In this document: positions 1-64,000 of the stretch, piece by piece | Position numbering within the stretch: position 1 is the first letter of the stretch | How the letters are laid out: every line of letters starts with the position of its first letter | NCBI RefSeq assembly: GCF_037996825.1 | Contig: NZ_JBBNAC010000001.1 | Location: 1,488,001-1,552,000, forward strand | Origin: Bdellovibrio sp. BCCA | Lineage (GTDB): Bacteria > Bdellovibrionota > Bdellovibrionia > Bdellovibrionales > Bdellovibrionaceae | Direction: 5' to 3' | DNA: 64,000 bases | The notes under the pieces: model-generated | What the model was told of the DNA's origin: nothing | The model's database searches: none | Seen by the model: the letters and a program-made list of their open reading frames with translations, nothing else | Program-made: the position numbers and the translations under genes

Positions 1-1348
1 GCACAAGACGCTGAGCCACGACACCTTGAATGGATGTTGCGATCAAGAACGGCTCAACCCCGAAGTCAATCAAACGCGGGAAGGCACCGGCCGAGTCATT
101 CGTGTGCAGAGTCGAAAGAACCAAGTGACCCGTCAGGGACGCTTGAATCGCAAGTTCGGCTGTTTCCAAGTCACGAACCTCACCGACCATGATAATGTCA
201 GGGTCTTGACGAAGGAACGATCTTAATCCCGCCGCAAATGTTAAACCAATCTTGGAGTTCACTTGCACCTGGCCAATCCCGTGGATACGTTGCTCCACCG
301 GATCTTCAACAGTCAGAATATTCACATCGGGTTTATTTAGTTTTGAAAGAGCACCGTAAAGAGTCGTGGACTTACCAGAACCTGTTGGTCCCGTCACCAG
401 GAAGATCCCGTAACTGCGTGAAAGAAGATCATCCAAGCGTTCTAAGTTTTCAGTCGAGAATCCTAACTGTTGCAACTCAAGAACGATGCTTGATCTATCT
501 TGAATACGCATCACCAGGCGCTCGCCGTGGGCGGTCGGCACTGTGGAAAGACGGATATCGATATCTTTACCGCCGACTTTCAAAGGAATACGACCATCTT
601 GAGGCAAACGTTTTTCGGCGATATTTAAGTTCGCCATAACTTTGATACGGGACGTGATCGCGTTTTGTAGCTTCTTAGGTGGTTTAAAGACGTCGAACAA
701 AATACCGTCTGTACGGAAACGAACGACCATGTCTTTTTCATAAGGCTCAATATGAATATCAGATGCTTTTTCTTTGACGGCACGGAACAGAAGACTGTTC
801 ACCATCTTGATCACCGGCGCATCATCTTCGCCGGCTTCAAGAAGATCCACGATCGGATCATCCAAGTCGTAATCTTCGTCTTCGATTTCATCAAGGCCCG
901 AAAGATTCGCCGTGCTTTTTTCGTAAACTTTATTGATCGCATCCTGAACGCGGCTCGTAGTTGTAATCAAAGGGCGCACGCGTTTTCCGAAAAGAACTTT
1001 CAAATCGTCCAACGCTTTTAGATTCACCGGATTGCTCGTCAAAGCAATCAGGGTATCTGAATCTTCCTTATAGGGGAGGACGTTGTGTTGTTTTGCGTAG
1101 TTGATAGGAATGTCTCGGATCAAGTCGACGGCGATATCGCTGACAGGGATGTCGCGAATAAAATCCAGTCCCAATTCTTTGCAGAGATCGGCGACGACTT
1201 CATCCGCCGTGGAAAATTCTTTCGCAGCTAAAGCTTCGCCCACCGTGACGGGTCTCACCACGGAAGGATTGGCTAACACAGAACGCACTTGGTCCTGTGT
1301 TAGGGATGTTGCTTTAGTTAAGATCGTTTGAATATCCACGGAGGCCAT
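1..1348 (-). CDS. gspE: Type II secretion ATPase GspE (3' end cut by window)
   Basis: This is the cytoplasmic hexameric ATPase that drives pseudopilus assembly in type II secretion. Translation of the complement from the ATG at 1348 reads MASVDIQTILTKATSL and stays open to the window edge (449 codons). An N-terminal GspE domain is followed by the NTPase core, with Walker A GPTGSGKST near residue 320, an Asp box with VEDP, Walker B IIMVGEVRD and a His box LSTLHTND. The tetracysteine zinc region would lie just beyond the edge, so it cannot be checked. The start lies 5 bases past the gspD stop, so the two are co-transcribed. A PilB-type ATPase is the main alternative, but gspC-gspD upstream favours GspE. 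Confidence 0.93.
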   Translation of the reverse strand, partial: MASVDIQTILTKATSLTQDQVRSVLANPSVVRPVTVGEALAAKEFSTADEVVADLCKELGLDFIRDIPVSDIAVDLIRDIPINYAKQHNVLPYKEDSDTLIALTSNPVNLKALDDLKVLFGKRVRPLITTTSRVQDAINKVYEKSTANLSGLDEIEDEDYDLDDPIVDLLEAGEDDAPVIKMVNSLLFRAVKEKASDIHIEPYEKDMVVRFRTDGILFDVFKPPKKLQNAITSRIKVMANLNIAEKRLPQDGRIPLKVGGKDIDIRLSTVPTAHGERLVMRIQDRSSIVLELQQLGFSTENLERLDDLLSRSYGIFLVTGPTGSGKSTTLYGALSKLNKPDVNILTVEDPVEQRIHGIGQVQVNSKIGLTFAAGLRSFLRQDPDIIMVGEVRDLETAELAIQASLTGHLVLSTLHTNDSAGAFPRLIDFGVEPFLIATSIQGVVAQRLV

Positions 1349-1353
1349 TCTTA

Positions 1354-3648
1354 TTATTCCTCTTCAATAGCAGGGGCTGGAACATCGCTCGCAGTGCCCT
1401 GAGCGCGACGTTGAATTTCATCCATCTTTTTACCATAAGGATCCACGCCACCTTGAGATTTGATGAAATCAAGACGCTCGTCTAGTTTTTTCGATACGAT
1501 TTGGTTCGAATCAGCAGAACTTCTCACAATTCTCGGAGTCAAGAAGACCACCATGTTTGTTTTATCCTTCACAATCGTGCGGGATTTAAACAACCAACCC
1601 AAAATAGGGATGTCACCAAGAAGAGGAACTTTCGTCACGGATTCGATGTCTTGTTCTCTCATCAAGCCCCCCAGAATCGCCGTGTCGCCATTGTTTACGT
1701 TGATCACAGTTTTGATCGAACGTTTTGCCAAAGGCTGAGTGGAGTCTTGGAACGCTTTTGGAGTACTTGCTGTTGAAAGCTGAGAAACCTGTTGTTTGAT
1801 TTCCATACGAATTGCATTCGTCGTCGGGCTGATGAACGGTTTTAAGTTCAACTTGATCGTCGCATCTTCAAATATGGGAGTTTCGACAGTGGCCCCACTG
1901 GTTCCAGCGGTCGTTGCATTCTTACCGACGACAACTTTATCACCCACTTCGATTTCACCCTCTTGATTGTCCAAAGTCATAATTTGAGGAGTGGAGAGGA
2001 TGTTGGCTTTTTTCGCTGTCTTTAAAAAGTTGATGAAGCCCAAAAGATTTGGGATCTTCAAGCTTGTTTTGCTCACAGGATCTGTGACCTCGACAACTTT
2101 ACCTTCACCAAAACCAATCACGGCACCGTTTCCGCCTGTAGGACTTAACAAAGTATTCAAGTTATCGATACCGTTGAAGCCTACTTTACCGTAACCAGAG
2201 TCACCGTATTTGTAGTAACCGATACCCCAAGACGTTCCATCGTTGGCACTCATCTCCATGATGATCGCTTCAACAAAAACCTGATCGCGAGGAGTGTCGA
2301 TTTTATTTAAAAGATTCAAAACCACTTCGTAATCTTGTTTGCTGGCCGTGATGATCAAGCTGTTTGTCGTTTTATCGCCGACAATCTTAACATCGCCACC
2401 GAAGATCTCTTGCGGAGCCTGCATTTGGCCGCCGACACCGATAGGGGAAAGAATGCTGCCGCCTGTTTGCGGTTTTGGAGAAGCATCTTTCGTCACACCT
2501 TGAAGAGTTTGTGCCAATTTTTCTGCATCGCCGTTTTTTACGTGATAAACATAAACGCCGCCAGATTCTTCCGCGCGGATTTTGAAATCAAGTTGAGAGA
2601 TCAATTTTTTAACACGAACGATACCTGATTTATTTCCAACCACGATGATGGAGTTTGTTCTGTCATCGGGGATCGCCATAAAGAAGCTGGCCCCTTGTTG
2701 CGATGTCGCTCCCGCAGAACGAGAGAAACGAGGAACGCCCGCTGTGAATGTTCCTGGCGCGCCGCCTTGAGTTTTATTTCCTTTGTTAACAATTTTATCA
2801 ACGAGGTCCGCAAGATCTTTGGCCTTTGCGTACTTAATAGGAATAACTTCAAGTTGTTCTTCAAATCCCGGGACGTCCAACTGGCTGATGATTTTCATCA
2901 CGCGGTCAATGTTGGAACCGTAGTCAGAGATGATGATCGAGTTCGTTGGTTCATAGATATTCATTTCACCATCTTTAGACGGAAGAATACGAAGATCTCT
3001 GTTCACTTGCGCTGCTGAAATGTGCTTCAAGTGAATGATACGAGTGATCATTTGATCTGAGTTTGGATAATAAGCGCCAGAGAAAGTCTCAATGTTATCA
3101 CGTTGAGCATTTCTTGCCGACTTCACTTTTAAGAAGCTGCCTGAAGGAACCACGGTGAAACCGTTGATCGCAAGGGCAGAAAGGAAAGCTTTATAGGCTT
3201 CCGCAACAGTGATTTTAGATGGTGCGATGATTGTGATCTTCCCGCGCACACCTGGATCAATGATAAAGTTTTTTCCTGTCAACTCACTGATCGCTTTGAT
3301 GATGTCCGTGATTTCCACGTTCGGGAAGTCGAAAGACTCAATCGTCTCAGGAAAGTTTTTGCTATTGATATCTTCAATCGGAGCTTTAGCAAATTTCTCT
3401 TTCGCACTTTTGTTCATGACTTCGTTGCCACCAGCAGGGCCTTTGTGATTCGAACCACTGTTAGAACCAGGCGTTGCTGAAGGACCTGAAGAGAATGAAT
3501 CGCTCGGATTTGGAAGTCCGCCGCCAGAATCGCCAAAATCCGGTGGTGGAGGAGGAGGTGGAAAGTCCTCAAACTGTGCATTCGCTGCGGGGCCCACCAA
3601 TTGGGCTGTCATCAATGAAGCAATTCCTATGCTGACGGTTTTTTTCAT
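1354..3648 (-). CDS. gspD: Type II secretion outer-membrane secretin GspD
   Basis: This protein (764 aa) forms the outer-membrane channel of the type II secretion system. Residues 1-24 are a signal peptide ending ANAQ, followed by an unusual linker with a run of seven prolines and a Gly/Ser/Asn-rich stretch to about residue 85. An N0 domain (FPNVEITDIIKAISELTGKN) and repeated N1-N3 modules follow. The C-terminal secretin domain carries the signature VPLLGDIPILGWLF near residue 670. The start has an upstream GGAGAGGG ribosome-binding site. It sits 25 bases after gspC and 5 bases before gspE. The proline-rich mature N terminus is longer than in typical GspD; its role is unknown. Confidence 0.95.
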   Translation of the reverse strand: MKKTVSIGIASLMTAQLVGPAANAQFEDFPPPPPPPDFGDSGGGLPNPSDSFSSGPSATPGSNSGSNHKGPAGGNEVMNKSAKEKFAKAPIEDINSKNFPETIESFDFPNVEITDIIKAISELTGKNFIIDPGVRGKITIIAPSKITVAEAYKAFLSALAINGFTVVPSGSFLKVKSARNAQRDNIETFSGAYYPNSDQMITRIIHLKHISAAQVNRDLRILPSKDGEMNIYEPTNSIIISDYGSNIDRVMKIISQLDVPGFEEQLEVIPIKYAKAKDLADLVDKIVNKGNKTQGGAPGTFTAGVPRFSRSAGATSQQGASFFMAIPDDRTNSIIVVGNKSGIVRVKKLISQLDFKIRAEESGGVYVYHVKNGDAEKLAQTLQGVTKDASPKPQTGGSILSPIGVGGQMQAPQEIFGGDVKIVGDKTTNSLIITASKQDYEVVLNLLNKIDTPRDQVFVEAIIMEMSANDGTSWGIGYYKYGDSGYGKVGFNGIDNLNTLLSPTGGNGAVIGFGEGKVVEVTDPVSKTSLKIPNLLGFINFLKTAKKANILSTPQIMTLDNQEGEIEVGDKVVVGKNATTAGTSGATVETPIFEDATIKLNLKPFISPTTNAIRMEIKQQVSQLSTASTPKAFQDSTQPLAKRSIKTVINVNNGDTAILGGLMREQDIESVTKVPLLGDIPILGWLFKSRTIVKDKTNMVVFLTPRIVRSSADSNQIVSKKLDERLDFIKSQGGVDPYGKKMDEIQRRAQGTASDVPAPAIEEE

Positions 3649-3673
3649 TTTCCCTCTCCTCTGTCCTTGAGGA

Positions 3674-4591
3674 TTATTGAATATTATAAGTCATAGTTTC
3701 GTTTTTGCCGTTTCTCTCAACCTGCAAAGTCACCTTTGGTGAATTTTTGAGAGTGTTGTACAGCTCCATCGCTTTCGCGGGGCTATCGACCGGAGTTCCA
3801 TCGACAGATTTAATCACGTCCATGCGTTGCAAACCGAGTTGTTCATAAATACTTCCTGGTTGCATATCAAGAAGGCGGAAGCCATTGATATTTCCAGTTC
3901 CAGGTTCGCGGTTAGGAACGGCGCGGGCTTGCATCAAAATACTGGAAAGATCATTCGTGTATTTCAAAAGATCCGCACGCTTGATGGTGAAATTGTTTTC
4001 GCCTGTTTTCATCACTTCGCGACCCGTACCGCCACCCATCGGGCGAGCTCCGCCGAACGCCACTTTATTACCTTCTTTTTTCATTTCAATGTACTCAAGA
4101 CGGTTGGAGTTCAGATTGCGGAAAATCACTTTTTGGCGTTCTACTTTTAGGATGGAAGCCATGCCTTCAATTTCTTTTCCGGGACTGTAAGAAACAACTT
4201 GGTTTTTGCCACGAACTTCAATAGCGGCAATGGATTTTTCAGGATTGGAGTGCACCAAAGTTCCGATCAAATTGAGTGGCAATTGTGAAGGCACAGGTTC
4301 GTCTTCTTTTTGTGCTTCAGCACCTTTGGTTTTGTCCACCAAGGCATCAGGAATTTGTCCGTTGGAAGCAAACATATTGCGACTTGTGATGCTGTTGTAA
4401 GCACCACGACTAACACTGGAATCAATCTGTGCAGATTTTGGGTGCGATGGGGGAGCAGACTGGGGAAGCATGCGATCTCTGTAAGCCAAGATGGCTAAGT
4501 CAGCAATGCAGTAACCAACAAACACAAAGAGAATGTAGGCGTACCATCTTTCAAATGGAGGGCGTTGATTCTTCGGGTTACGTGAAATCAC
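3674..4591 (-). CDS. gspC: Type II secretion inner-membrane protein GspC with PDZ domain
   Basis: GspC (305 aa) links the inner-membrane platform to the secretin and helps select substrates. It has a short basic N terminus, one transmembrane helix at about residues 17-36, a periplasmic homology region at about 65-175 (containing LNLIGTLVHSNPEKSIAAIEV) and a C-terminal PDZ domain at about 215-305 (GFRLLDMQPGSIYEQLGLQRMDVI). The start is GTG at 4591, with AAAGG upstream on the coding strand; that site lies at the end of a tandem 16-bp duplication. It is the first gene of the minus-strand run gspC-gspD-gspE that continues out of the window. Confidence 0.9.
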   Translation of the reverse strand: MISRNPKNQRPPFERWYAYILFVFVGYCIADLAILAYRDRMLPQSAPPSHPKSAQIDSSVSRGAYNSITSRNMFASNGQIPDALVDKTKGAEAQKEDEPVPSQLPLNLIGTLVHSNPEKSIAAIEVRGKNQVVSYSPGKEIEGMASILKVERQKVIFRNLNSNRLEYIEMKKEGNKVAFGGARPMGGGTGREVMKTGENNFTIKRADLLKYTNDLSSILMQARAVPNREPGTGNINGFRLLDMQPGSIYEQLGLQRMDVIKSVDGTPVDSPAKAMELYNTLKNSPKVTLQVERNGKNETMTYNIQ

Positions 4592-4602
4592 AGTTGTACA
4601 AT

Positions 4603-4634
4603 CCTTTGTCTAATGATCCCTTTGTCTAATGATC
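4603..4634. repeat. Perfect tandem duplication of 16 bp in the gspC leader
   Basis: The 16-mer CCTTTGTCTAATGATC occurs twice head to tail, at 4603-4618 and 4619-4634, with no mismatch. It lies 12-43 bases upstream of the gspC GTG. On the gspC coding strand each copy ends in AAAGG, so the nearer copy also supplies the likely ribosome-binding site. Confidence 0.9.
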
Positions 4635-4766
4635 GGCCTAGTCCTTGGGCCTCTCACAATCCTATCAAAAAGGCGGGGGATCGGCACTAAAAAATACAAG
4701 CTGGACCATGGTCTTGATTGTTTAAATTTCTACACACATTCTCAAAAGTTAAGTCATGATAGAAGT

Positions 4767-5336
4767 ATGAGAATTCTCTACTTCACGGATGGAGCAGGAA
4801 TTGATCTTCTGGGGATTCGCGAATCTCTTTTGAGAATACCAGAAGTACTCACCTCCCTTCGTCGCGGCCAGGAATCGGCCCGCTACGTTGATTTGATGCA
4901 GGTGATGTCGTTGCCGGACGAAGATTTTCGTCTGGTCCCTAGCGTATTGCGCAACTTCTTAATTAATTTAGTGCAAAGAGGTCTTCATCAACGTTGGATC
5001 AATCGCGATCATCGTGCGGATTTAATTCTTCGTCGAATCAATTACCGGTCTTTTGCCGACATCAAAGATGAAGTTCTCAATTTCATACGTGGAAAAACAG
5101 AAGGGAAGGCTGTTGCCACTCAAGACCTTCATCTTTTGCATTTTTTAAGTCGCGTGGAAATCACCATCATTGGTCCAGGGTATGACGAAATCGAGATTTG
5201 GCTTCGCCGCGAAATCTCAACGAAAACGGACATTAAGGTCTTAATTAAGGACGTTATTGCTTCGGATCCTCAATTGGATTGGTTCTGGCCACAAGTGCGG
5301 GAAACTTTCACATCTGGTGAAAATCCTCTCATATAA
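4767..5336 (+). CDS. Conserved-looking cytoplasmic protein of unknown function
   Basis: This 189-residue protein has no signal peptide and no membrane segment. The frame is open from 4629, but the first 46 residues lie in the gspC promoter and look non-coding, so the ATG at 4767 (MRILYFTDGAGIDLLG) is preferred. The ribosome-binding site is weak. The sequence is rich in Arg, Leu and Ile, with a middle section of the type QRGLHQRWINRDHRADLILR and an acidic, tryptophan-containing C terminus. I do not recognise a family. It is divergent from gspC and followed by a chemoreceptor with about 70 bases between, so its own promoter probably lies in 4592-4766. Confidence 0.6.
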   Translation: MRILYFTDGAGIDLLGIRESLLRIPEVLTSLRRGQESARYVDLMQVMSLPDEDFRLVPSVLRNFLINLVQRGLHQRWINRDHRADLILRRINYRSFADIKDEVLNFIRGKTEGKAVATQDLHLLHFLSRVEITIIGPGYDEIEIWLRREISTKTDIKVLIKDVIASDPQLDWFWPQVRETFTSGENPLI

Positions 5337-5408
5337 ACAAGAATTACTGCTTTACATTTTTGTTAGGAAACCGAAGAGTCCTCCAACTTAAAACTCGAGG
5401 TTTCTTCC

Positions 5409-6887
5409 ATGAATGTGTTCGCAAAAGTTCGTCTTTTTAATTTTTTCTCTGTCGGTTTGGTTCTGGCTTTGTACGTGTGTATCGGAACGGCTTTTTACTA
5501 CGAAAAAGAGCTGAACAAAGCCCATGAATCCAAGTTCGTTTCGATGAAACTTGCGCAAGAGCTCAGAGATGGCTCTGCCAATTTGACTCGCACGGCGCGA
5601 ACTTTCGTTGTGACGGGTGATTCTCAATACGAAAAAGAATATTTCGATATTATTGCTGTCAGAAACGGAGAGAAAGTTCGTCCTGACGGTCGCAAAATCG
5701 CGTTGAAAGAATTAATGAAGGAAGCTGGCTTTACAGCAGAAGAGTTTGCTCTTTTGGAAGAAGCTGAAAAAAGATCCAACGCTCTTGTGGCAACAGAAAC
5801 CGTGGCGATGAATGCGGCGAAAGGTCTTTTCCAGGATGACACTGGGAAATTCACAGTGAAAAAAGATCCAGATTTGAATATGGCAAGAAAGCTGATGCAT
5901 GATGAAGCCTATCACAAATTCATCGCAACGATCGGTGAGCCTATCAATGAATTCGAAAAATCTTTAGAGGCTCGTACTCGTGGTGCGGTTGAAGCCGCGA
6001 TGGTTTACGCTCAGTGGGCATTAGGCAGTGTCGCTGTGATGATCATCGGTCTTTCGCTGACAATGTTAATGGCATCAAATGCATTGAAACAAGGGATCCG
6101 TTTGCAAACAGAAGCTTTGGCGGCAGCGTACTCACAAATCCGCAATCTTGTGGCAAATTTGACGGGTTCAAGCTCAGCCCTTTCTGCAGCATCAACGGAA
6201 TCTGCGGCTTCTCTGGAAGAAACAGTGGCGTCTCTTGAAGAGCTTTCAAGCATGATCAAACTCAATGCCGATAACGCTAAACTGGCTTCTGAACTTTCAC
6301 AAGTTTCCAAAGGTTCTGCGGAGGAAGGTTCTCGTGAGATCGCAAGTCTTATGACTTCTATGCAAGACATCGTAAAATCTTCTAAGAAAATTGAAGATAT
6401 CATCACCGTGATTGATGATATAGCATTCCAAACAAATCTTTTGGCTCTTAACGCAGCGGTGGAAGCGGCTCGCGCGGGTGAACAAGGTAAAGGTTTTGCG
6501 GTGGTTGCTGACGCCGTTCGTGCCTTGGCGCAAAGAAGTGCCACTTCAGCAAAAGAAATTTCTGATTTGATTTCTGAAAGTGTCACGCAAATCGAACAGG
6601 GACAAAAAGTAGCTGATTCTAGTTATGAAGTTCTTAAAAAGATCGTAGATTCAGTCAATAAAGTGGCAGGCCTTAATAATGAAATCGCAACAGCCAGTGT
6701 GGAACAAAGCACAGGTGTATCACAAATCACTCAGGCGATGAATCAATTGGATCAGGCAACCCAAACGAACGCCGCTTCTTCAGAGACAATCTCTGAAGCC
6801 GCTTCAAGCTTGAATGACTCTACAGAAGGTTTGACAACGACGATTGGAAACCTTGAGAATTTGACGGGTATTAAAAAAGCCGCTTAA
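5409..6887 (+). CDS. Methyl-accepting chemotaxis protein
   Basis: This is a transmembrane chemoreceptor (492 aa) signalling to CheA/CheW. A first membrane helix at about residues 11-30 is followed by a periplasmic sensor region of about 170 residues, largely helical (four-helix-bundle type). A second membrane helix is at about 201-222. No clear HAMP domain is seen. The cytoplasmic signalling domain has the hairpin tip [20 protein letters not shown], followed by [15 protein letters not shown], which is diagnostic. Methylation-helix glutamates and alanines flank it ([20 protein letters not shown]). There is no terminal CheR-tethering pentapeptide; the protein ends GIKKAA. Its ligand cannot be inferred. 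It converges with the next gene, sharing a TTAA at the stops. Confidence 0.94.
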
Positions 6888-8371
6888 TTGCAGGATTCGT
6901 TCATCGAACTTCGACCTTGTGGGTAAGGCTTACAGACGCTGGCCGCGAATTTCGCGCCAGCCATGTGCTGAGACACTGTCCAATCAAAGTCAATTTCCCA
7001 ACTGCTGATCGTGCCCAAAGCTTTGCGGCACGATTCTACAGACAGGCCACTGCCGCAAATATTCAGCGGCACTTCGGCTTGTGACACCAACCATTTCATA
7101 AACGGATGCGGACCAAAAAGTTGTGAGCGAGAGCAAGGAAGACTGATCCCTGCAATTTCTCCGCTGACATGCCATGCGGCGTAGAGACCGCTAGCAATCA
7201 TGTTGTCCATGTATTTTTCAATAAGTCCTTTAGCGCGATCTTCAAGGCGTTGAATTGAAAGATCAAACGGAGCACCGACGGTTTGCAAAAGTTCACAAAG
7301 AGCATCGTCTTTGTATTTTTGTGAAAGACATGTTTTGTTGCGACCGTACTCCAAAGCTTTCGCCATAACGGCGTCTTCAAATCGATAACTCGCGGGACGT
7401 TTGCGGATTTCAGGATGTCTTTGTAATTTCCAAAAAAGGCTCGCAGGAACCTCAATATTTTGACAAAGACGGATGCCACGATAAAGACTTGCCGCCAGGG
7501 ATTCTACACGCACTGCCAAAAAGGGAGAAAGTCCCGCTTCAATCATCTGACAAGTCATGAAAGCTGCACCTAAAACATGATAGTTTTTAGAAGCAATTTG
7601 AAGGGAAGTTTTTCCGGGATATTGAACTTTAAGGATTCTCTTTTTTAAGGCGTCCTCAATGTCATCTTTTCGCCCCAAAGAACCAGAAATAAAAAAATCG
7701 GAAGTTAAAGGAGGGCATGGTGAATCTTGAGCACCGTCCTCGCTAGCTAAGAAAAGAGCTTCATGATTAAAACCTGCATTAGCAAGTTTGCTTTCGACTT
7801 GTGAGTTTGCAAAGTTCCCTTGTTTGGTGTCGTCATGTCCGCACATGCCAATTAAAGTGAGCGCTAAATTTGGATTGCCGTTAGCATACTTTAAAGCTTT
7901 GTTGTAAAGCCAACCTTCGGGAAGATCTTTGCGAGTGTTGCCGGATTTATCCCCTAAAGAGGGACGGCTGTTGCGTTTCTCCTCGGGATTTGTTTTTTGC
8001 GAAATTTTTGTTGTCGAACGAACGTCATGATAAAAACGCAATGCCTTTTCTGCAAAGCAAGCATTATTTTTAAAGTGATATTCAAAGAAGTGGGCAACGC
8101 CGGTATTGTTGATCGCAACATCGTTATCACTTGTATAAGCTTGAGGATTTAAAATCTGGTAATAGCGTAAAAGACCATTTTTAGTTCCTGAATCCGGAAG
8201 AGTCTCAATCAAAGTGCGCGCAATACGGTCTGCTGAAGAGATGTTATTGCTGTCCGTGGGACCCACGTTAAGAACATCTTGCGCAGGTGCAGAAAAAGCC
8301 CATAGAAAACTGGCTCCGCAGAGGAGTTTTGCAATATGTTTCAAAGTGAGACGGCTCTTAAGAGTTTTCAT
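6884..8371 (-). CDS. Secreted protein of unknown function
   Basis: This protein (495 aa from the ATG at 8371) starts [26 protein letters not shown] and has a signal peptide cleaved near APAQD, so it is exported. An upstream TTG at 8389 is in frame but less likely. The mature part contains at least ten cysteines spread along its length (for example [40 protein letters not shown]). That suits a periplasmic or secreted disulphide-bonded protein. The helical middle and the [20 protein letters not shown] segment recall enzymes, but no catalytic motif of a known family is evident. It is monocistronic and convergent with the chemoreceptor gene, the two stop codons sharing TTAA at 6884-6887. Confidence 0.65.
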
Positions 8372-8465
8372 CACAGTCAAAAACAGCAAAACCAGGGCCT
8401 GTATAGGCTCTTTCCTGGAGGATTTGACTTAAAGAAACTGCTTAAGGTGCCAAAAAATGTGCGTA

Positions 8466-9596
8466 CTACAGGGCGAAGAACGGTTCCATTTCAATGGGTT
8501 TTTCGTTCCCAGGATGTAAAAATTTAGGCGGTTCCTGATCGGGAGCTAAAAGCACGTAAACCCCAAAAGGCATCTTCGCACCGATCCAATTTTGCGGGCG
8601 GCGATAGATGTATTCGGAGCGGATTTGATTGTAGACTAAAAATTCATTATCGCGAGCTTCGTCATAGGCCTTCCAAAGAAGGCTTTCAAAAATATCTCCG
8701 TTATCGGCAAATAAGAAATTCAAATATTTAAAATTAAATCCCGCTTCGATCTTCAAGCGAGAATAAGGTTTGGTCAGCGTTCTTGTCCAACCCAACATCT
8801 TTCCAAACTTTAAAAACTGACGGAAGTTGTGTGCACGCAGAGAATATTCCATCGGAATAAAATCTTGAATGCCACCTGAAGACCACGGAGCCGCACAGCC
8901 CACGATGTTGTCATCTTTATCAAACGCAATCAGAAAGTCCTCAAGCTTTAAGCCCTTCCAGCGATCGAGTTTATCGTGAAAGCTCTGAGCGTCCCAAACG
9001 GTGGAAAGATCCTTTTGTCGAGATTTTTGAATAATATAATAAATCAAAGCGTCGACGTTGTTTTCATTCCCACGGCGGATGCGCAAGTGTGGCAATGGAT
9101 TTTGTGCCCAAGGAAGCCGTCCATGCACAGACACCATATTGAATCTTCGGAAAAGATAATAGTGCGGCAAAGGGCGCTTCATCGTACGCGGACGTACAAA
9201 AGCATTCATCGCTTGCACTTCGCTCATGCTTAAAACGGAAAACAAATGTTTACAGCCAAAGGTGTGAAACACTTCTTCCATCACAGGTAAAAAGTGTTGA
9301 GACCATTGTAAAATCGCACGGCGATTTGAAGAAATACGCAGATCGCGACCGAAAGCGACAGGACGAACTTTATTGTCTAAAAGCACATCGCGCATCACGA
9401 AACTCGCGACACCTTCGATCTTGTTTTCATCGTCTTTGAGTTGATAAGTCAGGTGGCGATCGGATTGAATCGAGTAGGGAGCAAAAAAATCTCCATCTCG
9501 ATCAATCTTCATCTCGACCAGTCCGCGCAGAGGAAAGCCTTTGTAAAATTCAACCAGCGCCTTAGAGTCTTCCGGTTTTGCGATCTCTAACTTCAT
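8466..9596 (-). CDS. GNAT-like N-acetyltransferase (two-domain)
   Basis: This 376-residue protein begins at the ATG at 9596 (MKLEIAKPEDSKALVEFYKG), which overlaps the stop of the upstream cobalamin adenosyltransferase as TAATG. The longer frame would run back into that gene. The N-terminal opening and the segment IEGVASFVMRDVLLDNKVRPVAFGRDLRI resemble the GNAT acetyltransferase fold. A second section from about residue 175 (LRIRRGNENNVDALIYYII) looks like the start of another GNAT-type domain. No clear acetyl-CoA loop (Q/RxxGxG/A) is visible, so activity is uncertain. No substrate can be inferred. Translation is coupled to the adenosyltransferase gene, but a functional link is only inferred. 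Confidence 0.6.
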   Translation of the reverse strand: MKLEIAKPEDSKALVEFYKGFPLRGLVEMKIDRDGDFFAPYSIQSDRHLTYQLKDDENKIEGVASFVMRDVLLDNKVRPVAFGRDLRISSNRRAILQWSQHFLPVMEEVFHTFGCKHLFSVLSMSEVQAMNAFVRPRTMKRPLPHYYLFRRFNMVSVHGRLPWAQNPLPHLRIRRGNENNVDALIYYIIQKSRQKDLSTVWDAQSFHDKLDRWKGLKLEDFLIAFDKDDNIVGCAAPWSSGGIQDFIPMEYSLRAHNFRQFLKFGKMLGWTRTLTKPYSRLKIEAGFNFKYLNFLFADNGDIFESLLWKAYDEARDNEFLVYNQIRSEYIYRRPQNWIGAKMPFGVYVLLAPDQEPPKFLHPGNEKPIEMEPFFAL

Positions 9597-10171
9597 TAAG
9601 TCTTCTTCCAAAGAACATCGCCGTGTCCTGTTTTCATATTGGCCCAACGAGCCGCTACGAAAAGATAATCACTCAAACGATTTAGATATTGAAGAGGCAT
9701 CATATAGCGGTCATCTTTCACCGCGATTTCCGCCGAACGACGCTCACTGCGACGGCAGGATGTGCGAGCCACGTGTAAAGCCGCAGCGACAGGATGACCC
9801 GCTGGCAAAATAAAATTGCGAAGCTCAGGAAGTTGTACGGTCAATTCGTCAATTTGCACTTCTAAAAAACGAATCTGCTCTTCCGTGATCGGTGGAAGCA
9901 TTTTTAAAACTTCATCTTTCTCCGTGGCCAAAAGACTTCCGATATTAAAAAGCTCATTTTGTACTTTTTCAAGAGGGGCGTCTAAAGACTTCAATTCAGC
10001 AACAGATGACAAAGCCGCACGGACAACACCAAGAGAACTATTGAGTTCATCGACAGTCCCATAAGCTTCCACGCGAGGGTTGAATTTTTCGACACAAGAC
10101 CCGTCCACCAAACGTGTCGTTCCTTTGTCACCTGTCCGCGTATAAATTTTTGCTTTGGGAGCATTCGTCAT
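9596..10171 (-). CDS. PduO-type ATP:cob(I)alamin adenosyltransferase
   Basis: This enzyme (191 aa) transfers the adenosyl group of ATP to cob(I)alamin to make coenzyme B12. The N-terminal ATP-binding signature TRTGDKGTTRLVDG is at residues 11-24. AYGTVDELNSSLG follows, and the characteristic helix ILPAGHPVAAALHVARTSCRRSERR carries the conserved Arg/Glu residues near 130-150. Length fits the family. Two in-frame ATGs exist, 10177 and 10171; AAAGGA is spaced 8 bases from the second but only 3 from the first, so 10171 is chosen. It presumably supplies a B12-dependent enzyme encoded elsewhere. The downstream acetyltransferase-like gene starts within its stop codon. Confidence 0.92.
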   Translation of the reverse strand: MTNAPKAKIYTRTGDKGTTRLVDGSCVEKFNPRVEAYGTVDELNSSLGVVRAALSSVAELKSLDAPLEKVQNELFNIGSLLATEKDEVLKMLPPITEEQIRFLEVQIDELTVQLPELRNFILPAGHPVAAALHVARTSCRRSERRSAEIAVKDDRYMMPLQYLNRLSDYLFVAARWANMKTGHGDVLWKKT

Positions 10172-10273
10172 AAGCATTATCCTTTACTAAATTCTTGCTT
10201 TTTCCCTGTAAGAGGTCAAGGGTGAATGGGCGGTAGCCCGCAGAGCGAAGCTGAAGCAGTACCGGAGGATATT

Positions 10274-11086
10274 ATGAGTTCCACTGACATCCCATTGATC
10301 GTAACGATTCCACATTCAGGCGAAAAAATTCCCCCACAAACGCCGTGGCTGAATTCTTTGCCAGAAGAAGTTTTGATGTGCGACGTCGACCGTTATGTGG
10401 ACTTTTTGTATGAACCTGCTCTTCATAAACTTCATATTCCTTTTGTAAAAACAGAGTGGCATCGTTATGCCGCCGATTTAAATCGTATTCCTGAGGATGT
10501 CGATGCGTCTTCCGTGGTTGGAAATGCGAATCCGGCGGGAACTCACAATCGCGGTTTTCACTGGGTGATCACAACTTACAAACATCAGCTCATGAAAGAG
10601 CCGATGACGCCGCAAGTGCACGATGAACTTGTAAAACTGATTTATGAACCTTTCCACAGCGGCGTGCGCGCTCTTTATCAAGACCTTCATTCCAAAGGTT
10701 ATAAAAAGACTTTTCATATTGATGCGCACAGCATGCCGTCCGTAGGTACCAGCGAGCATCGCGATCCAGGGGAACTTCGTGCCGACATTGTGGTCAGCGA
10801 CAGCAAAGGAAAAAGCTGTGACCCAAGATTCAAGGATCTTGTGATTGCAGCCTATGTGACAGCGGGTTTTAAAGTTGGTTACAATTGGCCCTACTTTGGC
10901 GGTCGCGTCACAGAGCAGTACGGAGATCCTCGTCGCGATCAACACACTCTGCAAGTTGAAATGAATCGCTCACTGTATATGGATGAGAAAACAAAAAAGC
11001 TCAAACCGGAAGAGGCGAAGAAAGTTCAGGAAAAAGTTCTCTTTGCTTTGAGCTATATCCGCAACAATTTGATGCATATAATGTAG
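10274..11086 (+). CDS. N-formylglutamate amidohydrolase family protein
   Basis: This is a predicted zinc amidohydrolase (270 aa) of the N-formylglutamate deformylase family, which in histidine degradation releases formate and glutamate. The ATG at 10274 follows GGAGGATATT, a strong ribosome-binding site; the longer in-frame ATG at 10226 lacks one. Family-like signatures are LIVTIPHSGEKIP at the N terminus, DVDRYVDFLY, TEWHRYAADLNR, and FHIDAHSMPSVGT in the middle, where His/Asp residues would bind metal. No hut genes are nearby, so histidine catabolism is not supported by context and the substrate stays open. It is divergent from the adenosyltransferase gene with about 100 bases between. Confidence 0.82.
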   Translation: MSSTDIPLIVTIPHSGEKIPPQTPWLNSLPEEVLMCDVDRYVDFLYEPALHKLHIPFVKTEWHRYAADLNRIPEDVDASSVVGNANPAGTHNRGFHWVITTYKHQLMKEPMTPQVHDELVKLIYEPFHSGVRALYQDLHSKGYKKTFHIDAHSMPSVGTSEHRDPGELRADIVVSDSKGKSCDPRFKDLVIAAYVTAGFKVGYNWPYFGGRVTEQYGDPRRDQHTLQVEMNRSLYMDEKTKKLKPEEAKKVQEKVLFALSYIRNNLMHIM

Positions 11087-11181
11087 GGCGTCGAAAAGTA
11101 AAAAGCATAGTCAGCCGAGCCGACTTAAATTATTGATAGCTATCAGCAATTAAAATTTTTTTAGCTTTCAAGGACGGCTCG

Positions 11182-12597
11182 TTGGATAAGACCTCTTTGC
11201 CCAAAAAATCTCTGCTCAAGAGGCTTAATAAGCCTCTAGCTTCTGTTAAGCTGGCTGTTTTCATTATCATTTCTATTGCAGCGATCACGGCGGTCGGTAC
11301 GTTCGTTGAGGCGAAGTACGATTCTTACGCTGCTCGAAAACTCGTTTACGACACTTGGTTCATGTACGGCATTATGGGACTTTTGGTGATCAACCTCACT
11401 GCGGTGATGTTGGATCGTTGGCCGTGGAAAAAGCGTCATGCGGCGTTTGTTCTTGCGCACATTGGGATCATCGTCATGCTTGCAGGAGCTGTGCTTACGA
11501 TGAACTACGGTCTTGATGGTTCGATGCGTGTTGGAATCGGCGAAGACAATAATCTTGTGCAAACATCAGAAACCGATCTTGTCGTCTACACATCTTTCGA
11601 TGGGGACCGCTACTCCAAAACTCTCGAGCAGGAAGTGGATTTCTTTAAAAATCCGCCATCAGAAAAACATCCTGTTGTTATCCCAGCTTATGAAGGCGAA
11701 ATTCGCATTGTCGACTACAAAAAATATGTTTTGCCTTCACGTAAAGTCGTTGTCGATGAAAGTGGCAAAGGCGGAGCGGGTCTGCGTTTTCAACTGCAAA
11801 ACCCCAACGTGAATGTGATTGAGTGGTTGGTGCAAAGAAAACCGGATTCAGTTGCAACTCATAATTTCGGTCCGGCGCAAATTCATTTAGGAAAAGCTCC
11901 CGAAAAAGGGCGTGGTGCCAATGAAATTTTCCTGACACCTGAAGCAAACAACACACTTCGCTATGTTGTTTTTCAAAAAGATTCTGAAAAACTCCACAAA
12001 AAAGGTGTTGTGAAAGAAGGCGAAGTTTTTGATCCGGGTTTTAAAATGGCTTTGAATTTCCGCGTTCTGCGTTTTCTTCCGTCAGCCATTGAAGATTGGG
12101 ATTTGCAACCATCAGAGCGTCCCACACCTTTAACGACATCCGCGATCAAAATTGTGTTCGATGGCAAAGAGCACTGGGTCCTTTTAAATGACATGGTGAA
12201 GTTGTTTACAAATAACACGGTCTATCTTTTGACATACGGAAATCGTCGTACTGATATCGGCTTTAAAATTAAACTTAAAAACTTCGCGGTGACACGTTAT
12301 CAAGGCACTATGCGTGCGATGGCTTACGAAAGTGTCGTGGAAGTTCCTGAAAAAGGCGAGCAGGTCATTTCAATGAATGAGCCTCTCAAGTACAAAGGTC
12401 TCACGATTTATCAGGCGAGCTTTCAAGAAGAAGAAGGAAAGCCCGTCGCTTCGATTTTCTCTGTGAATCACGATCCGGGACGTTTTTTGAAATATCTTGG
12501 TTCTTTGATTATGAGTTTGGGAATTGTTTTATTGATGTGGTTTAAACACCTGGATTTTAAAATTGCGCGCAAATCGCAAAAAGACGGGGAAGAGTAA
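11182..12597 (+). CDS. resB: Cytochrome c biogenesis protein ResB (System II)
   Basis: ResB (471 aa), with CcsA, forms the System II haem exporter and cytochrome c synthetase at the inner membrane. Start is TTG at 11182 with AAGGAC upstream; no ATG is available near the N terminus. Three N-terminal membrane helices (about residues 19-38, 62-80, 88-108) precede a large periplasmic domain of roughly 310 residues. A fourth helix follows at about 437-455 (LGSLIMSLGIVLLMWF). The motif NEPLKYKGLTIYQASF near residue 400 is typical of ResB. The next gene, CcsA, begins 1 base after its stop. Matured substrates probably include the pentahaem and monohaem cytochromes encoded just downstream. Confidence 0.92.
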   Translation: MDKTSLPKKSLLKRLNKPLASVKLAVFIIISIAAITAVGTFVEAKYDSYAARKLVYDTWFMYGIMGLLVINLTAVMLDRWPWKKRHAAFVLAHIGIIVMLAGAVLTMNYGLDGSMRVGIGEDNNLVQTSETDLVVYTSFDGDRYSKTLEQEVDFFKNPPSEKHPVVIPAYEGEIRIVDYKKYVLPSRKVVVDESGKGGAGLRFQLQNPNVNVIEWLVQRKPDSVATHNFGPAQIHLGKAPEKGRGANEIFLTPEANNTLRYVVFQKDSEKLHKKGVVKEGEVFDPGFKMALNFRVLRFLPSAIEDWDLQPSERPTPLTTSAIKIVFDGKEHWVLLNDMVKLFTNNTVYLLTYGNRRTDIGFKIKLKNFAVTRYQGTMRAMAYESVVEVPEKGEQVISMNEPLKYKGLTIYQASFQEEEGKPVASIFSVNHDPGRFLKYLGSLIMSLGIVLLMWFKHLDFKIARKSQKDGEE

Positions 12598-12598
12598 T

Positions 12599-14239
12599 AT
12601 GAAAAAATTGATGTTGTTGATTGCCTCTTTACTTGTGAGCGTCTCTGTTTTTGCAAAAACAGGGGATGCGCTGAACTATCTGCAAGTGCAAGACGGTGGA
12701 CGTATTAAACCTTACGACAGTTTTGCTCGTGAAATGCTTGAAATCGTTTACGGAAAAACGCAGTACGAAGGACGTCTGGCGACAGAGATTGTCATGACGT
12801 GGATGCTGTCTCCACAAGCATGGCATGATAAAAAAATCTTTGAAGTGCGCAACCATCAAGTTTTGGATGCGATGAAGCTTCCAAAAGATCAGCGCTGGTT
12901 TACCGGCGAAGAACTTTTTGGCGGAGAAAGATTTGCCCTTCTTCGTCAAGAGTTGCAGGCTAAACGTGAATCCAAAGAAAAACTCGATCCCTATTTCCAA
13001 GCTTTGCAACGCCTCGAAAATCAATTCGTGGTTTTCCAAGAAGTCGCTGCCGGCCGTATGCTTAAGGTCGTTCCGCCTAAGGAAGGCGACGCTTGGATCG
13101 CCGTTGCGGATTTAGATCCGGCTCAACAAGAAAAGTTCATGGATCTCACAAAAGCTTTCGTGAATCACATCGGTGCCGTTGCAAAAGGCGAGAGCACCGA
13201 GGCCACAGGTGCTGAACTTGATAAAGCTGTTCACTCTTTCGAAGACATCGCTCGCGCGAACAATCCCGCTCTTTATAATCACGAAACGAAAATGAAAGCC
13301 GAAGTTCACTACAATAACTTCCATCCATTCCGTTGGGCTTATGTGTGCTACTTCATCGCATTTATCATTCTGCTTTTGGTGTGGACTTTGAGCAAAGAGT
13401 CGTTGATGAAAGCCGTTTGGGTTTTCTTGGTGTTGGGATTTGTACTTCACACTTACGGCTTCGGTCTTCGCATGTACATCATGGAGCGTCCGCCGGTTTC
13501 TAATATGTACGAAACAGTGGTGTGGGTCGCGTGGGGAACAATTTTATTCGCTGCGATCTTGGAGCTTATCTATAAGTATCGTTTGATTTTAGTGGCAGGA
13601 ACTTTGGTTTCGGCTTTTGGTCTTGTTATTGCTGACTTTGCTCCAGCTGTTCTTGATCCAACGCTTCAGCCACTTGAGCCTGTTCTTCGCAGCAACTATT
13701 GGCTCACGATTCACGTGATGACTATCACTATCAGTTACGCCGCGTTTTTCTTGGCGTTCGGATTGGGAGACATTGGTCTTATCTACTATCTCCGTGGAGA
13801 ACAAAAACATCAGGCTCAGATCAAAGCCGTGGTGACGGGAATTTATCGCGCGATGCAAATCGGTGTCGCGTTTCTGGCTCCCGGAATTATCTTGGGCGGT
13901 ATCTGGGCCGACTACTCTTGGGGTCGCTTCTGGGGTTGGGATCCAAAAGAGACATGGGCGTTGATCGCTCTCTTGGGATATCTCGCGGTTCTTCACGCGC
14001 GCTACGCAGGCATGATCAAAAATTTTGGAATGATAGTGACGGCGGTGATCACTTTCTCTCTCGTGATCATGGCTTGGTACGGAGTGAACTTCGTTCTTGG
14101 CGCAGGGCTTCATTCGTACGGCTTTGGTGCGGGTGGTGTTGAATATGTGTCTGCTTTCGTGGCAGCGCACATCTTATTAGTGATTTATGTAAGTGTGATT
14201 AGGCAAGGTAAGGGTAAAAAACAGACACCTGCTACTTGA
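12599..14239 (+). CDS. ccsA: Cytochrome c biogenesis protein CcsA (System II, long form)
   Basis: This 546-residue protein is the haem-handling partner of ResB. It starts at the ATG at 12599 (MKKLMLLIASLLVSVSVFA). An N-terminal hydrophobic segment precedes about 220 residues of soluble, probably periplasmic sequence, an extension that the minimal CcsA lacks. A multi-spanning CcsA domain follows. The haem-binding tryptophan-rich motif WGRFWGWDPKETW is near residue 440. Conserved histidines flank it (for example LHTYGFG, TIHVMTI, LHARYAG, LHSYGFG). The preceding stop TAA and the start are separated by one base, so resB-ccsA is one operon. About 170 bases separate it from actA, which may have its own promoter. 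Confidence 0.93.
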   Translation: MKKLMLLIASLLVSVSVFAKTGDALNYLQVQDGGRIKPYDSFAREMLEIVYGKTQYEGRLATEIVMTWMLSPQAWHDKKIFEVRNHQVLDAMKLPKDQRWFTGEELFGGERFALLRQELQAKRESKEKLDPYFQALQRLENQFVVFQEVAAGRMLKVVPPKEGDAWIAVADLDPAQQEKFMDLTKAFVNHIGAVAKGESTEATGAELDKAVHSFEDIARANNPALYNHETKMKAEVHYNNFHPFRWAYVCYFIAFIILLLVWTLSKESLMKAVWVFLVLGFVLHTYGFGLRMYIMERPPVSNMYETVVWVAWGTILFAAILELIYKYRLILVAGTLVSAFGLVIADFAPAVLDPTLQPLEPVLRSNYWLTIHVMTITISYAAFFLAFGLGDIGLIYYLRGEQKHQAQIKAVVTGIYRAMQIGVAFLAPGIILGGIWADYSWGRFWGWDPKETWALIALLGYLAVLHARYAGMIKNFGMIVTAVITFSLVIMAWYGVNFVLGAGLHSYGFGAGGVEYVSAFVAAHILLVIYVSVIRQGKGKKQTPAT

Positions 14240-14411
14240 TTTTTATTTTGCACACTTCTTGGGCGAAGAGTCTGAGTCGTCTTCTTTTTCAATATGTTTG
14301 CAAAAAGAATATGGACAACTGGACTTTTCCACCATTAAATAGGAGCAAACTAAAATTAGGACAGCATTCGTTTGTCTTTGGCCCACAGTAGTGAATAAGC
14401 GAAGGATGATT

Positions 14412-14951
14412 ATGCATCGGGTATTCAAAAGAACGGCGGCGAGCGCATTGGCGTTATTTGGCGCGCTCATGGTTTCAACTCTTCTCGTTGGTTGTAAATT
14501 TCAACCAGGGTTTGGATATAACAAAGGATACGCTCCAGAGCAGCCTATCGCGTTTGACCACTCCCTTCATGCGGGAACTCACAAAATTCAGTGTCAGTAC
14601 TGCCACAATCAGGTGGAAAGAACGAAGCACTCGAATATTCCTGCACTTTCAACGTGCATGAACTGCCATCTTCAAGTGGCGACAGATAAGCCAGGTATTC
14701 AAAAATTGCGTGAAGCGTATGACAACGGTGGATCTATTGAGTGGGTTCGCGTGCACATGCTTCCTGACTTTGTTCACTTCAACCACAACGCCCACATCGC
14801 AAAAGGCGTAAACTGCCAAACTTGCCATGGTCAAATCGAGACTATGAAAAAAGTAGAGCAGTTTGCTGATCTTTCTATGGGTTGGTGTGTGAACTGTCAT
14901 CGTCAGCCTGAAAACAAGGCTCCACTCAACTGTTCAACTTGTCACTACTAA
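14412..14951 (+). CDS. actA: Alternative Complex III pentahaem cytochrome c subunit ActA
   Basis: ActA (179 aa) carries five c-type haems in the quinol:cytochrome c oxidoreductase ACIII. Five CXXCH sites are visible: CQYCH, CMNCH, CQTCH, CVNCH and CSTCH, exactly the expected number. The N-terminal hydrophobic stretch ending LLVGCKF suggests a membrane anchor and possibly a lipoprotein. The ATG at 14412 is chosen because GAAGG lies 6 bases upstream. GTG 14391 and ATG 14406 are alternative starts. It is the first gene of a six-gene run actABCDEF. Electron flow runs from quinol to a soluble or membrane cytochrome c, then to an oxidase not encoded in this window. Confidence 0.95.
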   Translation: MHRVFKRTAASALALFGALMVSTLLVGCKFQPGFGYNKGYAPEQPIAFDHSLHAGTHKIQCQYCHNQVERTKHSNIPALSTCMNCHLQVATDKPGIQKLREAYDNGGSIEWVRVHMLPDFVHFNHNAHIAKGVNCQTCHGQIETMKKVEQFADLSMGWCVNCHRQPENKAPLNCSTCHY

Positions 14952-14968
14952 GGATTTCGGAAGGTACC

Positions 14969-17900
14969 ATGTCTGAAATGCATCATGATAATGAATTAGA
15001 AATGAAGAAAGCGCTTCGCCCACAAGTGGAGCGTGATAACAAATATTGGCTAAGTCTTGAACAATGGAAAAATGATCCTGAGTTCATGAAACTTGCTGAG
15101 ACAGAATTCCAATCTTCGCCTCTTCGTGCACAAGACGATGAAAGCGGTTGGGCTCGTCGTGAGTTCTTGAAGTTGATGGGAGCTTCTATTGCTTTGGCAT
15201 CTGCGGGTTGTATCCGTCGTCCAGTGCAAAAAATCGTTCCTTACAACAAGCAACCTGAAGAAGTGACTTTAGGTGTAGCGAATTACTATTCTTCAGCTTA
15301 CTTCGAAGGTTCTGAAGGTCTTGGTGTTTTGGTTAAAACACGCGAAGGCCGTCCTATTAAAATCGAAGCAAATCCGGGCCACCCCTTCAGCATCTCTGGT
15401 TTGAACATCCGTTCACAAGCTTCTTTGTTGAAGATGTACGATCCAGAAAGATTGAAAGGTCCACAACGCAATCTTTTCAATGAGAAAAGATCGAACAGCC
15501 AAGTTGTCGACGTTAAATGGGAAGAGCTAGACAAAAAAGTTGTTGAGCAACTCAAAAAAGGTGACGTTGTTGTTTTGACAGGCGCAATCGCGTCTCCAGC
15601 AACACGCGCTGTGATTGGCGACTTCGCACAAGGTTTCAAAGCGAAACACGTTGTGTGGGAAGCATTCGCGAACGAAGAAGTTCGTGAAGGTCAAAAAGCT
15701 TCTTACGGTGATGACGTTGTTCCTGCTTATCGTTTCGATAAAGCGAAGATGATCGTGTCTATCGACGCGGACTTCTTGGGAACTTGGATTTCTCCAACAG
15801 CATTCACGAACCAATTCGTGAATGGCCGTAAAGATATCAAAAACATGAATCGTTTGGTTTCTTTCGATTCAAATTATTCTCTTACTGGTGCTAACGCGGA
15901 TATCCGCATGAAGATCAAACCTTCTCAGCAACTTGATGTTGTAATGGGTCTTCTTCATGAGATCATCGTGAAAAAAGGCGCTTCTTCTTACGCGGGCAAC
16001 GCCAACGTAAAAGCGGCTTTGGCTCCATTTGCTGATACAGCGAAAAAATTGGGTGTTGAACCTGAATTGTTCGCGAAAGTTGCTGCCGACCTTCTTGCAA
16101 ACAAAGGGGAGTCTTTGGTTGTAGCCGGTGGTATCCAAACTCTGACTGAAAAGTCTAAAGAACTTCAAGTTGCAGTCAACTTCTTGAATACGATCTTGGA
16201 TAACGACGGTAAAACAGTCGACCACAAAAACGGCAACGTGGCATTGAAAGCTTCTTACGAAGACATGGCCGCTCTTATTAAAGACATGGCTGCTGGCAAA
16301 GTAAAAACTTTGGTTGTTCACGGTGTGAATCCAGCTTTCGTATTGCCTGCTGAAATGGGCTTTGCTGACGCTATTAAAAAAGTTCAAATGGTTATCTACA
16401 CAGGTGACCGTATTGACGAAACAGGCGTTTACGCAGACTACATCACTCCAGACAACCACGCGTTGGAATCTTGGAATGATGCTGAATTGGCAAATGGTGT
16501 TTACACAATCTGCCAACCTGCGATCCGTCCTATGTATGACACTCGTTCATTCCAGTTGTCTTTGATGACTTGGGCATTCATGGCAAACATGGGTCCTCAA
16601 CGTCTTCGTGACTACGAGACTTTCTATGACTACTTGAGAGTCTTCTGGAAATCTGACATCCAACCAAAAGTTGGCAAAGGAAAAGACTTCGAAGACTTCT
16701 GGCAAGAAACTCTTCAAAAAGGTTACGCAGGTTCATTGAGCACAGGTTCTTCGGCTCGCTCATTCAAAGTAGATGCATTCACATCTATCAAACCAGCGGC
16801 GGCTTCTGAAGGATTCGAACTTGTTCTTTACCCAACGTCTCACATGGGCGACGGTTCTTTGAACAACGTTTCTTGGTTGCATGAACTTCCAGATCCAATC
16901 ACAAAAGCTGTTTGGGACAACTACATCAGCGTTTCTTTGGCGACAGCTGAAAAACACGGTTTGAGACAAAACAATGTTGTCGAATTGACAGTAGGGGATA
17001 AGAAGATCGAACTTCCGATCTTGATCCAACCAGGTCTTCATGACGACGTTTTGGCGATCGCTGTTGGTTTCGGTCGTACACGCGTAGGTAAAGTAGGTAA
17101 TGGTATTGGTAAAAATGCTTTTGCTCTAGCTACTGCGAAAGACGGCAAAGTTGTTTTCGCTGGTCAAAAAGCGGAATTCAAAAAATTATCTAAGAAGTAT
17201 GAAATTGCGATCACGCAAGGTCATCACTCTATGGAAGGTCGTAACATCGTTGCGGAAGCAACTTTGAAAGACTACAACAAAAAGAAAGACGCCGGCATCC
17301 ACAGACACCACACTTGGTCGATCTGGTCTGGTCACGAATACAGTGGTCACAAATGGGGTATGGCTGTTGATCTTCACACTTGCACAGGTTGTTCTTCTTG
17401 CGTGGTTGCATGTCAATCTGAGAACAACATCCCTGTCGTAGGTAAGCAGTACGTGATCGAAGGCCGTGAAATGCACTGGATCCGTATTGACCGTTACTAC
17501 ACTGGAAACCCAGCGGACGCTGAAGCGGTTTTCCAACCGGTTATGTGCCAACACTGTGACAATGCTCCTTGCGAAACTGTATGTCCGGTTCTTGCGACTG
17601 TTCACTCTGATGAAGGTCTCAATGACATGGTTTACAACCGTTGCGTGGGAACTCGTTACTGCGCGAATAACTGTCCATACAAAGTTCGTCGTTTCAACTG
17701 GTTCAACTATGCGAAGCAGATCGAGAAGCCATTGCACATGGCTCTAAATCCTTCCGTGGGTGTTCGTACTCGCGGGGTTATGGAGAAATGTACATTCTGC
17801 GTTCAAAGAATCCAGGATGCTAAAACGGTTGCTCGCAACGAAAAACGTCAGTTGAAAGACGGCGATGTGAAAACAGCCTGCCAAACTGCATGTCCTGCAG

Positions 17901-18103
17901 GTGGTATCGTGTTTGGTGATTTAAATGATCCAAACTCTGAAGTGGCGAAGATCTTTAAAACAGAAGAGCGTTCTTACGCACTTCTTGAAGAATGGCATGC
18001 GAAACCTTCGGTTCGCTACCTTTCTAAGATCCGTAACAATGATAAAGAATCAACTGGTGACCACAACGGTCACGGTACTGCAAAACAAGGTGAGCACTCA
18101 TGA
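14969..18103 (+). CDS. actB: Alternative Complex III subunit ActB (molybdopterin-like plus Fe-S protein)
   Basis: ActB (1044 aa) is the large periplasmic subunit of ACIII. It fuses a molybdopterin-oxidoreductase-like region (about residues 60-780), which in characterised ACIII lacks the cofactor, to an iron-sulphur region (about 790-960). The twin-arginine-like segment [21 protein letters not shown] near residue 55 suggests Tat export and lipidation. Cysteine clusters [37 protein letters not shown] and CTFCVQRI with CQTACP would bind the Fe-S clusters. The ATG at 14969 follows GGAAGGTACC; the open frame begins 30 bases earlier inside actA. Its stop overlaps the actC start, so the two are translationally coupled. 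Confidence 0.95.
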
Positions 18104-19461
18104 TGAAGCGTAGTCCATTAGTCCTTGGCAATAAGACTTTAAAAGATGTGACGGACGACATCTGTGCGCCGGTGGAAAGATTCCCATCCAAAGGTTGGGT
18201 GGGGTTGTTCCTAGGTGCGAAGACGTTGTTGTTATTTTATATCGGTATCCTTGCGAGCGTTGTCGGTATCGGTATTGGTTTGCTGGGTGTTAACAGCCCG
18301 GTCTTCTGGGGTACGATGATCGTTACGTTCGTATTCTGGATCGGTATCGGTCACGCGGGTACGTTGATCTCTGCGGTTCTTTTCTTGTTCCGCCAAAAAT
18401 GGAGAACTTCTGTAGCTCGTACTGCGGAAGCAATGACGGTCTTCGCGGTTATGACAGCGGGTCTTTTCCCGTTGCTACATACAGGTCGTCCTTGGTTGGA
18501 TTACTGGTTGTTCCCGTATCCAAATCAACGTGGACCATTGTGGGTGAACTTCCGTAGTCCATTGTTGTGGGACGTTTTCGCCGTATCAACATACGCGACT
18601 GTTTCCATGGTATTCTGGTACATCGGTTTGGTTCCTGACTTTGCAACTATCAAAGACCGTGCGAAAAACAAACTTCGCAGAACTGTTTACGGCGCGCTTT
18701 CTTTGGGATGGCGTGGAACTGCAAGAAACTGGTCACACTATGAAATGGTGTACTTGATCCTTGCGGGTCTTTCGACTCCACTCGTTCTTTCAGTTCATAC
18801 GATCGTCTCTTTCGACTTCGCGGTTTCTAACTTGCCAGGTTGGCATACAACGATCTTCCCTCCATACTTCGTTGCCGGTGCGATCTTCTCCGGTTTCGCG
18901 ATGGTTGTGACATTGATGACTTTGGTTCGTATCGGTTTCAAAGAATTCCAAAACTACGTAACGCTTGATCATATGGAAGTGATGAACAAAATCATCATGA
19001 CAACAGGTATGCTTGTTGGTTACGCGTACGCATCTGAGTTCTTTATCGCTTGGTACTCTGGCAACCAATACGAGCGTTTCGTATTTATCAACCGTGCGTT
19101 CGGTCCTTACGGCTGGTCTTACTGGTGTATGGTGACTTGTAACGTATTGATCCCGCAATTGTTCTGGTTCAAGAAAATGCGTCGTTCAATCCCAGTGATG
19201 TTCGTTGTTTCTATCTTCGTAAACATCGGTATGTGGTTTGAGCGTTTCGTGATCACTGTGACATCTCTTCACCGTGACTTCTTACCATCAAGCTGGGGTA
19301 TGTACGCTTGGTCATGGTTCGATACAGGGGTTCTTGTTGGATCCTTCGGTATGTTCCTGACATTGTTCTTGTTGTATCTACGTTTGTTCCCTGCGGTTTC
19401 TATCGCGGAAGTGAAGCCTGTACTCCATGTTGGTTACGATGATAAAGGAGGGCACCACTAA
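18100..19461 (+). CDS. actC: Alternative Complex III quinol-binding membrane subunit ActC (NrfD/PsrC family)
   Basis: ActC (453 aa) is the integral membrane subunit of the NrfD/PsrC type proposed to bind menaquinol. About ten membrane helices are visible, starting at about residue 40 ([24 protein letters not shown]). Motifs typical of the family include [44 protein letters not shown] and [20 protein letters not shown]. Two adjacent ATGs (18100 and 18103) are possible; the first overlaps the actB stop as ATGATGA. The last base of actC is the first of the actD start, TAATG. Length and position match the act operon of other bacteria. Confidence 0.94.
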
Positions 19462-19982
19462 TGGCTCAATATACAAAAGGTATTGCTGGTATTTGGGAAG
19501 ATGAACATTTGATCTTGAAAGCCGCTCGCAAAACTCGCGAGTCGGGCTTCACAAAGTTCGATGTAATCTCTGCTTATCCTATTCACGGAATGGAAGAAGC
19601 TTGCGGTATTAAAAGATCTTGGATCCCTTACGTGACTTTCGTTGCGGGATGCGTAGGTTTAACTGCGGGTCTTCTTTTGACTTGGTGGACTTCAGCAGTG
19701 AACTGGGCAGTGAACGTGGGTGGTAAACCTTTCTTCTCTCTTCCAGCTTTCATTCCTATCATGTTCGAATTGACTATCTTGTTCGCGGCTCTTGCTTCTG
19801 TTGGGGCGCTTTTCTATGCGTGCAAAATTCCGCGCATTGATCCGCCATCAATTGATCCTGATTTGAGCTCTCATAAATTTGCGGTTTTCATCCCTCACAA
19901 TGATACAGGGTATGACGAATCCAAAATTGAAAAGATGTTCAAAGAGCTTGGCGCTAAAGAAGTGAAGAAGACGGAGTACTAA
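19461..19982 (+). CDS. actD: Alternative Complex III subunit ActD (DUF3341)
   Basis: ActD (173 aa) is a small membrane subunit of ACIII with two transmembrane helices, about residues 58-77 and 101-122. An N-terminal cytoplasmic domain contains the family-like stretch FDVISAYPIHGMEEACGIKRS. The C-terminal tail carries DPDLSSHKFAVFIPHNDTGYD. Its role is structural, contacting ActC and ActF, and it carries no redox cofactor. The start overlaps the actC stop by one base (TAATG), and actE starts 2 bases after its stop. The identification rests on both the family pattern and its fixed place in the operon. Confidence 0.92.
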   Translation: MAQYTKGIAGIWEDEHLILKAARKTRESGFTKFDVISAYPIHGMEEACGIKRSWIPYVTFVAGCVGLTAGLLLTWWTSAVNWAVNVGGKPFFSLPAFIPIMFELTILFAALASVGALFYACKIPRIDPPSIDPDLSSHKFAVFIPHNDTGYDESKIEKMFKELGAKEVKKTEY

Positions 19983-19984
19983 AG

Positions 19985-20563
19985 ATGAGAAGCCTTGTGA
20001 ATTTATCCATGGGTGTAGCAGCGGCAGGCTTGGCAGCTATCGCATTGTCGAGCTGCGGTCCGCGCGGTAACAAACCCAATGTCGAAATCATCCAAGATAT
20101 GATGGAGTCTCCGGCGATCAAAGCTCAGGAGTACGACGAAACATCTCCTCACCACAGTGGAATGAGAGTTCCGCCTGAACACACAGCGCCTGTTGGTTTT
20201 GAACCGTACAGATATGCGACTGATGTGGAAGGTGCCGCGAAGAATTTGAAAAATCCTTTGGCTGATAAAATGGACGAAGAGACTTTGCTTGTAGGTCAAA
20301 AATACTACGAGACAAACTGTGCGATCTGCCACGGCTTTAAAGGCGAGGGTGGAACTGAGTCGAAGTCTTCTGTGTCTGAGAAAATGGCTTTGAAACCACC
20401 TTCAATCCTGACCGACAAAGTAAAAGGATGGCCAGATGGTCACCTTTACCATGTGATCACGATGGGCCAAGGTGTGATGGGGCCTTATGCTTCTCACATT
20501 CCACAAAAATATCGTTGGCAAGTTGTTAACTACATTCGCTTCCTAGAGAAGCAATCTAAGTAG
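19985..20563 (+). CDS. actE: Alternative Complex III monohaem cytochrome c subunit ActE
   Basis: ActE (192 aa) is a membrane-anchored monohaem cytochrome c. Residues 1-24 form a lipoprotein-type signal ending ALSSCGP, so Cys24 is a probable lipid attachment site. The single haem site CAICH is near residue 115, in the context YYETNCAICHGFKGEGG. A likely axial methionine lies further on in ITMGQGVMGPYASHI. The YRWQVVNYIRFLEK segment is typical of class I cytochrome c C-terminal helices. It lies 2 bases after actD and 7 bases before actF. Maturation would need the ResB-CcsA pair encoded upstream. Confidence 0.94.
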   Translation: MRSLVNLSMGVAAAGLAAIALSSCGPRGNKPNVEIIQDMMESPAIKAQEYDETSPHHSGMRVPPEHTAPVGFEPYRYATDVEGAAKNLKNPLADKMDEETLLVGQKYYETNCAICHGFKGEGGTESKSSVSEKMALKPPSILTDKVKGWPDGHLYHVITMGQGVMGPYASHIPQKYRWQVVNYIRFLEKQSK

Positions 20564-20570
20564 GTTTAAA

Positions 20571-21770
20571 ATGGGCGAACACAATCACGTAAATCTACAC
20601 GTATCTAAATTTGAAGCTCCGGCGAAGTTGAAAACAATCAGCTTCGCTTTGATTGCGATCGGTCTTTTGACTTTCGTAGTGGGTTTGATGAAAAGTCCAG
20701 AAAGACTTTGGACATCATACCTTGTAGCTTTCTTCTTCTTCTCTGCAATGGCAGTGAGCGGACTTTTCTGGATTGCTATCAATAACGTAGCAAAAACAGG
20801 ATGGTCTGTAACAATCCGTCGTTACGCTGAAGCGACGACTTCTTTCATCCCAGCGATCTTGATCGGTGGTTTGTTGTTGCTAGTTGGTTTTAAGCATCTT
20901 TATCCTTGGGCAAATCCTGAGATCGTTGCTGAAAACCCAGTGATCGCAGCTAAAACAGGCTATTTGAATGCAGGCTTCTTCGTTGTGCGTTTGTTCATCT
21001 TCGCCATCGGTTGCATGATTTTCAGATGGGTGATGGTTGGAAACTCTTTGAAACAAGACCAAACGGGTGATGAGAACCTAACGAATAAAAACGTGTCTCC
21101 AGCAGTTGGATTCATCGTATTCTACGCGTTGGCATTCTCTTTCTTCAGCGTGGATTTGTTGATGTCTTTGTTGCCAACTTGGTACTCAACAATCTTCGGT
21201 ATTTACACTTTTGCAGGTATGTTCCAAGCGGGCATGGCTTTCCTTGCGATCGTTATCGTGTTGATGAAACGCGCTGGCTTCGTAAAAGGTTATGTGACTG
21301 AAGAACACCAACACGACGTTGTGAAGTACCTTAAAGGTTTCTCCATCTTCTGGGCTTATATTGCGTTCTCTCAATTCATGTTGATTTGGTACGCTAACTT
21401 GCCAGAGGAAACAGAGTACTACATCATGAGAGCTCAAGGCGGCTGGATGAGCATTTCCATGCTTCTTTTGATCTTCCGTTTCGTGGTTCCATTCTTGGCA
21501 TTGCTTCCTCGTGCAGCGAAAAGAAATGATGCGAACGTTTTGTTGATCTCTGCGATTGTATTGATCATGCAATACGTAGACATCTACTGGATGGTGTATC
21601 CAAATTTCTTCGAAGGTCAGGTTACTTTCGGATTCTGGGAAATCGGTGTATTTGCTGGTTTTGCGGGATTGTTCTTGCTGACTATCATGTCTTTCTGGAG
21701 CAAACACAGTTTGGTTCCTTTGAAAGATCCACGTATTCACGAAGCAATCAATCACCACGTTGCTTACTAA
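20571..21770 (+). CDS. actF: Alternative Complex III membrane subunit ActF
   Basis: ActF (399 aa) is the second large integral membrane subunit of ACIII, related to ActC. About ten helices are visible, the first at about residues 23-41 (ISFALIAIGLLTFVVGLM). Conserved-looking segments are GWSVTIRRYAEATTSFIPA, LPTWYSTIFGIYTFAGMF, FSQFMLIWYANLPEETEYY and QYVDIYWMVYPNFF. These match the quinone-subunit-2 type of ACIII. It begins 7 bases after actE and closes the operon, which ends at a strong intrinsic terminator at 21841-21861. No cytochrome oxidase gene follows, unlike in several organisms where act genes sit beside caa3 oxidase genes. Confidence 0.93.
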   Translation: MGEHNHVNLHVSKFEAPAKLKTISFALIAIGLLTFVVGLMKSPERLWTSYLVAFFFFSAMAVSGLFWIAINNVAKTGWSVTIRRYAEATTSFIPAILIGGLLLLVGFKHLYPWANPEIVAENPVIAAKTGYLNAGFFVVRLFIFAIGCMIFRWVMVGNSLKQDQTGDENLTNKNVSPAVGFIVFYALAFSFFSVDLLMSLLPTWYSTIFGIYTFAGMFQAGMAFLAIVIVLMKRAGFVKGYVTEEHQHDVVKYLKGFSIFWAYIAFSQFMLIWYANLPEETEYYIMRAQGGWMSISMLLLIFRFVVPFLALLPRAAKRNDANVLLISAIVLIMQYVDIYWMVYPNFFEGQVTFGFWEIGVFAGFAGLFLLTIMSFWSKHSLVPLKDPRIHEAINHHVAY

Positions 21771-21785
21771 ACTTCGAGGGTCCGG

Positions 21786-21866
21786 CTTGCTAGCAGTGGG
21801 GTGCCGCCGCTAGCAAAACGCTCAGACAGTCCTCGCGCAAGGGAGCCTTTTTCTGGCTCCCTTTTT
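21786..21866 (+). terminator. Intrinsic terminator of the act operon, preceded by a TTGCTAGC inverted repeat
   Basis: GGGAGCC (21841-21847) pairs with GGCTCCC (21855-21861) around a T-rich loop, followed by a T-run (CTTTTTCTTTTTT). Just upstream lies an 8-bp inverted repeat, TTGCTAGC and GCTAGCAA, around a 14-base GC-rich loop (about 21787-21816). The second hairpin has no T-run and its role is unknown. Confidence 0.85.
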
Positions 21867-21933
21867 CTTTTTTCGAGAAGTACGGACTTACTTTTGGTAG
21901 TGCGGTTGCGTTAGTAAATGTTAGGTTGGTTTT

Positions 21934-22407
21934 ATGAAGATTGTTTTTAAAGAACTCACTTTGAGTGAACTGATTATTTTGCACGACTCCTACTTTGAGT
22001 CGAAAGAGCCTGATGCTCCTTTAAAACGATTTTCTGAAATGTCTCCGATTGAGCAGAAGCTGGCTCTTGAGGTTTATTCTCCTGAGTTTCATTTTGCGGC
22101 TTGGAGTGGGGATAAGCTTATTGGGTTTGTTGGGGTTTATCCTGATAAGGAGCCTATCAATGTAGGGATCTTTTATATTATTCATCCATCCTTTCGCGGG
22201 CAGGGATATTTTGCTTCTTTGCTGGAAGCTTTGATCGCTCACTGCCGAAATAAATATTCTCACTACAAATATATTCGGGCTCTTACTCGCAAAGGGAATC
22301 TAGCTTCGGTTCGTGGACTTTCTAAAGCTTCTTTTGCTTACAATGGTGAATGCGTTGAAGAGCTTCCTCAGCTTGTTTCTTATTCTGAATATCTGCTTTC
22401 TCTCTAA
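21934..22407 (+). CDS. GNAT family acetyltransferase
   Basis: This 157-residue protein has the GNAT fold pattern. An N-terminal helix pair is followed by the strand FHFAAWSGDKLIGFVGVYPD and the acetyl-CoA-binding loop FRGQGYFASLLEALIAH (the Q/RxxGxG/A motif) near residues 89-105. The final strand, VRGLSKASFAYNGECVEE, is typical. The acceptor substrate cannot be read from the sequence. The base composition is more T-rich than the neighbouring act genes, with many TTT and CTT codons, so it could be a more recent acquisition. Its stop converges with the UspA gene, the two stops overlapping in CTAA at 22404-22407. Confidence 0.85.
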   Translation: MKIVFKELTLSELIILHDSYFESKEPDAPLKRFSEMSPIEQKLALEVYSPEFHFAAWSGDKLIGFVGVYPDKEPINVGIFYIIHPSFRGQGYFASLLEALIAHCRNKYSHYKYIRALTRKGNLASVRGLSKASFAYNGECVEELPQLVSYSEYLLSL

Positions 22408-23342
22408 GAACTTTTTTCTGGTTTAGATCTGACCACGATCACAGGAATGGGTGACGATAAAATCACTTTTCTTGCTGAGCTTCCTAGGAAGGCTTTCATC
22501 AATTGGTCAGAGTGTGTGCCCATGATGATTAAGTCGAAACCTTCTTTTATTTTTCTTTGCAGGGTTTTATCTAAGGTTTCTTCTTTTGCGGTGGCTTCGG
22601 ACTTTATTTTTAAGCCTTCTTTTTGCCAGCGGCGATTTCGTTTTTCTAGATTTCGTTGGGTGTCTTTGATCAGATCCGTGAACATCTTTTCCATATCAAA
22701 TGGAATATAGCCTGATCCGTACAAGCTCTGACGTGTCCTTCTTATTTGGTCTCCGACGGAGTGGAGCATCGTTACTTCGCAAGAAAGTTCTTTAGCTAGT
22801 TTTTGAGCGAAGGATTCTGCTTCGGTGCTGCTTTCAGAGAGGTCTGACAGTAAGAGAATTTTAAAGTCCTGATCTATCTTAAACTCTCTTTGTTTTTCTT
22901 GAGCCGTCGGACCTAAAACTAAAACGGGCACGTCCGTATTTCTTAAAACTTCTTCGGCGACGCTGCCTAAGAACATTTTTTCTAGGCCTTTCTTTCCGTG
23001 GGTGCCCATGACCACCATTGAAATTCCTTCCGAAGCATTGATGCACGTAAGAATTTCTTCGGCGGGATTTCCCGAGGTGATTTTCACCCGGCCTTTTACG
23101 TAGGCTTTCATGAATTGCTTCATGATCGACGTTTCAATGTCGGCATAAGTTTCTAAAAGAGCATCGACTTGTTTTCTTTTAAAAAAACCGGGTTTTAGAT
23201 TTTTGACATACAGAAGTTCGATGTCCCAATGAAGATTTTGTGCAAACTCAACAGCGATATCGCGAATCATTCGAGAGCGCAGTCTTCCTGGGGCGCTTCG
23301 TTCGGCCAAGTCATCCGGAACTAAGATGGAATTTGTCGCCAT
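22404..23342 (-). CDS. Tandem universal stress protein (UspA-UspA)
   Basis: This cytoplasmic protein (312 aa) has two universal stress domains, about residues 1-148 and 155-310. The first ends with an intact nucleotide-binding loop VVMGTHGKKGLEKMFLGSVAEEVL (G2xG9xGS pattern). The second has the related but altered loop IIMGTHSDQLMKAFLGSSARKVI, in which the second glycine is lost. The first domain may therefore bind ATP and the second be degenerate. Translation starts at 23342 with GGGAG 6 bases upstream. Universal stress proteins respond to starvation and envelope stress. The gene is monocistronic and converges on the acetyltransferase gene. Confidence 0.92.
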   Translation of the reverse strand: MATNSILVPDDLAERSAPGRLRSRMIRDIAVEFAQNLHWDIELLYVKNLKPGFFKRKQVDALLETYADIETSIMKQFMKAYVKGRVKITSGNPAEEILTCINASEGISMVVMGTHGKKGLEKMFLGSVAEEVLRNTDVPVLVLGPTAQEKQREFKIDQDFKILLLSDLSESSTEAESFAQKLAKELSCEVTMLHSVGDQIRRTRQSLYGSGYIPFDMEKMFTDLIKDTQRNLEKRNRRWQKEGLKIKSEATAKEETLDKTLQRKIKEGFDLIIMGTHSDQLMKAFLGSSARKVILSSPIPVIVVRSKPEKSS

Positions 23343-23478
23343 GGTTCACTCCCTGTTCTTGTTTATTATAGCAATCTCCCGAATAGGCTCTAGGTAAAGA
23401 TCCTTGTATTTTGACTTCCACAAAACCCAGCAGTTGAGGTTCTTCTCTTTCGTCCCGAGCATGAAGAGGGGAGGGTTT

Positions 23479-24018
23479 ATGCGTCTTCTTATTTCCAGTT
23501 TCTTTATTCTTCTTTTGCTTATTTCACTCGACAGTTTGGCGGCGCCTTCAGCGAAAATTAAAAAACTTGTCGACGGATACTACATTCAAAAAACCGTGTG
23601 GAGTAAGCTTCTTGGGACGGCTCCGCGACCCCGTCCTTTGCCAGATCCACCGGATAGCAATAATCCACCTCTTCCAGAAAGACCACCGGTTCGTCCTCCG
23701 AATTGTCCTCCAACGCATTTTCCTACGGATTGTATAGAGGCCGTTTGTCAGCAGATGAGCCGTTTTGAATGCGATGATCGCGACGATATGATTGAAGTGA
23801 CCCAAGCTTGCCGCAACGTCGATGGCAGCTGTGTGCGCACAGTGTGCAGTCACGTCAGTCGTTTTGCCTGTGATGAAAAGGTCGAGATTTTTGAAGTCAC
23901 CGATATGTGTCGGGGACTCATCGATTCCTCATGCATTGATTACGTTTGTTCACGCATTTCGAAATTTGAATGTGATGAAATCAGCGAGATCAGGGAAATT
24001 GCTGAACAATGCCGTTAA
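23479..24018 (+). CDS. Small secreted protein with three cysteine-containing repeats
   Basis: This protein (180 aa) begins at the ATG at 23479, after GAGGGGAGGG, with a signal peptide (MRLLISSFFILLLLISLDSLA). A proline-rich linker at about residues 50-80 follows. Three tandem repeats of about 33 residues come next, each with the pattern C-x-x-V/AVC-x3-S-R/K-F-x-CD-x5-I/FEVT-x3-C-R (SRFECDDRDDMIEVTQ, SRFACDEKVEIFEVTD, SKFECDEISEIREIAE). Each repeat has four cysteines and an acidic centre, suggesting disulphide-stapled units. No family is recognised. It converges on the next gene across a perfect 11-bp hairpin. Export and a role at the surface or in the periplasm are inferred. Confidence 0.72.
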   Translation: MRLLISSFFILLLLISLDSLAAPSAKIKKLVDGYYIQKTVWSKLLGTAPRPRPLPDPPDSNNPPLPERPPVRPPNCPPTHFPTDCIEAVCQQMSRFECDDRDDMIEVTQACRNVDGSCVRTVCSHVSRFACDEKVEIFEVTDMCRGLIDSSCIDYVCSRISKFECDEISEIREIAEQCR

Positions 24019-24022
24019 ATCG

Positions 24023-24048
24023 AAGTGCCTGGAAAGGTCCAGGCACTT
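24023..24048. terminator. Perfect 11-bp hairpin between convergent genes
   Basis: AAGTGCCTGGA (24023-24033) and TCCAGGCACTT (24038-24048) pair exactly around the loop AAGG. It lies 5 bases after the plus-strand stop and 9 bases from the opposing stop, so it can serve both directions. The T-run is short, so efficiency is uncertain. Confidence 0.7.
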
Positions 24049-24056
24049 TCGCCAAA

Positions 24057-24386
24057 CTACTTCGACATTTGATCTTTCGTGTCTTTCATCGTGTCGACAG
24101 CAGAATCTTTGCCCTCTTCAGCACGATGCTTAGCTTTTCTTGCCGCACACTCGACGTCACCTTCCATGCACACGACTTCTTGAGTTCTGTGCATACCTTT
24201 TTTAGCCATGCGCTTGGTTTTTCTTCCGAGCCTTTTAGTTTCATCTTTGGTTTTCTCACCCATTTCTTTGGCTTTGTCGGAAGTGGTCTGCATACCTCTA
24301 TCAACCTTTTCGCCCACCGTCTCTTCCGCGTGAGAGAAAGAGGCAAACGCCAGCAAAGTCACAAGAGTCATGAAAAAATGTTTCAT
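24057..24386 (-). CDS. Small exported, highly charged helical protein
   Basis: This 109-residue protein starts at 24386 with AAGGA upstream and has a signal peptide (MKHFFMTLVTLLAFASFSHA). The mature part has almost no hydrophobic core. It is rich in Lys, Glu, Met, Thr and Arg, in the pattern KAKEMGEKTKDETKRLGRKTKRMAKKG, with a pair of cysteines (VCMEGDVECAARKA). It resembles LEA-like or YtxH-like helical proteins in composition, but I cannot assign a family. A periplasmic stress or nucleic-acid-contacting role would be speculation. The region upstream contains the 13-base palindrome GCGGCGACGCCGC at 24418-24430, similar to sequences ahead of two other minus-strand genes here. Confidence 0.65.
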   Translation of the reverse strand: MKHFFMTLVTLLAFASFSHAEETVGEKVDRGMQTTSDKAKEMGEKTKDETKRLGRKTKRMAKKGMHRTQEVVCMEGDVECAARKAKHRAEEGKDSAVDTMKDTKDQMSK

Positions 24387-24588
24387 ATTTTTTCCTTTCG
24401 TTATGGCTTCTATTTTGTGCGGCGACGCCGCTATTTGTAGGTTGATAGTCTTGTGTATTTTAGCTCTGGTAAATCAGTAATTTAGCAATGTTGTTTAAAG
24501 CTTTCTTTACGCCTGTCCACGCTCTTGACGATGAGACGCTCTATAAGCGAGCCCACCTTGGGCTTCCGATTTGCAATGGAAGTGTCTC

Positions 24589-25269
24589 ATGCAGATAGCC
24601 CCCATAAGGAATCTCGTTTATCTCAGTTCGAGTCATTCTTTGCCGCCGTATCTTCAATCGCTGAAGGACGTGCGTTGGCATTTTTGTCAGAACGCGGAAG
24701 AGTTAAAGCGATACCTTATGTCTCAACAAGGAGAGACCTTCGTGATTATTCGAGTGGAAACCATGACCCAACGTTTGATTCAGGCCTTTATTAGCTGGGG
24801 TAAGACAAACATGAAGTTGTCTTTTATCATTATCGCGCAAACTATTGAAAAAGCAGCACAACAGGTGGCTTTCGCCAACAATCAGCTGCTCTTCATTTTT
24901 GAATCCGAGGGTCTTCGTATCACCGATATCGTGACTCGTCGCCTCATGGGGCTTCCCGTAAAAAGCCGCAAACAAGAGCGCATGGCCGTGCAGTCTCAAG
25001 TGATGCTCAAAAAGTCCGTCTTAGCTGAAGAGTCTCCCACTGGTCGAGGGGTCCAGTTCATCCGGGAAGGCCAGATGCAGGATTTCTCCAAGGGCGGGGC
25101 GCAGATCTCCCTCACTCAGGGAACTGTGCGTTTGAAGGACTTTATCAGCCTCATGTACCGCAATCGCCATGGTCAATGGGTGTCGGTGGAGTCCCAGGTT
25201 CGCTGGGTCGTGTCGGCCGCAAACGGAGACCAGATTATAGGTGTGCAATTTCTTGCTGTGAGTGCTTGA
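24589..25269 (+). CDS. PilZ-domain protein (probable c-di-GMP receptor)
   Basis: This 226-residue protein has no signal peptide. ATG 24589 is chosen because GGAAG lies 8 bases upstream. Residues 1-115 have an alternating strand/helix pattern resembling a degenerate response-regulator or similar domain (LVYLSSSHSLPPYLQSLKD). The C-terminal half (about 125-225) is a PilZ domain with both c-di-GMP motifs: RKQER (RxxxR) and DFSKGG (D/NxSxxG). It should therefore bind c-di-GMP, although the output is unknown. In Bdellovibrio, c-di-GMP governs predation and gliding, which gives this gene interest. It is followed by thrS after about 105 bases. Confidence 0.85.
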   Translation: MQIAPIRNLVYLSSSHSLPPYLQSLKDVRWHFCQNAEELKRYLMSQQGETFVIIRVETMTQRLIQAFISWGKTNMKLSFIIIAQTIEKAAQQVAFANNQLLFIFESEGLRITDIVTRRLMGLPVKSRKQERMAVQSQVMLKKSVLAEESPTGRGVQFIREGQMQDFSKGGAQISLTQGTVRLKDFISLMYRNRHGQWVSVESQVRWVVSAANGDQIIGVQFLAVSA

Positions 25270-25297
25270 CCCCAAGCGGCTACGGGACTACTACTTA

Positions 25298-25363
25298 TGT
25301 GATGCAAATGCATAATTCTTCATCACATTTTCTAACTATTTCTTACTCCGGCACAACCGGAGT
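25298..25363 (+). promoter_or_regulatory. Two inverted repeats in the thrS leader
   Basis: TGTGATG (25298-25304) and CATCACA (25321-25327) form one inverted repeat; ACTCCGG (25345-25351) and CCGGAGT (25357-25363) form a tight hairpin with loop CACAA. The second ends 12 bases before the thrS ATG, and no clear Shine-Dalgarno follows it. A translational operator or a terminator of the PilZ gene are both possible. Confidence 0.5.
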
Positions 25364-25375
25364 GCACGCAAGCTA

Positions 25376-27340
25376 ATGTCACAAATTACAATCGTTCTGC
25401 CGGATAATTCTACCAAGGTGTTTGACCATGAACCCACGGCGCTTGAAGTAGCGCAGTCTATTGGCCCTCGTTTGGCTAAAGAGACATTGGGCGTTCACAT
25501 CAACGGATCTTCAGAGATTTCTGATTTCCGCACTCCACTTAAAGATCAAACCAAGATCGCACTTGTCACCACCAAAAGCCCTGAATCCGTAGAAGTGATC
25601 CGTCACTCTTGCGCGCATATCATGGCTCAAGCCGTTCAAGAAATTTGGCCGGAAGTGAAAGTCACAATCGGTCCTGTGATTGAAAATGGTTTCTACTACG
25701 ACTTCGATTCTCCGTTTGCTTTTACTGAAGAGCATTTCGAGAAAATCGAAAAGAAGATGGCCGAGATCGTTGCGAAAGATTTGCCTATTCACAGAGAAAA
25801 CTGGCCGATCGCAAAAGCCATTGAAACGTTCAAAAAAATGAACGAGCGCTTTAAAGTTGAATTGATTGAGGACCTCGCTGCTAAAGGTGAAACCGTTGTA
25901 GGTATTTACTTTAACGGAGAAGGTTGGTTTGACCTTTGCCGCGGACCACACATCCAAAGCACAGGCCAAATCAAAGCGTTCAAACTTCTTTCGGTAGCGG
26001 GAGCTTACTGGAGAGGGGACGAAAAGAACGCGCAACTTCAACGTGTTTACGCGACAGCTTTCAATGATAAAAAAGATCTCGATCTTTATTTGCACAATAT
26101 CGAAGAAGCAAAGAAACGCGATCACCGTAAGCTTGGCAAAGAGTTGGGACTTTTCCACTTTAATGAATTGGCTCCGGGATCTCCTTTCTTTACAGGAAAG
26201 GGTGCGACTGTTTACACAGAACTTCAAACGTTCTTGCGTGAATTGTATTTCGAAACGGGTTACCAGGAAGTGATCACGCCGCAAATCTTCGACGTGAACT
26301 TGTTCCATACTTCGGGTCACTATCAGAACTACAAAGAAAACATGTTCTTCACGAAAGTGGACGAGCGTGATTTTGCTTCAAAACCGATGAACTGTCCTTC
26401 TCACTGTTTGTTATACAACTCTGAGAAATACTCTTACCGTGATTTGCCAATCAAAATGGCGGACTTCGGCCGTTTGCACCGCTATGAAAAATCCGGAGCG
26501 ATGCACGGTTTGACTCGTGTTCGTACGTTCTGTCAGGACGACGCACACATTTTCTGCCGCATGGATCAGCTTCAAGAGGAAATCGCGAAGTTCATGAACT
26601 TGCTCAACCGCGTTTACGACAAACTAGGTATGAGCAATTACAAGATTTATCTTTCAACTCGTCCAGACAACCGCATGGGCAGTGAAGAGTACTGGGACAT
26701 GGCTGAAGGTGCTTTGGCCGAGGCCTTAAACTCTTTGAATTTGCCATTCACTTTGAACCCGGGTGATGGTGCGTTCTATGGTCCAAAACTGGATATCATG
26801 TTCGTGGACGCTTTGAACCGTCCTTGGCAGTTGGGGACTCTGCAAGTAGATCCAAACTTGCCGCAAGCTTTTGATTTGAAATACACAGGCGAAGACAACA
26901 AGGAGCACCGTCCGATCATGCTTCACCGCGCGATCTTGGGTTCTTTAGAGCGCTTTATCGGTGTTTACATTGAGCACACGGCAGGGCATTTGCCGCCATG
27001 GTTGTGTCCAACTCAAGTCGCGATCTTGAACGTTACGGACCGCGTGAACACATTCTGTGAAGATTTGATGAAACTTCTCAAGGAGAACAAAGTTCGTGTT
27101 GAATTTGATCGCCGTAATGAGAAGCTAAACTATAAGATCCGCGAGGCTCAGCTTCAAAAGGTTCCTTACATGATTATCGTAGGGGATAAAGAGGCCGAGA
27201 CGAAAACAGTTTCTTTGCGCTTAAGAGATGGTTCTGAGCACAAAGGTTTGACTGTGGATCAATTAATGAAAACGATTTTAGACGATATTAAAACAAGACA
27301 ATTGCAGTCTTCACTTGCGAAGTCTGCAACGACTAACTAG
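25376..27340 (+). CDS. thrS: Threonyl-tRNA synthetase
   Basis: ThrRS (654 aa) charges tRNA-Thr and edits mis-charged Ser-tRNA. A TGS domain at residues 1-63 is followed by the editing domain with HSCAHIMAQAVQEIWP near residue 75. Next comes the class II catalytic core with MNCPSHCLLY (metal-binding Cys) near 338, RYEKSGAMHGLTRVRTFCQDDAHIF, and motif 3 HRAILGSLERFIGVYIEH. The anticodon-binding domain ends the protein (VRVEFDRRNEKLNYKIREAQ). Length matches the family. The start is ATG at 25376 with no good Shine-Dalgarno and a hairpin just upstream. infC begins 17 bases after its stop. Confidence 0.97.
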   Translation: MSQITIVLPDNSTKVFDHEPTALEVAQSIGPRLAKETLGVHINGSSEISDFRTPLKDQTKIALVTTKSPESVEVIRHSCAHIMAQAVQEIWPEVKVTIGPVIENGFYYDFDSPFAFTEEHFEKIEKKMAEIVAKDLPIHRENWPIAKAIETFKKMNERFKVELIEDLAAKGETVVGIYFNGEGWFDLCRGPHIQSTGQIKAFKLLSVAGAYWRGDEKNAQLQRVYATAFNDKKDLDLYLHNIEEAKKRDHRKLGKELGLFHFNELAPGSPFFTGKGATVYTELQTFLRELYFETGYQEVITPQIFDVNLFHTSGHYQNYKENMFFTKVDERDFASKPMNCPSHCLLYNSEKYSYRDLPIKMADFGRLHRYEKSGAMHGLTRVRTFCQDDAHIFCRMDQLQEEIAKFMNLLNRVYDKLGMSNYKIYLSTRPDNRMGSEEYWDMAEGALAEALNSLNLPFTLNPGDGAFYGPKLDIMFVDALNRPWQLGTLQVDPNLPQAFDLKYTGEDNKEHRPIMLHRAILGSLERFIGVYIEHTAGHLPPWLCPTQVAILNVTDRVNTFCEDLMKLLKENKVRVEFDRRNEKLNYKIREAQLQKVPYMIIVGDKEAETKTVSLRLRDGSEHKGLTVDQLMKTILDDIKTRQLQSSLAKSATTN

Positions 27341-27357
27341 AACCCTGGAGGTTTCCC

Positions 27358-28032
27358 ATTAGCAAGTTCGAAGGTAATTTTAGAGGTGGTGGCGGACGTT
27401 TCGACCGTGATCGCAAAAAAGACTCTAAAGACTCATTAAGAGTAAACCGTGAAATTCGTGCACAACAAATCCGTGTTATCGATGATGAAGGTAACATGCT
27501 TGGAGTCATGTCTGTTCCTGAGGCGTTACGTATTGCAGAAGATAGAGGCCTCGATCTTCTTGAGATTGCTCCAACAGCAACTCCACCTACTTGCAAAATC
27601 ATGGATTACGGCAAGTGGAAGTACGAAAATAAAAAGAAAGCTACAGCAGCTCGTAAAAAACAAACTGTTGTAACAATCAAAGAAATCCAAATGCGTCCTC
27701 GTACGGACCAGCATGACTTTGAAACAAAGATGAATCACGCCCGTCGTTTCCTTTTGGAAGGCGACAAAGTGAAAGTTTCATTGCGTTTCATGGGTCGTGA
27801 AATGGCCCATCAAGAGTTGGGTATGGAAGTGATGCAAAAAGCGATCGCTTTCGTCAACGATTTGGCCATGGTTGAAGCGCAACCAAAAATGGAAGGTAAG
27901 AACATGTTCTTGATGCTCGGACCTGATCCACTCAAGATCAAAGAATACCAAAAGCTTCATCCAAACAAATCAAAACAAGACACAAAAGAACTAGCCGAAC
28001 TAGAAGAAGTCACAGAAGAAGACGAAGACTAA
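27358..28032 (+). CDS. infC: Translation initiation factor IF-3, starting at ATT
   Basis: IF-3 (224 aa) binds the 30S subunit and checks initiator tRNA and start codon. The reading frame reaches a GGAGG (27348-27352) followed by ATT at 27358, which is the start; the first in-frame ATG is not until 27496 and would remove the conserved N-terminal domain. Reading from ATT gives MSKFEGNFRGGGGRFDRDRK, then NREIRAQQIRVIDDEGNMLG, the classic IF-3 N terminus. The C-terminal domain has KEIQMRPRTDQHDFETK. A rare ATT start is known to permit autoregulation of infC in other bacteria. An acidic tail (ELEEVTEEDED) ends the protein. It is co-transcribed with thrS. Confidence 0.96.
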   Translation: MSKFEGNFRGGGGRFDRDRKKDSKDSLRVNREIRAQQIRVIDDEGNMLGVMSVPEALRIAEDRGLDLLEIAPTATPPTCKIMDYGKWKYENKKKATAARKKQTVVTIKEIQMRPRTDQHDFETKMNHARRFLLEGDKVKVSLRFMGREMAHQELGMEVMQKAIAFVNDLAMVEAQPKMEGKNMFLMLGPDPLKIKEYQKLHPNKSKQDTKELAELEEVTEEDED

Positions 28033-28260
28033 AGGTGCCTGTTTCTTTTTTGGGTCTACACCGCAGCAAAGGGAGTCGAAAGGCTCCCTTTCTTTTTAGG
28101 TGCCTTCTGCCGCACCCTCCGCAGGAGGGCCCACGGCAGTTATTCTGGCTACACCGCAAAAAAGTGCCAGGGGATTTTTTACGTCTACATTGCAGTAAAA
28201 ATAGCGTTGGTCTTTTCGATTAAGAATGATTTGATTAGGGCCTACAGTCGGAGGCAGACC
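28033..28260. repeat. Intergenic region with terminator, GC-rich hairpin and three imperfect repeats
   Basis: The infC terminator is AAAGGGAG (28068-28075) pairing with CTCCCTTT (28084-28091). A second, GC-rich hairpin follows: CTGCCG (28107-28112) with CGGCAG (28134-28139), and CCCTCC (28115-28120) with GGAGGG (28124-28129). Three imperfect repeats of the type GTGCC...(T)CTACACCGCAG are visible, the CTACA cores at 28055-28066, 28149-28158 and 28184-28195. Confidence 0.7.
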
Positions 28261-28872
28261 ATGACCAAGAAACTGATTGCTTGTTGTATTCTCATTTTCT
28301 CACTTCTTCCTTTCAATACAGCTTTCGCTCAAGACGTGAGTGATAACGGAATCTCAAAAACTGAGTTGGCCGACTCTCTCAAGAAAAACACGAACCTAAG
28401 CCAAGAACAAATCGACGGTCTTATCTCAGTTTTGCAAAAACAATTCGACGTAAAGCCGGACGAAAGAATTCCCATCGAAGGTTATCTCTATTCTAGCGGC
28501 ATGAACGGCGCATTGTTCGTCGATCATGATATTTGGAATTTCGACGCCACAATGAAAGTGCCGGGGAGTCAGGAACTCGTCACAATTCATGATCTTTACT
28601 CATGCGACTTTCATAATGGTGGCCTGAAGTTCGAAATCGCCTACAAATGGATGTTCACCTTCATCCCAAGAGGAGTCACAGTCGATCAACTTGATGGCGC
28701 CGTCTACGGTCGCGGTATCGGCATCGTTGCCGACGCGTTGCTAGGACTCGAAGGATCCTGGATGCCAGCCAAAAATCGCAATCACGACCTCTTTCACGCG
28801 GCAATCAAAGTAGGAATCGGCGGAGGCTTCGTCTTCCCAAAAATGGAATTCAAACTCCGCCCCATCAAATAG
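28261..28872 (+). CDS. Exported protein of unknown function
   Basis: This 203-residue protein starts at the ATG at 28261, after GGAGG spaced 6 bases away. It has a signal peptide (MTKKLIACCILIFSLLPFNTAFA) and is exported. A short helical part (NISLSQEQIDGLISVLQKQF-like) precedes a beta-rich domain containing IPIEGYLYSSGMNGALFVDHDIWN, DLYSCDFHNGGLKFEIAYKW and a glycine-rich section GRGIGIVADALLG. Only one cysteine is visible in the mature part. No family is recognised. The gene lies downstream of the repeat-containing region and ends 11 bases before dtd, so dtd may be in its operon. Confidence 0.65.
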   Translation: MTKKLIACCILIFSLLPFNTAFAQDVSDNGISKTELADSLKKNTNLSQEQIDGLISVLQKQFDVKPDERIPIEGYLYSSGMNGALFVDHDIWNFDATMKVPGSQELVTIHDLYSCDFHNGGLKFEIAYKWMFTFIPRGVTVDQLDGAVYGRGIGIVADALLGLEGSWMPAKNRNHDLFHAAIKVGIGGGFVFPKMEFKLRPIK

Positions 28873-28883
28873 GTGCCTGAGTT

Positions 28884-29321
28884 ATGAAAGCCGTAGTTCA
28901 AAGAGTTCAAAATGCTTCTGTCACTGTTGATGGAAAAATGATTTCTTCCATCGATAAAGGATTTTTAACTTTATTTGGAGTTGCAAAAGGCGACACGGAA
29001 GAACAACTCCAAAAACTGATTTTAAAAATCATCGCTCTTAGAATTTTTCCTGATGAAAACGGCAAGATGAACTTATCACTGAAAGACATCGGAGGCTCGC
29101 ATTTGATCGTCTCGCAATTCACACTTTTAGGAGACGCCTCCAAAGGAAATCGCCCGAGTTTCATTGGTGCCGAGGCCCCAGACATCGCCAACAAACTCTA
29201 CGAAAAAGCTTTGGAGTTAAGCAAAGCTCAAGGCATTCCCACATTCGGCGGCCAATTCGGTGCCGACATGAAAGTAAATCTTCTCAACGACGGCCCAGTA
29301 ACTTTGATCATCGAAGTCTAA
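28884..29321 (+). CDS. dtd: D-aminoacyl-tRNA deacylase
   Basis: Dtd (145 aa) removes D-amino acids wrongly attached to tRNA. The N terminus [20 protein letters not shown] and the active-site motif [17 protein letters not shown] (about residues 77-93) are diagnostic. The cross-subunit GPVT motif is near the C terminus ([11 protein letters not shown]), with a Gly-Pro pair. Length matches the family. The gene follows the exported protein gene by 11 bases. Its stop overlaps the stop of the opposing regulator gene in CTAA at 29318-29321, so no conventional terminator lies between them. Confidence 0.96.
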
Positions 29322-30124
29322 AGATTCGTAATATCAGCAAATGTATTTTCCAATAAAGACAAGTTTTTATTTTCGTTCTCAACGAGAGTCCAAGCATCCA
29401 TCATCACTCCAGTCATTAGGGATTCCTTAGGTTGGGATTTTTCCTCATAGCTGGCGAGCTTCAGAAAAGCACCTTGTGCTTTAAGGCGTTCTTCGATGTA
29501 TGCCAGATAAGTGGCTCTAGAGACTCTCACGGAGTTAATTGAAAAGCCTTTTTTGGTACTATCACCATCTTTTGCTCCTGAATAAAGACTGTCAGAGATA
29601 TCGCGAGTAAAAAACTTTGCACCCGTAGCAATGAAATTCTCGTAATAAGCTTTCGCCAAAACTCCATGACCAAGGGTTGGAAGCTCTTTGTAGCGAGGTT
29701 TAACCTTCTGTTTGCTGGTCACGCGAATCAGTTCTTGTTTTTCAAGCCCAATAAGATACTTATCCGTTGAGCGTTGTGTAAGTTTATACTTCTCAGCAAT
29801 TTCGGCTGGAGTCATGTTGTACAAAAGAATTAAGTAAGAAAGAAATGATTTATTCTTCGCGAGGAAGATTTGCTGTTCCTCAGTGAATTCTTCTTTTTTA
29901 TCAGAGTCGGACTTCGTTAAAACTTCAATATCACTCAACGTAACATCTAAAATCTCACAAAACTCTAACAGACGTGAAAGACTAAGTTCCTCGGGTCCTA
30001 AAATTCGTTTCACCGTAGGCACAGAGCAATCGAGTTCTTCTGCAACTTCTTCGTAAGTCATTTTTTTCTTACGAAGAAGAGATTTTAAAACATCCTTAAT
30101 TTGTTGCGATTTAAAATCGGTCAT
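29318..30124 (-). CDS. Helix-turn-helix transcriptional regulator (XRE-like)
   Basis: This 268-residue regulator starts at the ATG at 30124 ([17 protein letters not shown]), where AAAGGTG lies upstream. The longer open frame would run through another small ORF. The N-terminal Cro/C1-type helix-turn-helix is at about residues 8-65 ([21 protein letters not shown]). After a charged linker there is a second DNA-binding-like segment, [36 protein letters not shown], suggesting a winged helix. The C-terminal 100 residues are helical with no recognisable motif and could bind a ligand or partner. The small ORF just upstream is in the same transcriptional unit. Targets are unknown. Confidence 0.82.
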
Positions 30125-30134
30125 GGTGTCACCT

Positions 30135-30284
30135 TTAGTCTGCTGAATAGTCGTGACGTTGAATGATGATGACAGTTCCGCCACCAAAACTATTTAAAGA
30201 GTGAGAAGACGAGCTGACAGTCAAAATCGGGCTCTTAAACAAAATTTGCAAACCATGCTTCGTCAAAGTGATGAGTGTTGTCAT
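30135..30284 (-). CDS. Unlisted 49-residue ORF immediately upstream of the HTH regulator
   Basis: The minus strand from ATG 30284 reads MTTLITLTKHGLQILFKSPI, then a serine-rich segment and GGGTVIIIQRHDYSAD, ending in TAA at 30137-30135. An AGGAAG ribosome-binding site lies 5 bases ahead of the ATG, and the stop sits 10 bases before the regulator start with its own ribosome-binding site. The reading frame is shorter than usual size cut-offs. It has no signal peptide but a short hydrophobic centre. I recognise no family. The position suggests a regulatory or leader peptide partner of the regulator; a purely leader role without a functional peptide is equally possible. Confidence 0.5.
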   Translation of the reverse strand: MTTLITLTKHGLQILFKSPILTVSSSSHSLNSFGGGTVIIIQRHDYSAD

Positions 30285-30459
30285 GATACTTCCTTTGTTG
30301 AACGGTTGCTGAATTGCGACCGTTCATAAAGCTTAAATTGCCCGACCTGATTGAAGTCTTCAATGGTCAAAACAAAAGTATCAAATAATGATCTTTTTAT
30401 CAATATTTTGGCTAATTTTATGGAAATAGTATCTTTTTATGACCTCTCGAGAACCAGCT
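30285..30459. promoter_or_regulatory. AT-rich promoter region with inverted repeats upstream of the small ORF and regulator
   Basis: Between the protease stop and the small ORF, the DNA is AT-rich. It contains GAACGGT/ACCGTTC (30300-30306 and 30319-30325), ATTGAAG-T-CTTCAAT (30350-30364), and the repeated string ATCTTTTTAT at about 30390 and 30431. These are plausible operators for the adjacent regulator; no promoter hexamers are convincing. Confidence 0.45.
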
Positions 30460-31626
30460 TTAATAAACCAACGGATGACGGCTAATTACTTCCACTTGCG
30501 CTGGCGTTAAATAAAAATTCCCCTGACCCGTAGACGGAAACATCATGTTCTTAATATCGCACGCACTATTTAAAGGATCACGCACGCCCATCGGTACGCC
30601 AAATACGGGGACTTCGCAGACATGGAAAAGCCCCAAATAGTGAGCGATCTCGTGCGCCACCGTTAACGCATAATCAGGCATCGACAGACGCGAATCAATT
30701 GTCACGTAATCAAGAGAGTTGGGACTCTTGCGTTCCTTCTCCGAAAGAATCGTCTTCATCCGAACCATTATGCCCGTCGTGTAAGGCGACATGTAGCCAC
30801 CAGGGAGTTGATCCGCATAAGCAATTATCGCACCGCCAACCCAATTAAAAGTCGTCTTCGCAAAATAAACATTCACAGCGTCGCCTTTGGAATATTTCAG
30901 CATATGCTGCAACCCTTGGCCCTTACTATCAAAGACGACATCGGCTGTGTCGTCTAGTGAAAGAACTTGGATGTTGATTCCAGCGAACTTATAAATATCT
31001 TCAAGCACTTTCATAAAAAGCTTAAAATCTTTATTCTTAGGGGCAGACTTCGCATCCCAAATTGATTTTCCCGCGAAATGCAAACGAAGTGGGATCGTCG
31101 GTTTTTGTGCGCCACCAGACGCATTCTTTTTAAAAACAATCTGCACAAGACCTTTTAAGTTTCGACATTCAGAATTCTCTGACCGACAAGAAAATTTCAT
31201 TTTCCATGTGCCCGGAATAATTTTGGTCGTAGTATTGTTGCCAATCAAAGCTGTCGTAATGCCAGTAAAAGAAGGAGCCACCGGATTTTCCCACTCCATA
31301 TAGGGAATGTGGGCCTCTTTGTTAATATAATCAAAGTGACGAGCCGACTTCCCAAGAACAAAGTGACTGTTTGGATCCGACATGAACTCAAAGTGAATTC
31401 CTGCATAATCAGAGTTCGACGAAAATTGAACAAGAAAGCTTTTGGTATTTGCAGGGACTTGAAATGCCAACTCATCACTCAAACCTGCAGCATTAAAACC
31501 CACATCTTTAATATTTAGAATCTGCAGATCCGCTCGAGCAGGGGCTTTTTCCAAAGCCCAAACCAAAGGAGTACTAAGAGAGCACAAGGTCGACACCAGA
31601 AGAGGAAGCAACGCCATTTTTCTCAT
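30460..31626 (-). CDS. Secreted metzincin zinc metalloprotease
   Basis: This 388-residue exported protein has a signal peptide (residues 1-24) and a beta-rich N-terminal section to about residue 170, perhaps a pre-peptidase or adhesion-like domain. The catalytic region carries the zinc motif HEIAHYLGLFH near residue 338 (HExxHxxGxxH), which marks metzincins and supplies three zinc-binding histidines plus the catalytic Glu. A Met-turn candidate is NMMFPS about 32 residues later. Both the motif and the spacing fit pappalysin- or snapalysin-like enzymes. It starts at 31626 with GAAGGAG upstream. It would be secreted, possibly through the type II system encoded in the first genes of the window. 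Confidence 0.86.
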   Translation of the reverse strand: MRKMALLPLLVSTLCSLSTPLVWALEKAPARADLQILNIKDVGFNAAGLSDELAFQVPANTKSFLVQFSSNSDYAGIHFEFMSDPNSHFVLGKSARHFDYINKEAHIPYMEWENPVAPSFTGITTALIGNNTTTKIIPGTWKMKFSCRSENSECRNLKGLVQIVFKKNASGGAQKPTIPLRLHFAGKSIWDAKSAPKNKDFKLFMKVLEDIYKFAGINIQVLSLDDTADVVFDSKGQGLQHMLKYSKGDAVNVYFAKTTFNWVGGAIIAYADQLPGGYMSPYTTGIMVRMKTILSEKERKSPNSLDYVTIDSRLSMPDYALTVAHEIAHYLGLFHVCEVPVFGVPMGVRDPLNSACDIKNMMFPSTGQGNFYLTPAQVEVISRHPLVY

Positions 31627-31662
31627 AACAAGACTCCTTCAAGAACTGCTATCTAAGTCTTA

Positions 31663-31716
31663 AACACTGTGACCCTCATGGTGTCTTCACAGTGTTCGAC
31701 GGAACACGGCGACGCC
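31663..31716. promoter_or_regulatory. 10-bp inverted repeat and GGCGnCGCC palindrome upstream of the metalloprotease
   Basis: AACACTGTGA (31663-31672) is mirrored exactly by TCACAGTGTT (31687-31696) around 14 bases, 37-70 bases upstream of the protease start. Directly beside it, CGGAACACGGCGACGCC (31700-31716) contains the palindrome GGCGACGCC. The inverted repeat could be an operator or a 5' leader hairpin. Confidence 0.6.
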
Positions 31717-31806
31717 ATTATCGACAGCCTATAAACATAGGAAGAGTTAATGCAAAACGAGTGCGCGAAGTCCTCGTTCCGCCTAATTTTCTGAACATCA
31801 AAAAAC

Positions 31807-31838
31807 AAAACCCACGACTCGGAAAAGTCGTGGGTTTT
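31807..31838. terminator. Strong bidirectional terminator of the 32-42 kb operon
   Basis: AAAACCCACGACT (31807-31819) pairs with AGTCGTGGGTTTT (31826-31838) around the loop CGGAAA. On the minus strand the hairpin is followed by TTTTGTTTTT, so it terminates the operon that ends at 31866. On the plus strand, T35-T39 also follow the stem. Confidence 0.9.
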
Positions 31839-31865
31839 TAAAGAATCAAAATTTAAAGAGGCCTA

Positions 31866-33122
31866 CTATTGCTGCTGCTTCAAAGTCAAAGGAGCCAAGT
31901 CTACCGAGAAACGAGCACCTTCAACATATTCATAGTCGATATCGCCAGAAAGCTCGATGGAGTTGTTTTCAGGATTGTACAACCATCCACCTTTGGCTTT
32001 TTGTGGAATCACTTGTTTGCCATAACGAACACGAACCATCAATTGACCGTTCTTATCCGTGCGAGGACGTTGACTCAAGAAGATCTCTTTCGCCAAAGTC
32101 TTCACAGTGATATCAGAACCGATCTTCGCAAGATCATCACCGAACTTAGGACTTACGATGCTCATGATATGTTTCGCACGAATTTGATCCGGAGTTCCTT
32201 CGTTTTGGTTGGCTGCCACAATAAATTTCTCAAGGCGGTCAGGACCAAAACCAGTACACTTGCCGTTGTTCTTTGGATTTTTTTGCGAAGTCATATCAAA
32301 GCACTCAGGGTGATACTTAGGATGAATTCTCAAATCCCAATCTTTATAGTCGTCAGAATCTTGAGGACGAACAAGCACACCATAGACTGAAACTTTCTCA
32401 GCGCGACCGCCTTTAAAGTCGATCAGCTTCTGAGCCATCTCTTCAGGATTGATACTCTTAGAAGAGTCATCGGCATCCGTCAAAAGCACGACAACCAATT
32501 GAGCGTCTTGACGGAAGAAACCTTCATTCGTAGCACCACGGCCGGTTTTTTCGATAGCGGCAGCAAGGGGAGAAAACAATTCTTCAAACTCAGGTCCACC
32601 TTGAGCATAAGGAGTTACACCAATATTCAAAGTCGAAGCGATCAACTTGCTATTGTTATCCGACTTCGCAACGAAACGACGGTTCGACGCCGATTGACCT
32701 TGAGAGTTTTTAATAAAACGAAGATCACCAATTTGATACTGGTCTTTCTTCATTTGGATATAACGATCTGAACTATCCCAAACAGAAATCACACCCACGT
32801 GGTAATCGATCATTCTGTTTTTAAGAACACCCGCCGTAAATTTATCGATATTACGCACAAGGTTTTCTTGAGCGGACTTCATACTGTCCGAGTTGTCAGT
32901 CACAAACAAAATATCTACTTGAGGATTGAAGTCGAGCTGGCTTTGGCCGCCGTCTTCAGTGATCCACTCAGCGGGTTTAATAATCGGTTTTTCATATTGA
33001 GGAATTTGCACTTCCGGCTGAACCAAAGGTCTTTCAACTTTCAAAGTTGCAGACTCAGGGCTGCATGCCGCAACGAGCATCAAAGCTGACATATAAATGC
33101 AGATGACAACGAGGCTTCTCAC
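31866..33122 (-). CDS. Von Willebrand factor A domain lipoprotein, last gene of the envelope-machine operon
   Basis: This 418-residue lipoprotein has a signal peptide ending LMLVAACSPE, with lipobox Cys near residue 20. After a linker, a VWA domain begins near residue 70 with the metal-ion-dependent adhesion site DNSDSMKSAQ (DxSxS) and a further site VLLTDADDSS. These bind Mg2+ or Ca2+ and mediate protein-protein contacts. It is predicted to sit on an envelope membrane. The gene overlaps its upstream neighbour by 4 bases (ATGA). It ends the ten-gene operon, before the terminator at 31807-31838. Adhesion or assembly of the envelope machine are the likely roles, inferred from VWA biology. Confidence 0.88.
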   Translation of the reverse strand: MRSLVVICIYMSALMLVAACSPESATLKVERPLVQPEVQIPQYEKPIIKPAEWITEDGGQSQLDFNPQVDILFVTDNSDSMKSAQENLVRNIDKFTAGVLKNRMIDYHVGVISVWDSSDRYIQMKKDQYQIGDLRFIKNSQGQSASNRRFVAKSDNNSKLIASTLNIGVTPYAQGGPEFEELFSPLAAAIEKTGRGATNEGFFRQDAQLVVVLLTDADDSSKSINPEEMAQKLIDFKGGRAEKVSVYGVLVRPQDSDDYKDWDLRIHPKYHPECFDMTSQKNPKNNGKCTGFGPDRLEKFIVAANQNEGTPDQIRAKHIMSIVSPKFGDDLAKIGSDITVKTLAKEIFLSQRPRTDKNGQLMVRVRYGKQVIPQKAKGGWLYNPENNSIELSGDIDYEYVEGARFSVDLAPLTLKQQQ

Positions 33123-34165
33123 ATCTTCCTCCTGATCCCTTTAGCGCACGTTTTCGCCGCTACTTCGAACTTATCAAGTTCGTCGATCCAAGGTCTGCCG
33201 TCATCCATAAAGACCAATTTATCATCCGTAACTTCTTGAAATTTACCTTTTTTGTAAAGCTCTTCAGCCATGTTCATATCAGTGTGAACACGTTGAATCG
33301 CTTCGACTTCAACAAGATTCAATTTTTGAATGATCTTGAAGTTTTCATTTGTTTCTTCTTGAGCCAACTCTTGAACACGGTCTTTCAATGCACGGAAAGC
33401 TTCTTGATTGATCTTATCCAAAGAAGCTTTCACGCGAGGGTAGTCTGATCCCACCAATTCCATCGCACGTTGCGAAGCCTTGAAGCGAAGAGCTTGTTTT
33501 TGGAACTCCACATCTTTGTAGATCATCAAAGGGAGACGTTGAACAGAGTCACCCATATCGTCCAAAGTTAAAGGGAACTCATCCACTTTACGAAGAACCT
33601 GCGCCAAAGAATCGTTCCATCCAGCTTTCGCAAGATTTTGAACTTCCATGATACGAGCTTTTTGTTTGTCTTTAAAAATCTGGTGAGTTTCAAAAACGCC
33701 TTTGTAATCACAGATCTTCAACTGAGTTAATGATTGCAATAAGAATGCTTCCGAATTTGAAACTTCCGCAAACTGAGGCGCCAGCAAAGTCTTAGTTTGC
33801 GCCAAAGCTTTTTCGTAGTTTTCCTGACGGAAGTAAGCCCAGCCTTTTTCTTCCACCGCTGACAACCAATAAGTATTGCCGCGAGGAATTTCGTTATAAG
33901 TACTGATAGCTTCGTCAAATTGACCTTTTGCAAACTGGCTGCGAGCTTTTTTCAATGAAGCTTTGTTGTCGCAGTCACTGCAAGAACCAAGAGCTTTCTT
34001 TTCTAAAGAAGACGTATTGAAAGAGGAAGCTCCCTTGCTTTCCAAAGACTTCACCCAAGACTTGGCCCAGTCAGATGCTGACGTGCGATCCGCCGCCATA
34101 GCTTGCGAGTGCAAACCACAGACAACAATCGCAATAGTGCTAAGAGCGAATACCAGCTTCATCAT
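33119..34165 (-). CDS. Exported TPR-type helical protein
   Basis: This 348-residue protein has a signal peptide (MMKLVFALSTIAIVVCGLHSQAMA). The ATG at 34165 overlaps the stop of the beta-barrel gene as ATGA, so it is chosen over the in-frame ATG at 34174. Helical repeats of TPR type are visible at about residues 70-165 (SQFAKGQFDEAISTYNEI, AYFRQENYEKALAQTKTLL). A CSDCDN motif near residue 60 has two cysteines. A long helical C-terminal half follows. It probably acts as a periplasmic scaffold in the envelope machine. Homology to a specific Glt TPR subunit (such as GltC or GltE) cannot be decided by eye. Confidence 0.82.
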   Translation of the reverse strand: MMKLVFALSTIAIVVCGLHSQAMAADRTSASDWAKSWVKSLESKGASSFNTSSLEKKALGSCSDCDNKASLKKARSQFAKGQFDEAISTYNEIPRGNTYWLSAVEEKGWAYFRQENYEKALAQTKTLLAPQFAEVSNSEAFLLQSLTQLKICDYKGVFETHQIFKDKQKARIMEVQNLAKAGWNDSLAQVLRKVDEFPLTLDDMGDSVQRLPLMIYKDVEFQKQALRFKASQRAMELVGSDYPRVKASLDKINQEAFRALKDRVQELAQEETNENFKIIQKLNLVEVEAIQRVHTDMNMAEELYKKGKFQEVTDDKLVFMDDGRPWIDELDKFEVAAKTCAKGIRRKM

Positions 34166-34911
34166 AAAATCCATCCAAGACCAAGAGAACCCATTACGAT
34201 ATCAAGTTTACGAGCGCCTGTTGCAATTTGGTCTTCGTAACGTTGATAACGAACTTCCGCGCGAGCAGAAACGTGTTTAGAAATCCAAGCACCTAGACCC
34301 AAACCACCTGTCATCACAGATGTGCTGCCGCTAGAAAGAGTGATATTTCCGCCACCAGCCAAAAGGTAAAGGTCAAACTGAGTCACACCCATATCCAAGA
34401 AGCTTGTTTTACCGTAGATAGGATACCAGTTCACGACCGCGATAGTAGAGTTCAACGGATAGTCGATGTCTACAGGAAGAGCACGACCACCAGCTGCTTC
34501 AGCGGCTTTAGCGTCGTCATAGATACGTTGACCTTCGCTAGTCAGGCTGTTACCGAAGTCGTAGTAACGAACACCCACGGACCAGCGAGGAGTGATGTGG
34601 TAGTCCACTTGAGCACCCAAGCTTTGCGTTTTAACGTAAGCATCACCACCAAAAACACTGCCGTAAGAAAGACCGAACTCAAGAGTGTTATTGCGATCCA
34701 CGATACGCTCTTGAACGATACGAGAACGGCTTGTTGATTTGATCTTTTGCGCCATCTCCATCAATTCTTGATTGCCACCAAGTGAGTCAATATCTTCCGA
34801 AGCATTGATTTGTTTTGCAGCAGATTTACTTTTTGAAGACGCAGCCTGAGCCGTTGTCGTCATCAAAGAGCATGCAAGCAATGCGATTGCGATGATGTTC
34901 ATAGTTTTCAT
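34162..34911 (-). CDS. Outer-membrane beta-barrel protein
   Basis: This 249-residue protein has a signal peptide ending AQA and a helical, basic segment at about residues 24-75. The remainder is a beta-barrel with repeated amphipathic strands (LEFGLSYGSVFGGDAYV, LGAQVDYHITPRWSVGVRYYDFG, VSARAEVRYQRYED) and ends in the hydrophobic strand MGSLGLGWIL. This resembles the outer-membrane barrels found in Myxococcus gliding clusters (GltA, GltB and GltH are barrels). GGAGG lies upstream at good spacing. The start overlaps the upstream stop by four bases (ATGA). It is predicted to be the outer-membrane part of the machine. Confidence 0.85.
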   Translation of the reverse strand: MKTMNIIAIALLACSLMTTTAQAASSKSKSAAKQINASEDIDSLGGNQELMEMAQKIKSTSRSRIVQERIVDRNNTLEFGLSYGSVFGGDAYVKTQSLGAQVDYHITPRWSVGVRYYDFGNSLTSEGQRIYDDAKAAEAAGGRALPVDIDYPLNSTIAVVNWYPIYGKTSFLDMGVTQFDLYLLAGGGNITLSSGSTSVMTGGLGLGAWISKHVSARAEVRYQRYEDQIATGARKLDIVMGSLGLGWIL

Positions 34912-36275
34912 TTTGCAGCCTCCGCTGGGCAGAGCTTCTTGTCTTCTTGAGAAGCAAGAACCTTCAATTTATACGCAGTTACGTCAGAATTTCTGCCGTT
35001 CACCACGCTTTGAGCATTCATAGAGATTTCCCCACCCAAGTTCGCAGCAGTTGCATCACAAGGAACGGACCAAGTAAGGACACATTCTTGTTTTGCAGCC
35101 GTTGCTGCTGAAGCTTTACATTCTACTTTTGGAGAACCTGGCAAACTTGAAGTCGCAGGTTCTACCTTTACAACAGCGTCTTTATCCGCTGAAGAAACAA
35201 TGAAATTCAAAGTCACGTTTTGACCCGGAGACACTTGCAAACCTTGTTGACCAAGACCCGACAAATCAAAACGGGGAGCTGCAATTGGTTTTGTGTAACG
35301 AACTTTAACCTGAGTCAAAGATTCCGGTGTCGAAAGACCGTAAGGGCTGTACACCTTAAAGCTCAAACGAACGCGAGTGCCATCAGCGTTAGAAAGGATC
35401 GAACCATCTTTAGCCAATTGAGGTTGAACAGAGATATTTTTCGTATCAAAGATCAAAGTGAATTTCCATTTAGAGTCACCGAGATACTCAGCTTCTTTTT
35501 TATTCAAATCAGCGACAACGTAACGAGCACCATCAAGTTCCAGGAAGCTGTTACCTGCTGTGTAGCTTACGCCATCATAACTCACAACAAGGCGAGGTTT
35601 TTGCGGAGCTTTATTATCAGTCCCAGGAACTTTCACTGTTACAGTGAAAGGAACCAAAGAACCTTCATTCACTTCGGAAGCAAGACCTGCAACAGTCAAA
35701 GCCGAAGGAGCTTCCTGGTTGCGGAACAAGAAGATATTAAATTCTTTTTCACGAACAAGGCCTTTTAGTTTGTCAGCGTCAACTTGGCTGCTTGAAGAAG
35801 TCACTTCCGCAGAAACTTTCGCTGTATAACTCTTCATAGCTGCATTGGCTGGAACCGTGTAAAGGGCTGGAGTCCAAGTCAAAATATAAAGATCTTTTTC
35901 TTGAGTTGATTTTTCAAGTTTCGCACCCTCAGGAAGACCTGAAGCTGTCAATTTGATCTCGATCCCTGGAACAAGCACGCGAGCGCGGATTTTAAACTGC
36001 GCTTGTTGACCTTCGTTGAAAGTCATTTGTGCATCAGGAGTGATGACGATGAATTTTTCGTCGATCGTAGACTCTTCTTTAACAACCACAACAGGTTTTT
36101 CAACGATCACTGTGTTTGTGATCTCACGAGGTTTGTCGGGACCTTGCTGAACTTGAACTTTGGCATTCTTACGCATTTCTGCAAGACCCGAAGCTGGATC
36201 TTTTTTATACTCGCCGCAACCAACCGCTGCGAGAGTCAAAGCTACTAACGGGAGAAGAGTTTTGGTGTTTTTCAT
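34908..36275 (-). CDS. Lipoprotein of the envelope-machine operon with Ig-like repeats
   Basis: This 455-residue lipoprotein has a signal peptide with lipobox LAAVGCGEY. The ATG at 36275 is preferred to the in-frame GTG at 36281, since AGGAG is spaced 8 bases from the ATG but only 2 from the GTG. The mature part is beta-rich with at least three Ig/cadherin-like segments, for example EGQQAQFKIRARVLVPGIEIKLTASGLPEGAKL and NEGSLVPFTVTVKVPG. Four cysteines in the C-terminal third may pair. No catalytic motif appears. It likely lies at the inner face of the outer membrane, or on the surface, next to the barrel protein. Confidence 0.8.
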   Translation of the reverse strand: MKNTKTLLPLVALTLAAVGCGEYKKDPASGLAEMRKNAKVQVQQGPDKPREITNTVIVEKPVVVVKEESTIDEKFIVITPDAQMTFNEGQQAQFKIRARVLVPGIEIKLTASGLPEGAKLEKSTQEKDLYILTWTPALYTVPANAAMKSYTAKVSAEVTSSSSQVDADKLKGLVREKEFNIFLFRNQEAPSALTVAGLASEVNEGSLVPFTVTVKVPGTDNKAPQKPRLVVSYDGVSYTAGNSFLELDGARYVVADLNKKEAEYLGDSKWKFTLIFDTKNISVQPQLAKDGSILSNADGTRVRLSFKVYSPYGLSTPESLTQVKVRYTKPIAAPRFDLSGLGQQGLQVSPGQNVTLNFIVSSADKDAVVKVEPATSSLPGSPKVECKASAATAAKQECVLTWSVPCDATAANLGGEISMNAQSVVNGRNSDVTAYKLKVLASQEDKKLCPAEAAK

Positions 36276-36289
36276 TTTCACATCTCCTC

Positions 36290-37519
36290 TTATCGAGCAC
36301 TCACGCGAGTGAGTTCGAAAGGATAAAGTACGTCAACGTTCACTTGCCCAACTGGACGCGGGAATTGCCATGTTTTCATTCTTTGTAGCATGCAGTTTTC
36401 AACCATGCGTGAGCCCAAAGAAGACTCTGCTACTTTTGCCACTGTGATTCGGCCTGAAGCACCAATCACAAAACTTACAGCCACGCGGCCACCGATTGTT
36501 GGTTGAGCCTGAAGACCTTTTTCATAGCAGTATGTGATTTGACCTTTGTTACGGTTGATCACAGCGATAATTTGGTCTTGATCCAAACCACCTTCAACAG
36601 TCACTTCTTCATCAAGAGGTAAACTTGTTGCGGCAGTTCCACCAACCATAGAGATCTTGCCGTAACCAGCGCGACCGCCACCAGAACCTTTAGTTCCGTA
36701 ACCACCGGCACCTTGTGCACGCGCACCTTCGCCAGCGGAACCCGCGATCAAACCGTTACCAGGCATATAACCTTTCGCACCGCCACGGCCCGCATTACCG
36801 ATACCGCCGCCACCAGCGCCAGTTCCTGCAGCTCGGATATTTTTCAAAGACTGCATATCCAAACCTTCAGCACCTTTGTGGCCTGTTTTAAGACCACCTA
36901 AGGCTGCCAAGGCACCAACACGGCGAACATCAGTAGCTTTTGCCGTATTAACTTTATAAGCCTTCGTCAAAAGCTTCTTAGCAACAGGTCTGTAGACTTT
37001 GTTCGTTTGTTTAATCTTAGTTTTAGAAACTTTCACAGTCGGACGAGCTTCTGGCTTTTGTTTTACCACGGGCTCTTCCTGTGGAAGCATGATCGTCACA
37101 AGAGGTGGCTCTTGAGTTTTGCTGAAGTAATTCAAGTAAACCCATGAACCCAAGATCAAGAAGAATACAGCGATCATGTGACCAGCTGCAGTTTTCTGCA
37201 ACATTGTCTTAAGCTGTTCGTTGTCGTCTTCTTGAGCCAAAGAATGTGTCGGGCTGTTTTGAACACCCGAAGCAGGGTAAAGGCGAACGCGACCCAAACC
37301 TTGAAGTTCAAGACCGTTTTCAGAAAGTTGAGACAATTGGATTTCTTTAAGCAAAGTGTAGTTAACTTTGTTCTCATCAAGATCATTAAGATGAGCAAAG
37401 GCTTCAACACGGCGGCTGTCTTTCAAGTAAACCAAATTCAAAGAATCTGATTCAACCGCGAAAGTGCGAACCTTTTGGCCTAACTGATTTTCGAGTATTA
37501 GAAGTTTCGCTGCGCTCAT
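36290..37519 (-). CDS. TonB-like energy-transducing protein of AgmX/PglI (GltJ/GltG) type
   Basis: This 409-residue protein spans the envelope. The N-terminal 100 residues are cytoplasmic and beta-rich. A single transmembrane helix (AAGHMIAVFFLILGSWVYL) is at about residues 112-131. A Pro/Lys-rich periplasmic stretch (EEPVVKQKPEARPTVKVSKT) and a Gly-rich flexible segment at about 205-300 follow. The C-terminal domain (about 310-405) has the pattern DQIIAVINRNKGQITYCYEK, then GRVAVSFVIGASGRI, with two cysteines that may pair. This is the AgmX/PglI C-terminal domain of Myxococcus gliding proteins. It is the likely coupling element between the TolQR-like motor and the outer membrane. Confidence 0.85.
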   Translation of the reverse strand: MSAAKLLILENQLGQKVRTFAVESDSLNLVYLKDSRRVEAFAHLNDLDENKVNYTLLKEIQLSQLSENGLELQGLGRVRLYPASGVQNSPTHSLAQEDDNEQLKTMLQKTAAGHMIAVFFLILGSWVYLNYFSKTQEPPLVTIMLPQEEPVVKQKPEARPTVKVSKTKIKQTNKVYRPVAKKLLTKAYKVNTAKATDVRRVGALAALGGLKTGHKGAEGLDMQSLKNIRAAGTGAGGGGIGNAGRGGAKGYMPGNGLIAGSAGEGARAQGAGGYGTKGSGGGRAGYGKISMVGGTAATSLPLDEEVTVEGGLDQDQIIAVINRNKGQITYCYEKGLQAQPTIGGRVAVSFVIGASGRITVAKVAESSLGSRMVENCMLQRMKTWQFPRPVGQVNVDVLYPFELTRVSAR

Positions 37520-37530
37520 AATCTTTGCCT

Positions 37531-37800
37531 TTAGTTACGTTCTGTTTCTTTTTCTTGGCGGTCCTCAAACTGAGTTCTGCCTTTCAAAAGATCTTCTAAA
37601 AGTTTGTCGTTCTCTACCGTTGCTGCCGTGCCCATGGAGCTTTGGTATTTACCTCTGAGCGAGGACCCGTTGAATTTAAACGAAGTTCCAAGCTGTCTTT
37701 TTGTCGCCGTTGGTTTTGCATTTTTCTCTGCAGGTTTTCCGGCGGCAAAAGTCATATGGGACAACAGCAAAATGAGGGCCAAAGAAATCACTGATTTCAT
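37531..37800 (-). CDS. Small exported protein of the envelope-machine operon
   Basis: This 89-residue protein has a signal peptide (MKSVISLALILLLSHMTFAAGKPAEK). The mature part is short, polar and basic: TKRQLGTSFKFNGSSLRGKYQSSMG, then a helix with acidic and basic residues (LLEDLLKGRTQFEDRQEKETERN). No family is recognised. Its start overlaps the upstream stop by 4 bases (ATGA), and the TonB-like gene follows 11 bases downstream. This small size and its fixed position suggest a subunit or regulator of the machine, for which no assigned homologue is known to me. Confidence 0.72.
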   Translation of the reverse strand: MKSVISLALILLLSHMTFAAGKPAEKNAKPTATKRQLGTSFKFNGSSLRGKYQSSMGTAATVENDKLLEDLLKGRTQFEDRQEKETERN

Positions 37801-40757
37801 AAGCTTTTTCCTCTCTGTAGATGGCTTAAACGAGCTTCCAAGTAAGCGGGCATCAAAGGATGGCCAATTTTCGTCTCGATCTGTTTCAATTTTTCAATGT
37901 TGCGGGGATTCATAGGGTCTTCTGCCACTGTATTGCGAGCGGCGATAAGGTCGCGTGACGAAAAAGGTCTCTCGTCCAAAGCGTTTTCCAACGCTGTTTT
38001 CATCGCACCTTTTCCTGGCACTTGATTTAGCAACGTCAATTCACGCGCAAGCAAATTACGAAGCTCAGGGCGTGCTGTTTGGTAGTCTTTAATTGTTTGA
38101 GCCAAAGCCGAGGATCTATTCCAAATTTCCTGCTGCTTTTGCTGAGCCACTCTCGCTTTATACAAGAATGGTTTTGATTGAGCTTTAAGCAATGAAATAT
38201 ACTGATTTTGTTCTTTCGGAGTTAAACCCTGAGGCATTGGCAAACCAGCCAAATCACGAACCATACGTTCGTTCTCAGAGGAAACCAAATTCAACGCCAT
38301 CATTTGAGCTGTCACGTCTTTCAACGTCAAACTTTCAGCCAAAACCTTATCAGCCTTCTTAAGAAGACTTACTCGTTCCGCAATAGTTTTTTGCAACAAA
38401 CGATCTTTGCTAGAATTCAACTGGTGAGAAGCAATCAAAGATTTCTCTTTTTGAACCTTTTCATAGAAATCTTGTTTCTTCACGAAAAGGGGAGCGGATT
38501 GGCGACGAAGTTCTTTCATCTCCAGAACAGACTTTAACGCCGAAGCATTGCCAGTTTGAGCATAAACCAACAAAGTCGTTTCATTTAAGAGAGCTGGTCT
38601 TTGTTTCAACTCAGGAGCTTGCGCTTTTAATTCTCTTACCGGATTTTCAGAAGTTAAGACCAGGCGAGAACGAACGATCAAAGATCTTTCGCCGCGAAGG
38701 CCTGCATCCAAAGCTTTACGGTAATGTTTAGAAGCATTAAGACCTGCAAGATCCGCTAATGTTCCAAGACGGAATTCTTTTTCCTTTTCAGAAATCTTTG
38801 GATTCTCCAAACGCAAAGCTGTCGCATAGGCGTTTTTAAAGTCCAAACGTTTTTCGTAGAAACCAGTCAATTGCTCCAAAGTGTTTTCACGTTGTTCTTT
38901 CGTTAAGCCCGGGATCGCCATCAAAGACGCCAAAGATTCAACGTAGATTTTTTCTTCACCCAATTTTTGTGCAAGAACGCTTTGGTTATTATAGAACAAG
39001 ATCTTTTCCTGATTGCTTGCTGTTTGAATCTTACGGGCATCAAGACTGTTCAAAGCTTTTTTTAGATCCGATTTTGTCGAACGAGGATCATTGGCAACAC
39101 GCGCCACTCTGTTCATCAAAGATTTACGGGCGATAGATTCAAATTCAGCACGGGCCTGAGGGAAAATCTCAGAGTAATCCCAAGCCAATTCTTCCAATGC
39201 CGTTTCATTTTTTGTTTGAACCAAAGAGTCCAAAGAAAGGTCCGCGGCTTTCTTGCGAAGATCCGCCTTACCAGATTTATCCTTAGCCAAATCCTCGAAA
39301 TCTTCGGCGGCTTGAGCAAACTGTTTTTGTTGGTAGCTCAAGTAAGCCAATTGATATCTAACTTCGAAAGACTTTTCGCTCTTAGAAGCATATTTCAAGT
39401 AGTGAACATAAGCTTCTTTTTGCAACGCCGGATTTTTAGATTTTTCTGCCGCAGAAACTTCATTCAACAAAGCTTCTTCGCGCTCTTTAGAAGAGAACTG
39501 ACGGCTTTCGCTGATAGTGCGATACAAAGAAACCGCAACAGGGTAATTGTTAAGCTCCATCGCCACAGCGGCCCCACGTTGAGTCATCTCCATGTCTTGT
39601 GGGAATGTTCTATTGTACGTGAGATAGGCATCCATCAAATCCTGGTCCGGATTTAATTTTTTAGAACGGTGAAGTTCCGTTACATAACGTTTCATGGATT
39701 TTTGCAACTCTTCGCACTTCTCACCAGAGCAACCGGATTTTTGAAGAGCCATAGCCGCTTTAGAAAACTCTGCTACCGATTCTTTAGTTTGACCGCGGTC
39801 ATAGTTGATTTGTGCTAACTGAATAGAAGCTTCGACACGCTCTTCTTTAGAAAGAGCAGCGTCCGCCAAGTAGCGGCTCATGATTTCTTGAGCGGCTTTC
39901 TTTTGACCGATACGGTCTGTTTCTTTGGCAAAGTAAAGCATCAAGTCTTTGCGCTTTTCAACCGGAGTTAAAGTTTCAAATGTATTGATTTCGCGAGCTG
40001 TAACTTCTTGCTTTGTATAGAAAGAAGCAAGGTCACGTAAAACATCTGTATGGAAAGGAGCATCGTATTTGCTGCCTTCTTCCGTTTCGCGAGTGATTTG
40101 AGAAGGATCTTTTAAAAGACCTTCCAAGGTTGCGATAGCGGATTTCAAGTTGTCCGTGTTGAAATCACACCAAGCCACATTGTAAACCGTCAAATAACGA
40201 TTTTGCAGATTTTTATCTTTCAAAGCGATTTTATAGTTTTCACGTGCCTCTGCAAAACGACCTTTTTGGAATAAAAGATCTCCCAGGCCTACGTGCGAAC
40301 GAGTGACGATCTCAGCAGAGATGTTTTTCTTTTTCGCATCTTTGATGATGCTTTCATAAAGAGAAATAGCCTTATCCACTTGGCCGGCCATTTCATACAA
40401 GTGCGCCAATTGGAAAAGGATCGGTCCGTGTTCGTTAACTTTTACTTCTTGAAGAATGGATTCGTAAATTTTGATAGCTTTTTGACGGTCATCTTTAGAA
40501 CCCTTGCAACCGTCGCAGTTAGCTTCCACTTCAAGCATAAAGCGCGTGCGCGCTCTTTCAGATAGAAGATCGGCCAAACGCTGCTGGCTTGACAACCAGG
40601 CACCGTCTGACTTTTCCATTGCGGAAAGAACTCTTTCCATCTTTTTGATAACGAGATCCTGAGTCTCTGCATTCATTTTATCAGCAAAGGCTTGAGGAGA
40701 ACTCAAGATTCCCGTAACAAAAGCGCCTAGAATAAGGATGTCGTTAAGTGTTTTCAT
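37797..40757 (-). CDS. Large exported TPR protein of the envelope-machine operon
   Basis: This 986-residue protein has a signal peptide ending QAFADK and is almost entirely made of helical tetratricopeptide-like repeats. Examples are ILFQLAHLYEMAGQVDKAISLYESI and LGDLLFQKGRFAEARENYKIAL near residues 110-170. Similar repeats recur, more degenerate, to about residue 700. The last 250 residues are long helices. Its size and composition resemble the large TPR proteins (GltI/AgmK or GltD/AgmU types) of Myxococcus gliding clusters. A cysteine pair CDGCKG near residue 83 could bind metal or form a disulphide. The start overlaps the upstream TolR-like stop (ATGA), and the stop overlaps the small-protein start. 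Confidence 0.85.
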   Translation of the reverse strand: MKTLNDILILGAFVTGILSSPQAFADKMNAETQDLVIKKMERVLSAMEKSDGAWLSSQQRLADLLSERARTRFMLEVEANCDGCKGSKDDRQKAIKIYESILQEVKVNEHGPILFQLAHLYEMAGQVDKAISLYESIIKDAKKKNISAEIVTRSHVGLGDLLFQKGRFAEARENYKIALKDKNLQNRYLTVYNVAWCDFNTDNLKSAIATLEGLLKDPSQITRETEEGSKYDAPFHTDVLRDLASFYTKQEVTAREINTFETLTPVEKRKDLMLYFAKETDRIGQKKAAQEIMSRYLADAALSKEERVEASIQLAQINYDRGQTKESVAEFSKAAMALQKSGCSGEKCEELQKSMKRYVTELHRSKKLNPDQDLMDAYLTYNRTFPQDMEMTQRGAAVAMELNNYPVAVSLYRTISESRQFSSKEREEALLNEVSAAEKSKNPALQKEAYVHYLKYASKSEKSFEVRYQLAYLSYQQKQFAQAAEDFEDLAKDKSGKADLRKKAADLSLDSLVQTKNETALEELAWDYSEIFPQARAEFESIARKSLMNRVARVANDPRSTKSDLKKALNSLDARKIQTASNQEKILFYNNQSVLAQKLGEEKIYVESLASLMAIPGLTKEQRENTLEQLTGFYEKRLDFKNAYATALRLENPKISEKEKEFRLGTLADLAGLNASKHYRKALDAGLRGERSLIVRSRLVLTSENPVRELKAQAPELKQRPALLNETTLLVYAQTGNASALKSVLEMKELRRQSAPLFVKKQDFYEKVQKEKSLIASHQLNSSKDRLLQKTIAERVSLLKKADKVLAESLTLKDVTAQMMALNLVSSENERMVRDLAGLPMPQGLTPKEQNQYISLLKAQSKPFLYKARVAQQKQQEIWNRSSALAQTIKDYQTARPELRNLLARELTLLNQVPGKGAMKTALENALDERPFSSRDLIAARNTVAEDPMNPRNIEKLKQIETKIGHPLMPAYLEARLSHLQRGKSL

Positions 40758-41248
40758 CGTGCAGGTACCACCGCAAATTTCATTTTCTCAAAGCCAGACA
40801 AAGAGCTCGCTTTAAGAAGAGGATCCAAGTCCTCGTATTTCATCTCTTGATCAGCTTGAACCAAAAGTTCCATGGCTTTTTCTTGAGATTTGTTTTTTAA
40901 CTCCGCCAATTTTTCGCCAAGAGCTTTCACCGGAATGACTTCGTCGTTCAAACGGTAAATGCCTTTTTGAATTGTCAAAATCGGAGTTTCTTTTTCAATG
41001 CCGACACTGTGTTCAGCCATTGGTAAAGACATCTTTGATGGAATTTTAGATTCCATACCGCTGTTTTGCGTTCCGATCAGAAGATAGATCACGATGATCG
41101 AAAAAGCGTCGATCAAAGAAGTCAAAGGCAGCGCCAAAGCCAAGTTCGCCGCCGCAGACTTTTTCTTCTTCATTCCAGGTTTCAAGCTTTGCAAGTCACC
41201 TAGAGGAGATCTTTTTTTACCAACGTTTGCAAAGGACGATGTTTTCAT
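40754..41248 (-). CDS. TolR/ExbD-like proton-channel subunit 2 (AglS-like)
   Basis: This 164-residue protein has a basic cytoplasmic N terminus (LGDLQSLKPGMKKKKSAAANLA). A single transmembrane helix, LPLTSLIDAFSIIVIYLLIG, carries the aspartate (Asp near residue 47) that moves protons in ExbD/TolR proteins. A periplasmic domain follows. AGGA lies 5 bases upstream of the start at 41248, and the previous gene ends 5 bases before. Having two TolR-like proteins beside one TolQ-like protein matches AglRQS in Myxococcus. It would work with the TolQ-like protein as a proton-driven motor. Confidence 0.9.
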   Translation of the reverse strand: MKTSSFANVGKKRSPLGDLQSLKPGMKKKKSAAANLALALPLTSLIDAFSIIVIYLLIGTQNSGMESKIPSKMSLPMAEHSVGIEKETPILTIQKGIYRLNDEVIPVKALGEKLAELKNKSQEKAMELLVQADQEMKYEDLDPLLKASSLSGFEKMKFAVVPAR

Positions 41249-41253
41249 AAGTC

Positions 41254-41724
41254 CTACCCAAGAGGGGACAAGCCCACTCCGTCAAATTGAAACTGTTTAA
41301 GTTTGTCCATGATGCGAATCACATCGCCGTAGGAAGCGGTTGCTTCTGGACGTACGATGCCGGTTTTAAGATCCGGAAACTTTTCGCGAAGAGCTTGAAG
41401 TTTTTGTTCAAGCGCGGCCCAGTTCACACCTTTGCCTGCGGCTTGAATATTATCTTCATGGGTTTTGGCACCAGGAAGATCGCGCAAAGACAGTTGAACA
41501 GCTCCTTGTGTGTTTACCGTGATATACAAGGAAGGAGGATTTTTAGCTCCAGCCACAGAGTTATCACCGATCGCTTGGCGCGTGTCGATTGTGCCGATTT
41601 GAATCCATACTGCTGTTAACAGAAGGAAGCAGATCAGAACCGACAAGATATCCAAGATCGGTAGAATATTAAGTTCAAAATTCAAATCTTTGTCGCCATC
41701 ACCGGCGCCGCCCATCATGCCCAT
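41254..41724 (-). CDS. TolR/ExbD-like proton-channel subunit 1 (AglQ-like)
   Basis: This 156-residue protein starts at 41724 with GGGAG upstream. A short N terminus with MMGGAGDGDKDLNFELN precedes a single transmembrane helix (ILPILDILSVLICFLLLTAVW) with the conserved aspartate near residue 25. The C-terminal periplasmic part, about 110 residues, has ExbD-like strands (YITVNTQGAVQLSLRDLPG). Its stop lies 5 bases before the next TolR-like gene, and the TolQ-like gene ends 2 bases upstream of its start. The two subunits differ in sequence and likely form a mixed stator with the TolQ-like protein. Assignment as AglQ rather than TolR rests on gene context. Confidence 0.9.
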   Translation of the reverse strand: MGMMGGAGDGDKDLNFELNILPILDILSVLICFLLLTAVWIQIGTIDTRQAIGDNSVAGAKNPPSLYITVNTQGAVQLSLRDLPGAKTHEDNIQAAGKGVNWAALEQKLQALREKFPDLKTGIVRPEATASYGDVIRIMDKLKQFQFDGVGLSPLG

Positions 41725-41726
41725 GA

Positions 41727-42416
41727 TTATCTCCCAAGTTGAGCCGGAACTTCTTTTTTCGCAGTAACAGGCTCGTAGTGGTAGCCCAATTGGATGAACA
41801 AATTCAAAGCACCTTTATTAAGGTCGTCCGTCAAACGAGACGCTCTGTTTTGCAAAACCGCATACATGATCAAAGCAGGAACTGCCACGATCAAACCGTA
41901 AGCTGTCGTATTCATTGCAAGTGAAATACCTTGAGAAAGGATCGTCGCTTTTTCAGCAGGGTTCGCATTAGAAATACCTGCGAAAGAGTGGATCAAACCT
42001 GTGATTGTACCTAATAGACCCAACAATGTTGCTACGTTCGCAAACATCGCCAGGAAACCGATGCGCTTTTCAACGCGAGAGTTTTCTTCAAGAAGAACTT
42101 CATCCATTTTAAGTTGGATTTCTTCTTTACCACCCATATCCATTGCAGCTTGAATACCTGCAGAAGCAACAACTCCCAATGGCTCTTTTGTGCCCATTTG
42201 TAGAGAGCGGCGCAAAGCTTTATCCAAGTTTCCAGCACGAATATCTTCGGCAAGAACTTTAGAAAGCTCTTTTTGGTTGGTTTTACGAGAACCGAAAAGG
42301 GCAAACGCTCTTTCCGCAATAATAGCGATTGAAACAACTTGAGCTGCCAAAATCGCCCACATCCAAATAGCATCGCCAGAAGTAAATCCGCGACCAAGTG
42401 ATAATAGGAATTCCAT
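41727..42416 (-). CDS. TolQ/ExbB/MotA-type motor protein, first gene of the envelope-machine operon (AglR-like)
   Basis: This inner-membrane protein (229 aa) is the channel subunit of a proton-driven motor. Its ATG at 42416 follows GGAGG at 8 bases; the longer frame to 42458 has none. Three transmembrane helices are visible. The first is near residues 17-35 (AIWMWAILAAQVVSIAIIA). The other two, TLLGLLGTITGLIHSFAGI and ISLAMNTTAYGLIVAVPALIMYAVL, carry the ExbB/TolQ signature. It heads a ten-gene operon running to 31866. A Bdellovibrio Tol-Pal system is also possible, but the TPR, beta-barrel and AgmX-like partners fit an Agl-Glt-like machine better. Confidence 0.92.
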   Translation of the reverse strand: MEFLLSLGRGFTSGDAIWMWAILAAQVVSIAIIAERAFALFGSRKTNQKELSKVLAEDIRAGNLDKALRRSLQMGTKEPLGVVASAGIQAAMDMGGKEEIQLKMDEVLLEENSRVEKRIGFLAMFANVATLLGLLGTITGLIHSFAGISNANPAEKATILSQGISLAMNTTAYGLIVAVPALIMYAVLQNRASRLTDDLNKGALNLFIQLGYHYEPVTAKKEVPAQLGR

Positions 42417-42755
42417 ATAATAATCCTCCAACGGTAAATCCTGCGGTCTTAGGAGCAAGGGGGGTGCCAGAATAGGGGAGCTGTTGGCCCGGCGAACTTT
42501 TCAGAAGTAAAAAGTGACAAAAAGGGGCCCTCGGAACACGGCGAAGCCTTTGTTTCGAATAGAGACGCGAAGTTTTTCTAAGAACTTTCAATACTCTATC
42601 CATGATATGGAAATTTAAAAGACGGGGAAAACCTCAAGATGACCATTTTGATATAAATGATTCAGATAGGTGCCGCAAATTGGCGTCTTTCACCTTAAAA
42701 CCTCTTTTCTTTAAGGATGTGATTTTGCTACAATCACTAAGAGGTTTAGCAGCGC
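42417..42755. promoter_or_regulatory. Divergent promoter region between the envelope operon and a small secreted protein
   Basis: 339 bases without a confident gene. It must hold the operon promoter (minus) and that of the gene at 42756 (plus). A 17-base element CGGAACACGGCGAAGCC is at 42532-42548; it matches 16 of 17 bases with 31700-31716 upstream of the metalloprotease. No convincing sigma-70 hexamers are seen. Confidence 0.5.
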
Positions 42756-43232
42756 ATGCGTTCGTTCATTCTCCTCAGTCTTATCGTGATGTCTTCCTCC
42801 TGTGCCTTTGCGACAGCAGGAAATCCTTTAGATACTAAGTACAAAACGGAAGTCGAATCTTCGGTGCAGACGATTGATGAAAGAGATCTCGACGCTCTTG
42901 TCGAGGCACTGAATGAATTTATCAAGGCCGATCAAAAATACCGCTCTGATATGGAGCCGATTTTTAGAAACATCCGCAGAGAACTTGCAAAGCTTAAAGA
43001 AAAAGGTCTTCTAAAAATGGAATTCGATCCACGTCGTCTTTCCGACGAAGATCTTGCAGAGAAAATTCGTAAGATGACGACTTATAAAGAAGTCGCGGGG
43101 CCTTCGGTTTTAGTTAAAACAATTCAAGTGGGAATGGTGTGCACGGGACTCCTCACAGGAAAGTGCGGGCGTCTTCCAGAAATTCAAATGCCGGCTCCAG
43201 CACCTATCACTAGAGCCACGGGAACAAGATAG
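42756..43232 (+). CDS. Small exported protein of unknown function
   Basis: This 158-residue protein has a signal peptide (MRSFILLSLIVMSSSCAFATAGN); the Cys at residue 16 is not in a clean lipobox. The mature part is mainly helical and charged, for example IDERDLDALVEALNEFIKADQKYRSD and RRELAKLKEKGLLKMEFDPRRLSDEDLAEKIRK. A shorter C-terminal section with VCTGLLTGKCG has two cysteines, then a Pro-rich tail. No family is recognised. GAGG lies 12 bases upstream, a weak ribosome-binding site, so the next in-frame ATG (42789) is possible. It is divergent from the envelope-machine operon and convergent with the esterase gene. Confidence 0.65.
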   Translation: MRSFILLSLIVMSSSCAFATAGNPLDTKYKTEVESSVQTIDERDLDALVEALNEFIKADQKYRSDMEPIFRNIRRELAKLKEKGLLKMEFDPRRLSDEDLAEKIRKMTTYKEVAGPSVLVKTIQVGMVCTGLLTGKCGRLPEIQMPAPAPITRATGTR

Positions 43233-43241
43233 CGATCTTCG

Positions 43242-44273
43242 TTAATTTCTCCAATTAGAGGCTAACCATTTCCAGACTTCAGGACGGCGTTCACCAATAT
43301 CAAAATGATTTCCATCAAACTCCACATACTCGTGATGAACTTGATGAGACTTCAAGATTTTTGAAATCTGTCGAGATCCATATTGCAAGTGGAAGTTGTC
43401 TTTAGATCCACAATCTAAATAAATTCCCGAAAGCTTTTTTAAATTGCTAATTCTTTCCGGCAAAAAGTGCAGAGGATCTTTTGCAAGCCAGTTTTTCCAA
43501 ATCGAGGGGATTTTTTCTCCAGTATGCGTATCGATAGGAAACTCAAAATCACCGTGAGTGCCCTTCGCCGAATAACAAGCAGCCATTCCAAAAGCATTTA
43601 CAATGGTGTGCCAGTTGCGCATCTTCATCAGTTTCCCATTGCGAAGTTCTTCAAGTGCACGAAGCCCTGACTCTTTATATTTTTCCCAAAGAGGAAGTGC
43701 GTGATAAAGTTCCGGCAAAAGGCTCGCTTCAAAAAAAGAATCCGGGGCAATAGCACCTACATAACCAAACACTTCAGGATACTTTGAACCTAAGTGCAAA
43801 GAACCGTAACCGCCGCTAGAACCTCCGGTCACACACCAGTCGCTCACTTTGTGTGAAACCGGGTAGTGTTCTTTCACGGCAGGAATAAGTTCTTGCATGA
43901 TGTAGTCTTCATAATTTCCTGTCGCAGCGGAGTTGATAAACTGCGAGCCGCCCCAAGATGTCAATGCATCGACAAAAACATACAAAGCTTCCGGCGCTTC
44001 GCCTCGACCGAAACACTGATCAATCACTTGAATCGCATTTTGCTCGTGAAACTTCGGATTAAAATAATAAGGCGCATTGCCGGTGAAACCGCTAAGCACA
44101 ACAACGACAGGCCACGGTCCCTCAGAGCGAGGAACTAAAAGAGCGTTGTAGCGAGTTGTTGGATCTTTTAAAGGATTGTTTTTAAGAAGAGCACTTTCAA
44201 TTTTCAGAGTTTCAATTTGAAAGTGCTCAACATCATAAGCGCGAAAATTTTTTAAGATCTCTGTTGTTTTCAT
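43242..44273 (-). CDS. Alpha/beta-hydrolase esterase (esterase D-like)
   Basis: This 343-residue hydrolase has no signal peptide from the ATG at 44273 (MKTTEILKNFRAYDVEHF). The open frame extends to a TTG at 44309, and the ribosome-binding site is unclear for both. The nucleophile motif GGSSGGYGS near residue 150 (GxSxG type), the oxyanion segment VVVLSGFTGNAPYYF, and the late DGNHFDIGERRP supply a Ser-Asp-His triad; the Asp is probably in DCGSKDNFHLQYG. This is the putative esterase or enterochelin-esterase-like family. The substrate is unknown. It lies 40 bases downstream of the next gene and they may be one operon. Confidence 0.85.
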   Translation of the reverse strand: MKTTEILKNFRAYDVEHFQIETLKIESALLKNNPLKDPTTRYNALLVPRSEGPWPVVVVLSGFTGNAPYYFNPKFHEQNAIQVIDQCFGRGEAPEALYVFVDALTSWGGSQFINSAATGNYEDYIMQELIPAVKEHYPVSHKVSDWCVTGGSSGGYGSLHLGSKYPEVFGYVGAIAPDSFFEASLLPELYHALPLWEKYKESGLRALEELRNGKLMKMRNWHTIVNAFGMAACYSAKGTHGDFEFPIDTHTGEKIPSIWKNWLAKDPLHFLPERISNLKKLSGIYLDCGSKDNFHLQYGSRQISKILKSHQVHHEYVEFDGNHFDIGERRPEVWKWLASNWRN

Positions 44274-44312
44274 GAAGAAAAGTCTGGCATCTTCACAGAG
44301 ATCTATCAAACA

Positions 44313-44849
44313 CTATTGAACAGGAAGCTTGACGATCTTTCCTAGCTCCAATGTTTTCGTGACAGAGCCAAGATATTTCATATTCGCATCCGTATTAGCC
44401 ACAGCGTGCTCTGTGAAGGTCACCATGTGCGTGGATTCAAAGTAGCGTCCTGTTCCGGCAGAGCGGAAGCCCACAAAGAAAGTGTAATCCGAAGCGCCTT
44501 CCATCCAACCTCCACGGCCAAAAGAAGTGCGGATGATTTCTGTCACCTCAACAGCGCCGCAACCATCGATCCATCCATCAGGAGTGGCGCTGATTTTCTG
44601 ACAGTGTTCCATTTCCAAGGTTTGTTTAAGCAAACTCAAGCGCGATTGCGGATCATCTAAAAGCATATTGATGAACTGAGGATTTTCAGCGCCATCCAGG
44701 TAGGCAGCGGCTTGCGTTCCATCTTTGTCCTCCGTTTCAATGCTGACGATAGCTTTATTGCTGTTTACTTTTTGAAAATCGCGAACGTCATCGGCATGCG
44801 CGGAAAGAGTGACAAAAACAGAAAGGACGAGGCCAAGGATCTTATACAT
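44313..44849 (-). CDS. Exported protein of unknown function
   Basis: This 178-residue protein starts at the ATG at 44849 (MYKILGLVLSVFVTLSAHADDVRDFQ), with AGGAG 8 bases upstream; the longer frame to 44912 runs into the intergenic region. A signal peptide of about 20 residues indicates export. The mature part is compact and beta-rich, with cysteines in MEHCQKI and DGCGAVEV that could pair, and a segment TSFGRGGWMEGASDYTFFVGFRS. No family is recognised. It precedes the esterase gene by about 40 bases, so the two might be one operon. It is divergent from rpmI. Confidence 0.65.
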   Translation of the reverse strand: MYKILGLVLSVFVTLSAHADDVRDFQKVNSNKAIVSIETEDKDGTQAAAYLDGAENPQFINMLLDDPQSRLSLLKQTLEMEHCQKISATPDGWIDGCGAVEVTEIIRTSFGRGGWMEGASDYTFFVGFRSAGTGRYFESTHMVTFTEHAVANTDANMKYLGSVTKTLELGKIVKLPVQ

Positions 44850-45153
44850 ATGAGAAACTCCTGATTTTGGAAGTGGTAATAGCCTTACTTTTAGGCAAAG
44901 CGCTTCTACCAAAGAACTGGAGCAAAGACGTTATAAATAAGTATAATGTTCCTTAAATTATTGAAATCAGTTAAGAATGCTCGATTTTCGTGGGCAGGGC
45001 CGGGAAGGGCTGAAACTCTTCTAACTCCTTAAAAAAGCTTGCTTTTACCTGTCAATCGACCTAAAACGATGAGTCCGTAATTATGACTGTCTAAGGCAAT
45101 GGTTAAGAGCTGTCCCTATCGGGAGAGACGCCTTATCGGTGGAAGGTATTACT
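44850..45153. promoter_or_regulatory. Promoter and candidate leader region ahead of rpmI-rplT
   Basis: 304 bases without a gene. On the plus strand it contains the leader of rpmI, with AAGGC near 45092 potentially pairing with GCCTT near 45130, around a GC-rich stretch GGGAGAGACG. A candidate promoter is TTGCTT 17 bases ahead of TAAAAC near 45040-45068, unproven. Ribosomal-protein leaders controlled by L20 are known in other bacteria; whether one is present here needs modelling. Confidence 0.4.
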
Positions 45154-45345
45154 ATGAAAATGCGCACACACTCAGGCGCTAAAAAACGTTTGAAAGTTCT
45201 TTCAAGCGGTAAAGTTAAAAAGAAAAGCACTCGCATGCGTCACTTGAACTCTCACATGAGCTCTAAGACGAAAAGACAACTAGGTAAAACATCATACGTT
45301 GAAGACGCGAACATGCTACAAGTTCGTCGTTGCTTGGTATTCTAG
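45154..45345 (+). CDS. rpmI: Ribosomal protein bL35
   Basis: This 63-residue large-subunit protein is read from the ATG at 45154 (MKMRTHSGAKKRLKVLSSGK) after GGAAGG, 6 bases away. The bL35 signatures KMRTHSGAKKR, the MRHLNSHMSSKTKRQLG segment and the basic composition are clear. The longer open frame to 45139 adds only five residues of leader. rplT follows after 69 bases. In many bacteria rpmI and rplT follow infC; here infC lies about 17 kb away beside thrS, so rpmI-rplT has its own promoter region. Confidence 0.97.
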   Translation: MKMRTHSGAKKRLKVLSSGKVKKKSTRMRHLNSHMSSKTKRQLGKTSYVEDANMLQVRRCLVF

Positions 45346-45414
45346 TTTTAAAAATTAAAGAAATTAATTGTCTTTCGGTGCCCGGCAAAGTCCGTGGCGT
45401 AATAGAGGTTTAAA

Positions 45415-45762
45415 ATGGCTCGTGTAAAATCTGGTAAAACAAATCGTGCTCGTCACAAAAAAGTTCTTAAAAGAGCAAAAGGTTACTACAGCGCTGGTTC
45501 TCGCGCGTACATCCACGCGGTAGAGAAAAACGACCGTGGTATGGCATATGCTTACCGCGACCGTAAAGTTAACAAACGTAACTTCCGCACATTGTGGAAC
45601 CAACGTATCAATGCAGCAGCTCGTTTGAACGGAACTACATATTCTCGTTTGATCGGTGGCTTGATTAAAGCTGGCATCCAAGTAGATCGTAAAATCTTGG
45701 CTGACCTTGCTATCAACGACGCAGCAGCATTCACTGCACTTTGCAAACACGCGTTGGCCTAA
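45415..45762 (+). CDS. rplT: Ribosomal protein bL20
   Basis: bL20 (115 aa) is an early-assembly 50S protein and, in other bacteria, a translational repressor of the rpmI-rplT operon. The sequence [20 protein letters not shown] and [20 protein letters not shown] are diagnostic. It begins at the ATG at 45415, with GAGG upstream, and ends in a hairpin (45768-45790) before fni. The position after rpmI is standard. The length is close to the usual 117-120 residues. Confidence 0.97.
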
Positions 45763-45796
45763 AGACAACGCCAACTTAACAGTTTGGCGTAGGCCA
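45755..45796 (+). terminator. Hairpin between rplT and fni
   Basis: ACGCCAACT (45768-45776) pairs with AGTTTGGCGT (45781-45790) with one bulge around TAAC. Outer TGGCCT (45755-45760) and AGGCCA (45791-45796) can extend it. There is no T-run, so it may be an attenuator or an RNA processing site rather than a complete terminator. Confidence 0.6.
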
Positions 45797-45820
45797 TAAG
45801 CTCTGTTTGAAGGAGCAGCC

Positions 45821-46864
45821 ATGAGCGAGTCTAACTCCCAGTTTGAACAAAGAAAGCGCGATCATATCAGGATTGCGCTGGATCCAAGGTCTCAGACCGA
45901 TGGACAAAATGGATTAGACTCGATCGAATTGATTCATGAGGCTCTGCCTGAAATGGATTTTAAAGAGGTCGATATTTCGACCTCTTTTGTTTTTAATGGG
46001 GATGCAATTCCTCTTTCTTCTCCGATCTTTATTTCCTCTATGACAGCGGGTCATGAAAAGGGCCGCGAAATCAATGAAGCTTTAGCCAGACTCAGCGACC
46101 GCCGCCAAATCTTGATGGGCGTGGGATCACAACGTCGTGAGCTGGAAGATTCCAATGCTGCTGAAGAGTGGGCTCGCGTGCGCAAACAAGCGCCGAAAGC
46201 AAAACTTCTTGGAAATATTGGAATCGCTCAGCTGATTAAATCTCCGATAGATAAAGTTCGCCGTCTTGTCGACTCAACAGAGGCTGTGGCATTGTTTGTT
46301 CACCTCAATCCTTTGCAGGAAGTTCTGCAACCTGAAGGAACTCGCGATTTCAAGAATGGTCTTAATGCCATCGAAAATCTTGTGAAGATGGTGAATGTTC
46401 CTGTTGTCGTGAAAGAAGTCGGTTGCGGGTTTTCAAAAGAAACTCTGAAACGACTTGAAGGCACGGGGATTTTTGCCGTGGATGTGAGTGGCAAAGGCGG
46501 AACGCATTGGGGCCGTGTTGAAGGCTATCGCTCTCAAGAATCTGAGATGCTTTACAAAGTGGCTCAGACTTTTTCGAATTGGGGTATTAGCACTGTACAA
46601 TCGATACTCAATGCGAAGGAAGCTCGTGTGCCCTATGAAATCTGGGCTTCTGGCGGCGTAAGAAATGGTCTAGAAATTGGTAAGTTATGTGCCTTGGGGG
46701 CTGCGAAAGTCGGAGTGGCAAAACCATTCTTAGAAGCAGCTTTAAATGGGGACGGAGCTTTGGAAGAGCTTCTTAATAAACTCGAACTTGAACTGAAGAT
46801 CACGATGTTCTGTACCGGTTCAAGAACGCTGAAGGATCTTCAGACGAAGAGGGTGACACAATGA
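45821..46864 (+). CDS. fni: Type 2 isopentenyl-diphosphate isomerase
   Basis: Fni (347 aa) uses FMN and NADPH to interconvert isopentenyl and dimethylallyl diphosphate. The N-terminal RKRDHIRIAL, the loop SSPIFISSMTAGHEKG, the segment FVHLNPLQEVLQPEGTRDF and KEVGCGFSKETLKRL are family hallmarks. The FMN-binding region has GIFAVDVSGKGGTHWG and IWASGGVRNGLEIGK. GAAGGAG is 6 bases upstream of ATG 45821. Its stop overlaps the mvaA start as ATGA. It heads the mevalonate operon, though co-transcription with rplT is possible across the hairpin upstream. Confidence 0.95.
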   Translation: MSESNSQFEQRKRDHIRIALDPRSQTDGQNGLDSIELIHEALPEMDFKEVDISTSFVFNGDAIPLSSPIFISSMTAGHEKGREINEALARLSDRRQILMGVGSQRRELEDSNAAEEWARVRKQAPKAKLLGNIGIAQLIKSPIDKVRRLVDSTEAVALFVHLNPLQEVLQPEGTRDFKNGLNAIENLVKMVNVPVVVKEVGCGFSKETLKRLEGTGIFAVDVSGKGGTHWGRVEGYRSQESEMLYKVAQTFSNWGISTVQSILNAKEARVPYEIWASGGVRNGLEIGKLCALGAAKVGVAKPFLEAALNGDGALEELLNKLELELKITMFCTGSRTLKDLQTKRVTQ

Positions 46865-48177
46865 CAAAACAACTCCATGACATCTTCAAAGGTTTCTCAA
46901 AACTTTCCCGCGAGGAAAGACTTAAAGCTCTGATGGAAGTCGGCGTACTTCATGATTCAGACGTGGACTACATCGCTAAAGGCGGTCTTCGTGACACGGC
47001 TTTGGGCGAAAAGTTTATTGAAAACGTGATTGGCTACTTCCAACTTCCTCTGGGAGTTGCAACAAACTTCCGTATTGATGGTAAAGACTTTGTCATCCCT
47101 ATGGCGGTCGAAGAAACTTCGATCGTGGCTGCAGTTTGTAAGTCGGCGAAATGGATTCGTGAATCAGGCTCTATCACAACGGAAGTTGTGGGAACTGAAA
47201 TCATTGGTCAAATTCAATGTGCGAAAATTAAAGATTACGCGACATTTGAAACACAAATCTTAGCGCAGAAAAACTATCTTATTGAAATCTCCAACCGTGA
47301 AGTGGCGTTCGGACTTGTTCGTCGTGGCGGCGGAGTGCGCGATATTCAAGTGCGCCGTGTGCCTCGCGGTGATGGCACCGACATGGCGGTGGTTCACGTT
47401 TTGATGGACCCTTGCGACGCTATGGGTGCAAACATCATGAATCAGGTTTGTGAATACTTAAAAGAGCCGATTGAGACATTCACAGGTGAAAAGGTCACAA
47501 TGTGCATCCTTTCAAATCTTGTGGATTCTAAAATCACTCGTGCGATCGTTCACATCACAGACATCGATCCTGAATTGGCCGAAAAAATTGAAGAAGCTTC
47601 TTTGTTTGCGCAGCAAGACCCGTATCGTGCGGCAACAAACAATAAAGGCGTCTTAAATGGTATCGACCCAATTTTGATCGCAACCGGCAATGACTGGCGT
47701 GCGGTTGAGGCGGGTATTCACGCTTATGCGGCTCGTGACGGTCAATACCGTTCTATCACTCGTTGGTTCCGTGACGGTGAGGGTGGACTTAAAGGGATCT
47801 TTGAGGCTCCTTTGATCGTGGGAACTGTCGGCGGTGTGACGACTCTTCATCCAACGGCGATGATGTGCATGAAGATGCTTGGAACGACTTCAGCAAATGA
47901 ACTTTCTCGCGTGATTGCAGCCGTCGGCCTGGTACAAAACTTGGGAGCTTTGAAAGCTTTAACAACCGTGGGAATCATCGAAGGTCACATGAAACTTCAC
48001 ACAAAGAATTTAGCTTTGGGTGCGGGAGCTGAAGAAAAAGAAATTCCTCTGGTGCAAAAGAAATTAGAAGAGATCTTGGCTGTTCGTAAGCGTATTTCTT
48101 TAAGCAACGCGATTGACGTTCTTAAAGAGCTTCGTTCGTCGCAAAGAGCTTCTTCGACGCCGCAACATCACTCTTAA
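46861..48177 (+). CDS. mvaA: HMG-CoA reductase, class II
   Basis: This 438-residue enzyme reduces HMG-CoA to mevalonate. ENVIGYFQLPLGVATNF (substrate-binding), MAVEETSIVAA (catalytic Glu), the nucleotide-binding DAMGANIMN and the lysine-containing GNDWRAVEAGIHAYAARDGQY segment all fit class II enzymes. GTVGGVTTLHP near residue 320 is a further signature. A flexible C-terminal domain with the catalytic histidine (EGHMKLHTKNLAL) is visible. In an operon with the other mevalonate genes, a biosynthetic rather than degradative role is favoured, although class II enzymes include degradative ones. It overlaps fni by ATGA; the next gene starts 11 bases after its stop. Confidence 0.95.
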   Translation: MTKQLHDIFKGFSKLSREERLKALMEVGVLHDSDVDYIAKGGLRDTALGEKFIENVIGYFQLPLGVATNFRIDGKDFVIPMAVEETSIVAAVCKSAKWIRESGSITTEVVGTEIIGQIQCAKIKDYATFETQILAQKNYLIEISNREVAFGLVRRGGGVRDIQVRRVPRGDGTDMAVVHVLMDPCDAMGANIMNQVCEYLKEPIETFTGEKVTMCILSNLVDSKITRAIVHITDIDPELAEKIEEASLFAQQDPYRAATNNKGVLNGIDPILIATGNDWRAVEAGIHAYAARDGQYRSITRWFRDGEGGLKGIFEAPLIVGTVGGVTTLHPTAMMCMKMLGTTSANELSRVIAAVGLVQNLGALKALTTVGIIEGHMKLHTKNLALGAGAEEKEIPLVQKKLEEILAVRKRISLSNAIDVLKELRSSQRASSTPQHHS

Positions 48178-48187
48178 GGGTGCGGCC

Positions 48188-49087
48188 ATGTCTTTGGTCT
48201 ATTCGGTTCCAGGAAAAACATTTCTAGCTGGTGAATACCTGGCCCTTCACGGAGGGCCGGCACTGGTTTTTCTTTCTCAACCTTGTTTTGAACTGGAAGT
48301 GACTAAAGGTGCAGGTGGTAAAGGAACGATTCACAAGGAATCTCCGGCGGGCCGCTTTATGCAAAAGCATGAAGATTATTTTCTGCAATTTGATTTGAAC
48401 TTTAAAGATGCCTACGCGGGTCGTGGAGGCTTTGGGGCTTCAACGGCGCAGTTTTTAGGTGTGTATGCTTTGTGGCTTCATAAAGAAGCTTATCATCAAG
48501 ATATGGAAAAGATCTTGGACTTTAAACATCTCTTGGAAGCGTACTACGACGTCGCTTGGAATGGTGTGGGTCGCAGACCGAGTGGTGCGGATCTCGTTGG
48601 ACAGCTTAAAGGAGCATTGACGTTTTTTGATAAACGCCAAGGTTTGATCTCGGTTAAAAGTTGGCCGTTTGAGGATTTAGAGTTTTTCTTAATCCACACA
48701 GGTAACAAAGTCGCAACTCACGAACATCTTAAAAAATTATCTGACTTTGACAGCAGCACTTTAGAGAAAAGTTTTACGTTCATCCGTGATTCTTTCGACA
48801 AACAACAAAGTGAATTGTTCGTCGAGGGTGTGAATTCCTATGCGGCAGCCTTAAAAGATTTGGGATTCACGTGTGATGAAACTTTGCAGCTTTTAGAAAA
48901 GCTTAAAGATTTAGACGATGTCAAAGCCGTTAAAGGCTGTGGAGCTTTAGGGGCGGATGTCGTTCTTGCCGTGACGACAAAGGGTGAACATCAAGCTCTT
49001 CACGATTACTGCTCTCAGCATTCTCTTTCTATTCTTTCTTCTTCTGGAAAAATTTCTTCAGGACTTCAGGTTCGAGGCTCGTTATGA
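48188..49087 (+). CDS. GHMP kinase, probable phosphomevalonate kinase
   Basis: This 299-residue protein is read from the ATG at 48188 (MSLVYSVPGKTFLAGEYLALH); the open frame starts earlier, inside mvaA. The GHMP N terminus PGKTFLAGEYLALHGGPALV binds substrate. The nucleotide loop is RGGFGASTAQFLGVYALW, a variant of the usual GLGSSAAV, and DVAWNGVGRRPSGADLVGQ and KGCGALGADVVLAV match the other motifs. Mevalonate kinase is the gene two places downstream, and the decarboxylase is between, so this is assigned to the remaining phosphomevalonate step by elimination. Its stop overlaps the mvaD start as ATGA. A homoserine- or galactokinase is unlikely in this context. Confidence 0.82.
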   Translation: MSLVYSVPGKTFLAGEYLALHGGPALVFLSQPCFELEVTKGAGGKGTIHKESPAGRFMQKHEDYFLQFDLNFKDAYAGRGGFGASTAQFLGVYALWLHKEAYHQDMEKILDFKHLLEAYYDVAWNGVGRRPSGADLVGQLKGALTFFDKRQGLISVKSWPFEDLEFFLIHTGNKVATHEHLKKLSDFDSSTLEKSFTFIRDSFDKQQSELFVEGVNSYAAALKDLGFTCDETLQLLEKLKDLDDVKAVKGCGALGADVVLAVTTKGEHQALHDYCSQHSLSILSSSGKISSGLQVRGSL

Positions 49088-50064
49088 ATCAAGTTTTAGT
49101 TTCTGCTCCGTCAAATATTGCTCTTATTAAGTACATGGGGAAAATCGAAGGCACAGGAAATAAGCCGACCAATGCGTCTTTGTCTTATACTCTTGAGAAC
49201 CTGAGGACTTTTGTGCGTTTGACGGAAATTGAAGGCAACCAAGATCAATGGAAGCCTTTGGTTCGCGAGGATCTTGAAAAAATCGAGCTTTCTGAAAAAG
49301 GGCAGCAACGCTTTATCAAGCACTTGCAAAGTTTGAAATCTAAATGGGGCGTTACTCAAAGTTTCTTGATTGAGTCTGCAAATAACTTTCCTTCAGACTG
49401 TGGTCTTGCTAGTTCCGCTTCTAGTTTTGCAGCACTCACGTTGGCAGCGTCTGAAATGTTTCAAAGAATCCATCCTCAACCCTGGGGAGATGACAAAAAA
49501 GTTTTATCTGAGCTTTCCCGTCAAGGGTCAGGCTCTTCTTGCCGTTCTTTGTACAGCCCATGGGCTTTATGGAAAGAAGAATACGCTCAACCGATGAATC
49601 TTCCTATCACGCATATGCATCACATGGTGGTTGTGGTGGAAGCCTCTAAAAAAGAGGTCTCAAGTTCAGAGGCACACAAGCTTGTAACAACAAGTCCAAG
49701 ATTCCACGGGCGTCCCGAGCGTGCGGAACTTCGTTTGGCGGATTTATCTCAAGCTTTGCAGTTTAACGACTGGCACATGGCCCGCCAAATTGTGTGGGAT
49801 GAGTTCATCGATATGCACCGTTTGTTTGAAACAAGTCAGCCTGCGTTTAGCTATATGACCGACGCTTCAAAAGCCGTCCTGGAAGACTGTCAAAAATTCT
49901 GGAATAGATGGCAGGATGGTCCGCTTGTGACAATGGATGCAGGTGCCAATGTACACATGCTTTTCAGATACGATCAAAAGAAAACTTTTGAAGAGTACCG
50001 CGAGCATTTTAAAAAGAATTTTAAGATTTTAGCTTTTGAAGGTGTTAAAGAAAATGTCCATTAA
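49084..50064 (+). CDS. mvaD: Diphosphomevalonate decarboxylase
   Basis: This 326-residue GHMP-family enzyme converts mevalonate diphosphate to isopentenyl diphosphate using ATP. The signature APSNIALIKYMGKIEGTGNK has a methionine where many enzymes have tryptophan (KYWGK). SANNFPSDCGLASSASSFAAL is the nucleotide-binding loop. RQGSGSSCRSLYSPWALW carries conserved Ser/Arg residues. TMDAGANVHMLF matches the late DAGPN motif with Ala in place of Pro. The substitutions are conservative. The start overlaps the previous stop (ATGA), and its last 11 bases overlap the mevalonate kinase gene. Confidence 0.92.
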   Translation: MNQVLVSAPSNIALIKYMGKIEGTGNKPTNASLSYTLENLRTFVRLTEIEGNQDQWKPLVREDLEKIELSEKGQQRFIKHLQSLKSKWGVTQSFLIESANNFPSDCGLASSASSFAALTLAASEMFQRIHPQPWGDDKKVLSELSRQGSGSSCRSLYSPWALWKEEYAQPMNLPITHMHHMVVVVEASKKEVSSSEAHKLVTTSPRFHGRPERAELRLADLSQALQFNDWHMARQIVWDEFIDMHRLFETSQPAFSYMTDASKAVLEDCQKFWNRWQDGPLVTMDAGANVHMLFRYDQKKTFEEYREHFKKNFKILAFEGVKENVH

Positions 50065-50941
50065 CTTCACCTGCAAAGCTTTTGGAAAGTGGATTCTAGC
50101 CGGGGAGCATGCGGTTTTGCGTGGCATCCCTGCATTGGTTTTTCCCATTCAATCGCGCAACCTAGAGCTTAGTTATTCCCAGGGCGAAAATCCTTTAGAA
50201 CTTCGTTTGATTGGTGATCACGGTAAAGATCTGCAATTGCTCGTCTGGGGTGTTTTAGAAAAAGCCTGTGAATTAAAAAAAATCTCTCGCAGCGATCTTA
50301 AAGGAACTTTGCTTCTTGAGTCTTCAATTCCTGTAGGTGCGGGCATGGGAGCTTCGGCGGCATTGTGTGTCGCTTTGACTCGCTGGTTGGGTTTTTTAGG
50401 TTACGTGAAAGAAGAAGAGTACTACGAGTTCGCTCGCACTTTAGAAAATCTTTTTCACGGCGAAAGCAGCGGTGTTGATATCGCCGTGGCACTTTCTGGC
50501 GAAGGTCTTTACTTTATCCGCAATGGTGAACGCAAACCTTTGCAAACGGCGTGGAAACCTCATTGGTACATCTCTTACTCCGGCAAAAGGGGTGTCACCG
50601 TCGATGCTGTGAACAAGGTGAAGGACTTGCTTCTTAAAAATCCAAGCCTTGGTGAAAAGATCGACGCAAAAATGGGTAAAGCCGTTGAAATTGCGGAGCG
50701 CGCCCTAAAAATGGACGCCAAAGAAGGTCTTCCAGTCTTGGCAGAGGCCATTGATCTAGCCGGTCAGTGTTTTGACCAATGGAGCCTTAACGAAGGTGCT
50801 CCAGCAAAACATATCGAGTGGCTTCGTGAACACGGCGCCTTGGCCGTGAAACCAACAGGTTCCGGCGGTGGCGGTTATGTGTTGTCACTTTGGGACCGCG
50901 AACCTGCCGCTGAAGTTTTAGAAAAACTCATCCCTTGTTAA
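50054..50941 (+). CDS. mvk: Mevalonate kinase
   Basis: This 295-residue enzyme phosphorylates mevalonate. The ATG at 50054 (MSINFTCKAFGKWILAGEHAV) overlaps the mvaD stop by 11 bases. FGKWILAGEHAVLRGIPALV is the mevalonate-kinase N terminus. SSIPVGAGMGASAALCVAL is the ATP loop. HGESSGVDIAVALSGEGLYF contains the catalytic Asp, and KPTGSGGGGYVLSLW is the late glycine loop. The kinase acts before phosphomevalonate kinase although it is last in the operon. The operon ends at a palindrome whose left arm overlaps the mvk stop codon. Confidence 0.95.
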   Translation: MSINFTCKAFGKWILAGEHAVLRGIPALVFPIQSRNLELSYSQGENPLELRLIGDHGKDLQLLVWGVLEKACELKKISRSDLKGTLLLESSIPVGAGMGASAALCVALTRWLGFLGYVKEEEYYEFARTLENLFHGESSGVDIAVALSGEGLYFIRNGERKPLQTAWKPHWYISYSGKRGVTVDAVNKVKDLLLKNPSLGEKIDAKMGKAVEIAERALKMDAKEGLPVLAEAIDLAGQCFDQWSLNEGAPAKHIEWLREHGALAVKPTGSGGGGYVLSLWDREPAAEVLEKLIPC

Positions 50942-50969
50942 GAAAAAAGGTACCTGGTACCTTTTTCTT
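50941..50969 (+). terminator. Palindromic GGTACC terminator of the mevalonate operon
   Basis: AAAAAGGTACC (50944-50954) and GGTACCTTTTT (50956-50966) pair perfectly across a single T, and A-rich and T-rich flanks extend the match. The T-run follows on the plus strand, so it terminates mvk. The next ATG (50970) sits directly at the end of the hairpin. The hairpin is similar in style to the GTGCCTGGA/TCCAGGCAC hairpin at 24023. Confidence 0.85.
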
Positions 50970-51671
50970 ATGATCAGAGAAATCCAAAAAGACATTCGTA
51001 AATCTGCCGATGCGACTCGTGCCAAAAATCTAAAAAGATTTTTTAAGACGGATCCGGGTGAGTATGGAGAAGGCGATGTCTTTATTGGACTCACAGTTCC
51101 TCAGTCACGAGCCTTTGCAAAAAAATATTTTGAAACTCCTCTTAAAGATCTTGAGGTTCTTTTAAAATCTGAAATTCATGAAGAGCGTTTGATTGCTTTG
51201 ATCATTTTATCCAATCGTTTTGCAAAATCTGACGAGCGTGAGAAGTTTCAGATCTACAAACTTTATTTGAAGAACACAAAATACATAAACAATTGGGATC
51301 TCGTTGATACATCTGCTGAATACATTGTCGGCGGTTATCTCTATGACAAAGATCGAAAAGTTCTGCAACAACTCGCTAAATCCAAAAGTCTGTGGGAACG
51401 TCGAATTGCGATGCTTTCGACTTTTCATTTTATCAAGAAGGGCGAATACCAAGATACCCTTCGTATTGCCAGGATTCTTTTAAAAGACGAGCACGACCTT
51501 ATTCACAAAGCGAGTGGTTGGATGCTAAGAGAAATGGGAAAACGTGTGAGTGAAAAGGAACTCCGGGGATTTCTTGAGAAATACGCTTCTAAGATGCCTA
51601 GGACCATGCTTCGCTACGCCATCGAAAAATTTTCTCCCAAAGACCGTCGGTATTATTTGGATTTGAAATAG
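50970..51671 (+). CDS. AlkD-family DNA alkylation repair protein
   Basis: This 233-residue protein is built of HEAT-like helical repeats. The sequence VFIGLTVPQSRAFAKKY, NWDLVDTSAEYIVGGYL and LWERRIAMLSTFHFIKKGEY is typical of AlkD, which removes N3- and N7-alkylated purines. DLVD and the tryptophan and arginine residues (WDLVDT, LWERR) match AlkD active-site positions. No ribosome-binding site is visible; the start is at the 3' end of the mvk terminator hairpin, so initiation may be leaderless or weak. It ends with YYLDLK. Confidence 0.88.
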   Translation: MIREIQKDIRKSADATRAKNLKRFFKTDPGEYGEGDVFIGLTVPQSRAFAKKYFETPLKDLEVLLKSEIHEERLIALIILSNRFAKSDEREKFQIYKLYLKNTKYINNWDLVDTSAEYIVGGYLYDKDRKVLQQLAKSKSLWERRIAMLSTFHFIKKGEYQDTLRIARILLKDEHDLIHKASGWMLREMGKRVSEKELRGFLEKYASKMPRTMLRYAIEKFSPKDRRYYLDLK

Positions 51672-51759
51672 CTGTCCTCAAAATCTCTGTGCGTCATCCG
51701 TATTTTTGGTGACACTCTATAACCCCTGCAATAGGTCTCCATCTTAAGAGGGAGGGAGT

Positions 51760-52596
51760 ATGAGGGGACTCTTTTTTATTCTATTGTGGAGTGTGCAATC
51801 TTTTGCGCTAACAAATGCGATTCCTGCGGAAACACCGGAATTAGAATCGGCTGTGTTTTACAGCGCGACTTCTTATGATCCAGAAGCTAAAGAAGAAATG
51901 CCTGGTTACTGCAACGGTAATCTGGTTTCGAATCGTGTGATGGTGACCGCCGCTCACTGTGTTTTTATTGCAGAAGCTTTGAAGTCCCGCGAGATTGATC
52001 TTCAAGTGGGCGAGTACCGTTACGTGAAAACACCAGCAGGCGAAACACGTCGCATCGGTTATGCTCCTGTTCTTCGTGAAAAAGTAAACGCGCAGTTTTT
52101 CTTTACTCAAGACCTTAAACGTCGTTTGGATTCATCAGGTGTTCGTCTAAGAATTGGCCCCTCAGAAGATGTGGCTGTCGTAGTGTTTGATAAACCGTTG
52201 TCGCTCAAAGAAAACTTCCGTTTCACGCAAATCGCTTCAGCAAAAGACCTAGCCGGAGTTCTGCCTCAGGTTTTAAATTATTGGCCCACAGTCGTGACGA
52301 TCAATCCCTTCGAGGAGATTTCAACGAACGATACAAAAAGAATGGCGAAGTTAGATAACCTCACAAAGGGTTCGGGTAATTTAGAATCAAAATCAAAAGC
52401 CCGTGTTCAAGCTGGCGACAGCGGTGCGCCTCTGTTCGTAAGAATTGGAACTGAATGGAAACAACTCGGCGTCGTAAAAGGCCGCGCTGAAACACTGTTT
52501 TCCAATTGGGATGTCTACGGACTTTTAGATCAAAAGATGTGCGATATCGCAAAGCAAGTCTCTGATGCTGAAACCAAAGCACTGCTTTGCAAATAG
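51760..52596 (+). CDS. Secreted trypsin-like serine protease
   Basis: This 278-residue exported protein has a signal peptide (MRGLFFILLWSVQSFALTNA). The trypsin-fold triad is present: VMVTAAHCVF (His near residue 66), SEDVAVVVFD (Asp near 135) and ARVQAGDSGAPLFVRIG (Ser near 222). The spacing fits family S1. CNGNLVSNRVMVTAAHC contains the cysteine pair of the His loop. GGGAGG lies upstream of the start. The gene is monocistronic; its stop directly abuts that of the opposing methyltransferase gene. Like the metzincin, it is a candidate for export and extracellular action. Confidence 0.9.
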   Translation: MRGLFFILLWSVQSFALTNAIPAETPELESAVFYSATSYDPEAKEEMPGYCNGNLVSNRVMVTAAHCVFIAEALKSREIDLQVGEYRYVKTPAGETRRIGYAPVLREKVNAQFFFTQDLKRRLDSSGVRLRIGPSEDVAVVVFDKPLSLKENFRFTQIASAKDLAGVLPQVLNYWPTVVTINPFEEISTNDTKRMAKLDNLTKGSGNLESKSKARVQAGDSGAPLFVRIGTEWKQLGVVKGRAETLFSNWDVYGLLDQKMCDIAKQVSDAETKALLCK

Positions 52597-53355
52597 TTAC
52601 TTCTGAAAGGAAGCGTAACTGAACAGGGCAATGCTCGCAGCCACTGTCGCGTTCAAAGATTCAACGCCTTGAGTGTGGACTGAAAGTCTTTTAAGACCTT
52701 TAAGTCCACTAAAGCCAGGGCCCTCTTCGCCAATAGCCAGGCGCACATTCTTCGGCCATTTGAAAGTCGCGACATTTTCGCCTTTCATATCGAGAGCAAA
52801 AATCTCTTCATTGTTGCTCGCTACAAAATCAGCAAACTTTCCGGTTTTCACCAAAGGCAATTTCAACAAAGCACCTGCTGAAGCCTTAATAGCTTTTGGA
52901 TGGTAGGGGTTGCAGCTTTCTTCCGTCAAAATCATTTTGCTCGCACCAAACGCCAGTGCCGAACGAGCCAAAGCGCCCAGATTGGAAGGATCTCCCAAAG
53001 GAGAAACCACTTCCAAGCCCTGAGTACTTGCAGAAGTTAAGGGTTCAATCTCTTTAGGCTCAAGCACTAAAAGATTGTAGTGAGTGCCGACAACATCGAT
53101 TTCGTTAAAAAGAGCCTTTGGCAATTTAAAAACAGGAATACGCTGGCCGCGCAATGTGGGAGCTGTCAAAGTGACGGACTTAAGATCCTCGTGAACGATC
53201 TCACCTTTGATTTTGAAATTCGGATTTTCCAAAAACTCGCCAATCAGTTTTTCTCCCATAAGGATAAACTCATTGTGTTTCTTAATGCCGCGAGCGGAGG
53301 AAAGATCCGCCCAACGTCTGAAATGGTCATTGGTTTTGGAACTGATTTCGATCAC
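52597..53355 (-). CDS. TrmH/SpoU-family RNA 2'-O-methyltransferase
   Basis: This 252-residue protein has an N-terminal substrate-binding domain (RGIKKHNEFILMGEKLIGEFL) and a SPOUT methyltransferase domain. Motif 1 is SPLGDPSNLGALARSALAFGA, motif 2 is LAIGEEGPGFSG and motif 3 is SLNATVAASIALFSY, which together form the knotted AdoMet site. The family methylates ribose of rRNA or tRNA; the target cannot be told from sequence, so RlmB-like is only a guess. It follows the small exported protein gene by 12 bases and is probably the last gene of the rsmG-led run. Confidence 0.9.
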   Translation of the reverse strand: MIEISSKTNDHFRRWADLSSARGIKKHNEFILMGEKLIGEFLENPNFKIKGEIVHEDLKSVTLTAPTLRGQRIPVFKLPKALFNEIDVVGTHYNLLVLEPKEIEPLTSASTQGLEVVSPLGDPSNLGALARSALAFGASKMILTEESCNPYHPKAIKASAGALLKLPLVKTGKFADFVASNNEEIFALDMKGENVATFKWPKNVRLAIGEEGPGFSGLKGLKRLSVHTQGVESLNATVAASIALFSYASFQK

Positions 53356-53367
53356 AGAAAGAAAGTC

Positions 53368-53781
53368 CTATTTCGTGCGATAAAGTTTTAGATCCAGGAA
53401 ACGGTGCGAACCTGTTGCGATACGAAGCTTCGTGCCTTCATGATCTTTGAAAATCACAAACGCAGCTTCATGTTTTTCATCCATTTTAAGGTGACCATAG
53501 AAAATGCGGTCTGCTGACATAAACCAGCCTGAAGCCTTGCGAGTGAAAAGAGCCGCAGATTGAATTTGAATTGTAGAGCGCTGTGGTTCCATATCACTTT
53601 GCTCAATATTGATATACCAAACGGAGTTATGACCAAAAGCGACCCATTCACCTTGAAGATCTTCAGTGAAGATAGATTCGCGATCAACACTTGTTGGCCA
53701 TGGAACTGTAGGCCCGTCGCCGGAGCGTGCAAAAGCAAAAACGCTAATAAGAATCAATAGGAGTGAGGTTAGGAACTTCAT
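53368..53781 (-). CDS. Small exported protein of unknown function
   Basis: This 137-residue protein has a signal peptide (MKFLTSLLLILISVFAFA). The mature part is beta-rich: SIFTEDLQGEWVAFGHNSVWYINIEQ, RSTIQIQSAALFTRKASGWF, and YGHLKMDEKHEAAFVIF, with no cysteines. It resembles a small beta-sandwich or lipocalin-like fold but I cannot assign a family. It starts at 53781, overlapping the stop of the upstream regulator gene as ATGA, so both are translated together. It precedes the methyltransferase by 12 bases. Confidence 0.65.
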   Translation of the reverse strand: MKFLTSLLLILISVFAFARSGDGPTVPWPTSVDRESIFTEDLQGEWVAFGHNSVWYINIEQSDMEPQRSTIQIQSAALFTRKASGWFMSADRIFYGHLKMDEKHEAAFVIFKDHEGTKLRIATGSHRFLDLKLYRTK

Positions 53782-54905
53782 AGAGATGCTTCCTCCAAGT
53801 TCTTAAATTGGACAATAGACTGTTGGTTAAAATAGTATCCTTTGCGGTCGCGCAGGATGTAGCGTGGACTTTCTAAGTCCGGTTCAATCAAAGTTCGAAG
53901 ACGTTTGATCGAAACGTAAATTAAGTTGTCGTGCAAATCCGGATCGTAAATCTGGCTCCAGATTTTAGAGACCAAATCTTCTTTCGAATAACGTTGACCC
54001 GGATTTTTAATAAAGAGCAGTGCGAGATCAAAAAGGATGTGTTGATTTTTGAAATCAATAGGCCCTCTAGTTTTCTCGCGGACAAAACGGCTCTTCTCAT
54101 CAATTTGGAAGTCATAATGAGGCTTCAGGCCGTTTAAGTTTTCAGGACAGATCGCGGCAATAGATTTATAAAGTCTTGGCGCTTTTGTGCGTTCCAGACC
54201 TTTAAGCGCGAGTTCTCCGTATATCTTAAATTGCTCGTCTTGGTTTTGCAGACGATGAACGCGAGCTAACTGGGCTAGAACGCCCGAGATCGACAGAAGA
54301 AAACCTTGCTGCTTGGCGTGTTCATAGTTTTTCCACAGGACATCCAAAGCCTGATCGTAAAGACCTTTTTCAATATAAATATAACCGCGAATTGTTTTCG
54401 CGGTGAAATCCAGTTCAGGATTGTCAATTTCGCTCAGAAGAACTTCAATTTTGTCCAGATTCAAAAGAGCTTGCGAATGATTTTTAGGATCAAAAGAAAG
54501 ACTGAAGGCACAAATGACTAAAGCGCGAACCAATGTGTCCAAATCGCGGCTTTGTGTCGCCTTCGCAATCGCCGAATTTAAGTAAGCTTGAGACTCATCC
54601 GTTTTGCCTTGAGAGCGCAACCAAGAGCCGATCAATGTTTCAGCTTGCGCCTGGTGAGCATCCGAAAGAATTCCGGAGGAAAGAAGATCTAAAACTTCTG
54701 TCATCACGGACTGCGCTAAAGGGATTTCCTCAAGCTCTACGCAAGATTGGAAATAGATACGGGCTGACTCAAGCCAAAATGCCGCTTCTTTTTCTTTTGA
54801 AAAAAGAGCGAGACCATCACCAGCCGTCAAACGGGCTTCGTGCAAGTCGCCTTTGCGCGCTTGCAATCGAGCTAGTTGTAAGAGGTGAGGGATTTGTGTC
54901 GTCAT
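53778..54905 (-). CDS. TPR protein with C-terminal OmpR-type winged-helix DNA-binding domain
   Basis: This 375-residue protein has no signal peptide. The first 240 residues are TPR-like helices, for example LQLARLQARKGDLHEARLTAGDGLALF and LLSISGVLAQLARVHRLQNQDEQFKI. The C-terminal 95 residues have an OmpR/PhoB-type winged helix (YSKEDLVSKIWSQIYDPDLHDNLIYVSIKRLRTLIEPD, then YILRDRKGYYFN). This order is the reverse of SARP-type regulators, and there is no receiver domain. It is a candidate regulator controlled by protein contacts. The stop of rsmG and its start share one base (TGATG). Confidence 0.85.
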   Translation of the reverse strand: MTTQIPHLLQLARLQARKGDLHEARLTAGDGLALFSKEKEAAFWLESARIYFQSCVELEEIPLAQSVMTEVLDLLSSGILSDAHQAQAETLIGSWLRSQGKTDESQAYLNSAIAKATQSRDLDTLVRALVICAFSLSFDPKNHSQALLNLDKIEVLLSEIDNPELDFTAKTIRGYIYIEKGLYDQALDVLWKNYEHAKQQGFLLSISGVLAQLARVHRLQNQDEQFKIYGELALKGLERTKAPRLYKSIAAICPENLNGLKPHYDFQIDEKSRFVREKTRGPIDFKNQHILFDLALLFIKNPGQRYSKEDLVSKIWSQIYDPDLHDNLIYVSIKRLRTLIEPDLESPRYILRDRKGYYFNQQSIVQFKNLEEASL

Positions 54906-55774
54906 CAGTATTTTGCCCAGCGCTTTTTCTCTTCGCCAGAGAGTTCTTCTAAAAGAAGTTCTTCGCCTTCATCTTCTTCAGGTAAAGGCATGTTCTTGAT
55001 TTTTTCGTAAACAACCAAGCGACGTTCGTGTGGAGAGTTTGGCAAAGAGTAAGCAACGTCTTCGACAAGTTTGTAGTACTCGCTCCAGTTTTTCTTTGCG
55101 GCGATGATTTCGGGATCAACTCCGGGACCTTTCATAAAGTAAACTCGACCGCCAATTTGCAAACAGCTCATCACGTTGCCAAGAGTGTTTCCAATATCTT
55201 CCACCGCACGAGTGATTGCGCCATTCACGGGATAAACGCAGTATTTATTAATATTGCGACCCAAGATATCCAAGTTTTTAAGTTTCATCTCAGAACGCAC
55301 GTGTTTTAAAAACTCCACGCGACGTTGCACGCCTTCTCCCAAAAGAATTTTTTCTTCAGGGAACATGATTTTAAGAGGAATTCCGGGAAATCCAGGGCCT
55401 GTGCCTACGTCTAAAAGAGGAAACTGAAGTTTTGTATACTTCATGATGATGATGCTATCGATGAAGTGTTTAATAGCAATGTCGCGCAACTTCAGAAGAC
55501 GAGTGAAGTTTTCTTTTTCTTGGTTCAGCATCAAAAGACGATAGAAATGCGCCAGTTGCATTCTTTGCTCGTGATTGACCATCGTGAAATCATGATTGCG
55601 AAAGACATCGGCCAGACGATCGTTGGCCTCATTAAGCTCATAAATCAACTCAGGCTTTTTATGACGCCCCATTTGTGGTCCCGAGGACGACAAACTTGCG
55701 CCTCCAAGGCCTTTTTTGCGGCTTTCTTGGCGAGCTTTATAGGGGCTGTAGTTGGTCTTATTCTTATGAGCCAT
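54905..55774 (-). CDS. rsmG: 16S rRNA methyltransferase RsmG
   Basis: RsmG (289 aa) methylates G527 of 16S rRNA using AdoMet. The ATG at 55774 (MAHKNKTNYSPYKARQES) opens a basic N-terminal extension of about 35 residues, absent from typical RsmG (about 210 aa). The longer frame to 55954 overlaps pheS and is unlikely. The AdoMet site is LLDVGTGPGFPGIPLKIMFP; NFTRLLKLRDIAIKHFIDSI and GAITRAVEDIGNTLGNV follow. An acidic tail (PEEDEGEELLLEELSGEE) is unusual. It is divergent from pheS. The ribosome-binding site is weak, so a start further in, near residue 35 (MGRHKK), is possible. Confidence 0.88.
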   Translation of the reverse strand: MAHKNKTNYSPYKARQESRKKGLGGASLSSSGPQMGRHKKPELIYELNEANDRLADVFRNHDFTMVNHEQRMQLAHFYRLLMLNQEKENFTRLLKLRDIAIKHFIDSIIIMKYTKLQFPLLDVGTGPGFPGIPLKIMFPEEKILLGEGVQRRVEFLKHVRSEMKLKNLDILGRNINKYCVYPVNGAITRAVEDIGNTLGNVMSCLQIGGRVYFMKGPGVDPEIIAAKKNWSEYYKLVEDVAYSLPNSPHERRLVVYEKIKNMPLPEEDEGEELLLEELSGEEKKRWAKY

Positions 55775-55883
55775 GGGTCGGGGGAAGATAGAGCTAAAGT
55801 CCCCCAATCTCAAGCCTTTTTTGCACTGTGTGAAAAAGCTAAACGCTTGAAAATACGTGGTTCTGGGGTGATTATACGGGACT

Positions 55884-56909
55884 ATGTCGACGACCAAACT
55901 TGAATCCATCAAAGAAACAGCTCTAGCGGCTTTTAAAGCGGCCCCGAGCACCAAAGACCTTTATGACCTCAAAGTTCAATACTTGGGGAAAAGCGGATCT
56001 CTTACAGAGATCATGAAAGAAATGGCCACTTTGCCAAAAGAAGAGAAGCCTCTTTTTGGTAAAAAAGTAAATGAAGTGAAGCAACTTCTTGAGGTGGCTT
56101 ACACGGAAGCTGAAGAAAATCTCAAAAAGAAAGAGATCTCAGCAAAGATGTCAGCAGAAGAAATCGATATGACTCTTCCTGCTTTCACGCAACCTAAAGG
56201 CACGCAACATCCCGTTCACATTGTGACGGAAGAGATTTTCACAGTGATGGCGCGTTTGGGTTACAGCGTTCGCACGGGTCCACTCATCGAAAAAGATTAT
56301 TATAACTTCGAAGCTTTGAATATTCCGGCGGATCATCCCGCGCGTGATATGCAAGACACATTCTTTATCGATAAGACTCATGTGTTAAGAACGCACACGT
56401 CTCCGATTCAAATTCATTCACTTGAAACAGAGAAGTTGCCTTTGCGTGTGATCGGTACAGGTCCTGTGTTCCGTTGTGACAGTGATATTTCGCATTTGCC
56501 AAACTTCCATCAGATTGAAGCTTTGTGTGTGGATGAAAAAGTTTCGATGGCGGATTTAAAGGGCACGATCAGTTTCTTCGTTCGTGAATTCTTTGGTCCG
56601 GGTTTGAAAACTCGCTTCCGTCCAAGTTTTTTCCCATTCACGGAACCGTCTGCGGAAGTGGATTGCTCTTGCCCGATTTGTAAAGGCAAAGGTTGCAGCC
56701 TTTGTAAGCACTCTGGATGGATCGAAATCGGTGGCTGCGGTCTTGTGAATCCGAAAGTATTCCAAGCAGCAAAAATCGAATATCCAAAATGGCAAGGTTT
56801 CGCGTTTGGATTTGGTATCGAGCGCATGGCGATTATCAAGTACGGCATTGAAGACATCCGTTTATTCCCTGAAAACGACGTAAGATTCTTAAGGCAGTTT
56901 GTAAAATGA
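55884..56909 (+). CDS. pheS: Phenylalanyl-tRNA synthetase alpha subunit
   Basis: PheS (341 aa) is the catalytic class II subunit of PheRS. A coiled-coil N terminus ([22 protein letters not shown]) precedes the catalytic domain. Motif 2 [16 protein letters not shown] and motif 3 [18 protein letters not shown] are clear. A Cys-rich insertion [19 protein letters not shown] at about residues 257-275 is a four-cysteine zinc-binding-like site seen in many PheS. ATG 55884 is close to an ACGGG site. Its stop overlaps the pheT start (ATGA). Confidence 0.96.
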
Positions 56910-59347
56910 AGATCAGTTTAAAATGGCTCCAAGATTATGTAGACGTAGCAGAGTTTTTCCAAAAGCCGGAAGAACTTGCTGAGGCATTAACTCGCGCAGG
57001 CCTTGAAGTTGAAGAGATCACAAATCGCGCAAAAGATTTTAATCACGTAGTGATTGGGCACATCCTTGAAAAAGACAAACATCCCAATGCGGATAAATTG
57101 TCTTTGTGCCGTGTTTCGACAGGCGAGGGTGTTGTTCATCAAATCGTGTGTGGAGCGCAAAACCACAAAGCCGGTGACCGTGTGATCGTGGCTTTGCCGG
57201 GTGCGGTTCTTCCAGGAAACTTTGCTATTAAAAAATCAGCCGTTCGTGGTGTGGATTCAGCAGGGATGTTGTGTTCTTTGAAAGAACTAGGACTGGCGAA
57301 GGAATCTGATGGTATTGCGATCTTGCCTGCGGATGCTCCGGTTGGAAAACCTTATGCAGAGTATGCTGGATATGACGACATCACTTTTGAATTAAAGGTG
57401 ACTCCGAATCGTGCGGATTGTTTAAGCCACTATGGTTTAGCTCGCGAAGTCGCTTGTCTTTTCGGTAAAGAATTGAAAGCCCCGAAAGCGGAACCAAAAA
57501 CAAGTTCTCAATCGACAAAATCAGAAATCGCTCTTGAAGTGAAAGCTTTTGATTTGTGCCCTCGTTATACAGGCCGCTTTATTAAAGGTGTTAAAGTTGG
57601 TCCTTCTCCGGAGTGGCTAAAAAAACGTATCGAGAGTGTCGGACTTAATTCCATCAACAACATCGTCGACGTGACGAACTACGTGATGATGGAACTAGGG
57701 CAGCCTTTGCATGCGTTTGATGCGGCTTTCATTGGTGGTAAAAAAATCATCGTGGATCGCGCAACAGCGGGCGAAAAATTCATCACTTTGGATGGATCTG
57801 AAATTTCTTTGAACGGTGAAGAGCTCACAATCCGTGATACGTCTCATCCGGTGTGTTTGGCCGGCGTTGTGGGTGGAAAAAATTCTGGAGTTAGCGATAC
57901 AACTACGAATGTATTCTTGGAAGCAGCTTACTTCTTGCCAATGAGTGCGCGTAAAACATCTCGCTCTCACGGTATTGATACGGATTCTGCTTATAGATTC
58001 TCTCGCGGGGTTGATCCAGATGGAGCACTTCGTGGTTTGAACCGTGCAACCGCTTTGATTTTGGAAGTGGCTGGTGGCGAAGCTTATGGTGATCATCATG
58101 ACTTCTATCCAAACCCAGTGAAGAAAACTCCGGTTTCTATTTCTGTGCAAACGGTTTCAGATCGTTTGGGTTATGAAGCGGAAGAACATAAATTTGTCGA
58201 TTTCATGAAGCGTTTGGGTTGTGAAGTGGAAAAAATGGGAAGCGCTTACAAAGTTCTTCCTCCGACATTCCGCTTTGACCTTGAGCAGGACATGGACTTG
58301 GTTGAGGAGTATGCGCGCCTCAATGGTTACGAGCACATCCCAGAATCCTTGCCGGTATTTGCTTCGGCACCTTCTCATCATGACAAAGCATTTATGCTCA
58401 ATCGAACAACAAGTGAGTTGATGCGTGCGGAAGGTTTCCAGCAAGCGTTCAACTTTGCGTTTGTGGGTTCCAAAGGTGAAAAGGCTTTCTTGGGTTCTTT
58501 AGAAACAATGAAAGCGGCAGGTCTGACTTCTTCAGAAAAAGAGATTCGCATTATGAATCCTTTGAATGAAGAGATGGACGTGATGAGATCTTCATTGAGC
58601 TATGGTCTTTTCAAAAACCTGAACACAAATTTCCACTATGGAAATATGCAAGGTCGTTTGTTTGAGATCGGAAACACTTTCGCAGTGAAAGACGATGGCT
58701 CTTACGGCGAAAGCAGTCGTTTGGGATTGGCTCTTTGGGGTAAATCTTCAAACCTTTGGAACAAGTCTTTGGATTATCCTATCGTGTTTGAACTTAAAGC
58801 AGCGGTTGAAGTGTTGCTCAAATCTTTGAATATTTCTTCTTATACGTGGGTAACGCCGGCGAACAAGGCCGAGGTGCCAGCGTTTATGCACCAAGGGCAA
58901 TATGCTCAACTATTGGTTGAAGGTAAGAAGGTTGGTTTTATCGGAACTCTTCATCCGGTTCTCTTGGATGATAACAAGATCCGTGTGCCAGCGGCCCTTG
59001 CTGAGCTTGATTTAGATCAGCTTTATAAGGGTCAACCTCGTCCATATCGTATTCAAAGTGTTTCTAAGTTCCCAGTGGTAGAGCGCGATTTCGCTTTCGT
59101 GATGCCGAAGACTTTGAAAGTCGGCGACGTTATGAAAGACATCCGCAAAGCAGCTGCGGGATTGCTTGTGAATGTAGACGTCTTTGACCTTTACGAAGGG
59201 GAGAAGATGGAAGCAGGCAAAAAATCCGTCGCTATTCGTCTATGGCTTCAGGATAAAAATGCCACGCTGCAAGAAACGCAAATCAACGAAGTGACTAACA
59301 AGGTGCTAGAGAGTCTCAAAAAGAATTTTGATCTTTCTGTGAGATAA
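56906..59347 (+). CDS. pheT: Phenylalanyl-tRNA synthetase beta subunit
   Basis: PheT (813 aa) is the editing and tRNA-binding subunit of PheRS. Domains in order: an OB-fold EMAP-II-like tRNA-binding region ([21 protein letters not shown]), the B3/B4 editing domain ([21 protein letters not shown]), B5 ([20 protein letters not shown]), the catalytic-like core with [20 protein letters not shown], and the ferredoxin-like anticodon-binding domain at the C terminus ([19 protein letters not shown]). Length matches the family. It overlaps pheS by 4 bases and precedes ihfA by 63 bases. Confidence 0.97.
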
Positions 59348-59410
59348 ATTCTTGATTGTTTTCGAGGGCTTGGTAGGCTCAAGGTAAGTAACTTATGGAG
59401 TTGTTATAAT

Positions 59411-59779
59411 ATGGCAGGCCAGAACTTAGGTAAATCAACGGTGACTAAGGCCGATATCGTCGAGAACGTTTATCAAAAGATCGGTTTCTCGAAAAAGGAA
59501 GCTTCTGAACTTGTTGAGTTGTGCTTCGATACCTTGAAGGATGTTTTGCAAAACGGCGACAAGGTTAAGATTTCGGGATTTGGTAATTTCGTTGTTCGCG
59601 GAAAGAATGAAAGAATTGGTCGCAATCCACAAACAGGTGAGCAGATCAAGATCTCCGCTCGTCGCGTTCTTACGTTCCGTCCGTCTCAAGTTTTGAAGGC
59701 GATGTTGAACGGTGAAGAGTATGCTCACTTAAAAGATGAGGACGATGATGATGACGACGATTACGATGACAACGAATAG
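59411..59779 (+). CDS. ihfA: Integration host factor alpha-like DNA-binding protein with acidic tail
   Basis: This 122-residue HU/IHF-family protein bends DNA. KADIVENVYQKIGFSKKEASELVE begins the helical dimerisation domain, and SGFGNFVVRGKNERIGRNPQTGEQI is the arm with its proline. The standard domain ends near residue 105. An unusual acidic tail, KDEDDDDDDDYDDNE, follows and could modulate DNA binding. The position after pheT and before a MerR gene is the conserved ihfA position. TATAAT sits directly upstream of the ATG, but it is not placed as a promoter for this gene. Confidence 0.93.
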   Translation: MAGQNLGKSTVTKADIVENVYQKIGFSKKEASELVELCFDTLKDVLQNGDKVKISGFGNFVVRGKNERIGRNPQTGEQIKISARRVLTFRPSQVLKAMLNGEEYAHLKDEDDDDDDDYDDNE

Positions 59780-60293
59780 TCCTGAGAATCTCGAAGTGGA
59801 AGTGTCTGAACTTTCACTTGGGGATCAACAACTGGAGTTTATCGAAGAAGTTGAAGAGACATCGGGTCCTATCACAGCGTCAGCTCCGATTTCGATCCCA
59901 GCAATGCTTTGTGATGATAAACTTCTTGAAGAGATCAACGCTATCCCAGACAAAATGGGATTTAAAATCGGTGACGTGGCAGAGATCTTGGGAATCAAAC
60001 AATACGTTCTTCGCTACTGGGAGACAGAGTTTGAAATCCTTCGTCCGAAAAAAGCTTCCAACAATCAACGTATGTACACACGTAAAGATGTTGAGAATGC
60101 TCTTTTGATCCGCAAGCTTTTGCACCGCGATCGTTTCTCGATTGAAGGTGCAAGAAACGCGATGAAAGAATTAAAAGCCCATGTCCGCAAAGAAAAAGAC
60201 ATGAGCCAGGTTTATCACAAGCTAGAAAATCTCAACGAAAGAGTTGAAGACCTTATTCTAGATATCCGTAAAGTTCGTCAGATCTTTAAATAA
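59751..60293 (+). CDS. MerR-family transcriptional regulator
   Basis: This roughly 180-residue regulator contains the MerR helix-turn-helix and wing: FKIGDVAEILGIKQYVLRYWETEFEIL, then NNQRMYTRKDVENALLIRKLLH. A coiled-coil-like C terminus, KLENLNERVEDLILDIRKVRQ, would form the dimer. No effector-binding domain or metal-binding cysteine is present. The reading frame overlaps ihfA: several ATGs (59736, 59745, 59748, 59751, 59766) lie in the acidic-tail codons, and GAGGA at 59738-59742 is best spaced for 59751. Some uncertainty remains. This pheST-ihfA-merR order is conserved in many bacteria. A terminator hairpin follows the stop. Confidence 0.88.
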   Translation: MTTITMTTNSPENLEVEVSELSLGDQQLEFIEEVEETSGPITASAPISIPAMLCDDKLLEEINAIPDKMGFKIGDVAEILGIKQYVLRYWETEFEILRPKKASNNQRMYTRKDVENALLIRKLLHRDRFSIEGARNAMKELKAHVRKEKDMSQVYHKLENLNERVEDLILDIRKVRQIFK

Positions 60294-60294
60294 A

Positions 60295-60323
60295 GCGATC
60301 TCCCGGAAGGGAGACCGCCTTTT
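60295..60323 (+). terminator. Terminator after the merR gene
   Basis: GCGATCTCCC (60295-60304) pairs with GGGAGACCGC (60309-60318) with one mismatch around the loop GGAA, followed by CTTTTCTT. It lies directly after the merR stop and 7 bases before the opposing lipoprotein stop. Confidence 0.8.
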
Positions 60324-60324
60324 C

Positions 60325-62271
60325 TTAGTTTAAATGTTGGCTGTCAATTCTATAGCCGCGAATTCGAATCGTACCGCCAAAACCAATTTTAGGATTAAAA
60401 GTCTCTTCGGAGTGTCTTTGCAAGACTTCGCCCTTCCAGTTTACTTTGTCGACACCCGTTCGGAATTTTCTAGGCATTTGAATGTCGTTCTTAATGTGTA
60501 AGATCGGTAGATTTTGATTCTTTTTAAAGATCTCACAGCCCGGTTGATTTTCAATTCTCACTGTCAAACTGTCACCATTGCCCTCGCGCTGGAAGTATCT
60601 TAGTGGGCAAACTACGTCCGTGAACTTTGTTTCATTTTTTTCGTAAGTCGCCACTGTGAACTTCAAAGTTAGCCCTTCATAGATTTCTTTAAACTGTCCT
60701 ACGGGGCGTTCCACTTTTCTCATGCGGGAGAGGCTTGAAGAATATTCTGTCGTGACAATGAATTGATCTTCATAGCGTCCACAAGTTCTAACTTCTTCGC
60801 AGACATTTTCGCGACGGCACGATGCCACTTCAGGGCCTACGGATCTATTGATACAAGTGGCAGGAACTGAATGGCAAACAGACTTCGTTGAGCTTTCAAC
60901 ACAAACGTTATTGGAAGCTTTTGTTGTTTTCGGTTTTTCAAGTTCGCGTTCTTCGATATTTAAATAACTGGGAGAAATCTCTAAAAGATCACCTTGCTGA
61001 ATCGTCAATCCTGTTTCAATCGATGAATCATTGTTAAAAAGAGATGGTCGATTGAGGCCCTGGTCTGCGACTTCCGCAGACGCTTCGCCGATAACAACAG
61101 AGCGGTCGTTCAGAGGTTGCAAGCGCGTTGTGCTTCTAAAAACACGGCTTCCTAAAGTGTTTTCCGTTCTTTCGAAACTAAATGAAAGATTTTGTTGGAA
61201 GTCGCGATAATCGCGGTTGAACGTAACGCACGCCATGGCTCCCGAGCACTCTAACTCCACTTTTTTTACATCAGGAACGTTAACAAAGAAAAGCTCCATC
61301 GCTTGATCCACAGCGAATTTCAATTGCTGATCGTAGTTGCCGCGGATATCCACACTCAACGTCTGATTGCGCATGATCTTTTCTGTGTAGTAGCGGGCAT
61401 CGACTGAAGCAATGCCTTTGTAGTTCGCTTTAAAGTGAATTTCCAATTCATCGTAGATGCGGCGTTTGTCAAACGTCACCGTCACTTTAGAAGTTAAATA
61501 AGGAACCATCGTTTGGTAGTCGGCGCGCAGATCCACCGTGTTGTTGTAAAGTGCACTTTGCAAAATATATTGCGCCATGCTTTTGCTTGTACGTAACGCC
61601 ACGGTGAAAGGCTTCGTTAAGTCACAGTAGTCAGAAACAGCAAGGTCTTTTGGCGTGACATCGAACTCACGATCAACAACCTTGATTGAAAAAGCCTTAG
61701 GGCATCCGGGAAGCAAGGCGACTTTGTTGCGACTGCGCGAAGAGATCTCAGTTCTAAGGTCATCCGTCTTTTTAATCAAATAACTTTCAGGCACATTGAT
61801 AAGATCTTGCCCTTTAGGACCCGGGATTTTGTTTTCAAGACCGGAAACCATGGTGACATGAAATGGAATGCTCACGGTGCCATCTTCATTTTCAAGAATC
61901 GAAACGCGTGCGCCATCAGCGGTGGAGAAAGCATAAACTTTGGGAGCAATAAAAACAAAATCTCCGTACTCTTTTTGATCTAATGTAAAGAGCTGGGCAT
62001 TGTAACGGGGATCTACGGGGAAAGGAGTGAGCGTTGTGAGTTGCGCTTCTTGTTTAAGGCGTTTTAAGGCTTCATCGGTCACTTCTTGAGTTGTGACGGT
62101 AAGACCTGTTTTCTCATCGATGATGGTTTTTGGAGTTTTGTAATCTGTCTCGGCGACGGGTTTAGGATTGATCGGTGAAGGTGTTAGGGCTTTATTCGTG
62201 GAATTGTCTTTCTGACAAGCCATCAGGGCTGTGCAGGCAAGAAGGGGAAGAAGTCGTTTTTTGTAGTTCAT
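60325..62271 (-). CDS. Large lipoprotein of unknown function
   Basis: This 648-residue lipoprotein has a signal peptide with lipobox LMACQKD. A Pro/Thr-rich linker (about residues 25-55) leads to a long beta-rich region. A cysteine-rich segment at about residues 455-495 (NVCVESSTKSVCHSVPATC, then CRRENVCEEVRTCGRYED) has eight cysteines that may form disulphides. Segments such as TVTFDKRRIYDELEIHFKANYKG suggest a beta-sandwich. No family is recognised. The protein would be anchored in an envelope membrane facing the periplasm or the surface. It is monocistronic, with a promoter presumably in 62272-62371. Confidence 0.7.
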   Translation of the reverse strand: MNYKKRLLPLLACTALMACQKDNSTNKALTPSPINPKPVAETDYKTPKTIIDEKTGLTVTTQEVTDEALKRLKQEAQLTTLTPFPVDPRYNAQLFTLDQKEYGDFVFIAPKVYAFSTADGARVSILENEDGTVSIPFHVTMVSGLENKIPGPKGQDLINVPESYLIKKTDDLRTEISSRSRNKVALLPGCPKAFSIKVVDREFDVTPKDLAVSDYCDLTKPFTVALRTSKSMAQYILQSALYNNTVDLRADYQTMVPYLTSKVTVTFDKRRIYDELEIHFKANYKGIASVDARYYTEKIMRNQTLSVDIRGNYDQQLKFAVDQAMELFFVNVPDVKKVELECSGAMACVTFNRDYRDFQQNLSFSFERTENTLGSRVFRSTTRLQPLNDRSVVIGEASAEVADQGLNRPSLFNNDSSIETGLTIQQGDLLEISPSYLNIEERELEKPKTTKASNNVCVESSTKSVCHSVPATCINRSVGPEVASCRRENVCEEVRTCGRYEDQFIVTTEYSSSLSRMRKVERPVGQFKEIYEGLTLKFTVATYEKNETKFTDVVCPLRYFQREGNGDSLTVRIENQPGCEIFKKNQNLPILHIKNDIQMPRKFRTGVDKVNWKGEVLQRHSEETFNPKIGFGGTIRIRGYRIDSQHLN

Positions 62272-62371
62272 TGGAACCTCCGATTTTAGTTATGAAACCG
62301 GATATTTCAATGTCAGTGCCGCGCTGTATTCGAATATATTGCTTTATGGACGGTATTCGGACGATTCCGTC

Positions 62372-62797
62372 CTAAATCTTGGAAACCTCATTCGCCCAAT
62401 CAAGAATAGCGCCCACGCGATCTCCAAGAAGGGCTTTGGCATTTTTGTAGTTCACCCAACAATATTCCTGATGTTCGGGGCGTCCCAATTCCTCGTTGAT
62501 TCCTAAGGTGACATCCTTGGTTTTAACTTCGCCAATATAATAGCGAGCCACCTTTCCTTGACTGTAAGGAGGAGTTTCTTTGTAAACCTCGCCGAAAGGA
62601 AATTGCACTGTTTCGATGCCGGTTTCTTCTTGAAGTTCGCGTTTGGCAGCGGCGAGAGGATCTTCGTTTTTTTCTACTTCGCCCTTGGGAAAGTCCCAGT
62701 AGTTGTAAGAGCGCAAAAGTAAAAATAAAATCTCGTGATTTTCCTTGAAGATGGGAACAATTCCTGCGGAGAAACGTTTCATTGAGGGGGCACTCAT
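62372..62797 (-). CDS. Nudix hydrolase (diadenosine-polyphosphate type)
   Basis: This 141-residue protein has the full Nudix box GEVEKNEDPLAAAKRELQEETGIE (GX5EX7REUXEEXGU). The start at 62797 (MSAPSMKRFSAG) follows GGAG at 5 bases. A longer frame to 62890 reads through the tRNA-Pro gene and is an artefact. FSAGIVPIFKENHEILFLLLRSYNYWDFPKGEVE resembles bis(5'-nucleosyl)-tetraphosphatase, which hydrolyses Ap4A, but the substrate is not proven. It is 22 bases downstream of the tRNA and could be co-transcribed with it. Confidence 0.9.
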   Translation of the reverse strand: MSAPSMKRFSAGIVPIFKENHEILFLLLRSYNYWDFPKGEVEKNEDPLAAAKRELQEETGIETVQFPFGEVYKETPPYSQGKVARYYIGEVKTKDVTLGINEELGRPEHQEYCWVNYKNAKALLGDRVGAILDWANEVSKI

Positions 62798-62819
62798 AAT
62801 TGCTCCGTGGCAAGTGAAG

Positions 62820-62896
62820 TGGTCTGCGCGACTGGATTTGAACCAGCGACCTCTTGCACCCCAAGCAAGTGCTCTACCAAGCTGAGCCACGCGCAG
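62820..62896 (-). tRNA. tRNA-Pro: tRNA-Pro (anticodon GGG)
   Basis: The complement folds into a complete cloverleaf of 77 bases: acceptor CTGCGCG/CGCGCAG, D-stem GCTC/GAGC, anticodon stem CTTGC/GCAAG with loop TTGGGGT giving anticodon GGG, and T-arm GCTGG-TTCAAAT-CCAGT. The discriminator A is followed by an encoded CCA at 62822-62820. It reads CCC (and possibly CCU) codons. Confidence 0.95.
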
Positions 62897-63011
62897 ATCA
62901 AGTTGTTCTTAAGTTTATTAAATGACATTTAACTTGCGCAAGGAGCGGCATGACATGTCAATTGTGTGAAATACGAGGACAAAGTGTTGTTGGGAATCCT
63001 ATGCTTGTTCT

Positions 63012-63935
63012 ATGAAAAAATCTTTTCTCTTTTTTGTGCTATCTCAGTTTGTTGCGGTTTCTGTATTTGCGTCCATCAAAGTGGCTATCACTGTCGATGA
63101 TCTTCCCACACATCAAGATCTTCCTCCAGGGGTGACGCGTGAAATGGTCGCCAAGAAAATGACCCAGGTTCTTCGTAAACATAAAATCCCTGAAGTCTAT
63201 GGGTTCATTAATGCAGGTAAAGTCGAAAAGAAAAATGAGTCTAAAGAAGTTTTAAAAATTTGGAAAAAAGCGGGATATCCTTTCGGCAATCACACTTATC
63301 TGCATGAGGATATCAACAAAGTTTCTCTGGAAGATTATAAAAAATCTATCGAACTTAATGAGCCCATGTTGAAACAGTTAAGTGGTAAATCGAACTGGAA
63401 ATTTTTCCGTTATCCTTATCTGCGTGAAGGGGAGACACTTGAAACGAGAAATACTATCCGCAGTTTCTTGAAAGATCATGGATATCAAATAGCGCAAGTG
63501 ACAATTGATTTTGAAGATTGGAGCTGGAACGGCCCTTACTCTCGTTGTGTGGCAAAGCAAGATCAAGAATCCATTGCATGGCTAGAGCAGACGTACATCA
63601 AAAATGCGATAGACATGCTGGATCGTGCGGAAGTTCTTTCTCAGTCTCTCTTTAAGCGCAGCATTCCGCATGTGCTGCTTCTGCATATCGGTGCATTCGA
63701 TGCAGAAATGATTGATAAGCTTATTACGGAGTATAAGAAAAAGGGTGTGGAGTTTATTCCACTTTCTGAAGCACAGAAAGATGAAGTGTACTCTCTAGAT
63801 CCGGCTTTGCCTGCAAAACGAGGATCTGAACTCACATATCAGTTCATGAATGCGCGCAATTTAAAATTAGCAGATGTCGGATTAAAGAAATACGAAGACT
63901 ATCCGGAAGAGAAACTTCAAACAATTTGCCAGTAG
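63012..63935 (+). CDS. Secreted polysaccharide deacetylase (NodB-type)
   Basis: This 307-residue exported protein has a signal peptide (MKKSFLFFVLSQFVAVSVFASI). The NodB-homology domain has TVDDLP (catalytic Asp and metal-binding Asp), FGNHTYLHEDI (metal-binding His pair) and FRYPYLREGET (motif 3). Members remove acetyl groups from GlcNAc in chitin or peptidoglycan. Motif 3 has the usual RxPY pattern. Bdellovibrio uses secreted peptidoglycan deacetylases to mark prey wall, so this is a candidate, though length and context do not prove it. The ribosome-binding site is weak. The gene ends 6 bases before another ATG. Confidence 0.9.
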   Translation: MKKSFLFFVLSQFVAVSVFASIKVAITVDDLPTHQDLPPGVTREMVAKKMTQVLRKHKIPEVYGFINAGKVEKKNESKEVLKIWKKAGYPFGNHTYLHEDINKVSLEDYKKSIELNEPMLKQLSGKSNWKFFRYPYLREGETLETRNTIRSFLKDHGYQIAQVTIDFEDWSWNGPYSRCVAKQDQESIAWLEQTYIKNAIDMLDRAEVLSQSLFKRSIPHVLLLHIGAFDAEMIDKLITEYKKKGVEFIPLSEAQKDEVYSLDPALPAKRGSELTYQFMNARNLKLADVGLKKYEDYPEEKLQTICQ

Positions 63936-63941
63936 GATTTT

Positions 63942-64000
63942 ATGAATCTGATTTTGCGTGAGCTTACCTTGCAAGACGAAGCGGCTTTTCTAAAGGGCAT
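63942..64000 (+). CDS. Start of a probable GNAT acetyltransferase (cut by window)
   Basis: From the ATG at 63942 the frame reads MNLILRELTLQDEAAFLKG, which fits the first strand and helix of GNAT acetyltransferases (LRxLTxxDxxAF). AGGA lies 7 bases upstream. Only 19 codons are present, so the assignment is tentative. It lies 6 bases after the deacetylase stop and probably forms an operon with it. Confidence 0.55.
   Translation, partial: MNLILRELTLQDEAAFLKG

Follow-up and report, generated by a model that had tools for sequence, protein, structure and literature searches.

Bacteria of the genus Bdellovibrio invade other bacteria. Bdellovibrio sp. BCCA carries a ten-gene operon in which motor, periplasmic and outer-membrane proteins of the Agl-Glt kind are encoded together. 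The operon lies in a stretch of 64,000 nucleotides, referred to here as the window. A preliminary description, made from the DNA letters, had proposed a proton-driven trans-envelope machine of Agl-Glt type, for gliding or prey contact, with two extra parts that may be lineage-specific.

Organization and identity of the operon

The ten genes are co-oriented on the minus strand and abut one another from 42416 to 31866, and all ten reading frames are open. Neighbouring genes are separated by at most 11 bases, and the largest overlap is 13 bases. The start of AglR is placed at the conserved ATG at 42416 and not at the TTG at 42458, because the orthologues begin with MEFLLSLG. The operon and its features are as follows.

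41727..42416, minus strand: AglR, TolQ/ExbB-like motor subunit (MotA_ExbB 2.5e-30; hhalign to Myxococcus AglR 99.9%; Agl clade in the tree)
41254..41724, minus strand: AglQ, TolR/ExbD-like, with membrane Asp25 and a TAVWxQIG signature (ExbD 1.8e-19; hhalign to AglQ 98.8%; alignment)
40754..41248, minus strand: AglS, second TolR/ExbD-like protein, with membrane Asp47 (ExbD 4.8e-19; hhalign to AglS 95.3%)
37797..40757, minus strand: GltD-like periplasmic TPR protein, 986 aa (TPR families; hhalign to GltD 99.0%, E 4.6e-18)
37531..37800, minus strand: probable GltF-like small exported protein, 89 aa (transitive hhalign via a sister cluster; position before GltG)
36290..37519, minus strand: GltG-like, TonB-like putative force transducer with an AgmX/PglI tail (NF033760 GltG 1.4e-35; NF033768 2.3e-29; hhalign to GltG 99.9%)
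37145..37192, minus strand: candidate motor-docking site of SHLS type, T110-H114-L121-S125, within the membrane helix of GltG (orthologue alignment; TolA spacing)
34908..36281, minus strand: Ig-like lipoprotein with lipobox Cys22 (best hhalign to Myxococcus Glt 12.8%; He_PIG; low-confidence all-beta model)
34162..34911, minus strand: outer-membrane beta-barrel, GltA/GltB-like (TIGR04565 OMP_myx_plus 2e-32; hhalign to GltA 96.6%, GltB 95.1%)
33119..34174, minus strand: GltC-like TPR protein, 351 aa (NF033756 GltC 3.7e-13; hhalign to GltC 99.2%, E 1.1e-19)
31866..33122, minus strand: VWA (MIDAS) lipoprotein with lipobox Cys20, last gene of the operon, candidate surface adhesin (VWA 2.1e-4; NF033765 CglD 2.2e-8; NF052240 1.1e-5)
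32880..32915, minus strand: MIDAS motif D76-x-S78-x-S80 in the VWA domain (without variation among the 18 sequences aligned)
31807..31838, minus strand: intrinsic terminator at the operon end (14-bp stem, then GTTTTTT)

The tight or overlapping spacing and the terminal hairpin noted in the preliminary description are both borne out. In the gene-order comparison that it suggested, order and strand of all ten genes are kept in the genomes of all 14 further Bdellovibrio species compared (14/14), HD100 among them, an arrangement conserved far beyond chance, and the flanking genes compared are mostly not common to these genomes.

The locus itself is already known. Four Agl-Glt sets of Bdellovibrio were described in 2010-2011 (PMC2797640, PMC3169522), and the operon is the orthologue of the predation-induced cluster of strain HD100 at about Bd0411-Bd0420 (Bd0411/0412-Bd0420/0421), an assignment that rests on the positions of the four clusters and on identities, the individual Bd numbers being deduced from chromosome position. 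All ten genes, their order and their strand are common to the two, with 52-85% identity per protein. The Ig-like lipoprotein has 356 residues in HD100 versus 457 in the window, and the HD100 form is without the C-terminal Cys-containing domain. Bd2368-2377, first suspected as the orthologue on gene count and signal peptides, was ruled out by the positions and identities. The Bd2368-2377 type, of which this genome has its own copy, agrees with the operon in gene order over all ten genes, those for the VWA and Ig-like lipoproteins among them, and is a sister in the motor tree; identity per subunit is about 23-55%. In HD100, the peak of this type coincides with prey exit (PMC12546842).

Subunits of the motor, periplasm and outer membrane

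The proposed set of one TolQ-like and two TolR-like proteins is confirmed by the MotA_ExbB and ExbD matches. The membrane aspartates D25 of AglQ and D47 of AglS are conserved in 15 of 15 aligned orthologues. The AglR tree separates the Agl clade from TolQ/ExbB with support of 100/100 and places the window AglR inside that clade; orthology of the motor to TolQ/ExbB is not recovered. The preliminary description had set canonical Tol-Pal or Exb-Ton systems against its own reading, and both the motor tree and the subunit matches to Agl/Glt count against them. Judged from these sequences, AglR with AglQ and AglS make up a proton-channel motor of the TolQR type, GltG spans the inner membrane, and the barrel and two lipoproteins round off the set.

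The two TPR proteins and the beta-barrel were likewise recognized correctly, the former as GltD and GltC and the latter as a member of the OMP_myx_plus kind that resembles GltA/GltB. The barrel also matches barrels of a second myxobacterial cluster, labelled here NfsAB (90.6%, hhalign). GltD, GltF and GltC carry signal peptides.

The 89-residue protein had been said to have no known Myxococcus counterpart, and this claim does not hold. Its direct match to Myxococcus GltF is weak (9-11%, hhalign). The protein matches a sister-cluster protein at 96.6%, and that protein in turn matches Myxococcus GltF at 95.5%; among column-shuffled controls, 1 of 40 reached 78%. Myxococcus GltF is also 89 residues long, and the gene precedes GltG as it does in the sister clusters. 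The intermediate sister-cluster proteins and the gene position together identify the protein as probably GltF-like, which largely explains it, by transitive evidence. Profile searches of each protein against Agl/Glt subunits, as the preliminary description had advised, thus give seven one-to-one matches and a transitive one to GltF.

The operon contains no gene for the TPR lipoprotein GltE and none for GltH, GltI, GltJ or GltK. According to PMC3169522, B. bacteriovorus lacks the latter four. Elsewhere in the BCCA genome, the cluster of the Bd0828 type has a TPR protein at the place of GltE (L010:2943-3809).

GltG combines one membrane helix with a TonB-like tail of the AgmX/PglI type, as had been described. 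The helix carries an SHLS-type motif whose histidine, H114 (H113 in the HD100 protein), does not vary among the 21 orthologues compared, and the positions at -4, +7 and +11 around it are as in the S-H22-L-S of E. coli TolA. No second example was found among 181 membrane segments scanned, and the histidine is absent from GltG of three sister clusters, the Bd2368-2377 type among them, and from that of Myxococcus. That such a TonB/TolA-like motif sits in the membrane-spanning segment of this type of GltG is a new observation. Since Myxococcus GltG is without it, either GltG docks differently in Myxococcus or the motif may serve another purpose in the operon's GltG.

The two lipoproteins

The preliminary description had singled out the VWA lipoprotein and the 89-residue protein as possible lineage-specific parts. 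An unmatched part does exist, but it is the Ig-like lipoprotein instead, for which no Myxococcus Glt counterpart was found by hhalign (best 12.8%). He_PIG is detected in 2 of its 16 homologues (1.8e-6). The predicted model is all-beta and of low confidence (pLDDT 50.5), and its resemblance to tandem Ig/FN3 domains in Foldseek supports the label 'Ig/FN3-like' and nothing further. On profile comparison, this protein is the real extra of the operon.

For the VWA lipoprotein, the proposed domain stands, and the absence of a Myxococcus counterpart is only partly correct: VWA relatives, CglD among them, occur among the gliding lipoproteins. The VWA Pfam match (2.1e-4) lies just under the Pfam cut-off, and the match to the MIDAS-adhesin model NF052240 (24.8 bits) lies far under its curated cut-off of 700 bits. 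In an alignment of 18 VWA-lipoprotein sequences, C20, D76-S78-S80, D216 and G379-W380-Y382 are invariant (18/18). This alignment is matched by CglD-like proteins and by a 404-residue VWA lipoprotein of Myxococcus, neither a named CglB. By the literature, CglB is another VWA lipoprotein among the Myxococcus gliding lipoproteins. Myxococcus sp. CA023 has 29 VWA_2 matches, none of which can be named as a CglB orthologue. PDB searches with the protein and with the alignment gave no match, and a single-sequence AlphaFold model was uninformative (pLDDT 33).

The Bdellovibrio MIDAS adhesins Bd0875 and Bd1483, whose architecture has been described (PMC11003981), share with the window protein a lipobox, a VWA/MIDAS domain with the DxSxS motif, and a small C-terminal beta region with a conserved aromatic G-W-x-Y. 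Within this family, the protein from the window is divergent. Among 118 related loci of the order, at least 93 have the VWA gene downstream of GltG. These features largely explain the protein as one of the MIDAS-adhesin/CglD-like kind.

Function and comparison with known systems

Agl-Glt membership was judged against the expanded core as set out by Luciano et al. (2011). Eight of the ten genes match Agl/Glt subunits and the motor lies in the Agl clade, in agreement with the machine first proposed; the operon is an unexceptional representative of an established family. Our preferred reading, with a probability of about 0.55, is an envelope-spanning force machine of the 'expanded core' kind: while the predator enters its prey and in the early phase inside it, a motor powered by protons would pull on a complex of outer-membrane barrel and adhesin. 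Proton flow would turn the AglR-Q-S motor. GltG would use its SHLS-type histidine helix to dock on this motor, in the manner of TolA and TonB, and would pull across the periplasm on the GltC/barrel complex, which in turn would expose or load the VWA lipoprotein, a putative surface adhesin that would bind the prey envelope, so that force acts on the prey. The stage is suggested by expression timing in HD100, where the orthologue shows 4-7 fold induction at 30 min of predation and a protein peak at 45-60 min (PMC2797640, PMC12546842). In a sister cluster, deletion of the VWA gene bd1483 caused no predation defect (PMC11003981), which counts against this reading; a bd1483 insertion weakened predation on biofilms (PMC2277423). 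The lack of GltE and GltH to GltK in the operon and of SHLS in Myxococcus GltG also counts against it. The literature searched yielded no mutant in the orthologous cluster.

Alternatively, the operon may encode the surface-gliding engine itself, as AglRQS-Glt does in Myxococcus, with the HD100 timing incidental. Bdellovibrio glides (PMC3169522), and eight subunits and an adhesin-like VWA lipoprotein fit such an engine. This is nevertheless unlikely: it is the Bd0828-0838 type that joins the Myxococcus AglR group (96/93), as Luciano et al. also found, whereas the window type lies outside that group and has no GltH, GltI, GltJ or GltK in its operon. In addition, the aglQ gene induced on surfaces belongs to the sister Bd1473-1483 cluster (PMC9140294), and in HD100 the window type is induced inside prey.

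An envelope-building or export machine of Nfs type, in which the motor shifts the barrel and the TPR proteins so that surface polysaccharide is placed or the outer membrane remodelled with no traction, would suit the NfsAB-like barrel. It seems quite improbable given that the operon holds no polysaccharide genes and that most relatives have a MIDAS lipoprotein gene after GltG, which fits adhesion better. A TonB/Tol-like uptake or membrane-stabilising system that merely resembles Agl-Glt would account for the TonB-like tail, the SHLS motif and the TolQR-like motor, and TonB-dependent transport was raised as an option by Lambert et al. (PMC2797640), yet it is very improbable with the motor outside TolQ/ExbB, a barrel of the OMP_myx_plus kind, and neither TolB/Pal nor a TonB-dependent receptor in the operon.

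Within the preferred reading of a force machine acting on prey, a further proposal is tentative. The SHLS docking helix is absent from the sister clusters and from the Myxococcus gliding machine, and this predation-phase machine may therefore be driven by a pulling mechanism of the TolA/TonB type. If so, gliding-type motors would be linked mechanically to Tol/Ton transducers, and H114 would be a single-residue handle on prey-entry force. One operon unites the motor, a candidate transducer contact at H114, the barrel and a candidate adhesin, and its HD100 orthologue can be removed in a laboratory strain. A point mutation in the motif would show precisely whether the pull of gliding-type motors takes the TolA/TonB route.

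Compared with the AglRQS-Glt machine of Myxococcus xanthus, the operon has counterparts of AglR, AglQ, AglS, GltD, GltF, GltG, GltA/B and GltC, but is without GltE and GltH to GltK and has one barrel versus several. It differs further in encoding an adhesin-like VWA protein within the operon and an extra Ig-like lipoprotein, and its GltG bears the SHLS motif. With TolQRA and ExbBD-TonB it shares the motor fold, the TonB-like C-terminal domain and, as in TolA, the spacing S/T-x3-H-x6-L-x3-S. In contrast to both, it has two distinct TolR-like subunits and a motor phylogenetically outside either system, its GltG has about 110 residues before the helix, and the outer-membrane partners are different.

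Layout of the operon and its subunits

The operon lies on the minus strand, with the following elements in and around it.

42416-31866, minus strand: ten ORFs; the first position is the conserved ATG of the first gene
31838-31807, minus strand: terminator-like hairpin with a 14-bp stem and T-run, 3' of the last stop
42756-43232, opposite direction to the operon: divergent ORF, adjoining 1 of 14 orthologous operons
30460-31626: downstream metalloprotease-like ORF, adjoining 0 of 14 orthologous operons

Intergenic gaps range from a 13-base overlap to 11 bases. The abutting ORFs, the hairpin and the retention of all ten genes in 14/14 orthologous operons confirm the ten-gene operon of the preliminary description. 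The divergent and metalloprotease-like ORFs are placed outside the unit because they rarely or never stand beside orthologous operons, where the ten genes are always present.

Profiles built from 15 orthologues per window protein were compared with profiles of Agl/Glt proteins from Myxococcus sp. CA023, Hyalangium, Corallococcus and Sorangium genomes. The myxobacterial proteins were identified through an NCBIfam match if there was one, and from gene order if not. The top matches pair the proteins one to one.

Profile-profile matches between window and myxobacterial proteins
AglR: AglR, 99.9%
AglQ: AglQ, 98.8%
AglS: AglS, 95.3%
TPR986: GltD, 99.0%
GltG: GltG, 99.9%
Barrel: GltA, 96.6%; GltB, 95.1%
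TPR351: GltC, 99.2%

These matches and the Agl-clade motor bear out the proposed Agl-Glt-type machine. Neither the VWA protein nor the 457-aa Ig-like lipoprotein has a Glt match in this comparison.

The small exported protein and the lipoproteins

The 89-residue protein had been described as having no known assigned Myxococcus counterpart, which is not upheld. GltF of M. xanthus has 89 aa and directly precedes GltG (PMC3169522); the homologue in Myxococcus sp. CA023, counted from its likely start, is also 89 aa. The window protein matches myxobacterial GltF weakly when compared directly (9-11%). It matches its sister-cluster equivalent at 96.6% (E 5.4e-10), which in turn matches myxobacterial GltF at 95.5% (E 1.4e-8). 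A small exported protein occupies the GltF position in all four clusters of the genome. Through this intermediate and its position, the 89-residue protein is called GltF-like, as a putative assignment.

The VWA lipoprotein combines a lipobox at C20 with a MIDAS motif of the form DxSxS; these features, together with D216 and a C-terminal G-W-x-Y, do not vary across 18 sequences, including proteins of two sister clusters. Its supposed lack of a Myxococcus counterpart holds for Glt subunits, but is qualified by a match to CglD (2.2e-8). This match and one to a Bdellovibrio MIDAS adhesin (1.1e-5) are partial and far below curated cut-offs. A VWA-type gene lies 1.5-8 kb downstream of GltG on the same strand in at least 93 of 118 GltG loci of the order. 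The chance expectation we take to be roughly 1%, assuming 3.5-Mb genomes with some ten genes of this kind each. This genome and other Bdellovibrionota genomes of the order each contain about ten VWA/MIDAS lipoprotein-like matches, constituting a large adhesin-like family.

The Ig-like lipoprotein is the operon part for which no Myxococcus counterpart was found. He_PIG is matched by 2 of 16 homologues (best 1.8e-6), and a poor single-sequence structure model is all-beta, resembling tandem Ig/FN3 chains. Some species have a four-cysteine domain at the C-terminus of this protein, whereas HD100 and others lack it. The protein (34908-36281) and its orthologues (L156-L169) span 338-476 aa, and this domain varies between close species, as if modular.

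A TolA-like helix in GltG

The membrane helix of window GltG contains T110, H114, L121 and S125, with the same spacing as S-H22-L-S of TolA, computed on the K-12 gene. TolA and TonB contact their motors by way of SHLS (PMC12204202). All 21 window-type GltG proteins compared, 15 of them Bdellovibrio proteins and the other six encoded in genomes outside the genus, have the histidine, with conserved positions at -4 (T/S/A), +4 (V/I/L), +7 (L/I/M) and +11 (S/T/A). Among 181 Bdellovibrio membrane segments scanned, only window GltG fits the pattern. No equivalent helix histidine is found in GltG of the three sister clusters, Myxococcus or Hyalangium. In a Sorangium GltG (L218:11731-13776), the helix contains a histidine preceded by Ser at -4, but +7 and +11 are both Met. 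Similar SHLS-like motifs occur in L304 and L308, two distant GltG proteins from the order. Given these full or partial histidine helices, the motif may predate this cluster type or have more than one origin. A literature search of partial coverage found no paper joining 'SHLS' and 'GltG'. The SHLS-bearing transducer is a feature of the operon worth testing.

HD100 counterparts, timing and motor phylogeny

Of 23 further Bdellovibrio genomes, 21 encode a full-length orthologue of window GltG. The other two, G018 and G019 (88% and 95% complete), contain sister GltG types only, reflecting assembly gaps or real loss. The genome treated as HD100 contains four Glt clusters at 392, 786, 1396 and 2277 kb, linearly proportional to the published Bd0412-0420, Bd0828-0838, Bd1473-1483 and Bd2368-2377 (PMC2797640). 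The window orthologue lies at 388,215-398,542, minus strand, with protein identities of 52-85%. From chromosome position, we infer that the HD100 counterpart is Bd0411-Bd0420, or one number off. The Agl-Glt reading of the locus is largely already published for HD100.

At 30 min of predation the HD100 orthologous cluster shows a 4-7 fold increase in expression (PMC2797640); its proteins reach their maximum at 45-60 min, by which time most predators are inside prey (PMC12546842). The sister clusters act differently: Bd2368-2377 is associated with behaviour at prey exit (PMC12546842), Bd1473-1483 with surfaces (PMC9140294) and biofilm predation (PMC2277423), and Bd0838 is required for attachment. 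This timing and division suggest that the window operon would encode a machine specialised for prey entry and early life inside prey, presumably working through GltG docking on the motor, pulling and adhesion.

A 42-row AglR-family tree sets the Agl clade apart from TolQ, ExbB and other myxobacterial paralogues (support 100/100); several long branches leave its finer branching order unsure. Window and Bd2368-type AglR are sisters (100/99). Bd0828-type AglR joins Myxococcus AglR (96/93), repeating the result of Luciano et al.

Bd1473-type AglQ lacks the membrane aspartate (LAPLLAVMV) in this species (L012:13299-13844) and HD100 (L171:15843-16400), and AglS of that cluster keeps it, which suggests an axle with one proton-binding site. 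The same cluster of this genome encodes a 205-aa GYF_2 and PilZ protein (L012:14576-15193), whose gene falls between those for the VWA lipoprotein and AglR and immediately precedes the latter; this would tie c-di-GMP to this motor. A GYF domain is also present in Myxococcus GltJ.
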